A stretch of DNA of 36,497 nt, taken from contig CANQHD010000006.1 in NCBI GenBank assembly GCA_947623625.1, forward strand, positions 1 to 36,497, read 5' to 3'. Origin of the DNA: an uncultured Bacilli bacterium (GTDB lineage Bacteria; Bacillota_I; Bacilli_A; RF39; UBA660). The notes under the pieces were generated by a model. That model searched no databases, had not been told where the DNA came from, and saw only the letters and a program-made list of their open reading frames with translations. Positions 1 to 36,497 of this stretch are shown piece by piece (the stretch's first letter is position 1; each line of letters opens with the position of its first letter). A program made the translations under genes and the position numbers.

Positions 1-5
1 TACAC

Positions 6-34
6 AAAAAAGAACTATTTTTCAAGTTCTTTTT
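6..34 (-). terminator. Intrinsic terminator of the ftsH operon
   Basis: Reading the minus strand, AAAAAGAACT pairs perfectly with AGTTCTTTTT around an 8-nt loop and ends in a T run. The hairpin begins on the ftsH stop codon, so it closes the divIC-tilS-ftsH transcript with almost no spare DNA. Confidence 0.8.
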
Positions 35-2000
35 ATGAATCCAACTCTTTTAGCAATTCAGCTTTATTCATTTTAGTATAACCTTTAATTCCTTTTTCTT
101 TTGCAATTTCTTTTAATCTTGTAAGACTCATCTCTTCTAAAGATGTCTCACTATCTTCATCTTTCATTTTTCCATGTTCTACTAAATAATCAATTTGTTC
201 TTTAGTAAGTGTTTCATATTCAAGCAAAGTATTTGCAATTAAATCCAATAAATCTCTATTTTCATTAATAATTGTTCGTGCTTTTTCATAGCATGATTCA
301 ATAATTTTACGCATTTCAGTATCAATTTCATGTGCAACTTCATTAGAGAAGTTTCTTGACTTATTGTAATCACGTCCTAAGAAAACGCTTCCTTCTTGTT
401 GTTCTAGTTGCATAGGTCCTAAATCACTCATTCCATATTCAGTTACCATACTGCGAGCAATTTTCGTTGCTTTTGAAAAATCATTCTCAGCACCAGTTGT
501 CACTTCTTTAAAGACAACTTCTTCTGCAACACGTCCTGCAAGAAGTCCTGTAATTTGTTCGAGTAAATCTGTCTTTGTTGAACAAATCTTTTCTTCACTT
601 GGAAGCATCATATTATAGCCACCTGCTCCACCTCTTGGAATAATAGTGACTTTATGAACAGTACTAGCATTGCTTAATTTAAGACCTAATACAGCATGAC
701 CGGATTCATGATAAGCAACAAGTTTACGATCATCTTCACTGTATTTTTTACTTGTTTTAGCAGGTCCCATTAAGACACGATCACTTGCTTCATCTATTTC
801 GCTCATCCCAATAGCCTCTTTGTTTCTTCGAACTGCAAGAAGTGCTGCTTCATTGAGTAAGTTTTCAAGATCTGCACCACTATATCCTGGCGTTCTTTTG
901 GCAATATTTTCTAAGGTTACATTTTCTTTTAATATTTTATTACGAGCATGAACTTTTAAAATTTCTTCACGTCCTTTTACATCAGGTAAACTAACAGTGA
1001 CTTGACGATCAAATCTTCCTGGACGTAGAAGTGCTGGGTCTAAAACATCAGGACGGTTGGTTGCAGCAATAATAATAATTCCTTCATTGGTTCCAAAACC
1101 ATCCATCTCTGTTAGTAATTGATTTAGTGTCTGTTCACGTTCATCATGTCCACCACCAAGTCCTGTTCCACGTTGACGACCTACAGCATCGATTTCATCG
1201 ATAAAGATAAGACAAGGAGCTGTTCTTTTTGCTTGTTGAAACATATCACGAACACGACTAGCACCCACACCAACAAACAACTCTACAAAGTCACTACCAC
1301 TAATATAGTAGAATGGTACATTGGCTTCCCCTGCGACTGCTCTTGCTAGCAAAGTCTTACCTGTACCAGGAGGACCATAGAGTAATACTCCTTTTGGAAT
1401 ACGTGCTCCCAATTTTTGAAATCTTTTCGGATTTTTTAAAAAGTCGATTAGTTCACTGACTTCTTCTTTTTCTTCTTTAAGTCCTGCAACATCTTTGAAT
1501 GTTACTTTATTTTTATCGGATGAAAGTCGAGCTTTACTCTTTCCAAAATCCATAGAACTCTTATTGCCAGCAACTTGTCTACTTACTAAGAAGAACGCTG
1601 CTCCAATAACAAGTACAAAAGGAAGTACATTAACGACAATTAATAACAATGAACTGGACTCTGGATCTGCTTCCGTTGTAAATTTAAAATCTTGAACTTC
1701 ACTTGCTTCAACAAGACGTTTCATCACTTCTTCACTCAGTGGAAGACGCGCAAAGAAAGTTTCATTTTCCTCATATTTTTTTAATCTTCCTTGAACCTCA
1801 TAAGTGAGTGCTCTCTCCCTTGGAACTAAAGTCAACTCTTCAATATCACCATTATTGATGACTTCCATAAATTCATTATAGTTTAGAACATTTACTTTTT
1901 GATTTAATACGTTAAAAAAGTAAAAAATACCCAACATAATAAGTAATAAAAATAAATAAGGTAACAATCCACGCTTTACTGTTTTTTTATTAACATTCAT
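33..2000 (-). CDS. ftsH: ATP-dependent zinc metalloprotease FtsH with a C-terminal Rho_N/SAP-like module
   Basis: Membrane-anchored AAA+ protease that extracts and degrades membrane and regulatory proteins. Membrane segments lie at about residues 12-30 and 117-139, flanking the extracytoplasmic FtsH_ext domain. The Walker A motif GPPGTGKT is at 209-216, Walker B LIFIDE at 264-269, and the second region of homology ends at RPGRFDR. The zinc site HESGH is at 431-435. The M41 peptidase domain ends near residue 610. After that the protein carries an unusual tail: a short acidic linker, then residues 622-655, which match the LEM/SAP-like Rho_N pattern (leucine-rich helix, K-x-K-G-I-K-G turn, K-A-E-L-L-K-E-L helix). 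The gene is last in a run with divIC and tilS, as in Bacillus but without hpt between tilS and ftsH. The family and activity are certain; the role of the tail is not known. Confidence 0.98.
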
Positions 2001-2016
2001 GCTTTTTTCCTCCTTT

Positions 2017-3339
2017 TTACTGATATTTCAGTATTATATCATAACTTTCCGTTTTTTTCTTATCAAATTTCGATTTTTTTAATCCTGGAATAAAAACAAT
2101 CTCACCTTTTGAATCAACAACAATAGGCCATAGCTCTCGATCAGATAGTGGTATCTTTTCATCAATTAAAATATCTTTGACTTTTTTATGTCCACTTTGA
2201 CCTTTTAAAGCAATTTTATCTCCCACTTTCCTTGTTCTTACAAAAAGAGGCAATTTTACTTCTTTAGATGAAAGTCTTATCACATGATTTCCATTCTCAT
2301 TGCATTCTTTTTCTTTCGTTAAAACGTGTCCATTAGGAAGCTTTACATAAGAAGATATTTCAATATCATAACTATTAATTGTCGCTACTACTTTTCTTAA
2401 ATAAAACTGATCATAACTTTTAACAGCCTCCACTTCATTCGGTAGCTGTATCACAGATGAACTTGCTTTTCTACGAATTAAATCAAGAATTAAGTAAATG
2501 TGTTTTTCAGTGATTAAAACCAAATCATCTTGATAAAAAGAAGACAACATTTTAGCAATGATTTCTTTTTGAATGAAGGGATCAATTGTTTTAAATTTTG
2601 AGATTGAAAAAGAAAAATCATCATTACATAGAAGTTTCTGATATATGACTTCAGTCTCTTTTTCAATATAGTTACTTGCTTCCATGAGTTTTTTATGAAA
2701 TTGGAGAAAATGAAGATGGACATTTTCATCTTCTTTTTTGAGAAAGGGTAATATTTTTTTTCGATACCTATTTCTTGTATAAACACTTTGTAAGTTTGTC
2801 TGATCAACTGCATATGGAACTTGATTTTTTTTGCAATAAGTAAGAATATCTTTTTTAGTGACTTCAAATAGAGGTCTTACTAATTGATAATTCGGACAAT
2901 CAACCACTTTAGAAAAACCTGCATAACTTGACAAAGTCGCCCCTCGTACAATTCGCATTAGAATAGTCTCCATTAAATCATCTGCATGATGTGCTGTCAT
3001 TAAATAAGTTGCTTGATATTTTTGACAGACTTGATCAAAAAAACGATAGCGAATATTTCTTGCTTCATTATGAAAGTTATCTTCTCCATAATTTTCTATT
3101 TTCATATATTCAAAAGGAACTTCTACTCTTTTACAAATCTCTTCTAAAGCCTGTTTTTCTTTAATACTTGCGCGTCTTTTATTATGATTTACATGTGCAA
3201 TAATTAATTTAAATGGTATTTTCTTTTGTTTTTCTAGTAAAAGGTGAAAAAGTGCCATTGAATCAGGTCCATAAGAACAACCTAAAACAACTACTGTAGA
3301 AGGTGTTAATGCAAATTCATTGAGTAAATCACTATTCAT
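2017..3339 (-). CDS. tilS: tRNA(Ile)-lysidine synthase TilS
   Basis: This N-type ATP pyrophosphatase attaches lysidine to C34 of the AUA-reading tRNA-Ile, an essential change of amino-acid and codon identity. The N-terminal PP-loop near residues 20-28 reads CSYGPDSMA; most TilS proteins have SGGxDS, so the first Gly is Tyr here. The catalytic-domain signature [13 protein letters not shown] follows, and then the TilS substrate-binding and C-terminal domains, with the [14 protein letters not shown] segment. I chose ATG 3339 (MNSDLL) because GGGTGGT sits just upstream of it. An in-frame ATG at 3354 would absorb that ribosome site. The gene is 16 nt from ftsH, so the two are probably co-transcribed. 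Confidence 0.95.
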
Positions 3340-3360
3340 TTCGTTACCACCCATTTCATT

Positions 3361-3609
3361 TTATCTCATTTTCTTTAAAAAAGCTATTTTTATTCGAAGA
3401 AAAGAAAAATAAAGTATAAGAAGAAGAAATGCTTTAAAAGATGCGTTGAGATAAAAGGTGAAGTTTGGCATCAACAATTGTACTCTTCCAAAAAGAATAG
3501 CACTTAAAAATACACTTAACAAGTAAAACAGAGAATGTTTTAGATGCCACTTATGAATAATGATTTCAACGGCTTGATAATAAAAGTAATGAAAAAGAAT
3601 ATAAAGCAT
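3361..3609 (-). CDS. Small membrane protein of unknown function
   Basis: An 82-residue hydrophobic protein with about three predicted membrane helices, a basic HKWHLKHS stretch between helices and a basic C-terminus (FLKKMR). I do not recognise the family. The frame continues upstream to 3678, but ATG 3609 is preferred because GGTGAT stands immediately before it; the longer start has no ribosome site. It lies between divIC and tilS, where Bacillus carries spoIIE and other genes, and it ends 21 nt before tilS. It is therefore probably co-expressed with the cell-division and tRNA-modification genes around it. That it is a real gene rests on hydrophobic periodicity, start signal and spacing only. 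Confidence 0.6.
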   Translation of the reverse strand: MLYILFHYFYYQAVEIIIHKWHLKHSLFYLLSVFLSAILFGRVQLLMPNFTFYLNASFKAFLLLILYFSFLRIKIAFLKKMR

Positions 3610-3707
3610 AATATCACCGAGAAAATAATAACCAGTTAAATTGGTCAAAAAAAGTCGAAAAAAGGGGCAAAACTTCATTTTTTTAGAAAATAATAAAAAG
3701 AGTAATT

Positions 3708-4004
3708 CTATGGAATTCTTAGAATATACTCTCCGTCTTTTGAATATAAATATTTTTCTCTTGCATATCGAGCAATGTAGTCTGGATCTTGTAATTTATC
3801 CACATCGACTTTTAAAGCTTCTTCTTTTTCCTTTAAAGAAACAAGTTCTTTATCTAAAACTTTCTTTTCTTGATATTTACTATAAATATCAACCCAATAT
3901 TTTCCTAAAGTGTATGTTGTAAGAGTAATTGCAACAATAGAACCAATTCCAAAAAGGAAAAAACGTTTTACTTTTTTACGTGCTTGTTTCTTCTTTGCCA
4001 ACAT
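3708..4004 (-). CDS. divIC: Septum formation initiator, DivIC/FtsB family
   Basis: Bitopic division protein that forms a complex with FtsL and DivIB at the septum. The N-terminus is cytosolic and strongly basic (KKKQARKKVKR), followed by one membrane helix (about residues 15-37) and a coiled coil rich in K/E/L. The C-terminal motif DPDYIARYAREKYLY is the hallmark of the family. Start ATG 4004 (MLAKKKQ) has AAGGTGAT directly upstream; a GTG six bases earlier lies inside that site and is rejected. Its position downstream of yabP-yabQ and upstream of tilS matches the Bacillus gene order. An extended -10 promoter lies just upstream. Confidence 0.93.
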   Translation of the reverse strand: MLAKKKQARKKVKRFFLFGIGSIVAITLTTYTLGKYWVDIYSKYQEKKVLDKELVSLKEKEEALKVDVDKLQDPDYIARYAREKYLYSKDGEYILRIP

Positions 4005-4027
4005 TATCACCTTCTATCTTAAAATAT

Positions 4028-4036
4028 ATTATAGCA
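4028..4036 (-). promoter_or_regulatory. Extended -10 promoter for divIC-tilS-ftsH
   Basis: The minus strand reads TGCTATAAT about 24 nt before the divIC start. The -35 position (TAGAAC, 17 bp upstream) is poor, which fits an extended -10 element. It gives divIC and the genes below it a vegetative promoter independent of the sporulation pair upstream. Confidence 0.6.
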
Positions 4037-4087
4037 AAAATAAAAGGCAAGTTCTAAGAAAGAAGAAAAAAAGAAAAGAATTTTACA

Positions 4088-4390
4088 CTATTTGTCATGT
4101 TTAAATATCCAATATTGCAGTTTTCGAAATTTTTTTGTTTTTGGAAAGAAAATAAAAAATCCCAAACAAAATGGAAAGAAATAATAAGGATGTAAAATAG
4201 CTTCATTCATTTTCTTTAAAAGAAGAAAATAAGAAAGACTCATAATAAGAGCAAATAAGATATTGCTGATAAGTCGAATGACTTTTTTCTTTGTAAATAA
4301 AATACGATAATTCAAATTAAAAAAACATGAAAAAAAGCTACCAAAAAGAAAAGAGATGAATAAACTTTTTATTTGTAAATCTAAACTCAT
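4088..4390 (-). CDS. yabQ: Sporulation membrane protein YabQ
   Basis: A 100-residue polytopic membrane protein with about three helices and a charged loop (FTKKKVIR). It resembles YabQ in its N-terminal helix with the LFGSFFSCFFNLNYRIL stretch, in its size, and above all in its position between yabP and divIC. In Bacillus, YabQ is made in the mother cell, localises to the forespore outer membrane and is needed for cortex formation. The ATG overlaps the yabP stop as ATGA, so translation is coupled. The sequence match alone is weak because the family is small and divergent; synteny carries the call. Confidence 0.8.
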   Translation of the reverse strand: MSLDLQIKSLFISFLFGSFFSCFFNLNYRILFTKKKVIRLISNILFALIMSLSYFLLLKKMNEAILHPYYFFPFCLGFFIFFPKTKKFRKLQYWIFKHDK

Positions 4391-4677
4391 TTAAAAAGCC
4401 GGTTAAAAAGTCCTTCATCTTTATTTTTATTTTTTCCCTCTTCGATATAAGTAAAACCATTGACCTGACCCTTAATTGCAACCGTCCCTTGTAATGTATC
4501 TAATTTAATAAGTTCTAGTCCTTCTCCTTTCACAACAAGAAACCCCATAATGGTATCTAGCAAGAATTCTTCACTGTCAAAATTTTCAATTTTCTTAACA
4601 CCTGTAATCATGAGATTTTTTCTTTCTGTTAACGTAATACCATGATTATAAGTACTGATTGTTCCTTGTTTATCCAT
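4387..4677 (-). CDS. yabP: Sporulation protein YabP
   Basis: A 96-residue soluble protein of the YabP/YqfC family, required for proper spore-coat assembly in Bacillus. Typical features are the N-terminal HGITLTERKNLMITGVKKI stretch, the following FDSEEFLLDT segment and the glycine-containing beta-rich core (GFLVVKGEGLEL, then GTVAIKGQVNGFTY). The basic tail NRLFK follows an acidic linker. An AGGAGG site sits 6 nt before the ATG. It ends with TGA, which overlaps the yabQ start. Its presence with yabQ is the best evidence here that the lineage sporulates or recently did. Confidence 0.9.
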   Translation of the reverse strand: MDKQGTISTYNHGITLTERKNLMITGVKKIENFDSEEFLLDTIMGFLVVKGEGLELIKLDTLQGTVAIKGQVNGFTYIEEGKNKNKDEGLFNRLFK

Positions 4678-4724
4678 AAAATTCCTCCTAAAAAACTTTA
4701 TGAATTAAAAAAGGGTTTTAGAAC

Positions 4725-4754
4725 GAAAAGAAAAGACTATTCTTCAGTAGTCTC
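4725..4754 (-). terminator. Terminator after spoVG
   Basis: On the minus strand AGACTA pairs with TAGTCT around a 9-nt loop and is followed by TTTCTTTT. The 5' arm starts in the last codons of spoVG, so the hairpin overlaps the stop. The stem is short, so some read-through into yabP is possible. Confidence 0.55.
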
Positions 4755-5015
4755 TTCATCTTTGGCATTTTTATAAGCTTCAATGATTGCATCTTCAAAC
4801 ATTGAACGTACTTCAGGATTGATAGGATGTGCAATATCTCTATATCCTCCAGTTTGTGTTTTTCTTGAAGGCATTGCAATGAATAATCCATTATCTCCTT
4901 CAATAATTCGGATATCGTGTACTGCAAAACTGTCATCTAATAAAACAGAGGCAATTCCTTTCATACGACTTCCTTCTTTTTCTACTTTTCTTACATTGAC
5001 AGATGTTATTTTCAT
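4737..5015 (-). CDS. spoVG: Septation regulator SpoVG
   Basis: A 92-residue nucleic-acid-binding protein that affects asymmetric septation in Bacillus and many genes in other Firmicutes. The family core is clear: [11 protein letters not shown] at the start, [18 protein letters not shown] in the middle, then [24 protein letters not shown] and a terminal helix with an acidic tail. ATG 5015 is chosen because GGGAGG precedes it by 8 nt; the longer frame from 5033 would run through that site. It has its own promoter and terminator, so it is probably monocistronic. A perfect inverted repeat lies in its leader. Confidence 0.96.
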
Positions 5016-5031
5016 ATGTCTATCCTCCCTC

Positions 5032-5052
5032 ATAAAGTATTAAGTACTTTAT
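5032..5052 (-). repeat. Perfect inverted repeat in the spoVG leader
   Basis: ATAAAGTA and TACTTTAT form an 8-bp perfect palindrome with a 5-nt spacer. It lies between the -10 element and the ribosome-binding site of spoVG. It may be an operator or an mRNA hairpin; there is no T run, so it is not a terminator. Confidence 0.5.
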
Positions 5053-5058
5053 AAATCA

Positions 5059-5087
5059 ATTGTATACTATCAAAAATCAAAATGCAA
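5059..5087 (-). promoter_or_regulatory. Sigma-A-type promoter of spoVG
   Basis: The minus strand has TTGCAT, a 17-bp spacer and TACAAT, about 44 nt before the spoVG start. Bacillus spoVG uses sigma-H; this one looks vegetative. Confidence 0.6.
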
Positions 5088-5203
5088 GTAATTTATTCGT
5101 GGAACTTCCCATTTTTTTACAATTATTTCAACGAAGATGCAACTCTTTTTTTAATTATTGAACTCTAAAGTTCACTTCTTCTAACTTTTCCTATAATTTA
5201 TTT

Positions 5204-5232
5204 TTGAACAATCATGGAAATTGTTTCATACT
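5204..5232 (+). promoter_or_regulatory. Possible promoter of the UV endonuclease gene
   Basis: TTGAAC, a 17-bp spacer and CATACT lie about 39 nt before the uvsE start. The -10 is one base off consensus. It is the best-placed candidate in this AT-rich gap. Confidence 0.45.
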
Positions 5233-5270
5233 TTCTTTATTTTAGGCTATTCTAAAAAAAGGTGATAAAA

Positions 5271-6203
5271 ATGAGAGTAAGATTGGGATATGTAGCTATT
5301 TCTAAAACACTACTTGAAAGCTATTGTCACACTCTAACTTATACCAATTTTCAAAAATTATCTGATGAACAGAAAAAAGAAAAATGGACTTCAATTGTTA
5401 CAGAAAATTTAAAGAACTTGAAAAAAATTCTTCAATATAACGTAGAAAATAACATTCATTTTTTTAGAATTAGTCAAACTTTAATTCCACTTGCAACCCA
5501 CAAAGAGATGACTTTTGACTATATTAAACCATTCCAAAAAGATTGGGAAAATATAGGTGCATATATTAAAAAGAATAAAATAAGGGTGGATTTTCATCCC
5601 GATCAATTTTGTCTTTTAAATAGTGCCAAAGAAGATTATTTTGAGGTTGCTCTTCGAATATTAACTTACATCAAAAACATTTCAGATGCTATGAATATTC
5701 CTTGTAAAATTATTCTTCATGTTGGAAGTCGTGAAGGAGGAAAAGATGAAGCTTTAATGAGATTTAAAAGGAATTTTCAAAAGCTTCCCACGGATATTCA
5801 AAAAAGAATTGTATTAGAAAATGATGATAAGTCTTATACTGTTTCAGATACTCTAAACCTTTGTAGAGAACTTCATATTCCAATGGTTTTAGATGTTTTA
5901 CATCACTATTGTAATCACGGAAAAGAAAAATTAGAAACTTATTTCCCATTGATTTTAGATACCTGGAAAGATGAAGAATTGCCACCTAAAATTCATTTTT
6001 CTTCCTCTCTAAATCAAAAACATAAATGGTATCATAGTGACTATATAGCTTGGAAAGACTTTTTTAAATTTTATTCTCTTTTAGAAAAAAGCAATCAAGA
6101 TATAGATATTATGATTGAAGCTAAAGCAAAAGATGAGGCTCTTTTAAGACTTCGTCGACAAATAAAGATGTATCTTAAAAATTCGAATATTCATTTTGAA
6201 TAA
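5271..6203 (+). CDS. uvsE: UV damage endonuclease UvsE/UvdE
   Basis: A TIM-barrel, metal-dependent endonuclease that nicks DNA 5' to UV photoproducts and abasic sites, starting a repair route independent of UvrABC. Family features seen in order are the N-terminal RLGYVAIS strand, the FFRISQTLIPLATH segment, the metal-site motif VDFHPDQFCLLNS, the KIILHVGSREGGKD strand, LENDD, the histidine pair in VLDVLHHYCNH, and KIHFSS near the end. Its 310 residues are the usual length. ATG 5271 is preferred: AGGTGAT precedes it, and the GTG nine bases earlier is part of that site. It is transcribed away from spoVG and is followed at 52 nt by the ZIP transporter, perhaps in one transcript. Confidence 0.93.
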   Translation: MRVRLGYVAISKTLLESYCHTLTYTNFQKLSDEQKKEKWTSIVTENLKNLKKILQYNVENNIHFFRISQTLIPLATHKEMTFDYIKPFQKDWENIGAYIKKNKIRVDFHPDQFCLLNSAKEDYFEVALRILTYIKNISDAMNIPCKIILHVGSREGGKDEALMRFKRNFQKLPTDIQKRIVLENDDKSYTVSDTLNLCRELHIPMVLDVLHHYCNHGKEKLETYFPLILDTWKDEELPPKIHFSSSLNQKHKWYHSDYIAWKDFFKFYSLLEKSNQDIDIMIEAKAKDEALLRLRRQIKMYLKNSNIHFE

Positions 6204-6255
6204 AATGCCCACCCATTTTTTCCTTCTTAGAATAGGATACGATAAGGAGGATTTT

Positions 6256-7062
6256 ATGGATAATTTTTGGATAAGTTTAAATCCAGTCTTACAAGCATTT
6301 ATTGCAGCGTTATTTACCTGGTCTATTACAGCTGCTGGAGCAAGTGTTGTCTTCTTTTTTAAAAAAGTCAATAAAAGTGTTATGGATGCAATGTTAGGGT
6401 TCGCTGCTGGAGTTATGATTGCAGCATCCTTTTGGTCTCTTTTAGAACCAGCTATTTCAATGGCTGAGAAATTAAATATGATTTCATGGTTGATTGTTTT
6501 ACTTGGATTTTTAAGTGGAGGACTTCTTTTATTTTTCAGTGATAAAATTTATAATTTTTTTCTTCAAAATAAAAAACAGACTTCAGTGCATCAAGGAAGT
6601 CTAAAGAGATGTTTTTTACTTGTTTTTTCTATTACAATGCACAATATTCCTGAAGGATTAGCAGTCGGAGTCGCATTTGGTTCTATTTCTTATCATATTA
6701 GTGGAGCAAGTCTTGCTGCTGCAATGACACTTGCTCTTGGTATTGGCTTACAAAACTTTCCTGAAGGAAGTGCAGTTTCTCTTCCATTAAGACGTGATGG
6801 ATTTAGTCGTAAAAAAGCTTTCTTTATTGGGCAATTAAGTGGGATTGTTGAACCAATTGCCGCCATTTTAGGTGCTCTTTTAGTTATAAAAATTCAAATA
6901 CTTCTTCCATTTTTACTTTCTTTTGCAGCAGGTGCTATGATTTATGTTGTCGTAGAAGAACTTATTCCTGAAAGTCAAGCCAACCAAAAAAAAGACCTAA
7001 TGGCTTTCTTTACTTTAATTGGATTTTCTATTATGATGGTTCTTGATGTAGCTCTGGGTTAG
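6256..7062 (+). CDS. ZIP-family zinc/divalent metal transporter
   Basis: A polytopic membrane protein of about 268 residues with eight predicted helices that imports zinc or related divalent cations. The two metal-binding helices are clear: TMHNIPEGLAVGVAFG in helix 4 and LQNFPEGSAVSLPL in helix 5, which hold the H/N/E ligands of the family. The C-terminal VEELIPES motif is also typical. The ATG follows AAGGAGGATTTT; the frame extends upstream to 6196 but without a ribosome site. The last 32 nt overlap, tail to tail, with the opposite-strand CmpB-family gene. Substrate specificity cannot be read from the sequence. Confidence 0.93.
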   Translation: MDNFWISLNPVLQAFIAALFTWSITAAGASVVFFFKKVNKSVMDAMLGFAAGVMIAASFWSLLEPAISMAEKLNMISWLIVLLGFLSGGLLLFFSDKIYNFFLQNKKQTSVHQGSLKRCFLLVFSITMHNIPEGLAVGVAFGSISYHISGASLAAAMTLALGIGLQNFPEGSAVSLPLRRDGFSRKKAFFIGQLSGIVEPIAAILGALLVIKIQILLPFLLSFAAGAMIYVVVEELIPESQANQKKDLMAFFTLIGFSIMMVLDVALG

Positions 7063-7717
7063 TCCGGAGTTCTTTTAATGTCTCAGGCTCCATACGATGT
7101 GGATAAACTTCATCTAAAAATTGAGACGGATAAGTTTTATCAACCCATCGACCAATAAGGGTAAGTGCCTCGTGTCCTTTCAATCGTTCTTGTTCTCTTA
7201 TCATTGCAAGGGAAGAAAGAAGAATATCTACTACAAAAAATACAGTAAAAATAAGAGTAAGTGGTTTATAAAATATTTCTTTAATTTGTTGCATCAGTTT
7301 CAAAAGAAGAGGATAACAAATTTTTATAAATAGAAATCCAATCACTGCCCAAACACACATCATAAATAGGCTCGTTCTGCCATCAAAATTTAAAAAGTGT
7401 GTTCGATAATCCCAAGATATAGTTCCAAAAAATGTTTCTTGAAACCAAGAACATAAATATTCATAAATACCGCCATAACAAAATGAAAGCAAAAATAAGT
7501 AAACTGGCTTATCTTTGTATTTTTCAAGTAAAATAGGTGCAAACATAAATGCAAATCCATAAATGACATTAAATGGTCCATAAATTAGTCCTTGCCTACT
7601 TTCATAGTGACCAAATTGAAAAAAACACAAAATAGTTTCAAAAACATAACCAAAAATACAGCCAAATGTGAATAAAAACAAACTTTTAAATATTTGATTT
7701 TTTTTCTTTTCTTTCAT
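7031..7717 (-). CDS. CmpB-family (putative ABC transporter permease, PF06541) membrane protein
   Basis: A 228-residue protein with about five or six membrane helices. It matches the family known as putative ABC transporter permease through GCIFGYVFETILCF, the RQGLIYGPFNVIYGF motif, the YGGIYEYLCSWFQE segment and WDYRTHFLNFDGR. No ATPase or binding protein is next to it, so the transporter label is inherited rather than shown. A GGAGG site lies 7 nt before the ATG. Its 3' end overlaps the 3' end of the ZIP gene, which could make convergent transcripts interfere with each other. The function is unknown in most species. Confidence 0.8.
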   Translation of the reverse strand: MKEKKKNQIFKSLFLFTFGCIFGYVFETILCFFQFGHYESRQGLIYGPFNVIYGFAFMFAPILLEKYKDKPVYLFLLSFCYGGIYEYLCSWFQETFFGTISWDYRTHFLNFDGRTSLFMMCVWAVIGFLFIKICYPLLLKLMQQIKEIFYKPLTLIFTVFFVVDILLSSLAMIREQERLKGHEALTLIGRWVDKTYPSQFLDEVYPHRMEPETLKELRTNPELHQEPS

Positions 7718-7793
7718 CTCTAACCTCCACTTGTAATAAAATTAGCATATTCTAATGAAAAAAGAAAGATACTAATTTCTGGATTAAAAAAGC

Positions 7794-7818
7794 AAAAAAG
7801 CCCGAAAAATCGAGCTTT
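7794..7818 (-). terminator. Terminator of rplM-rpsI
   Basis: On the minus strand AAAGCTCGA pairs with TCGGGCTTT (one G-T pair) around TTTT and runs into TTTTTT. It begins 17 nt after the rpsI stop. Confidence 0.85.
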
Positions 7819-7835
7819 GAAACATTGAACATTTC

Positions 7836-8258
7836 CTATCGTTTTGAGAATTGTGGTGCACGACGTGCTTTTTTTAGACCTGGTTTTTTACGTTCTTTCT
7901 TACGAGCATCGCGAGTAATAAATCCTTCTTTTTTAAGAATTTTACGATAACTGTTTTCAGAATCAGCTGGCGTATTCGCATCTACTAATAATAAACATCT
8001 TGTAATTCCTAAGCGAATTGCTCCTGCTTGTCCTTGAAATCCTCCACCTTTTACATCCACTGTAATATCATACATATCTGCTGTATTGGTAGCATCAAGT
8101 GGTTGCATTAAATCCATAACTAAAGTTTCATAAGGGAAATATTCATGAACATCACGTCCATTTACTGTAATTTTTCCTGTTCCTGATACCATGCGAACAC
8201 GAGCAATACTTGTCTTTCTGCGTCCTGTTCCTTGGTATACTTTTTTATTATTTGCCAT
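7836..8258 (-). CDS. rpsI: 30S ribosomal protein S9
   Basis: A small-subunit protein whose basic tail reaches the P-site tRNA. The N-terminus carries [14 protein letters not shown]; the middle has [11 protein letters not shown] and [17 protein letters not shown]. The C-terminus ends in the invariant QFSKR, preceded by a lysine/arginine-rich stretch. The usual family length is about 130 residues and this is 140. An AGGAGGG site precedes the ATG. It follows rplM by 13 nt, the universal L13-S9 pair. Confidence 0.98.
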
Positions 8259-8271
8259 TACCTATTCCCTC

Positions 8272-8703
8272 CTACTTTACTTCCAACATTTCTGGCTTTT
8301 GAGCCATATGTGGATGAGTATCGCCAGTATATACAAATAATTTTCGATACATTTGACGACCTAAACGATTTTTTGGTAGCATTCCCTTAACAGCTTTTTC
8401 AACCATTTCTACAGGATATTTTTCAACCATTTCTTTAGCAGTTCTCTCACGCAATCCTCCTGGATACCCAGAATGACTATAATACTTCTTATCTTCAAGC
8501 TTATTTCCAGTTAACTTTACTTTATCAGCATTGATGATAATAATATAGTCTCCACAATCAATATGAGGTGTAAAAGTTGCCTTATGTTTACCACGAAGGA
8601 TATGTGCAGCTTTGCTTGCTACACGTCCTAATGATACACCAGAAGCATCAATTACATACCATTTACGTTCAACGGTTTCTTTCTTTTGCATATAACTTGT
8701 CAT
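8272..8703 (-). CDS. rplM: 50S ribosomal protein L13
   Basis: An early-assembly large-subunit protein. Typical segments are [18 protein letters not shown], the [19 protein letters not shown] motif, [12 protein letters not shown] and the C-terminal [19 protein letters not shown] and HPHMAQKPE. The length of 143 residues is normal. AAAGGAG lies 7 nt before the ATG. It has its own strong promoter inside the truA-rplM gap and a structured leader that probably mediates feedback by L13. Confidence 0.98.
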
Positions 8704-8720
8704 AATGTTCTCCTTTACTT

Positions 8721-8755
8721 AAATTAAGTTTTCCCAAGACTTAATTTATGTGGGG
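8721..8755 (-). ncRNA. Candidate L13 leader (ribosomal protein autoregulatory element)
   Basis: Between the promoter and the rplM ribosome site the transcript contains CCCC (8752-8755). Next comes a perfect 9-bp stem, AAATTAAGT with ACTTAATTT, closing a 9-nt loop CTTGGGAAA. The GGG in the loop could pair with the upstream CCCC. Firmicutes rplM genes commonly carry such a leader (Rfam L13_leader). I infer it from position and fold, not from a covariance search. Confidence 0.6.
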
Positions 8756-8776
8756 ATATAAAATGTACCGATTTTG

Positions 8777-8805
8777 ATTATACGGGAAGTTGTTTTAAAA
8801 GTCAA
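8777..8805 (-). promoter_or_regulatory. Strong sigma-A promoter of rplM-rpsI
   Basis: The minus strand reads TTGACT, a 17-bp spacer and a consensus TATAAT. It lies 18 nt beyond the truA stop, so rplM-rpsI is transcribed independently of truA. Confidence 0.88.
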
Positions 8806-8822
8806 CCAAAAATAAGAAATAT

Positions 8823-9590
8823 TTAATCCAAAAGAGCTTGATATTCATCTATTAATTGAATATTGGTGAGCGTTAATCCACATGCAGGAGCCGTTGCTCC
8901 ATTTTTGCTTCGATCTTTACTCTCTAAAATTTCTCCCACTTTATCCGGTGATATTTTTCCTGTACCCACCTTTATAAGAATACCAACCATATTCCTAACT
9001 TGATACCGTAAAAATCCTTTTCCTTTAAATGTAAAAACCACTTCATTTGGAAACGACGGATCGATTTTACAGGTTGCAATATCAATTGTTCGAACACAAT
9101 TGTCTTTCGTTTCATTTTCTGTTACAAAAGCTCGAAAATCATGTTCTCCCACAAAATATTGAATCGCTTTTTTCATATTATCGACATTTAATGGATAGTT
9201 ATGTTGATAAACAAATCTTCTTCTTAATGGATCAAACTCCCCCATATTAATTCGATACTGATAAGTCTTATTTAAAACCATATATCTTGCATGAAACTCT
9301 TCATCTACTAAAATAGATTTTCTTACATAAATATCATCTGGTAAAAAAGTATTTAAAGCTCTTTTTAGCTGATGCGGTGTTATTTGAACATCCAAATCAC
9401 AGTGAGCAATTTGACAAAGAGCATGAACACCTTTATCCGTTCTTCCTGATGAATGCAATAGGACTTTTTTCGAATGATTAATCTTAAAAAGTGCCTCTTC
9501 CATAACACTTTGAATCGTCTTTAAATTATTTTGCCTTTGGTAGCCATAATAGGCAGTTCCTTCATAAGAAAAACATATGCAAAAACGCAA
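8823..9590 (-). CDS. truA: tRNA pseudouridine(38-40) synthase TruA
   Basis: Converts U38-U40 of the tRNA anticodon arm to pseudouridine. The catalytic-aspartate motif is HSSGRTDKGVHA. Other family landmarks are the N-terminal FSYEGTAYYGYQRQ, YQYRI, FRAF and the C-terminal FLRYQVRNMVGILI. The length of 255 residues is normal. The start codon is a TTG at 9590, supported by GAGGTGAT just upstream, which overlaps the stop of the preceding EcfA2-like gene. In most Firmicutes ecfT lies between ecfA2 and truA; here the two genes are 11 nt apart with nothing between. Confidence 0.96.
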   Translation of the reverse strand: MRFCICFSYEGTAYYGYQRQNNLKTIQSVMEEALFKINHSKKVLLHSSGRTDKGVHALCQIAHCDLDVQITPHQLKRALNTFLPDDIYVRKSILVDEEFHARYMVLNKTYQYRINMGEFDPLRRRFVYQHNYPLNVDNMKKAIQYFVGEHDFRAFVTENETKDNCVRTIDIATCKIDPSFPNEVVFTFKGKGFLRYQVRNMVGILIKVGTGKISPDKVGEILESKDRSKNGATAPACGLTLTNIQLIDEYQALLD

Positions 9591-9601
9591 AAAATATCAC
9601 C

Positions 9602-10396
9602 TCAAATCTTTCGATAAATTTCTTTAATTAAATCTCGAATATCTTTATAATAATCTAGATGAATTCCTTTTTTTTCTTGCACATAGTCTGAAAATAAAAT
9701 AGATTTTGGAACGGAAATTTTTTCTTTTTCTAAAATCATTTTATTTGAATAAACTTCACTAACTGTTCCTTCTAATAAAACTGTTCCTTTCTTTAGGATA
9801 ATGACATCATCTGCATATTGATAAATTTCTTCACAATTATCTGTTGTAAAAACAATTGTTTTTTGATATTTTTCTTTTAATTTATTAAATATACGTACTA
9901 ACTTTTTTATATTTTTATAATCTAAATTATCAAAAGGATTTTCTAGTAAAAAAACTTCAGGGTTAACCAGTAGTGCTTCGCTCATTCGAAGTAATTTTTT
10001 CTCAGAGCAAGAAAGAGCCAGAAGCGAACGATGTACCATTTCTTCTTGAAGTCCCACAAGATGAAGGGCATCTTTTATTTTCTTTTCTTCATTTTGGAAA
10101 GAAAGATGTAGTTTTTGAATCATAAAGTGCAAATACTCACCAACAGTTGCTATTGGAGTCGGATAATCCAAATTATCTTTGACTAAATAAATAGAAGAGC
10201 GATAGCAAATTTTATTTTTTTGAAGAAGTCTTTTACCATCTATATAAATTGTTCCTGTTACTTTTTCTTTTAAATGAAGAATATTTAAAAATAGTTCTTT
10301 TTCTTCCCCTGTTACTGCAATGATCTTTTTTTCTGCTAAAACAATATTTAATTGTTGCAATGTCTCACAAGAAAGATTTTTTAGTTTGATTTCCAT
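9602..10396 (-). CDS. Degenerate EcfA2-like ATP-binding protein (probable pseudo-ATPase)
   Basis: It has the EcfA/ABC ATPase layout and occupies the ecfA2 position before truA. The C-terminal region (ISVPKSILFSDYVQEKKG) resembles the EcfA2 tail. The nucleotide-binding motifs are eroded: the Walker A site at 30-38 reads GEEKELFLN, with no G-K-S/T. The signature is LSCSE (128-132) in place of LSGGQ. Walker B ends LLENP, so Asp is Glu152 and the catalytic Glu is Asn153. The switch His is Thr185. The D-loop DNLD is kept. The reading frame is open for 264 residues, so it is maintained, not a frameshifted relic. It overlaps the partner gene by 16 nt. It may serve as a structural or regulatory half of a pair; transport activity is doubtful. 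Confidence 0.8.
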   Translation of the reverse strand: MEIKLKNLSCETLQQLNIVLAEKKIIAVTGEEKELFLNILHLKEKVTGTIYIDGKRLLQKNKICYRSSIYLVKDNLDYPTPIATVGEYLHFMIQKLHLSFQNEEKKIKDALHLVGLQEEMVHRSLLALSCSEKKLLRMSEALLVNPEVFLLENPFDNLDYKNIKKLVRIFNKLKEKYQKTIVFTTDNCEEIYQYADDVIILKKGTVLLEGTVSEVYSNKMILEKEKISVPKSILFSDYVQEKKGIHLDYYKDIRDLIKEIYRKI

Positions 10397-11166
10397 AATT
10401 CTTCCACCAAGCTTTCTTGATCCAAATAAATTTTATCTATTAAATTATAATATTGTAATTTTAAGGATAAATCAACAAAAAAAGGTAATTGTAATCCGAT
10501 TTTATTGAGAACACTATCTTCTTTTAATACTTTTAAAGGAAGTCCTTCTATTAAAATACCACCTTGATTTAATATAAGCAATTGATCCACAAAAAGAGAG
10601 TCCTCTAAATTAGAAGATGTAATTAAAATCGTAATTCCCATTTTCTTTAAAGTAGAAAAATCTTTTAATATTATCTTCTTATCTTCATAGCTCAACTTTT
10701 GAAAAGGATTATCTAACAGCACAACTTTTGGATGTTTTAGGGCTACTAATCCTAAGTAAGACTTCAATTGTTGTAAAGGTGTTAAAGATGCTATTTTCTT
10801 TTTAAGAAAAGAGGAAAGGGAAAAAAGCTCTACCACCTCTTCTTGATTAGAATTTGGAATTTCATATTCTAAACAAATGGTATTCATCTCATCTTGTAAT
10901 GTGAGAGAATGAAAGGTAAAGTTTTCTTCAAATAACAATGATAAATCTTTTTGTTTTTGCTTAGAAGGAATCGTCTCTAAAGCTTGTCCTTCTAAAAAAA
11001 CAGATTGTGTTGTTGATATAATACCTGCTAAAATTTTAATAAGTGTTGTTTTACCACAACAATTGGAACCGGATACCATCACTACACTTCCCTCACTCAG
11101 TGAAAATGAAAGGGAAGAAAAAAGAGGATGGTAAGATAAATCCTTTACTTCTAATACTGGTTGCAT
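10381..11166 (-). CDS. Degenerate EcfA1-like ATP-binding protein
   Basis: Homologous to EcfA1, the first ATPase of energy-coupling-factor vitamin transporters, as shown by locus position and the C-terminal GLQLPFFVDLSLKLQ segment, which mirrors the EcfA1 pattern ending in LP/VPF...LSLKL. Walker A is intact (GSNCCGKTT, 33-41). Other motifs are not: the signature reads SLTPLQQ (127-133), Walker B ends LLDNP with the catalytic Glu replaced by Asn153, the Q-loop Gln appears to be Glu80, and the switch His is Ser185. It can therefore probably bind ATP, but hydrolysis is doubtful. The upstream site GAGGAGATG is good. No EcfT or S component is in the window. Confidence 0.82.
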   Translation of the reverse strand: MQPVLEVKDLSYHPLFSSLSFSLSEGSVVMVSGSNCCGKTTLIKILAGIISTTQSVFLEGQALETIPSKQKQKDLSLLFEENFTFHSLTLQDEMNTICLEYEIPNSNQEEVVELFSLSSFLKKKIASLTPLQQLKSYLGLVALKHPKVVLLDNPFQKLSYEDKKIILKDFSTLKKMGITILITSSNLEDSLFVDQLLILNQGGILIEGLPLKVLKEDSVLNKIGLQLPFFVDLSLKLQYYNLIDKIYLDQESLVEELWKSN

Positions 11167-11187
11167 TTTTTACATCTCCTCTTTTCA

Positions 11188-11940
11188 TCATTTACTTTTC
11201 TTTTGTTGAATATTATATGATAGACGTGCAAGTCTTTTATCACTGACAAAGTGACTAAAAAATTTGGCACACTTCATTTTAAAACCTGGAATAATAACTG
11301 TCTTTCCCTTTAACATTTGATCAATTGCATATTGTGCTACATAACGGCTTGTAAGGGGTTTTACGGCAAATTCTACTCCTGCTCTTTCGTTGAAATTTGT
11401 ATCGACTGGTCCTGGACATAAAACTGAGATTTGAACCTTGCTTTTTCGTCTTCGAAGTTCTTCGGAAATTGCAAGAGAAAGACGATAAACATAAGATTTA
11501 CTAGCATAGTAGGAACTCATTAATGGTCCTGGAAAAAATGAAGCACTTGAAGCAACATTTAAAATCATGCCCTTGTCTTTTTTTACCATATCTTTTAAGA
11601 AGAATTTAGTAAGCATATGAACCGCTGTTATATTAACATGAAGCATCTCAATTTCTTTTGCTACATCTGTATCTGTAAATTCTCCAAAAACACCAAAGCC
11701 AGCATTGTTCACAAGCAAATCTATTTTTTCTTGACGAACTAAAACACAAAGTTCTTTGATTTTTTGTTCAATTGATAAATCAACAACAACTACTTTAACT
11801 TTAACTGGAAATTCTCTTTGTAGCAATTCAAGTTTTTCTCTATCTCTTGCTACTAAAATCAAATCATATCCTAGTCTGGCAAGATAACGAGCAATCTCCT
11901 TTCCTATTCCACTAGAAGCTCCTGTAATTAATGCCTTCAC
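11188..11940 (-). CDS. Short-chain dehydrogenase/reductase (DltE/YqjQ-like)
   Basis: An NAD(P)-dependent oxidoreductase with a Rossmann fold. The cofactor motif is TGASSGIG close to the N-terminus; NNAG follows at the end of strand 4. The active site consists of the Ser in NVASSASF and the YxxxK motif YYASK, with CPGPVDT after it. The substrate is not known. GTG 11940 is the likely start because AGGTGGTG lies upstream; an earlier GTG at 11952 sits within that site. The ecfA1-like gene begins 21 nt downstream, so SDR, the EcfA pair and truA probably form one transcript. Confidence 0.88.
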   Translation of the reverse strand: MKALITGASSGIGKEIARYLARLGYDLILVARDREKLELLQREFPVKVKVVVVDLSIEQKIKELCVLVRQEKIDLLVNNAGFGVFGEFTDTDVAKEIEMLHVNITAVHMLTKFFLKDMVKKDKGMILNVASSASFFPGPLMSSYYASKSYVYRLSLAISEELRRRKSKVQISVLCPGPVDTNFNERAGVEFAVKPLTSRYVAQYAIDQMLKGKTVIIPGFKMKCAKFFSHFVSDKRLARLSYNIQQKKSK

Positions 11941-11963
11941 TTTCCTCACCACCTCGTATTCAC

Positions 11964-11972
11964 ATTATAGCA
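11964..11972 (-). promoter_or_regulatory. Extended -10 promoter upstream of the SDR gene
   Basis: The minus strand reads TGCTATAAT about 23 nt before the GTG start, with no good -35. It could drive the SDR-ecfA-like-truA transcript. Confidence 0.55.
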
Positions 11973-12008
11973 AAGAATAGATCTAAATTCTAGTATTGAG
12001 AAGAGAGG

Positions 12009-12043
12009 AAAAGAAAAAGAAGATAACTCGAACTTACCTTCTT
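12009..12043 (-). terminator. Terminator of the LysM-like membrane protein gene
   Basis: On the minus strand AGAAGGTAA pairs with TTATCTTCT (one G-T pair) around a 7-nt loop, then TTTTTCTTTT. It starts 10 nt past the stop codon. Confidence 0.8.
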
Positions 12044-12052
12044 ATTTATTTT

Positions 12053-12808
12053 TTATTTAACATAGGTAACTTCTTGTTGAATAGCATCATAATCTGGAAC
12101 ATAAAGTGATGAAGATATACAAGTTCCATTTTCTAAAAAAGCTTCACTATTTAACTCTTTTAATGTACTAAGTGATGTTTCCGTTCTCGTCACAAATTGA
12201 TCGATAGATTCTGTTTCTTCAAGAGGAACACTAACAAGTGAAAGCTCATCAGCATTTACAGAATATGGAATAATTAAAATGCCATTTTCTACATTCTCTA
12301 TAGTATTGGACATTTCCAAGTCATCCGTAGAAACTCCATATTCTAAAGAAATATTTTCAAAGTTCTGTTCGTTTGCATTAAAAGGTATTTGACGATAGAC
12401 TGTATAGTCTTTTGCCTCTTCTTCTTCGTAAGTATCGTGAATTGGTTGATAGACATAATCATCGTTTGCTTGTTCTTCTAAATTAATATAAGCATCTGAA
12501 CTATCTGTTTTTTGTTGATGAACTAAATGATATCCCCCAATACCGAGTGCTGCTACTATTCCCAAAGTGAGTGTTTTATGAGACTTGCGCCTCTTTTTTT
12601 TATTTTTTTTAAGTTTTGGTTTGTCTTTAATTGTTAAATAAGCATCTGCAAGTTCTCGCATTTTTTTAAAGTCATTAGAATTTTGAGCTTTTTTCATTGC
12701 TTTCTTACAAATATTTTCTAATTCATCTAATGAAATTGATTGAGCATCTTCATAAGAAATTCCTAAAGTCTTGCAAGCTTCTTTGAATTTTTTATCTTGA
12801 CTTTTCAT
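12053..12808 (-). CDS. Membrane protein with a J-like cytosolic domain and LysM-like extracellular repeats
   Basis: A 251-residue bitopic protein; I know no named family for the whole. Residues 5-62 look like a J-domain fold: helix I (FKEACKTLGIS), helix II (LDELENICKKAMKKAQ) and helix III ending ADAYLTIKD. The HPD loop is absent; QNSND stands there. A lysine/arginine cluster at 64-77 precedes one membrane helix (about 79-96), giving an N-in orientation. Outside come an acidic linker and two LysM-like units: about 135-193 (ENISLEYGVSTDDL ... GILIIPYS) and 201-248 (IDQFVTRTETSLSTLKELN ... SLYVPDY), the second more divergent. It probably links a cytosolic partner to peptidoglycan; that is inference. 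Confidence 0.75.
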   Translation of the reverse strand: MKSQDKKFKEACKTLGISYEDAQSISLDELENICKKAMKKAQNSNDFKKMRELADAYLTIKDKPKLKKNKKKRRKSHKTLTLGIVAALGIGGYHLVHQQKTDSSDAYINLEEQANDDYVYQPIHDTYEEEEAKDYTVYRQIPFNANEQNFENISLEYGVSTDDLEMSNTIENVENGILIIPYSVNADELSLVSVPLEETESIDQFVTRTETSLSTLKELNSEAFLENGTCISSSLYVPDYDAIQQEVTYVK

Positions 12809-12835
12809 AACCCTTTTCCCCCTTAATTGTCTTGT

Positions 12836-12864
12836 ATTATAACACTTTTTTCTTATTCTGGCAA
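12836..12864 (-). promoter_or_regulatory. Sigma-A promoter of the J/LysM-like gene
   Basis: The minus strand reads TTGCCA, a 17-bp spacer and TATAAT, 27 nt before the start codon. It lies directly beyond the stop of the upstream gene, so the two are separately controlled. Confidence 0.8.
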
Positions 12865-12887
12865 GAATTCATTCATTTCCATTACAA

Positions 12888-13892
12888 TTAAATTTTTGAA
12901 TTTAAAGTTTGATTTTTCTCTACATGATTAAGAATAGAGGAAATAGAATTTTTTAAATTCATGTTAATACCATCTTCTATCAATTCTTCTTTATCATAAT
13001 CAAGTTCTTCCTGTTGAGTTAAAATAGCCTCTTTATATTCACTCGCTTTATGTCCTTTTATTCTTTTTTCTTCTTCTTTTGATGTACTTAATAATATAGA
13101 AGTACAAGAAAATCCATAACCATAAATCCTTGCATTGATATCTGTAAGCTCAGCGTATCCTTTTTGTAAAAGCTCTTTTGAAAATTGCTTACCCTCTTCA
13201 CTTTGAACGACATAATATCCAGCATCAATACAAGTATTATTTTTAAATCTTTCGGATCCATCATATAAAGCGCCTTCATTACATTGCTGTGTTGTAAAAA
13301 ACTGCCGATACGTCGCATCAAGCAAATATTGCTTTTCAACAATCTTTTCTTGTTCCACAACAGGGAAAAAAGCTGTAATGAAAGCATGTTTTTGGGTACA
13401 ATCAGGAAATGTTGAAGTATTATTCACTGTCACTTTTACTCCGAGTTCTAACAGTGGTAAAGCCGTTAATGCCTGTGAAAAACCACAACAACCATCTAAA
13501 GAAGCCTTAAAAAATTCTTCAATGGTATCTTCTTGATTCGCTAAAGCAACTCGAGCATTTTGAATCACACTTTGCAAAATAATTTCTACTTCTTCTTCAT
13601 TGAGTCCATCGCTAAGACCTTTTTCTCTATTTTCTAGTACAACTTTCAAGTGTTCCAAAGCATCTTTTTTCTTTTTTTCATCCATTTCATAATCAATTGG
13701 TGTACTTTCTATAACAAACAAAGAGGCACTTTTTTCACTTAAGTCATAATCATATGTATCCAGATTATTTGAATAGCAAAATTTAGCGTAAGCAGTATAA
13801 AGTTTTTGATAATCTTCATTTTTCTTTTGCTCATCTTTTTCCAATAATATTTGTTTTAAATTTTCTAAATATTCTTCTCTTATTTCATTCAT
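12888..13892 (-). CDS. Predicted papain/transglutaminase-fold protein with a Cys-His-Asp triad
   Basis: A 334-residue protein without signal peptide or membrane helix, so presumably cytosolic. I do not recognise a named family. The middle has a pattern seen in papain-like peptidases, transglutaminases and deamidases: GCCGFSQAL at 134-142 (nucleophile candidate Cys135 or Cys136 opening a helix), KHAFITAFFP with His169, and QYLLDATYRQFF with Asp192 followed by the characteristic TYRQF. Residues 1-130 and 275-334 are helical and highly charged. The final part is rich in Lys and Glu. AGGAG precedes the ATG. It lies between the J/LysM-like gene and a divergent Ig-like surface protein. Substrate is unknown; no activity is demonstrated by the sequence. 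Confidence 0.65.
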   Translation of the reverse strand: MNEIREEYLENLKQILLEKDEQKKNEDYQKLYTAYAKFCYSNNLDTYDYDLSEKSASLFVIESTPIDYEMDEKKKKDALEHLKVVLENREKGLSDGLNEEEVEIILQSVIQNARVALANQEDTIEEFFKASLDGCCGFSQALTALPLLELGVKVTVNNTSTFPDCTQKHAFITAFFPVVEQEKIVEKQYLLDATYRQFFTTQQCNEGALYDGSERFKNNTCIDAGYYVVQSEEGKQFSKELLQKGYAELTDINARIYGYGFSCTSILLSTSKEEEKRIKGHKASEYKEAILTQQEELDYDKEELIEDGINMNLKNSISSILNHVEKNQTLNSKI

Positions 13893-13939
13893 GTTGACTT
13901 ACTCCTATCATTTTTTCTTCGTATTGTTGCCTTAATATT

Positions 13940-13948
13940 ATTATAGCA
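13940..13948 (-). promoter_or_regulatory. Extended -10 promoter of the Cys-His-Asp protein gene
   Basis: The minus strand reads TGCTATAAT about 48 nt before the ATG. No convincing -35 is present. Confidence 0.5.
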
Positions 13949-14061
13949 TATCTCTTTTTTCTTTTTGCTTAATTACTAAAAAAGAGGAAAAAATTTTTCT
14001 TATTTTCACTATTAAGTTGACAAGAATATATACAAAAACAGACAAAAACAGCATTTTAACC

Positions 14062-14090
14062 TTGTTTCCTTTCTAAACATATATTATAAT
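14062..14090 (+). promoter_or_regulatory. Promoter of the Ig-like surface protein gene
   Basis: TTGTTT, a 17-bp spacer and TATAAT, 25 nt before the ATG. It faces away from the promoter of the minus-strand neighbour in a 223-bp divergent gap. Confidence 0.65.
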
Positions 14091-14115
14091 TAAGTAAAAT
14101 AGAGGAGGATAAAAA

Positions 14116-14868
14116 ATGGATAGTAAAACAAGAATAATTACTGTAGCAACCTTTACTTTTCTTGGTATCTATTCTATTACTTGCGGTGCAATATATCCAA
14201 AATATCAGGAATTAAAAACACCAAAAACTTCCTTTTTACTTATTGAAGAAAAACAAGTAGGAATTAAAAAAGAGTTACAATTACAACTAAAAGAGATTAC
14301 AACAGAAATAAATATTCCTTTATCTGTAAAAATAGCTGATTATTTAAATGAAGAAGTTTCAAGTGAGATACTTGCAGAATTAAAACTGGATACCAGTGAA
14401 GTAAATGTCCAACAACCAGGAGAATATAAATATAAGGTTTATTATAAAAAACAAGTTTTTGAAGGAAATGTCATTGTTAAAGAAAAAGAAATTGAACAGC
14501 AGCAAAATACTTTACCACCTATTACTCCTAAGACAATTACTATTTATTTAAATGGACAAGTTCCAAGTGATATTTCAGCATTCGTTGTTGAAAATCTAAC
14601 ACCTGAGATGCGTGCAAATATGGTATTTACTCGTCCTGCAATTAATACAGGTGTTGTTGGAAGCTATACTTATACAATTCAATACAATGGAGCATATTAT
14701 CAAGGATCGATTTATGTTATTGAAGATCCTACTAGAGTAGAAACTGCTAAAAAATATAATTGCCAAACAGTAGATGGAAAATATTATGATGATAAAGGAA
14801 ATGAAGTTACTGAAGAAAATTATAAAGCAGCTTGTCAAAAAGAGAACAGCACTGAAGAAACAGAATAG
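14116..14868 (+). CDS. Membrane-anchored surface protein with two Ig-like beta-sandwich domains
   Basis: A 250-residue protein of unknown function. Residues 6-27 form a membrane anchor or uncleaved signal (VATFTFLGIYSITCGAI). Two similar beta domains follow, about 68-123 and 146-208. Each ends in the pattern PGEYKYKVYYKKQVFEGNVIV or VGSYTYTIQYNGAYYQGSIYV, as in bacterial Ig-like folds, with a Pro-rich joint (TLPPITPKT) between them. The tail carries two cysteines (YNCQT, AACQK) and an acidic end; there is no LPxTG sorting motif. GAGGAGG precedes the ATG. It is divergent from the Cys-His-Asp gene and probably surface-exposed. Its partner or ligand is unknown. Confidence 0.75.
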   Translation: MDSKTRIITVATFTFLGIYSITCGAIYPKYQELKTPKTSFLLIEEKQVGIKKELQLQLKEITTEINIPLSVKIADYLNEEVSSEILAELKLDTSEVNVQQPGEYKYKVYYKKQVFEGNVIVKEKEIEQQQNTLPPITPKTITIYLNGQVPSDISAFVVENLTPEMRANMVFTRPAINTGVVGSYTYTIQYNGAYYQGSIYVIEDPTRVETAKKYNCQTVDGKYYDDKGNEVTEENYKAACQKENSTEETE

Positions 14869-14887
14869 ACCACAAGGTCTTTTTTTT
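14867..14887 (+). terminator. Terminator of the Ig-like gene
   Basis: AGACC pairs with GGTCT around ACAA and is followed by an eight-T run. It starts within the stop codon. The stem is only 5 bp, so it may be leaky into the next gene. Confidence 0.65.
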
Positions 14888-14942
14888 GTATATTTTTTTT
14901 AAATTTTGATAACTCTAATTATTGAAAGGAGCTTAACTTTAT

Positions 14943-15380
14943 ATGGATGAGACAAAAGAAATCTTACAAGCAATTTACAAAGATAGTGAAATGGCAGCGT
15001 TTTCTCTTCAAAATTTATTAGAGGAATTAAAGGAGAAAAATAACAAAATAAAAGAAACGGTAACTCATATATTAGAAGGATATAAAAGATATCAAAAAGA
15101 CGCGACAACATATCTTGAAGAGTTAAATTATCCCAAAATTGAAGAAGGAAAAATGGCAAAGATGGCATCAAGAATGGGAATTCGAAAAGAAGTAAAAAAA
15201 GACAACAGTGATTCTAGTATTGCTGAGATGCTGATTCAAGGAATTTCGATGGGAAGCTTAGAAATGGAACAAAAACTCAGTCAATGTGAAGAAAAAATTG
15301 ACAAGAAATACTATAAGTTTGGTAAAAATTTTCTTGAATTTCAAGAAGATAATATTAAAGCTTTAAAAAAGCAATTATAA
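14943..15380 (+). CDS. Helical (possible four-helix-bundle) protein of unknown function
   Basis: A 145-residue soluble protein that is almost entirely alpha-helical by composition. Helices are suggested at 3-50, 52-66, 90-112 and 113-143, with an SIAEMLIQGISMGSLEMEQKL segment in the third. Size and pattern suggest a ferritin-like or DUF2383-type bundle, but I see no ExxH metal motif. AAAGGAG lies upstream of the ATG. It follows the Ig-like gene by 74 nt on the same strand and may be transcribed by read-through. Function is unknown. Confidence 0.7.
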   Translation: MDETKEILQAIYKDSEMAAFSLQNLLEELKEKNNKIKETVTHILEGYKRYQKDATTYLEELNYPKIEEGKMAKMASRMGIRKEVKKDNSDSSIAEMLIQGISMGSLEMEQKLSQCEEKIDKKYYKFGKNFLEFQEDNIKALKKQL

Positions 15381-15383
15381 AAC

Positions 15384-15417
15384 AAAAAACGTAACTTAAA
15401 GCATGTTACGTTTTTTT
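15384..15417. terminator. Bidirectional terminator between the helical protein gene and corA
   Basis: AAAAAACGTAAC and GTTACGTTTTTTT form a near-perfect 12-bp stem around a 9-nt loop, with T runs on both strands. It serves the two convergent genes and contains the corA stop codon. Confidence 0.88.
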
Positions 15418-16340
15418 AAAATATAAGCGACAACAAGTGATAGTAAAATTGAAATAATGATAAGATAGATAAAAGAAAGTGGATTAATCGCAAACTCTCC
15501 TAAAGGAACATTCATTCCCATAAAAGAAGCAACCATCGTTGGAATTGAAATAACAATTGTAATACCTGCTAAAAACTTCATGATTGTATTTAAATTGTTG
15601 GAAATAATTGTTGCAACTGTATCTGTCATACTTTCTAAAATTCCTCGATACAATTCAGCCATAGAAAGCGCTTGATTGTTTTCTATAATGGCATCTTCTA
15701 ATAAATTTCGATCCTCTTCATAAAAGTCTATTGTATTTCCCCTTAATATTTTATCAAGAACAACTCCATTAGAACGAAGGGCTGTAATGATGTAAGTCAA
15801 ACTATTTTCAATGCTGAGCAAATTTAAAATTTCTTCATTTTTTGTAGCATGTAACATATTTTCTTCAGCAAGTTCTATTTTCTTATTAATATCTTTTAAT
15901 ATTTTCAAATAACTCACTGCAATCCTATAAACAATTTGAATTGTAAAACGACTTTTTTTGTATGTATAAAATTCTTTTACTTTTTCTTGTGTAAATTCTT
16001 TTAAAAATGAAAGTTGTTGGCTTGAGATTGTAACCATAAATTCATCTCTTACAAGTAAAATACCAAGTGTTGCTGTCTTAATTGACTCCATTCCATGTCT
16101 TTTACTAACAATTGGAACATCTAATAAAATTGCTTTACATCCATCTTCTTCATCAATATGTGGTTTTTCATCATCATCTAAAATATTTTGAATAAAATTT
16201 TTAGAAATATTCATACTTTTCGAAATTTCCAAAAGTTCATTTTCTGTTGGGTCAACTAAATTAACCCAGCATCCAGTCGTAATTTTATCAGCACAACTAA
16301 ATTCATTTGTCTTCATATCATTTTTATAAATTGTTAGCAT
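15396..16340 (-). CDS. corA: CorA-family magnesium/divalent cation transporter
   Basis: A pentameric channel for Mg2+ and related cations in the inner membrane. The N-terminal cytosolic alpha/beta domain starts with WVNLVDPTENELLEIS, typical of CorA-2-type proteins. A long stalk helix (about 110-245) follows. Two membrane helices are at the C-terminus, with the pore signature GMN in SFMGMNVPLGEF, then a second helix and a basic tail (LKKRNML). The length of 314 residues is standard. It has a consensus promoter and GGAGG site, and stands as a single gene. Mg2+ is the likely ion, though Co2+ or Zn2+ transport cannot be excluded. Confidence 0.93.
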   Translation of the reverse strand: MLTIYKNDMKTNEFSCADKITTGCWVNLVDPTENELLEISKSMNISKNFIQNILDDDEKPHIDEEDGCKAILLDVPIVSKRHGMESIKTATLGILLVRDEFMVTISSQQLSFLKEFTQEKVKEFYTYKKSRFTIQIVYRIAVSYLKILKDINKKIELAEENMLHATKNEEILNLLSIENSLTYIITALRSNGVVLDKILRGNTIDFYEEDRNLLEDAIIENNQALSMAELYRGILESMTDTVATIISNNLNTIMKFLAGITIVISIPTMVASFMGMNVPLGEFAINPLSFIYLIIISILLSLVVAYILKKRNML

Positions 16341-16361
16341 ATTGACCCCTCCATTTTTCTA

Positions 16362-16390
16362 ACTATAGGCTTTTTAAATTAGATTGTCAA
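16362..16390 (-). promoter_or_regulatory. Consensus sigma-A promoter of corA
   Basis: The minus strand reads TTGACA, a 17-bp spacer and TATAGT, 21 nt before the corA start. The short leader leaves no room for a Mg2+-sensing riboswitch. Confidence 0.85.
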
Positions 16391-16417
16391 GTGAATTGAA
16401 AAGGAAAAAAGCCAACT

Positions 16418-17884
16418 TTACAAATGCATAATTGTTGTGAGTAACTTTTTCGCATATGGAGTTTTACAATCACGAATCATCGTTCTATTTGGACGTACTG
16501 AGTCCATTCTTGAATAAAGTGTTATATTATCTTCATTTTTTAAAGCAGTTCCTAAAGTAACTGGTTTTCCATTACAAAGTGCTTTGGAAAAATGAAATAA
16601 ATCTTCCAATCCAAGTGAACAAATAAGATCTAAAACCGTAGAATTTTTTGGGAGTTCATGTTTTGTTCCATCAGATAATGTGATACAAATACGATCTCTT
16701 AGAATATGTTTTTTAAGAGCTTGATAAAATTCCATGTCATCCGGAACTAATTCTTCCAAAGATTTTAATAATTTATAAAATTCAAAATGTTCAAGTTCTT
16801 TTTGCATCGTTGTATTTGGCTGATTATCATAAACGCAAATTCCTTTTTCAGCTAAATCTGTCATTTCTTGTGTTTTTATCTGAATCTGATACTGTAAATC
16901 TTCTTGAAAATGTCCAGTTGTATGAAAAGCTTGATATTTATTCATTTTAGGAGATGCTATATAGTCTTTCATTCGATTTTGAATCGGTGCAATTACTTGA
17001 TGAATGGATTGAAGAGAAGCATAACAATCTAAAACAGTAGGAACTGTCATTTTAACAACGCGTAAGTCATGCATTTGCTCATAGCTTAAATTTCTATTTA
17101 ATGCTTGATAAATCGCATAAATTTGTTTCATTTGAAAACGAATAGAAACAGGAATGTTTTGCTGATTTAAATGTTGTTGAAGAGAAGCGATTAAATCCTG
17201 TGTTTTTGGAAGAGATTCTTGTTCAATTTGATCTCTTTCTTGTTCGATTTGAAAGTATTTTTCTGGATTAAGGCAATGAATACTTCTATCTTCTAAAGCA
17301 TCTCGAATAAGACCACACCCTAAATTTCTAGCCATAGGAACAAAGATTTGAAGAGTTTCATTACTATTTTCAATCTGTTTATCTCGATTTTTCTTTTTAT
17401 CAATTGTAGACATGTTATGAACTCGATCTAAGAGTTTTAAAATAAAAGCTTCTGGGTGAAGATGAAGAAAAGAGCGAAAAAGCTTACTTGTATTGGTCGC
17501 TATTTTCATCTCTTTTGAAGAAAAACTATTCAGCTTTGTAACACTATCAACAATATCTCTTACTTCTTCACCAAAATAAAGAGCAATATCATCAAGCGTT
17601 ACACTTGTATCTTCTACAGTATCATGTAATAAACATCCAATAATTAACTTTGAAGAAAGCTGAAAATAAGAAGCGTAAAAAGCAACAGTAAATGGATGAA
17701 TAAAATAGGGCTCTCCACCTTCCCTTTCTTGTCCTTCATGTGCTTCTTTTGCTAAATAAAATGCTTTAGCAATTTGTTTTTGTTCTTCACCTTTTAAATA
17801 AGAACATGCTTCTAATAATCTTCTTAAGTCACTATCATTGTGATAATAAGGAACCCCATTTTTGACAATTTCACTAAACTCCAT
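16418..17884 (-). CDS. RelA/SpoT homologue with an intact hydrolase and a degenerate synthetase domain
   Basis: A 488-residue RSH protein, against about 730 for a full Rel. The HD hydrolase domain looks intact: HPFTVA (His63), LLHDTVED (His87, Asp88, Glu91, Asp92) and LLDRVHNM (Asp153, Asn157), so it should degrade (p)ppGpp. The synthetase domain (about 245-345) keeps the fold (IYAIYQ, DCYASLQSIH, MKDYIASPK, HTTG) but not the active site. DLLAIR is shortened to HDLR, so the catalytic Asp position is Gln by my alignment; NGYQS is NKYQA; and EVQIRT is QIQIKT, losing the catalytic Glu. A TGS domain follows (about 408-467); the ACT domain is missing. ATG 17884 follows GGAGG. A leader peptide and terminator precede it. 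Confidence 0.88.
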   Translation of the reverse strand: MEFSEIVKNGVPYYHNDSDLRRLLEACSYLKGEEQKQIAKAFYLAKEAHEGQEREGGEPYFIHPFTVAFYASYFQLSSKLIIGCLLHDTVEDTSVTLDDIALYFGEEVRDIVDSVTKLNSFSSKEMKIATNTSKLFRSFLHLHPEAFILKLLDRVHNMSTIDKKKNRDKQIENSNETLQIFVPMARNLGCGLIRDALEDRSIHCLNPEKYFQIEQERDQIEQESLPKTQDLIASLQQHLNQQNIPVSIRFQMKQIYAIYQALNRNLSYEQMHDLRVVKMTVPTVLDCYASLQSIHQVIAPIQNRMKDYIASPKMNKYQAFHTTGHFQEDLQYQIQIKTQEMTDLAEKGICVYDNQPNTTMQKELEHFEFYKLLKSLEELVPDDMEFYQALKKHILRDRICITLSDGTKHELPKNSTVLDLICSLGLEDLFHFSKALCNGKPVTLGTALKNEDNITLYSRMDSVRPNRTMIRDCKTPYAKKLLTTIMHL

Positions 17885-17895
17885 AAAAAACCTCC

Positions 17896-17924
17896 AAAAA
17901 AAACTCACAGCAAAACGCTGGAGT
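17896..17924 (-). terminator. Intrinsic terminator/attenuator between leader peptide and RSH gene
   Basis: On the minus strand ACTCCAGC pairs with GCTGTGAGT (one bulged T) around GTTTT, directly followed by eight Ts. The T run touches the RSH ribosome site TGGAGG, and no promoter lies in between, so RSH expression needs read-through. The CTCCA of the 5' arm is complementary to TGGAG in both the leader ribosome site (17986-17991) and the RSH ribosome site (17891-17896), which offers alternative pairings. Confidence 0.75.
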
Positions 17925-17927
17925 TTT

Positions 17928-17981
17928 TTAAAAGAAAGCAGGAAAGATAAAATTTAGTTTTTTTACTTCTTTTTTCATCAT
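17928..17981 (-). CDS. Short leader peptide upstream of the RSH gene
   Basis: A 17-codon frame encoding MMKKEVKKLNFIFPAFF. It has a strong GGAGGTGGG site before the ATG and a consensus promoter 19 nt upstream. It is lysine-rich at first, then carries four Phe codons within its last seven. It ends 3 nt before the attenuator stem. Size, position and bias fit a ribosome-sensing leader peptide, but it could also be a small functional peptide. It is too short for normal gene calling. Confidence 0.6.
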   Translation of the reverse strand: MMKKEVKKLNFIFPAFF

Positions 17982-17999
17982 CCCACCTCCATTACTCTC

Positions 18000-18028
18000 A
18001 TGATAAAACTTCAATATTTGTTTGTCAA
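18000..18028 (-). promoter_or_regulatory. Consensus promoter of the leader peptide-RSH transcript
   Basis: The minus strand reads TTGACA, a 17-bp spacer and TATCAT, starting 7 nt after the stop codon of the DUF421 gene. Transcription would begin just upstream of the leader-peptide ribosome site. Confidence 0.85.
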
Positions 18029-18034
18029 GAGTGT

Positions 18035-18745
18035 TTATTCTAAAGATGTATGATTTATTTTCACATCATTTTTGGGGTAAATCGTCAATTTTTCATTCGT
18101 ATCACAAATGACTAATAAAAGGTCTTCAACGGATGGATACCCTTCATTTTGAAGTCGTTTTAGAAGCCATTTCTCATTATGCCCAATCACTTTAATATTT
18201 TCTTTCATTAAAACACCATCAATAACTAAAGTAGAAGTAAGTCCTTTATATGGAACTTTTAATTTCATATCACTTGGTGTTACGGGATTATACTTACTTT
18301 TTAGAAGAAAACTAATACGCCCATTCGCTTCCATTAAAGCATATTCGACAGTTGATAAATCAAAATAACCATTGTATCTTGCTTCCTGAAGTAAATCATT
18401 GACATCAATTTTAGCTCGATTTAAGTTCTTCATTAAAATTTTTCCATCTTGAATAAGAAAAAATGGAGTCCCTATAAAAAGACGTCTTGCAAGCATACTT
18501 TTTATTGTTAGTAAAGAAATAAAAATAGATGCCGCTCCATAAATAATAATCGAGAAAACACCTTCAAAGAATTTTACATCTTGATTCAAGGTCATTTCAG
18601 CTGCAAGGGATCCAATCGTTATACCAATGGTATAGTCAAATAAATTCAGTTGTCCTATTTGCTTTCTTCCCATCGCTTTAGAAATAGAAAATAACACGAC
18701 AAGAGAAAGCAATCCTCTTCCTAATACCTCTAAGTAATTCATCAT
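18035..18745 (-). CDS. DUF421 (YetF/YrbG-type) membrane protein
   Basis: A 236-residue protein with three N-terminal membrane helices (to about residue 85) and two cytosolic alpha/beta domains. Family landmarks are ISKAMGRKQIGQLNLFDYTIGITIGSLAAEMTLN in pieces across helices 1-2, GTPFFLIQDGKILMKNLNRAKI, the LLQEAR helix and the paired VDGVLMKENIKVIG segment. Bacillus spore-membrane relatives (YetF, SpoVAEa-linked types) share this layout, but the role is not settled. It begins ATGATG, so the second ATG at 18742 is equally possible, after GGGTGAG. It is followed at once by the RSH promoter. Confidence 0.88.
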   Translation of the reverse strand: MMNYLEVLGRGLLSLVVLFSISKAMGRKQIGQLNLFDYTIGITIGSLAAEMTLNQDVKFFEGVFSIIIYGAASIFISLLTIKSMLARRLFIGTPFFLIQDGKILMKNLNRAKIDVNDLLQEARYNGYFDLSTVEYALMEANGRISFLLKSKYNPVTPSDMKLKVPYKGLTSTLVIDGVLMKENIKVIGHNEKWLLKRLQNEGYPSVEDLLLVICDTNEKLTIYPKNDVKINHTSLE

Positions 18746-18795
18746 TAGTACTCACCCTAGTATTAGAATAACTCTTTTAAATTTTTTTATACGTT

Positions 18796-20391
18796 TTAAA
18801 AAAGACCTATTACTTTTCCATCTTGCCAGTTTATTTTTTCATAATTTGGTTTTTTAGGTAGACCTGGCATTAAAAAAGTATTTCCTAATAAAACAGTAAT
18901 AAATCCAGCTCCACTTTCTAAATAAATATCTTTTACAAAAAGGGAATTGTTTTTTGGATATCCTAGTTTTTTAGGATTATCTGATATAGAATATTGTGTT
19001 TTAGAAATACAAAGAGGCAAGGAATCAAGCCCTTGACTTTTGATCTTTTTTAATGCTTTTTTTGCTATAGAACTATATTCAATATGATTGGCATGATAGA
19101 CCTTTTCACATAAAGATAGAAGTTTTTCCTCAAATGAATCACTCATTTTATAAAGAGGAGTAAACGAGATTTTTTTATCTTGAAGAGAAAGAATTTTTTG
19201 AGCAAGATTTAAAGCTCCACTTCCTCCATCTTGATACGCTGTGCTCACACTGACTGAATATCCTTGTTTTTCAACATAAGATTTTATCAATTCTAATTCT
19301 ATATCTTTATCTTCATTAAATTGATTAATCGCAACAACAATTGGAACTTGATAATTCTGAAGATGATCTAAATGAGCTTGTAAATTATCCAGTCCTTTTT
19401 CTAAATTTCCACCTCCATGATATTTAAGTGCTTTAGAAGTAACGACAACAACAATAACGTTTGGATAAATATTGGCTTCTTGACAGACAATATTTAAAAA
19501 TTTTTCTGCCCCCAAGTCAGCACCAAATCCAGCTTCTGTAATTGTATAATCAGAAAGAGACATTGAAAGAGAGGTCGCAACGATACTACTACAACCATGG
19601 GCAATGTTTGCAAAAGGTCCTCCATGAATTAAAGCAGGCGTTCCTTCCAAAGTTTGAACTAAATTTGGATAAAAAGCATCTTTTAAAAGAACAAGTAATG
19701 CACCTGTAAGAGATAAATCTTTTACGGTAATTGGTTGGTTAGAGCGAGAATATGCAACAATCATTCTATCGAGTCGTCTTCTAAGGTCATCCCTATCTTT
19801 TGAAAGACAAAATAACGTCATAATAGATGATGCAGCAGTAATTCTAAATGATGTCTGATAAGATTGATCTTTCACTGAGATTGTAATATCTCTTAAACTT
19901 CTATCGTTGACATCTAAAGAACTTTGATGAATCACTTTTTCTATTTCTAATTCATTTCCTTGATATATATGATTATAAATTGCTGCACTAATTAAATTAT
20001 TACAAGCATCAATCGCATGAAAGTCTCCCGTAAAATGTAAGTTAATATCTTCCATTGGTACAACCTGTGAATATCCCCCTCCAGTTGCTCCTCCTTTCAT
20101 ACCAAAAACAGGACCTAGTGATGGCTCACGCAAAGAAAGACAAACACTCTTTCCAAGTTTTTGTAAAGCATCAGCAACTCCAATGGACACTGTCGTTTTT
20201 CCTTCTCCCATAGGTGTAGGAGTCATTGCTGTTACTAAAATAAGTTTCCCCAATTTTTTCTTTGGCTGAGAAATAATTTTAGCTTTATCATTTCCATATA
20301 AAATTAAATCTTTTTCACTAAGTCCTAATTTTTTCGCAACCTCTACTATTGGTATTTTCTCCACCTGATTTGCAATTTCTAAATCCGTCAT
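18796..20391 (-). CDS. fhs: Formate-tetrahydrofolate ligase
   Basis: Makes 10-formyl-tetrahydrofolate from formate, ATP and tetrahydrofolate, feeding purine and initiator-tRNA formylation. The ATP site TPMGEGKTT is at 59-67. Other family marks are SLREPSLGPVFGMKGGATGGGYSQV (in two adjacent blocks), HFTGDFHAI, the GGPFANIAHGCSS motif and AGFGADLGAEKF. At 531 residues it is slightly shorter than the common 556. A GGAGGG site precedes the ATG. It follows whiA by 39 nt and may be part of the uvrA-to-whiA transcript or use the weak TATAAT in that gap. Confidence 0.96.
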   Translation of the reverse strand: MTDLEIANQVEKIPIVEVAKKLGLSEKDLILYGNDKAKIISQPKKKLGKLILVTAMTPTPMGEGKTTVSIGVADALQKLGKSVCLSLREPSLGPVFGMKGGATGGGYSQVVPMEDINLHFTGDFHAIDACNNLISAAIYNHIYQGNELEIEKVIHQSSLDVNDRSLRDITISVKDQSYQTSFRITAASSIMTLFCLSKDRDDLRRRLDRMIVAYSRSNQPITVKDLSLTGALLVLLKDAFYPNLVQTLEGTPALIHGGPFANIAHGCSSIVATSLSMSLSDYTITEAGFGADLGAEKFLNIVCQEANIYPNVIVVVVTSKALKYHGGGNLEKGLDNLQAHLDHLQNYQVPIVVAINQFNEDKDIELELIKSYVEKQGYSVSVSTAYQDGGSGALNLAQKILSLQDKKISFTPLYKMSDSFEEKLLSLCEKVYHANHIEYSSIAKKALKKIKSQGLDSLPLCISKTQYSISDNPKKLGYPKNNSLFVKDIYLESGAGFITVLLGNTFLMPGLPKKPNYEKINWQDGKVIGLF

Positions 20392-20430
20392 TTTAAATCC
20401 CTCCTACTCTTATTATAGAAAGTATTTTTT

Positions 20431-21375
20431 TTATTTTTCCCCTTTATCCTCATTTTTTTCTAATTTTTCTGCTAATTCTTTTATTTTTCGAAAGCGGTGA
20501 CTTAATCCAGATTTTGTAATGGATTTTCTCGTCTTCAGTGAAATAATTTCTGCAAGTTCCTTTAAGGATGCTTCTTTATATTTTTCACGATAAGTAATCA
20601 CTTCTTTTGTTTTTTCATCCAAGAGATCAAATCCCATATTTCTTTTAATAATATCAATATGTTTTAACTGTTCTAAAGCGGTTTCGATAACTTTATCAAC
20701 GTTGGCTTGTTCGCAGTTATTAAGACGATTTGTATAATTTTTTTGATTTCGGTAAACTCGAACATCTTCATAATACAAAACAGCATTTACAGCACCCAAT
20801 AATTTTAAAAAATCACTAATACATTCTGCTTCTTTTATATAAACCATATAGCCTTTTTCACGATTTAAAAGTTTAGCATTCAAATCAAAAATATTAATTA
20901 GTTTTTGTACAAAAACAGCTTCCTTAGGATTTTCAATTAAAATTTCCATATGATACCGAGAAGTTTTTGGATCGTTAATACTTCCCCTTGCTAAAAATAC
21001 TCCCTTTAAATAAGCTCTAATCTCTGCATTTCCATCCACCAAATACAAAGGTGGATTTTCCAAATAAATCCCATTTTTTTGATACCCAATCTCTTCTAAA
21101 AAAGATGAGTTCGTAAGAGGAAATGAGAGAACTTGCAAAGCATTTTTACTAAAATTTAAATTTTCTTTCACTGCTATTTCAAGAGAAGATTCTATTTTGC
21201 TTTCTAATTGTTTTTTTAAAAACAACATAATATTTTTATTTTCACTCGATAAATAGGCAACATTATTTTTAATTTCTAAATTATTTCGAATAAATCCTGA
21301 TAAAGAAGCAAGGACCTCTGTTTCTGAAAGAGATGCCTCTAAAAGTTCATTCTTAACTTTCATGGTAAAAGACAT
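20431..21375 (-). CDS. whiA: DNA-binding protein WhiA
   Basis: A conserved Gram-positive protein affecting cell division and chromosome segregation. The N-terminus (SFTMKVKNELL) and the split LAGLIDADG-like fold around AYLKGVFLARGSINDP are typical; the endonuclease catalytic residues are not expected in WhiA. The C-terminal helix-turn-helix lies in the last 70 residues (LKELAEIISLKT, then GLSHRFRKIKELAEK). The length of 314 is normal. GAGGTGAG precedes the ATG. It is 4 nt from yvcK, the standard pairing; rapZ, which normally precedes yvcK, is not here. Confidence 0.95.
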   Translation of the reverse strand: MSFTMKVKNELLEASLSETEVLASLSGFIRNNLEIKNNVAYLSSENKNIMLFLKKQLESKIESSLEIAVKENLNFSKNALQVLSFPLTNSSFLEEIGYQKNGIYLENPPLYLVDGNAEIRAYLKGVFLARGSINDPKTSRYHMEILIENPKEAVFVQKLINIFDLNAKLLNREKGYMVYIKEAECISDFLKLLGAVNAVLYYEDVRVYRNQKNYTNRLNNCEQANVDKVIETALEQLKHIDIIKRNMGFDLLDEKTKEVITYREKYKEASLKELAEIISLKTRKSITKSGLSHRFRKIKELAEKLEKNEDKGEK

Positions 21376-21379
21376 ATAC

Positions 21380-22330
21380 TCACCTCATTAAATAAGAAAA
21401 AATTAAAGAACTTAATTTTAAACTATGATGTTTTAATGTATTTTCATCAACAATACATAAGTCTGATTCAATTAATTCAACTGGAATAGACTTTAAGTTT
21501 GCATAATCGATGAGTACAGGATCTTTTCTTTCTTCGGTTGCATATTTAACAGCAATTTCTTTCTTTATTTCTTTGTTATTTGCAATAACAACATCCACTT
21601 TTCTCTTACCTAAATATTGATTAATAAAATAGACATGATCTCCTACTTTAAAACCATCTGTTTCTCCTGGTTGGGTAACAATATTACACAAGTACATAAT
21701 CGGTGCTTTAGAGTTATCAATAGCTTCTCTTACTTTTGAAGATAAAATGTGTGGTAATATGGACGTATAAAGACTTCCCATACTAAAAATGAGCAAATCT
21801 GCATTTTGAATTGCATCTAAAACCTCATCTAAAACATGGGGTTCTTTTTCATAAAACAATCTTTTTATTTTGATATTAGCCTGAGTAATTTCTTCTTCTC
21901 CTTTAATAATTGTTCCATCCATTCCCTCTGCCATTAATGTAATATCTGCATCTTCTGAAAGAGGAAGTACCTTATGTCGAACATCTAAAAGTTTAGAAAG
22001 ATAAAAAATAGAATCTTTAAAGCTTCCTGTCATATCTAAAAGTGCTGTTAAAATAAGATTGCCAAGCGCATGTCCATCTAAATCGCTTGTTGTATTAAAG
22101 CGATATTCCAATATATTTTTTATTTCTAAATCAATGGATGAAAGATTTGTAATAACTTTTCTTACATCTCCTACTGCAGGTGTATTAAATTCTCGTCTTA
22201 ACTTTCCAGTACTTCTTCCGTTATCTGAGACGGAAATCACTGCAGTAATATCAAATGGAAATTCTTTCAGTCCTCTAAGAAGATAACTAATTCCTGTTCC
22301 TCCACCAAAAACCACTATTTTTTTATGCAT
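21380..22330 (-). CDS. yvcK: YvcK/GlmR-type gluconeogenesis and cell-wall regulator (CofD-like)
   Basis: A UDP-GlcNAc-binding, CofD-like protein that directs carbon into cell-wall precursors in Bacillus (GlmR). The N-terminus has the GGGTGISYLLRGLK loop. Further marks are VSDNGRSTGKLRREF, PAVGDVRK, the FRFNT-like ILEYRFNTTSDLDGHALGN, and the GSLYTSILPHIL segment. The 316-residue length is standard. GGAGGAAAT precedes the ATG. It lies between lgt and whiA. Its usual upstream partner rapZ is missing, so nucleotide-sugar signalling through that pair must be altered or encoded elsewhere. Confidence 0.94.
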   Translation of the reverse strand: MHKKIVVFGGGTGISYLLRGLKEFPFDITAVISVSDNGRSTGKLRREFNTPAVGDVRKVITNLSSIDLEIKNILEYRFNTTSDLDGHALGNLILTALLDMTGSFKDSIFYLSKLLDVRHKVLPLSEDADITLMAEGMDGTIIKGEEEITQANIKIKRLFYEKEPHVLDEVLDAIQNADLLIFSMGSLYTSILPHILSSKVREAIDNSKAPIMYLCNIVTQPGETDGFKVGDHVYFINQYLGKRKVDVVIANNKEIKKEIAVKYATEERKDPVLIDYANLKSIPVELIESDLCIVDENTLKHHSLKLSSLIFSYLMR

Positions 22331-22340
22331 ATTTCCTCCA

Positions 22341-23141
22341 TCACTCTATCTTTCGTTGATAAAGATGTCTTAATTTATTTTTATTTTGCTTTTGAAAGAA
22401 ACAAAGGTAAACACCCGTTAACATCAAAACAATAGATACTATTTGTGCCACTTTAAAGCTTCCTAGTAACAAACTATCTGTTCTCAACCCTTCAATAAAA
22501 AATCTTCCACAAGAATACCAAATTAAATAGCTTCCTGTTAACTGTCCTATGTGAAGATAAGGATATTTTCGAATAAATTGAAGCAGAATAAACCCAATAA
22601 AATTCCAAAGAGATTCATAAAAAAATGTAGGTTGACGATAAGCACCATTTATATACATTCCCTCAACTAAGCATTTTGGAAAACCTTGGTCTAGAAGCAC
22701 ACTTCTTGAAACTATTTTTCCATAAGCTTCACCATTAAAAAAGTTTCCCCATCGTCCAATGGCTTGTCCAAGTATCAGTCCTACGACAATAATATCTAAA
22801 ATTTTAAGGGTATCCTGATGATATTTTTTTGTATAAAATAAAATTGTTAATCCACCTAATAAAATTCCTCCATGAATAGCAAGACCCCCTTCCCATATTT
22901 TAAAGATATCTAAAATATGGTGTTGATAATAGGATAAATTAAAAAGAACATAATAAACTCTTGCCCCAACAATTCCAATTAAAATTGTTGAAAAAGCCAT
23001 ATTTAAAAAAAAATCAAGATCGATATTTTGTCTCTTAACTTCTAAATAAATGACAGTTAAGGCTCCCAAGACACCTAAAAAGATAAAAATTGAATACCAA
23101 TAAATTTGAAGAAAACCCAAATCTAGAAAAATTCTATTCAT
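22341..23141 (-). CDS. lgt: Prolipoprotein diacylglyceryl transferase Lgt
   Basis: An integral membrane enzyme that transfers diacylglycerol from phosphatidylglycerol to the lipobox cysteine of prolipoproteins. It has seven predicted helices. Signature elements are YSIFIFLGV, the GARVYYVLFN segment, WEGGLAIHGG, the hallmark GRWGNFFNGEAYG, and RQPTFFYESLWN. ATG 23141 (MNRIF) has AAAGG 9 nt upstream; an ATG six bases earlier is too close to that site but cannot be excluded. The start overlaps the end of the YvlD-like gene, so translation is probably coupled. No lipoprotein is obvious in the window. Confidence 0.95.
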   Translation of the reverse strand: MNRIFLDLGFLQIYWYSIFIFLGVLGALTVIYLEVKRQNIDLDFFLNMAFSTILIGIVGARVYYVLFNLSYYQHHILDIFKIWEGGLAIHGGILLGGLTILFYTKKYHQDTLKILDIIVVGLILGQAIGRWGNFFNGEAYGKIVSRSVLLDQGFPKCLVEGMYINGAYRQPTFFYESLWNFIGFILLQFIRKYPYLHIGQLTGSYLIWYSCGRFFIEGLRTDSLLLGSFKVAQIVSIVLMLTGVYLCFFQKQNKNKLRHLYQRKIE

Positions 23142-23562
23142 AGGCATGAACCTTTCTCATAATAGGTCTTAAAAAAAACCAGTCCATTAAATGATTCATG
23201 ACAGAAATTAAAATGGCAATCATAAAGGAAACCCAAATATTTTTAAGATTAAAATGTTCTCCTAAAATCCAATCTGTTATTTTTAAAATAAAGAGATTGA
23301 TACAAGGATAAAATAATCCTAGAGTAAGTCCTGTAATAGGAATAGTTAGTGTTACAAGGAGAGGTTTAATTGTTTGATTTAAAATAACAATAATGAATAC
23401 AGCCAAAACTCCATAAATATATGGATGTGTTAAGTCTATATAAAAGGATTTAAAAAGATGAGAAACAACTAAAAATACAAGTGTATAACTAAACAAAGAA
23501 AGAATCCACTCAAAGAGAAGAAAACATTTTTTTCGTCCCTTTTTTAAAATTTGTTGACTCAA
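23134..23562 (-). CDS. YvlD-like small membrane protein (phage holin family 4, PF04020)
   Basis: A protein of about 142 residues with four membrane helices. The pattern YIYGVLAVFIIVILNQTIKPLL, LTIPITGLTLGLFYPCINLFIL (seen as adjacent blocks) is that of the PF04020 family. In spite of the family name, these chromosomal proteins are not phage lysis proteins; Bacillus YvlD lies near uvrA in the same way. The frame opens at 23580, but AAGGAGGG lies inside that longer version, so I place the start at TTG 23562, 6 nt after the site. It sits 23 nt from uvrA and overlaps lgt. Confidence 0.78.
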   Translation of the reverse strand: MSQQILKKGRKKCFLLFEWILSLFSYTLVFLVVSHLFKSFYIDLTHPYIYGVLAVFIIVILNQTIKPLLVTLTIPITGLTLGLFYPCINLFILKITDWILGEHFNLKNIWVSFMIAILISVMNHLMDWFFLRPIMRKVHAYE

Positions 23563-23585
23563 ATTTATCCCTCCTTGCATTCATC

Positions 23586-26405
23586 TTAGGATTTGATTAT
23601 CTTCTTTAAAAATTGTCCTGTATAAGATTGACTATTTTTCATGATTTCTTCTGGGGTTCCACAAGCGACAACTTCTCCACCACCTTGTCCACCTTCTGGT
23701 CCAAGATCAATGATATAATCAGCAACTTTGATAACATCTAAATTGTGTTCGATTACAATGACTGTATCTTTATTATCTACTATTTTTTGCAAAATTGCAA
23801 GTAAGCGCTTAATGTCATGCGTATGTAGTCCTGTTGTTGGTTCATCCAAAACAAATAGTGTTTTTCCTGTTGCTTTCTTTTGAAGTTCTTTGGCGAGTTT
23901 TACTCTTTCTGCTTCTCCTCCGGATAAAGTTGGAGCACTTTGTCCTAATTGAATATACCCCAATCCAACTTCCTCTAATACTTTGAGTTTATTGACAATT
24001 TTAGGATGATTTTCAAAGAATGAAATGGCTTCACTTACACGCATTTGTAAAACATCTGCAATGTTTTTTCCTTTATATTTAATTTTTAAGGTTTCACTAT
24101 TATATCTTGTTCCATGACAAACTTCACAAGGAACATAAACATCTGGTAGAAAGTGCATCTCTATTTTTTTAACACCATCACCACGACATGCTTCACATCT
24201 TCCACCCTTCACGTTAAATGAAAATCTATTTTTTTCAAATCCCTGCATTTTTGCTTCTTTTGTTGTTGTAAATAGATCTCTAATATCGTCAAAAACACCC
24301 GTATAAGTAGCAGGATTACTTCTTGGAGTTCTTCCAATAGGACTTTGAGAAATATCAACTAATTTATCAATATTTTTAATCCCTAAAATATTTTTATGTT
24401 TTCCAGGCTTTACTTTAGAACGATAAATTGTTGATGCCACTTTTTTACAGAGAATTTCATTAATTAAACTACTTTTTCCACTGCCGGATACTCCTGTAAC
24501 ACAAGTAAATGTTCCTAGTGGAATTTTAACATCAATATCTTTTAAATTGTTTTCTTGTGCTCCTTTTATTTCAAGAAATTTTCCTGTTCCTTTTCTTCTT
24601 TGTTTGGGAACTTCAATAGAATATTCTCCAGTTAAATATTTACCCGTTAAACTATTTTTATTTTTCATCACTTCTTCTGGAGTTCCACAAGCGACAATTT
24701 CTCCACCTTGATCTCCTGCAAATGGTCCAACATCCACAAGATAATCTGCAGCAAGCATTGTATCCGTATCATGTTCAACAACAATTAAGGTGTTTCCTAA
24801 ATCTCGCATTTCAAGAAGAGATTGTATGAGTCTTTCATTATCTCTTTGATGAAGTCCTATAGATGGCTCATCAAGAACATAAAGAACTCCTGTTAGGCGA
24901 GAGCCAATTTGCGTTGCAAGACGGATGCGTTGTGCTTCACCACCTGACAAAGTTCCAGCACTTCTAGAAAGGGTTAAGTATGTAAGACCAACATTTTTTA
25001 AAAATTTAAGGCGTGATAAAATTTCTTTTAATAATAAATCCGCAATTTTTTTATTTTCTTCACTTAAATTTAAATTTTCAAAAAACAAGATTAAATCTCC
25101 AATACTCATACAGGTGACTTCATATATATTTTTTCCTCCAACTAAGACAGACAAAATATCTTCTTTTAATCTTGCCCCATGACAAGTTTCACATTCTTGC
25201 TCAATCATAAAGTGTTCTAACCATTCACGAATCCAAGTTGAAGTCGTATCCATATAACGTCTTTCTAAATTATTTAAAACGCCTTCATAATAGTCAACCT
25301 GATCGGTAATATTTCCACTTTTTGAAGCATAATGAAAATGAATTGGTGCATCACTTCCATATAAAATATAGTCACGATGTTTTTTAGAAAGCTTTTTATA
25401 AGGCTTATCCATATCAATTTTATAGTGATTACAAAGAGACTCTAATCTTTTAAAATAAATGTTTTCATGATCATCACCCATTGTTGTAATTGCAAATTGA
25501 TTGATGGTTAAATCTTTATTCGGAATCACTAAATCTTCATCCATCCGCAATTTAATTCCCAATCCTTTACAGTCAGGACAAGCACCAAATGGAGCATTGA
25601 AACTAAAAATACGTGGCTCTAATTCTGGAAGAGAAAACTCGCAATAAGGGCAAGCAAATGATTCTGAAAAAACAACTTCTTTGGCATTTTCACCTAATAA
25701 TTGAATAATAACTTTCCCATGAGATAATTTGGTTGCTGCCTCAATTGATTCTGATAAGCGACTCTTGCTATCCTCTTTTAAAACGATTCGATCAATGACT
25801 ACATCAATATTATCTTTTTTATTTTTATCCAGATCTATTTCATCACCAAGATCATACATTTCTCCATTGACACGAACACGAACATATCCTTCTTTTTGAA
25901 GACTTACTAATAAATCTTTATGTGTTCCTTTTTCTCCATGAACAACAGGACTTAAAATAACAAGTTTTGTTCCAAGTGGATACTCCATGACTTTATTAGC
26001 CATTTCTTCTACGCTTTGTCGCTCAATTGGAACATGGTGAGTTGGACAATATGGAACACCCACTCTTGCAAATAAAAGACGAAGATAGTCATAAATTTCT
26101 GTCACTGTCCCAACAGTACTTCGTGGATTTTTAGAAGTTGTTTTCTGATCAATACTAATGGCTGGAGATAATCCTTCAATACTATCCACATCTGGTTTTT
26201 CAGTTCCCCCTAAAAACTGTCTGGCATAACTTGATAAACTCTCAACATATCTTCTTTGTCCTTCTTGATAAATCGTATCAAATGCCAAAGAACTTTTCCC
26301 ACTTCCTGATACACCCGTCATCACAATTAATTTATTTTTTGGAAGACGAATATCAACATTTTTTAAATTGTTTTCTCGAGCACCTTTTACAATAATTTCA
26401 TCCAT
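23586..26405 (-). CDS. uvrA: Excinuclease ABC subunit A
   Basis: The damage-sensing ATPase of nucleotide excision repair. It has two ABC cassettes: Walker A GVSGSGKSS occurs near residues 30 and 640, and each cassette has an LSGGE(A) signature followed by VLDEPS/T-GLH. Zinc-finger CxxC pairs are visible (CPYC...CPDC; CEAC...CEVC). The UvrB-binding region lies in the first half. ATG 26405 (MDEIIVKG) follows GAGGTGG; a GTG nine bases earlier belongs to that site. It is not adjacent to uvrB, unlike in most Firmicutes. Its promoter contains a LexA-like half-conserved palindrome. The genes below it run to whiA without a gap. Confidence 0.98.
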   Translation of the reverse strand: MDEIIVKGARENNLKNVDIRLPKNKLIVMTGVSGSGKSSLAFDTIYQEGQRRYVESLSSYARQFLGGTEKPDVDSIEGLSPAISIDQKTTSKNPRSTVGTVTEIYDYLRLLFARVGVPYCPTHHVPIERQSVEEMANKVMEYPLGTKLVILSPVVHGEKGTHKDLLVSLQKEGYVRVRVNGEMYDLGDEIDLDKNKKDNIDVVIDRIVLKEDSKSRLSESIEAATKLSHGKVIIQLLGENAKEVVFSESFACPYCEFSLPELEPRIFSFNAPFGACPDCKGLGIKLRMDEDLVIPNKDLTINQFAITTMGDDHENIYFKRLESLCNHYKIDMDKPYKKLSKKHRDYILYGSDAPIHFHYASKSGNITDQVDYYEGVLNNLERRYMDTTSTWIREWLEHFMIEQECETCHGARLKEDILSVLVGGKNIYEVTCMSIGDLILFFENLNLSEENKKIADLLLKEILSRLKFLKNVGLTYLTLSRSAGTLSGGEAQRIRLATQIGSRLTGVLYVLDEPSIGLHQRDNERLIQSLLEMRDLGNTLIVVEHDTDTMLAADYLVDVGPFAGDQGGEIVACGTPEEVMKNKNSLTGKYLTGEYSIEVPKQRRKGTGKFLEIKGAQENNLKDIDVKIPLGTFTCVTGVSGSGKSSLINEILCKKVASTIYRSKVKPGKHKNILGIKNIDKLVDISQSPIGRTPRSNPATYTGVFDDIRDLFTTTKEAKMQGFEKNRFSFNVKGGRCEACRGDGVKKIEMHFLPDVYVPCEVCHGTRYNSETLKIKYKGKNIADVLQMRVSEAISFFENHPKIVNKLKVLEEVGLGYIQLGQSAPTLSGGEAERVKLAKELQKKATGKTLFVLDEPTTGLHTHDIKRLLAILQKIVDNKDTVIVIEHNLDVIKVADYIIDLGPEGGQGGGEVVACGTPEEIMKNSQSYTGQFLKKIIKS

Positions 26406-26429
26406 ATATTCCACCTCTTAAACAGGCTT

Positions 26430-26458
26430 ATTGTATCACGAATAAATGTACGTGTAAA
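26430..26458 (-). promoter_or_regulatory. Sigma-A promoter of uvrA
   Basis: The minus strand reads TTTACA, a 17-bp spacer and TACAAT, 24 nt before the ATG. A LexA-like site fills the spacer. Confidence 0.78.
26439..26452 (-). promoter_or_regulatory. lexA_box: Candidate LexA/DinR operator in the uvrA promoter
   Basis: The minus strand reads CGTACATTTATTCG, compared with the Firmicutes consensus CGAACnnnnGTTCG. Eight of ten conserved positions match. Placement exactly between -35 and -10 is where a repressor would block polymerase. Confidence 0.45.
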
Positions 26459-26543
26459 TAGAGAATAAATGGAAATTGATTTTTATAATTTTATCCGTCT
26501 TCTCTTATATTTTACTCTGAATAAAATTTTTTTACCCCCACTT

Positions 26544-26567
26544 AAAAAAGTGAAAATGCGCTTTCAC
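26544..26567 (-). terminator. Terminator of the second SDR gene
   Basis: On the minus strand GTGAAA pairs with TTTCAC around a 6-nt loop and is followed by TTTTTT. It lies 12 nt past the stop codon of the SDR gene and before the uvrA promoter. Confidence 0.7.
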
Positions 26568-26579
26568 ACATTCACACTT

Positions 26580-27458
26580 TTATCCTTTATATTCGCCACC
26601 ATTAATATGGAAAACTTGTCCTGTTGTATAACTTGCATCATCACTAGCTAAATAAACAAAAATCGGTGCAATTTCAAATGGTTGTCCAGCGCGTTTCATT
26701 GGACAATCTGCAGCCAAGAACGGAATTTTTTCAGCCTCCCAACAAGCAGGTTGTAAAGGTGTCCAAAAAAATCCTGGAGAGACAGCATTCACTCGAATAT
26801 TCTTAGGGGCTAAGTTGGTTGCTAAACTTCTTGTAAATCCAACAATGGCACCCTTTGTTGTCACATAATCGATTAACTCTGGTTCTCCTTTAAATGTTGT
26901 TATTGAAGTTACATTGATAATCGAAGCTCCGCTTTTTAAATAAGGCATTGCAGCCCGTGTTAAATAAAACATGCCATAGACATTCACTTTCATCGTATAA
27001 TCAAACTGTTCATCAGAAATATCTTCTAATTTCTTTTGTTGATACTGAACTCCAGCATTGTTGACAAGAATATCTAACTGACCAAATGTTTCAACAATTT
27101 TCTCAATCGCTTGCTTACAAAAACATGGATTCGTTACATCTCCTTGCATTGCCATACAAACGCCACCAAAAGAACGAATATACTTGACTGTATCTTCTGC
27201 ATCTTTTAATTCATTCAAATAACTAATAACAACTTTAGCGCCTTCCTTTGCATAGTAGACTGCAACAGCCCTTCCAAGTCCTGAATCTCCTCCTGTTATA
27301 AAAGCAACTTTTCCAGCTAACTTACCACTTGCTCGATAATTTGGATTATCAAAAATAGGAAGAGGCGTCATAACATATTCAAATCCTGGTTGTCTATCTT
27401 GATGCTGTGGTGGAAATTCAAGAAGAAACTCTGTACATTTTTTTCCAATTTTATTCAA
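26580..27458 (-). CDS. SDR oxidoreductase of the YhdF/general-stress-protein-39 type
   Basis: An NAD(P)-dependent dehydrogenase of about 292 residues, with the long N-terminal extension typical of this subgroup (FPPQHQDRQPGFEYVMTPLP). The cofactor loop is TGGDSGLG. NNAGVQ follows, then the catalytic Ser in NVTSITTFKG, the Tyr/Lys in YVTTKGA, and NAVSPGFFWTPLQP. The C-terminus ends in HINGGEYKG. The start is probably TTG 27458 (first residues NKIGKKC), since GGGTGAT precedes it; an earlier TTG at 27485 has no such site. Gsp39-type relatives in Bacillus are stress-induced. Here it is inserted between uvrB and uvrA. Substrate is unknown. Confidence 0.9.
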   Translation of the reverse strand: MNKIGKKCTEFLLEFPPQHQDRQPGFEYVMTPLPIFDNPNYRASGKLAGKVAFITGGDSGLGRAVAVYYAKEGAKVVISYLNELKDAEDTVKYIRSFGGVCMAMQGDVTNPCFCKQAIEKIVETFGQLDILVNNAGVQYQQKKLEDISDEQFDYTMKVNVYGMFYLTRAAMPYLKSGASIINVTSITTFKGEPELIDYVTTKGAIVGFTRSLATNLAPKNIRVNAVSPGFFWTPLQPACWEAEKIPFLAADCPMKRAGQPFEIAPIFVYLASDDASYTTGQVFHINGGEYKG

Positions 27459-27503
27459 TTTTATCACCCATATAAGTCTACGCAAAGAAAGAAGAAAATA
27501 GAC

Positions 27504-27527
27504 AAAAAAAGAACCAATTACTGATTC
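27504..27527 (-). terminator. Terminator overlapping the end of the 204-residue hypothetical gene
   Basis: On the minus strand GAATCA pairs with TGGTTC (one G-T pair) around the stop codon, followed by TTTTTTTG. It separates this gene from the SDR gene. Confidence 0.65.
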
Positions 27528-28132
27528 AATTTTTTAATCTTTTGACTGCGATATTGAGAAGGTACTCCTTCTTTTAACCCATCGAAAACCACATAATCAT
27601 ATTCATCCCAACAAGAACTTTTATCTTGTAAATAAATATCTGAATTGGTATATATCATTGTAGTTTGTGGAATATCATCACTTAAATAGGAACTTATTGC
27701 TTGACAAAGTGTTTCATCATTAATTCCATTCATAACAAAATGTATTCTTCTTGATTGAGCTTGATCCACTTTTAAAAGTTTAAAAGCTGCCTCGTCTTGG
27801 GATAAAAACATTAACTGTTTTAAGTCTTCTAAGTCCTGATCTCTTAAGTTCAAAAAGCTTTGTTCACTTCTACTATATTGGGATTGTAATTGTTCTAAAA
27901 CTTTAGATGCAACATATTGCTCCCATATTACTAAGTGATGTTGAGGATAGGTTGATAATAACCGTGGTAAATGTCCCCACATAAAAGATGAAAAATGAAC
28001 ACACAAGTCCTGAGGATAATTTTCTTTAATATAAAGAGCTGTTTTTTCTAAATCTCTAGCACTTTGATGCGTAAAAATTTCATTTGTCTGTGTATTATCA
28101 GCAATTTCTCTTTCTAGTATTTTGTTTTTCAT
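27518..28132 (-). CDS. Hypothetical cytosolic protein between uvrB and an SDR gene
   Basis: A 204-residue protein with no signal peptide or membrane helix, which I do not recognise. It is rich in Gln and acidic residues. Alternating strands and helices are suggested: DLCVHFSSFMWG, HHLVIWEQYVASKVLEQL, RRIHFVMNG, TTMIYTNSDIYL, DEYDYVVFDGL. This looks like a small alpha/beta (Rossmann-like) fold without a glycine-rich loop. ATG 28132 follows AAGGAGAG. It has its own terminator and a weak promoter (TTTACT and TACTTA) upstream. The basic KIKKLNQ end is unremarkable. Position suggests neither a repair role nor excludes one. Confidence 0.7.
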   Translation of the reverse strand: MKNKILEREIADNTQTNEIFTHQSARDLEKTALYIKENYPQDLCVHFSSFMWGHLPRLLSTYPQHHLVIWEQYVASKVLEQLQSQYSRSEQSFLNLRDQDLEDLKQLMFLSQDEAAFKLLKVDQAQSRRIHFVMNGINDETLCQAISSYLSDDIPQTTMIYTNSDIYLQDKSSCWDEYDYVVFDGLKEGVPSQYRSQKIKKLNQ

Positions 28133-28220
28133 CAAAACTCTCTCCTTTCTTTTATTTAAGTATCTTCATCTAATAAAATAGTAAACTTTTTTTTATTCAT
28201 TAGACGCAATCAACATTGTA

Positions 28221-30173
28221 TCATTCTTCTGTTTCCATTTCAAACAATAAATCTCTTAATTCCATTGCTCGCTCAAAATCAAGTTGAGCTGCTGCTTGTC
28301 TCATTTCATGTTCTAATCTTTCTTTCATATCACGAATTTCTTGTTTAGTCATCTTTTTCTCAGTTCGTTCTTCTTGATTATCTTGGTTACTAATCACTTC
28401 TCGAATTTCTTTTTGAATCGTTTTTGGAATAATACCATGTTCTTCATTATATTTTTCTTGAATATTTCTGCGACGCATTGTCTCATCCATTGCATATTTC
28501 ATACTATCCGTTATTTTATCTGCATACATAATAACATGTCCATTCGCATTTCTTGCACAACGTCCAATTGTTTGAATTAAGCTTCTCGAACTTCTTAAAA
28601 ATCCTTCTTTATCTGCATCTAAAATAGCGATTAATGAAACTTCCGGAATATCAATTCCTTCTCGCAATAAGTTAATTCCTACTAAAACATCATATTTCCC
28701 TAGTCGTAAATCATGAATAATTTGAAGACGCTCTAGTGTTTTAACTTCCGTATGAAGATAAGCTACTTTAATATCAATTTCTTTTAAGTAATTTGTAAGT
28801 TCTTCTGCCATCCGAATCGTAAGCGTGGTAATTAATACTCGTTCATTTTTTTCTATTCTTTCTTGAATTTCTTCTACTAAATCATCAATTTGTCCTTCTG
28901 TCTTTCTCACTTCAATTGTTGGGTCTAAAAGCCCTGTTGGACGAATAATTTGTTCCACTGTTTTTCCATTTGTTTTCTCAAGCTCATAATCTCCAGGAGT
29001 TGCAGAAACATAAATTGCTTGATGGATTTTTTTCTCAAATTCATCAAACTTTAATGGCCTATTATCAAGAGCACTTGGTAGTCGAAACCCAAAATCTACA
29101 AGATTCATTTTTCTTGCTCTATCTCCATTATACATTCCTCGAACTTGAGGAAGTGTTACATGACTTTCATCAACGACAAGTAAAAAATCTTCGGGAAAGA
29201 AATCCATTAAAGTCGTTGGAGTTTCTCCTTCACTTCTTCCTGCCATATGTCTTGAATAGTTTTCAATTCCATGACAAAATCCTGTTTCTTCTAGCATTTC
29301 TATATCATAACGAGTTCTTTGCTCTAGTCGTTCTTTGGCAAGAAGTTGATTGGTTTGTTGAAAATAATTGAGACGCTCTTCTAATTCTTTTTTAATTCGC
29401 TTGATTGCTAAATGAAGCTTATCATCACTAATAACAAAGTGAGACGCTGGAAATAAACTAATTGTTTTCTTTTTTGTAAGAATTGCTCCTGTTAATACAT
29501 CAATTTCACTAATTCTATCTATTTCTGAACCAAAAAATTCAATTCTATATCCAGTTTGATTTTGATAACTTGGAATAATTTCTAATACGTCTCCCCGAAC
29601 TCTAAAAGTTCCACGTTTAAAATCATAATCATTTCTATCATATTGCATTTCAACAAGATGAGCTAAAACACTATCTCTTTCAACTTCATCCCCGACGGTT
29701 AAGGTGAGCATCTTATTTCGATATTCTTCTACTTCACCAATACCATAAATACAAGAAACAGATGCCACAACAATGACATTTCTCGTGGATAATAGTGAAG
29801 ATGTTGCCGCATGCCTTAACTCATCAATTTCATCATTAATAGAAGAGTCTTTTTCAATATAAGTATCTGTGGATGGCACATACGCTTCTGGTTGGTAATA
29901 GTCGTAGTATGATACAAAATACTCTACTCGATTTTCTGGGAATAATTCTTTAAATTCACTATAAAGTTGCCCAGCAAGTGTTTTATTATGAGCAAGAACA
30001 AGTGTTGGTTTATCCACTTCTTTTATGACATTGGCAATCGTAAAAGTTTTACCTGTACCTGTTGCACCAAGTAAAACTTGATGTTTTTTCCCTTCATTTA
30101 TCCCTTTCACTAATTCTTCGATAGCCTTCGGTTGATCTCCACTAGGCTCATACTTTGATACTAATTTAAACAT
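28221..30173 (-). CDS. uvrB: Excinuclease ABC subunit B
   Basis: The damage-verifying helicase-like subunit of nucleotide excision repair. Walker A GATGTGKT is near residues 40-47. The beta-hairpin region [12 protein letters not shown] follows, with the Walker B-like DESH motif and motif [11 protein letters not shown]. The C-terminal UVR domain (about 615-650) ends in [18 protein letters not shown] and binds UvrC. The length of 650 residues is normal. ATG 30173 ([10 protein letters not shown]) has GGAGG 5 nt upstream; an earlier ATG is part of that site. A TTGTTT/TATAAT promoter lies upstream; no LexA-like site was found there. Confidence 0.98.
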
Positions 30174-30252
30174 ACTTGCCTCCATACTATTCTACTATCC
30201 ATCACAAAATTCGTTTTTATTTTTTTAAATCCAACTTTCTCAACTAGACAAT

Positions 30253-30281
30253 ATTATATTCTATCACTATTTTATAAACAA
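30253..30281 (-). promoter_or_regulatory. Promoter of uvrB
   Basis: The minus strand reads TTGTTT, a 17-bp spacer and TATAAT. Its -35 uses the T-rich tail of the preceding terminator. The untranslated leader is about 75 nt. Confidence 0.65.
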
Positions 30282-30309
30282 AACAAGGAAACAACTGGAT
30301 GTTTCCCTG
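30276..30309 (-). terminator. Terminator of the Asn/Gln-rich membrane protein genes
   Basis: On the minus strand CAGGGAAAC pairs with GTTTCCTTG (one G-T pair) around an 8-nt loop and runs into TTTTGTTT. It lies about 50 nt beyond the stop at 30361. Confidence 0.85.
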
Positions 30310-30360
30310 TGATTCTTTTTGACTTTTTTAAATTTATAATTCTCTTTTATTGTATCCGTT

Positions 30361-31773
30361 TTAACTTATTGACTTAATATTAAATTCATAATCAAACATC
30401 CCCTGGGTGACTTCAAAAGTAACAGTATATTGATTACCTTCAGCTAAATTTAAAGTACCATTCGAATTTATATATTTCATTTCGTATTCTATATTTTTAC
30501 TATCAACAAATGTATAAGTTGTGTAAGTATATGAAACATCATCTTTAAATTCGAAACCTGTTGTTCCTACTTTTTTTAACATAAATATATCTGTATGAGT
30601 ACCTAAAGAATAGAGTCCTATTTTATCTCTCAACTCACTTTCTGTTTGAATAGAACTTATATCCTCATTGTTTGATTTCAAATATATTTTATAGTTAGAA
30701 ATCGTTTTTTCGTCTCCTTTAGATGTGTAATATATATTGACTTTAATATAGTCTTTATAATTTCCAAGTGTTTTAAATAATTCTCCATCATTGGCATTCA
30801 TCATATAATTTGTTGTACTCCCATTAGAATCTTCAATTGAAATCGTACATTCTGATCCAAAGCAAGAATATCCACTAACAATTACATTTTCTATTAAAGT
30901 TCCTGTTGTAGAAGAATTAAAGCTATTAGTATCATCACCATTACTCTGGATTGGACTACCATTAATTGTTATATCCCAATTATTAGGATTAAATAACTCT
31001 CCTACAAAACTACTAAATCCCATAAACATCATAATTATAATTGCAACTAGTGCAATACCGACTTGTATAAAAAATCCCAAGAATACTTTTCCAGTGCTTG
31101 TTCCACCTTTAGTAGAACAAATATTTTTTAATTCTTCATTACTCTTTTGTGGATTTTCCGATTTTATTTTATTGATTTGTTTCTTTGCATAATACAAGTA
31201 AACTTTATTCACTAAAAATCCAACTACTATCCCTAACAAAACGGATACAATAAAGACGTTTTTTATTATAAAGTTGGATATTAGCAAACTCACTATAAAT
31301 AAGAGAATACCATATAAGAACATCTTTCTATAAAACATATAAAGGCTTGTAAAAAAGAATCCTGCAAAATTAAATGGTCTAGTTGTAATCTTTTCATAAT
31401 TGTTTCCAATAAATGCTCTTAATAACTCATCATCATTAAAATTAGTATTAGGTGCATAGTTTTGTCCTACATTGCTAAAATTTTGATTTTGTTGTGGGTT
31501 TATTGGCTGAATAACAGGTGTAGGATTTACAACTGGTGATCCTTGATTAGGTATAGGATTTATAATTGTAGAATTCATACCATTAATGTCATTAGAAATA
31601 GGATTATTACTAGGTTGATTAGAATTATTACTTTGCTGTTGGATTGGTGCAACATTTTGATTCGTAGATGTTTCATTCGGGTATGATGGAGGTGTCATAT
31701 TTCCATTAGGAATATTATTGGGTTGCGATGGTGTCATTCCATTATTATCAAACATATTATTAGAATTATTCAT
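30361..31773 (-). CDS. Membrane protein: Asn/Pro/Gln-rich head, DUF2628-like core, extracellular domain
   Basis: A 470-residue protein. Residues 1-115 are low-complexity and rich in N, P, Q and S (MNNSNNMFDNNG, then repeated NPI/PNQ units). Residues 115-205 resemble the DUF2628 core: RPFNFAGFFFTSLYMFYRKM followed by two or three membrane helices. A KSNEELKNIC stretch leads to another helix (about 225-248). The last 220 residues are beta-rich and probably outside the cell, with two cysteines (YSCFGSECTIS) and a Tyr/Thr-rich end. ATG 31773 follows AAGGAGA. The next gene upstream (18 nt) has a similar Q/N-rich segment at its C-terminus, so the two are likely partners. Function is unknown. Confidence 0.75.
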   Translation of the reverse strand: MNNSNNMFDNNGMTPSQPNNIPNGNMTPPSYPNETSTNQNVAPIQQQSNNSNQPSNNPISNDINGMNSTIINPIPNQGSPVVNPTPVIQPINPQQNQNFSNVGQNYAPNTNFNDDELLRAFIGNNYEKITTRPFNFAGFFFTSLYMFYRKMFLYGILLFIVSLLISNFIIKNVFIVSVLLGIVVGFLVNKVYLYYAKKQINKIKSENPQKSNEELKNICSTKGGTSTGKVFLGFFIQVGIALVAIIIMMFMGFSSFVGELFNPNNWDITINGSPIQSNGDDTNSFNSSTTGTLIENVIVSGYSCFGSECTISIEDSNGSTTNYMMNANDGELFKTLGNYKDYIKVNIYYTSKGDEKTISNYKIYLKSNNEDISSIQTESELRDKIGLYSLGTHTDIFMLKKVGTTGFEFKDDVSYTYTTYTFVDSKNIEYEMKYINSNGTLNLAEGNQYTVTFEVTQGMFDYEFNIKSIS

Positions 31774-31791
31774 AAACAATCTCCTTTTTAT

Positions 31792-32295
31792 TTACATTAC
31801 ATTATTTTGATTATTTTGTGTTTGGTTAACTTGTTGCGTTGGCTGTTGTTGTATTGGTTGTTGATATTGATTCGTTGGTTGAGACGAATATTGTATGGAT
31901 GGATTATTGCCATCTTTCTTTATTTTAAAGTATTTTACAATGGCATAAAAGAACAAAGCTAATACTGCAATACTATATAAAGTAGAAACGAATGAACTTA
32001 TTCCCTCTGGTAAAATTGTATAAGTTGTTTCAACACCATTTATTGTAGTAGTATAAGTTCCTGTAATTAAAATACATGCAACCAAAACCCATCCAACAAT
32101 TTTATTTATAGTAAGCTTACCTAATAAATAAATATTACATATTGGAATCCAAGCTAGTGCAGTTCCTTTACCATGGACTAATTTATTAAACTTATTTAAA
32201 AATATAGCTTGTGCAACATATATTCCTATTATAATAAGAAAAATAAATATACCAAATGCAGCGAATGCCGCTAAAAAATTTTCCATATCTTCCAT
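31792..32295 (-). CDS. Small membrane protein with a Gln/Asn-rich tail
   Basis: A 167-residue protein with an N-terminal helix (about 8-32), a cytosolic segment NKFNKLVHGKGTALAWIPICNIYLLGKL that resembles short regions in other Firmicutes membrane proteins of this size, then two further helices (about 67-82 and 100-122). The last 40 residues are low-complexity (QPIQQQPTQQVNQTQ). Total helix count of three or four is uncertain. AAAGGAG precedes the ATG. It is the first gene of a two-gene unit with the DUF2628-like protein, which begins with an equally N/Q-rich region. I do not recognise a function. Confidence 0.7.
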   Translation of the reverse strand: MEDMENFLAAFAAFGIFIFLIIIGIYVAQAIFLNKFNKLVHGKGTALAWIPICNIYLLGKLTINKIVGWVLVACILITGTYTTTINGVETTYTILPEGISSFVSTLYSIAVLALFFYAIVKYFKIKKDGNNPSIQYSSQPTNQYQQPIQQQPTQQVNQTQNNQNNVM

Positions 32296-32638
32296 ATCTA
32301 TATACTCCTTTACTATTAATTATAGTATAGCATTAGTTGACATGATTTTTAGATAAATTATGGAAAAAACTATCCATTTTACAAATGTATAGGAAATATA
32401 TTTTTACTATAAAATTTTTATTATTGCTATTATCAATGCACATTATAATATGTTTCATTATCAATGGGATAAATGTATTTAGTGGTTTCATTTTTTTCTT
32501 TCAGTTCTATATTATTTTTTAACAAATAAATGGAAACGAATGGCAACTACAAATGTCCATTTAGTTATTATTTGTGTTGTCTTGTCCATTTTTTTGAATT
32601 TAAAAGCAATAAAAAAGAAAAGTAGAGTTAAATCTACT
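32296..32638. other. Gene-free stretch between the Q/N-rich pair and the M23 peptidase
   Basis: 343 bp, very AT-rich. It holds the M23 terminator at its right end and, at its left end, a probable extended -10 (TGCTATACT on the minus strand, near 32325) for the Q/N-rich pair. AAATGGA and TCCATTT form an inverted repeat about 20 nt apart near 32526-32560. I see no tRNA, coding frame with a start signal, or known riboswitch. Confidence 0.5.
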
Positions 32639-32640
32639 TT
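32611..32640 (-). terminator. Terminator of ftsE-ftsX-M23 peptidase
   Basis: On the minus strand AAAGTAGA pairs perfectly with TCTACTTT around a 6-nt loop and runs into TCTTTTTT. Its 5' arm begins on the stop codon. Confidence 0.8.
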
Positions 32641-33847
32641 ATCTTGAAGACCAAGAATATGGTAAGTTAAGAAGAGTTTGAGCACCATGGAATCCTTGAT
32701 TGTAACGCTTTTTAATATAATTAGAATATTTAGACCATGTCGAACAATTACTGTCTGTTGGATCATAAAGTCTACAATCCGCAACTTCCAAGTGAAGGTG
32801 AACTCCATAAGCCCAACCTGTATCTCCCATACCACCAATCACCGTATTTTGATCAATGACTCGTCCTTTATAAAGACTACCAGATACCCAATCCATGTGA
32901 AGATATAAGGAACTATATTTTTTACCATCTGGACCTACATGATAGATTAAAACCATGTTGGCTCCATAAATATCTCTTGTTACAAGTCCGACTGTTCCTG
33001 GTGCAATTGGATATATTGGTGTTCCGCGTCCTGTTGGACTTGTCATATCAAGTCCTTGATGGAAATTACTTCCTGCTGCCCAAAAATCACGATAACCAAC
33101 ATAACTTGATATACGTCCATTTGTTAACGGACGATACCACCCAACTGTTGGGACACTTTGATTCACAGCACAAGTCACTCCAATCGTATCAGATGGCTTA
33201 CAACCTAAATCTTCATACATTTTAACTGTATCTTGATAATTTTTTAACTGCTTAGAAGAACTAAGAGATCCTGCTTGTAAAGAACCTTTTTGACCTTCTA
33301 GTGAATTGATTTTTTCACCTAATAAAACTTTTTTTGCTTCCATTTGCTTTTGATTTTCTAAAAGTTCTTCTGTTCTTTTTTTATTTGCTTTAATCATCTG
33401 TTCTAACTCAGAAATCATTTTATCATTATATTCTGTTAATTGTTCTACTAAACTCATTCGATAAATCATATCTGTAATATCATGTGCCCCAAATGCATAT
33501 TCAAGATAAGCATTTTCTCCATTGGCAATTTGCAAATATTGGAATAATTCTTTTGTCTCTAGACTTTTTTCTTTTATTTTTTCATTGTATTCTTCAATTT
33601 CTTTCTGCTTTCTTTCAGCTTCTTTCTGCATTTCTTGTATTTCGTTTTGAAGTGTATTAATTTCTGCTTTTATAGCCGCTATTTCAGCATCTGTTTTAGC
33701 AATCGCGTCATTTGCATCTTCAACTTCTTTTTTATATTTATTGACTTTATCAATATAGTCTTGCAAAGTAGTTGCATGCACATTTCGCGGAACTATGAAA
33801 AAGATAAATGAGAGAATCAAGAAAAGATAGACATATTTTTTCTTCAT
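32639..33847 (-). CDS. Secreted coiled-coil M23 peptidoglycan endopeptidase (EnvC/CwlO-type partner of FtsEX)
   Basis: A 402-residue exported cell-wall hydrolase. The signal peptide spans about 1-25 (cleavage near VHA-TT). A long coiled coil follows (about 28-210, repeats rich in E, K, Q), the region that in EnvC, PcsB and CwlO is gripped by FtsX. The M23 domain occupies about 235-375, with zinc ligands in NFHQGLD (His263, Asp267) and HLH (His350, His352), plus YLHMDW. Two cysteine pairs (CKPSD...TCAV; DCRLYDPTDSNC) may form disulphides. AAGGTG precedes the ATG. The gene is 3 nt downstream of ftsX, so its activation by FtsEX is a strong inference. Confidence 0.93.
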   Translation of the reverse strand: MKKKYVYLFLILSFIFFIVPRNVHATTLQDYIDKVNKYKKEVEDANDAIAKTDAEIAAIKAEINTLQNEIQEMQKEAERKQKEIEEYNEKIKEKSLETKELFQYLQIANGENAYLEYAFGAHDITDMIYRMSLVEQLTEYNDKMISELEQMIKANKKRTEELLENQKQMEAKKVLLGEKINSLEGQKGSLQAGSLSSSKQLKNYQDTVKMYEDLGCKPSDTIGVTCAVNQSVPTVGWYRPLTNGRISSYVGYRDFWAAGSNFHQGLDMTSPTGRGTPIYPIAPGTVGLVTRDIYGANMVLIYHVGPDGKKYSSLYLHMDWVSGSLYKGRVIDQNTVIGGMGDTGWAYGVHLHLEVADCRLYDPTDSNCSTWSKYSNYIKKRYNQGFHGAQTLLNLPYSWSSR

Positions 33848-33850
33848 AAC

Positions 33851-34735
33851 TTACACCTTCAAATATTTTCTTACTGCACTTGCACTTCCAATCATTCCAA
33901 CTAAAATACCAATTCCGATTACCATGAGTGAAACCATATAAATAAATGGTTCTGGTGCAATTAATTGAATAAGCTTAGAATACAAATACCCGTTAAAATA
34001 TTGATAAAATGCAAGATAACCAAACAGAACTAAACATACTGGAATAATAGAACCAATAAGACCTAAGACCATTCCTTCTATAATAAATGGCGTTTTAATT
34101 GTAAAGTTACTTGCTCCTACTAAACGCATAATGGATATTTCTCTTTTACGAGAAAATATTGTTAATTTAATTGTATTAATAATTAAAAATACTGTTACAA
34201 CAACAAGGGCAATAACTATACCATAAGCTACTTTTTCAATGGATTGAAAAGCTGTAACCATCTGATCAACCATTCCCTCACCATAGCGAACAACTGAAAC
34301 CCCATCTAAGCTTTTTATCTTTTTCGCTGTTTCACTAATTTTTGCAATTTCTTTGACTTTTACTTGAAAAGTATCTTTGAGTGGATTGTTTTCTTCATTC
34401 CATTCAGTCATAATTGCTTTAAAAATATCAGACTCTTCTTGCATTTCTGCCTTGACAGTTTCTTTTCCTTTAAAGACATAAGAATCCACATTGGATAATT
34501 TTTTTATTTGTTCTTCTAATTCATCAATTTTCTTTTCACTTGTACCATTATCTACAAAAACAACAATCGTCATATCTTTTTCAATTTCTTTTGTAAAGTT
34601 TTCTACATTAAAGGATGCTAAAATGGAAAGTGCGACAATAATTAATGTAATTGTAATACAAGAGATCGAGGCAAGTGATAAAGAAAAGTTACGAAAAACA
34701 CTTTTAAAGGCATCTCTTATACTTCTTAATAACAT
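33851..34735 (-). CDS. ftsX: Cell-division ABC transporter permease-like protein FtsX
   Basis: The membrane half of FtsEX, which converts ATP cycles in FtsE into activation of a periplasmic or wall hydrolase. It has four membrane helices: one near 20-42, then the extracellular loop (about 45-170, the hydrolase-binding part), and three near 175-200, 220-250 and 265-290. ATG 34735 (MLLRSIRDAFKS) gives the normal distance to the first helix and begins one base after the ftsE stop; a longer frame from 34801 overlaps ftsE by 65 nt. It is the middle gene of a three-gene unit. Confidence 0.94.
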   Translation of the reverse strand: MLLRSIRDAFKSVFRNFSLSLASISCITITLIIVALSILASFNVENFTKEIEKDMTIVVFVDNGTSEKKIDELEEQIKKLSNVDSYVFKGKETVKAEMQEESDIFKAIMTEWNEENNPLKDTFQVKVKEIAKISETAKKIKSLDGVSVVRYGEGMVDQMVTAFQSIEKVAYGIVIALVVVTVFLIINTIKLTIFSRKREISIMRLVGASNFTIKTPFIIEGMVLGLIGSIIPVCLVLFGYLAFYQYFNGYLYSKLIQLIAPEPFIYMVSLMVIGIGILVGMIGSASAVRKYLKV

Positions 34736-34736
34736 C

Positions 34737-35432
34737 CTAAAAAGCTTCACTATAAGTCCCCCTTTCTTCTTGTTTGATAAGTCTTCCTTCTTTGAGGACA
34801 ATCACTTGTTTTTGCATTTTATTGACAATTTCTTTATCATGCGTTGCCATTAATACGGTTGTTCCACATGTTTTATTAATTTCTTCAAGAACTTTTACGA
34901 TCTCCATAGAGCGTTCTGGATCTAAGTTTCCTGTTGGCTCATCGCATATTAATAATTTGGGCTCATTCACAATTGCTCTTGCAATAGCAACACGTTGCTG
35001 TTCTCCACCTGATAACTGATCCGGATAATTATGTACTTTATTTTTAAGTCCTACAAGCTCTAATGCTTTTAAAACTTTTCTTCTTATTTCATCTTTTTTT
35101 TCACCTAAGACTTCTAAAGTGAATGCAACATTTTCATAAACATTTAACTTTGGAAGTAAGCGATAATCTTGAAAAACAATTCCAAGTTTTCTTCTTAATT
35201 TATATACTTTTTTATTACGAAGCTTTGCAACATTTACGCCACCTACAATAATAGAACCACTTGTTGGTTTCTCTTCTCGATAAAGCATTTTAATCAATGT
35301 ACTTTTTCCACTACCACTGCCACCGATAATAAACACAAAGGAACCTTTTTTAATGGATAAACTCAAATCGTAAATAGCTGTTACACCGTTTTTATATTGT
35401 TTCTTTACATTTTTTAGTCGAATTAAATCCAT
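34737..35432 (-). CDS. ftsE: Cell-division ATP-binding protein FtsE
   Basis: A 231-residue ABC ATPase that drives FtsX. Motifs are complete: Walker A GGSGSGKST (about 37-45), Q-loop VFQDYRLLPKLNVYENV, which is characteristic of FtsE, signature LSGGEQQR, Walker B LLICDEPTGNLDP and switch ATHDKEIV. The start is ATG 35432, preceded by AAAGGATGG. An extended -10 element sits 24 nt upstream. The last residues SEAF end just before ftsX. It is transcribed toward ftsX and the M23 peptidase. Confidence 0.96.
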   Translation of the reverse strand: MDLIRLKNVKKQYKNGVTAIYDLSLSIKKGSFVFIIGGSGSGKSTLIKMLYREEKPTSGSIIVGGVNVAKLRNKKVYKLRRKLGIVFQDYRLLPKLNVYENVAFTLEVLGEKKDEIRRKVLKALELVGLKNKVHNYPDQLSGGEQQRVAIARAIVNEPKLLICDEPTGNLDPERSMEIVKVLEEINKTCGTTVLMATHDKEIVNKMQKQVIVLKEGRLIKQEERGTYSEAF

Positions 35433-35455
35433 AGAACCATCCTTTCTATTAGTTC

Positions 35456-35464
35456 ATTATATCA
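35456..35464 (-). promoter_or_regulatory. Extended -10 promoter of ftsE-ftsX-M23
   Basis: The minus strand reads TGATATAAT, 24 nt before the ftsE start; the -35 region is only a T-rich run. Confidence 0.55.
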
Positions 35465-35528
35465 TAAAATCTGCATAAAAAAACAGGAAACAATTGTAAA
35501 GCTGTATATTTTGACGAAAAAAGTAATT

Positions 35529-35780
35529 TTATTTCATCAGTACACGGCTTCCATTTTTAAGTCCTGAAAATTTAACAATATTATTTGTATTAATTAACGT
35601 CCCATCTAAATCATTATATAGAAGAGGATTTTGATTGATTTCATAATTTCCTTCTGACAATTCTTGAATAGATTGTTGAATATTTTTTAAAACTTCACTC
35701 ATCTTCATTCCAATTGGAAGAAACATATCAAACTCTTCTTCTATAGCTAGAACATAAAATGATACTAAAATTTTTTCCAT
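35529..35780 (-). CDS. YukD/EsaB-like ubiquitin-fold protein of a type VIIb secretion system
   Basis: An 83-residue protein matching the YukD/EsaB pattern: first strand KILVSFYVLAIEEEFDMFLPIG, helix with MSEVLKNIQQSIQELSEGNY, then LLYNDLDGTLINTNN and the closing GLKNGSRVLMK, equivalent to the G-I-x-N-G-x-x-L end of the family. Such proteins are small components or regulators of T7SSb machines in Firmicutes. ATG 35780 follows GAGGTGAG; a GTG six bases earlier is in that site. A terminator-like hairpin lies just upstream, after the acidic gene. It is downstream of a WXG100 gene, which supports the call. The ATPase EssC is not visible; it may lie beyond the right edge or elsewhere. Confidence 0.85.
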   Translation of the reverse strand: MEKILVSFYVLAIEEEFDMFLPIGMKMSEVLKNIQQSIQELSEGNYEINQNPLLYNDLDGTLINTNNIVKFSGLKNGSRVLMK

Positions 35781-35795
35781 ACTCACCTCATTAAT

Positions 35796-35824
35796 AAAAA
35801 AAGGAAAATCACCTACAATTTTCC
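35796..35824 (-). terminator. Terminator-like hairpin inside the T7SSb gene run
   Basis: On the minus strand GGAAAAT pairs perfectly with ATTTTCC around an 8-nt loop and runs into seven Ts. It lies between the acidic protein gene and the YukD-like gene, with no clear promoter after it, so it may attenuate YukD expression relative to the WXG100 protein. Confidence 0.7.
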
Positions 35825-35832
35825 AATTTAAT

Positions 35833-36153
35833 TTAGAATAAACTTTCTAAATCATCCGTTTCGATGTTCTCATCTTCTGAAATATTTATATTTGCTACTG
35901 TATCATCAATACTGCTAGTTGTATTTAAAGAAAAAGATGCATTTTCATCCATTTCATCATTTTCTATGCTATCATCCGTTGCAATACCATCAGCATATGG
36001 GGTGCTTCCATCGAGTACATTAATATTATTAGCATTAATATAATTGATTGCACTTTTTAAATCATCTGGCATATCATCAGTAATCATAATTTTTCCATCA
36101 GAGTCTAAATATTGACTCATCTGCTTTTTCATTTCATCATTAATTGCAATCAC
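35833..36153 (-). CDS. Acidic protein of unknown function in the T7SSb gene run
   Basis: A 106-residue protein, strongly acidic. Residues 1-45 look folded (MKKQMSQYLDSDGKIMI, then DMPDDLKSAINYINANNINVL). Residues 46-106 are disordered, with many D, E, N, S and T and the short end DDLESLF. I know no family. The start is GTG 36153 with AGGTGAT 5 nt upstream. It is 10 nt from the WXG100 gene and therefore co-translated with it. Size, charge and position would fit an accessory factor or chaperone-like partner of a T7SS substrate, but nothing in the sequence proves that. Confidence 0.7.
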   Translation of the reverse strand: MIAINDEMKKQMSQYLDSDGKIMITDDMPDDLKSAINYINANNINVLDGSTPYADGIATDDSIENDEMDENASFSLNTTSSIDDTVANINISEDENIETDDLESLF

Positions 36154-36163
36154 AGATAATCAC

Positions 36164-36451
36164 CTACTTTTTTTTCATAAAGTCAGCTGCAACACTTAAT
36201 GTAGCCTGTGTATTTGTCATGTTTGTAAGCAACATTTGCATTTTTGTTTCAGTAATCCTAACATTTTTAAACCAAGCATAAGCATTAGGTCCTGACCAGT
36301 ATGCAACACCGTCTGCACCTGTTCCTAATGTTTCCAAATGGGTGTTTAAATTTTTTAAACTATTTCCTAATGCATTTAATGAAGTTTGAAGATTGTTAAC
36401 TGCTTTCTTGACTTCAGGTCCACTTAAACCCGCACTTTTTTTTGTTGCCAT
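36164..36451 (-). CDS. WXG100-family protein (T7SSb substrate/component, EsxA/YukE-like)
   Basis: A 95-residue helical hairpin protein without signal peptide. The first helix (about 10-44) is rich in Ala, Leu and Asn. The WxG turn is WSG at 52-54 (in AYWSGPNAYAWF), and the second helix runs to residue 92, ending in FMKKK. The length and centrally placed WxG are those of the WXG100 family, exported as dimers by type VIIb systems. An AGGAGG site precedes the ATG. It is followed by the acidic gene and the YukD-like gene, which together support a T7SSb locus entering the window from the right. The sequence lacks a clear YxxxD/E export motif at its C-terminus. Confidence 0.85.
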   Translation of the reverse strand: MATKKSAGLSGPEVKKAVNNLQTSLNALGNSLKNLNTHLETLGTGADGVAYWSGPNAYAWFKNVRITETKMQMLLTNMTNTQATLSVAADFMKKK

Positions 36452-36467
36452 TTTTGTTCCTCCTTAA

Positions 36468-36497
36468 TTATATATTATTTGAATCAGTTTCTGCTGA
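36468..36497 (-). CDS. Possible 3' end of an upstream gene cut by the window edge
   Basis: Two minus-strand frames are open from the edge. One ends SAETDSNNI and TAA at 36468, 16 nt before the WXG100 start, a normal operon spacing. Too little is present to name a gene or to be sure of the frame. Confidence 0.3.
   Translation of the reverse strand, partial: SAETDSNNI

Follow-up and report, generated by a model that had tools for sequence, protein, structure and literature searches.

How might a gene for an enzyme that degrades the alarmone (p)ppGpp come under the control of the ribosome? The question is raised by one locus in the stretch of DNA analysed here (the window, 36,497 nucleotides from an uncultured Bacilli bacterium), where a short reading frame and an intrinsic terminator lie between a promoter match and an RSH gene. 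RSH enzymes are, to our knowledge, regulated mainly by allostery or through protein partners. A first-pass annotation of the locus was aware of no described case of such attenuation on a (p)ppGpp hydrolase gene, and a search of the open-access literature, covering few subscription papers, likewise turned up no paper in which an RSH or (p)ppGpp hydrolase gene is attenuated by a leader peptide. Our comparison of related genomes indicates that a real attenuator is very probably present at this site. On balance, the element is probably an attenuator in which the ribosome controls transcription of a hydrolase-only RSH gene, and through which starvation would lead to less hydrolase.

The leader region and the short RSH gene

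The promoter, leader, SD sequences and terminator are present in the sequence as the first-pass annotation had described them, as are the four Phe codons among the last seven sense codons of the leader. The features, all on the minus strand, are as follows.

18023..18028 (-): -35 hexamer TTGACA, a sequence match
18000..18005 (-): -10 hexamer TATCAT, following TTGACA after a 17-nt spacer
17976..17993 (-): segment A, the leader ribosome-binding site and start codons
17990-17982 (-): leader SD GGAGGTGGG, anti-SD duplex -10.6 kcal/mol
17928..17981 (-): leader frame MMKKEVKKLNFIFPAFF with stop codon, 17 codons, tandem ATGATG start
17935..17949 (-): segment B, the part of the late leader that can pair with A, reading ..FIFPA..
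17898..17929 (-): intrinsic terminator stem-loop, -14.1 kcal/mol
17929-17917, 17916-17912 and 17911-17898 (-): 5' arm, loop and 3' arm of the terminator
17896..17903 (-): terminator T run, partly paired with an A tract
17891..17895 (-): RSH SD GGAGG, abutting the T run, anti-SD duplex -10.0 kcal/mol
17884 (-): RSH start ATG
16418..17884 (-): short RSH gene, 488 aa, with HD, RelA_SpoT and TGS domains and no ACT domain

The second leader ATG (17978) is better spaced from the SD than the first. TTGACA-17-TATCAT scores 11/12 and is among the two best promoter matches in the 4 kb scanned. Taken by themselves, however, the promoter and terminator matches of the window are weak against chance: the promoter scan found 15 where shuffled sequences gave 19.6, and the terminator scan found 4 where shuffles gave 1.1. 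Because these scans do not clearly exceed chance, the case for the element rests on comparison among relatives. A search of the window with Rfam 15 models, covering T-box and other described RNA families, gave no match.

The 488-aa product (HD_4, RelA_SpoT, TGS) ends after the TGS domain; elsewhere the genome encodes a full-length Rel of 725 aa and a small synthetase of 227 aa. An alignment was made of the window protein, 126 short RSHs related to it and 23 long Rels. The hydrolase motifs HDxxED and DRxHNM are intact in the short RSHs (genes L004-L139), and the catalytic Glu of EIQIRT in the long Rels is Gln throughout the paralogue (QxQIRT); the window protein carries further changes, with RFQMK where the family has KxRTK. 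Since the HD motifs are kept and the synthetase Glu is lost, the short RSH is very probably a (p)ppGpp hydrolase and is predicted to be hydrolase-only, degrading but not making (p)ppGpp, which agrees with the annotation's naming of the gene as a (p)ppGpp hydrolase. In a 296-genome sample of the class, no short RSH was seen outside the family, other families having only the long Rel, and the paralogue looks family-specific on this sampling. Some genomes carry two short RSH genes, namely G032 (L009 and L055), G109, G031 and G404; in G032, one copy has a Cys leader and terminator and the other has neither.

RshC of Bacillus is also a second Rel copy ending after TGS and was classed as bifunctional [HS] in a survey that found it in six Bacillus strains only (PMC3153485). 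SpoT[Hs] of Moraxellaceae, with a degenerate synthetase, is hydrolase-only (PMC3153485, PMC9974481). The short RSH described here resembles RshC as a second RSH copy truncated after TGS but lacks the [HS] prediction, its synthetase Glu being Gln. It shares the loss of the synthetase with SpoT[Hs], although the latter keeps a longer C-terminal part, and thus has the length of an RshC together with the loss of the synthetase Glu.

Conservation of the leader and terminator among relatives

The genus is represented by six members, counting that of the window; five have the short RSH gene, and all five keep the promoter, the SD-led leader and the terminator with it. In the sister species L006, roughly 220 nt of inserted sequence, within -250 to -1 of the RSH start, separate the gene from the leader terminator. 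Across the family, we used an automatic locus rule that is blind to codons and in which SD and terminator thresholds define leader detection. By this rule, the leader and terminator occur together at 82 of 127 short-RSH loci and at 2 of 24 long-Rel loci, counts that are not independent because the loci are related; visual inspection recovers the element at about eight further family loci missed by the rule. Most of the genomes are drafts in several contigs, and those with names come from metagenome assembly. In a protein tree, a clade of 69 short RSHs carries the element almost uniformly, and several basal short-RSH lineages are without it. The statistics leave out nine cases judged dubious, duplicate or overlong. 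TTGAC stands upstream of the leader at 65 of 73 loci, compared with 3 expected. Conservation read in this way from related sequences, and not the window matches, is decisive for the reality of the element, and the claim that a translated leader with an intrinsic terminator governs the RSH gene is supported by the genus and family counts.

Codon content and pairing of the leader

Leaders in the family are about 32 codons long, compared with 17 in the window, and the median end of their stop codon falls 12 nt into the terminator 5' arm. From -21 nt on, none of the 73 leader frames stops before -8, whereas 22 and 18 of 73 do so in the other two frames. The frame is also marked by its codons. In-frame Cys codons are concentrated 15-45 nt ahead of the terminator: the zone from 51 to 12 nt before the stem holds 99 of them, where the two other frames have 30 and 35, and 31 leaders have at least two in frame against 2 and 4 out of frame; outside this zone, Cys is at background. 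TGC makes up 53% of Cys codons in the zone and 17% in genes, and the median positions of the first and last Cys before the stem are -36 and -22. We rejected a by-product of start-codon pairing as the source of this enrichment, as 88 Cys codons against 26 and 35 remain without CATGY sites. Ser codons, mainly TCA and TCT, are likewise enriched in frame beside the Cys codons in the zone from -51 to -12.

In most relatives, the feature sensed is likely to be the Cys codons. This does not extend to every leader, however, since the window leader has no Cys codon, the sister leaders L005 and L006 have none either (L007 has one and L008 two), and about a quarter of family leaders have no Cys in the zone. 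The window leader does retain the promoter, the SD, A:B pairing (described below), the terminator and a stop codon at the base of the stem. In the window's subclade, either the codon signal has changed or only ribosome loading and speed matter. A wider Cys regulon was looked for at cysS loci of the family: at the three with a readable upstream region, we found neither a T-box nor a leader of this type, and no other Cys gene with such a leader came to light.

Phe-tRNA supply, which the first-pass annotation had suggested as a possible signal, does not fit the family data: in the regulatory zone, Phe accounts for 10.0% of codons in frame compared with 11.2% and 15.5% in the other frames. The pyrimidine-rich B segment accounts better than sensing of Phe for the Phe-rich tail of the window leader. 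The codon conserved among related leaders is that of Cys, absent from the window leader. The annotation's other suggestion, general initiation as the input to the leader, is plausible. No conserved arrest-peptide sequence was seen in the family leaders.

Pairing within the leader RNA involves segments A and B, the latter zone carrying Cys codons in most relatives. In the window, the A:B duplex (transcribed parts) has a predicted energy of -14.6 kcal/mol (shuffle p 0.007). Among 22 segment pairs tested across the family, only A:B and the terminator stem are clearly enriched, with a mean z of -1.52 and t of -10.5 for A:B. When A and B segments were mated between loci, own-locus pairs reached -11.95 kcal/mol and other-locus pairs -8.95 kcal/mol (z -10.7, 0 of 20,000 permutations), z-scores and E-values alike bearing on selection and not on function. 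By this measure, the leader ribosome site and the late leader coevolve. For the terminator 5' arm, in contrast, the family shows no excess pairing with any upstream leader segment or with the RSH SD (no enrichment found for A:Te5, M1:Te5, M2:Te5, B:Te5 or RSH-SD:Te5), and a classical antiterminator formed by a leader segment and the terminator arm was discarded as a candidate, no such pairing being enriched. The pairing of CTCCA in the arm with TGGAG in either ribosome site, proposed from the window alone, is possible there but is not conserved. The pairing that is conserved joins the leader ribosome site to the late leader.

Proposed occlusion of the terminator by the ribosome, and competing readings

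A ribosome at a stop codon a few nucleotides from an intrinsic terminator abolishes termination, hairpin folding needs 10-15 nt free between the A site and the stem, and in classical amino-acid attenuators that interval exceeds 20 nt (PMC4824070). At the pyrL terminator, termination increases when a stall occurs upstream of it (PMC5021804). As no antiterminator was found, the ribosome is the remaining means of preventing the hairpin; with the stop codon inside the 5' arm and the Cys codons just beyond the interference distance, a passing ribosome would open the gene and a waiting one would close it. We propose that a ribosome following RNA polymerase to the end of the leader would cover the terminator 5' arm and allow read-through (ON). 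If no ribosome has loaded before the late leader emerges, A:B pairing would shut the ribosome site and the terminator would form (OFF), such that only early-loading ribosomes would count and low initiation would also turn the gene OFF. A ribosome held at the Cys zone for want of Cys-tRNA would sit too far back, again leaving the terminator to form (OFF). Either way, starvation would lower production of the (p)ppGpp-degrading enzyme, and this sign of the response seems to us rather probable. In the window species, where Cys is gone, the evidence points to no more than the translation-dependent part (loading and speed). The most specific version, in which a Cys-codon leader operates family-wide with the ribosome as antiterminator, and a shortage of one charged tRNA, or failure to load a pioneer ribosome, shuts off the hydrolase and locks in the stringent response, is put forward tentatively, as slightly more doubtful than not.

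In a toy kinetic model, the predicted sign was that of the pyrBI-like proposal over most rates tried, and a polymerase pause was needed if transcription outran translation. B. subtilis RNA polymerase outruns the first ribosome (PMC9226507), and occlusion would be weakened under such conditions unless the polymerase pauses.

With an SD-led frame, a terminator and a regulated gene, the element belongs to the broad class of ribosome-mediated transcription attenuators. Its closest geometric parallel is E. coli pyrBI, which responds to UTP via polymerase pausing and controls a biosynthetic operon. There, translation of the pyrL leader into the terminator prevents termination and no antiterminator is needed (PMC5021804, PMC4824070), and the main geometric feature of this type of control, a leader frame that reaches or overlaps the terminator, is found here as well. 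Unlike in pyrBI, the leader here has a ribosome site that its own late part would gate, most relatives place Cys codons ahead of the terminator, and the gene controlled encodes a predicted alarmone hydrolase. Mycobacterial polycysteine leaderless uORFs, described by Canestrari et al. 2020, are reportedly cysteine-responsive attenuators. They share short frames with Cys codons but are leaderless, belong to another phylum and have other operonic targets, whereas the element here is SD-led, overlaps the terminator and precedes an RSH gene.

The trp and his attenuators also combine an SD-led leader peptide with an intrinsic terminator, and their cluster of codons for a single amino acid has a counterpart in Cys at the family level, though not in the window leader. 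Such repeated codons are the hallmark of these systems and would favour the opposite sign, in which a starvation stall raises read-through and more hydrolase provides negative feedback on the alarm. Moderate slowing may also prolong the stay of the ribosome on the stop codon, and in one setting of the toy model, with a slow polymerase, mild slowing raised read-through slightly. However, this arrangement would call for a structure competing with the terminator, and no mutually exclusive antiterminator was found, none of the five pairings of the 5' arm being enriched; the stop codon lies inside the terminator arm and not more than 20 nt upstream as in amino-acid attenuators (PMC4824070). The target is not a biosynthetic operon either, and the sign that we predict is opposite to that of trp and his. 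As read from these sequences, the geometry suits a ribosome that occludes the terminator better than it suits a structural switch of the trp type, and we regard the opposite sign as unlikely.

A sensor of general translation or of antibiotics, responding to ribosome loading or to drug-induced stalling in the manner of the vmlR, erm or toiL uORFs, with the Cys codons serving as slow codons that time the ribosome, is somewhat less unlikely but still improbable. The absence of Cys from the window leader favours it, as does the A:B gating of the leader ribosome site, which ties output to loading, and both Bacilli and E. coli have known uORF attenuators that respond to stress on translation (PMC9226507, PMC12121999). 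vmlR and other antibiotic-inducible uORFs of Bacilli likewise place a uORF and an intrinsic terminator upstream of the gene, but vmlR uses antiterminator and anti-antiterminator structures and drug-stalled ribosomes (PMC9226507). Segment pairing across the family revealed no vmlR- or erm-type antiterminator or SD-releasing structure downstream of a stall site, the enrichment of Cys is specific in both codon and position, and the leaders lack a visible arrest-peptide motif. Constitutive tuning, in which the terminator merely lowers expression and the short frame is incidental, gains some weight from leader sequences, which diverge strongly from genus to genus. It is nevertheless very improbable, as the openness of the frame, the SD, the position of Cys and the coevolution of A with B are all under selection.

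If occlusion by the ribosome is correct, a predicted (p)ppGpp hydrolase gene would be wired to the ribosome through a leader peptide in many genera of a large family of uncultured small-genome gut Bacilli, linking translation speed, and in most species apparently cysteine supply, to removal of the alarmone. In the most specific version, shutting down the hydrolase would amount to a feed-forward loop by which the stringent response is locked in, and the supply of one amino acid may set the rate at which the alarm is switched off in most relatives, the window species excepted. The design would unite a terminator for which the ribosome acts as antiterminator with a leader ribosome site that closes itself. 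The case also suggests that leaders of the amino-acid type can be put to use on a signalling gene instead of a biosynthetic operon.

Several neighbouring features were also recorded. Long frames at 12888-13892 (-), 14116-14868 (+) and 14943-15380 (+) have no Pfam or NCBIfam match, the latter two forming a plus-strand pair inside a minus-strand region. A YetF/DUF421 membrane-protein gene at 18035-18745 ends just upstream of the RSH promoter; it is likewise upstream in L008, as judged by reading frame, and not in the other sisters. The second 11/12 promoter match, TTGACA-17-TATAGT at 16390-16362 (-), lies directly upstream of the CorA gene, which suggests that CorA can do without read-through from the RSH gene.
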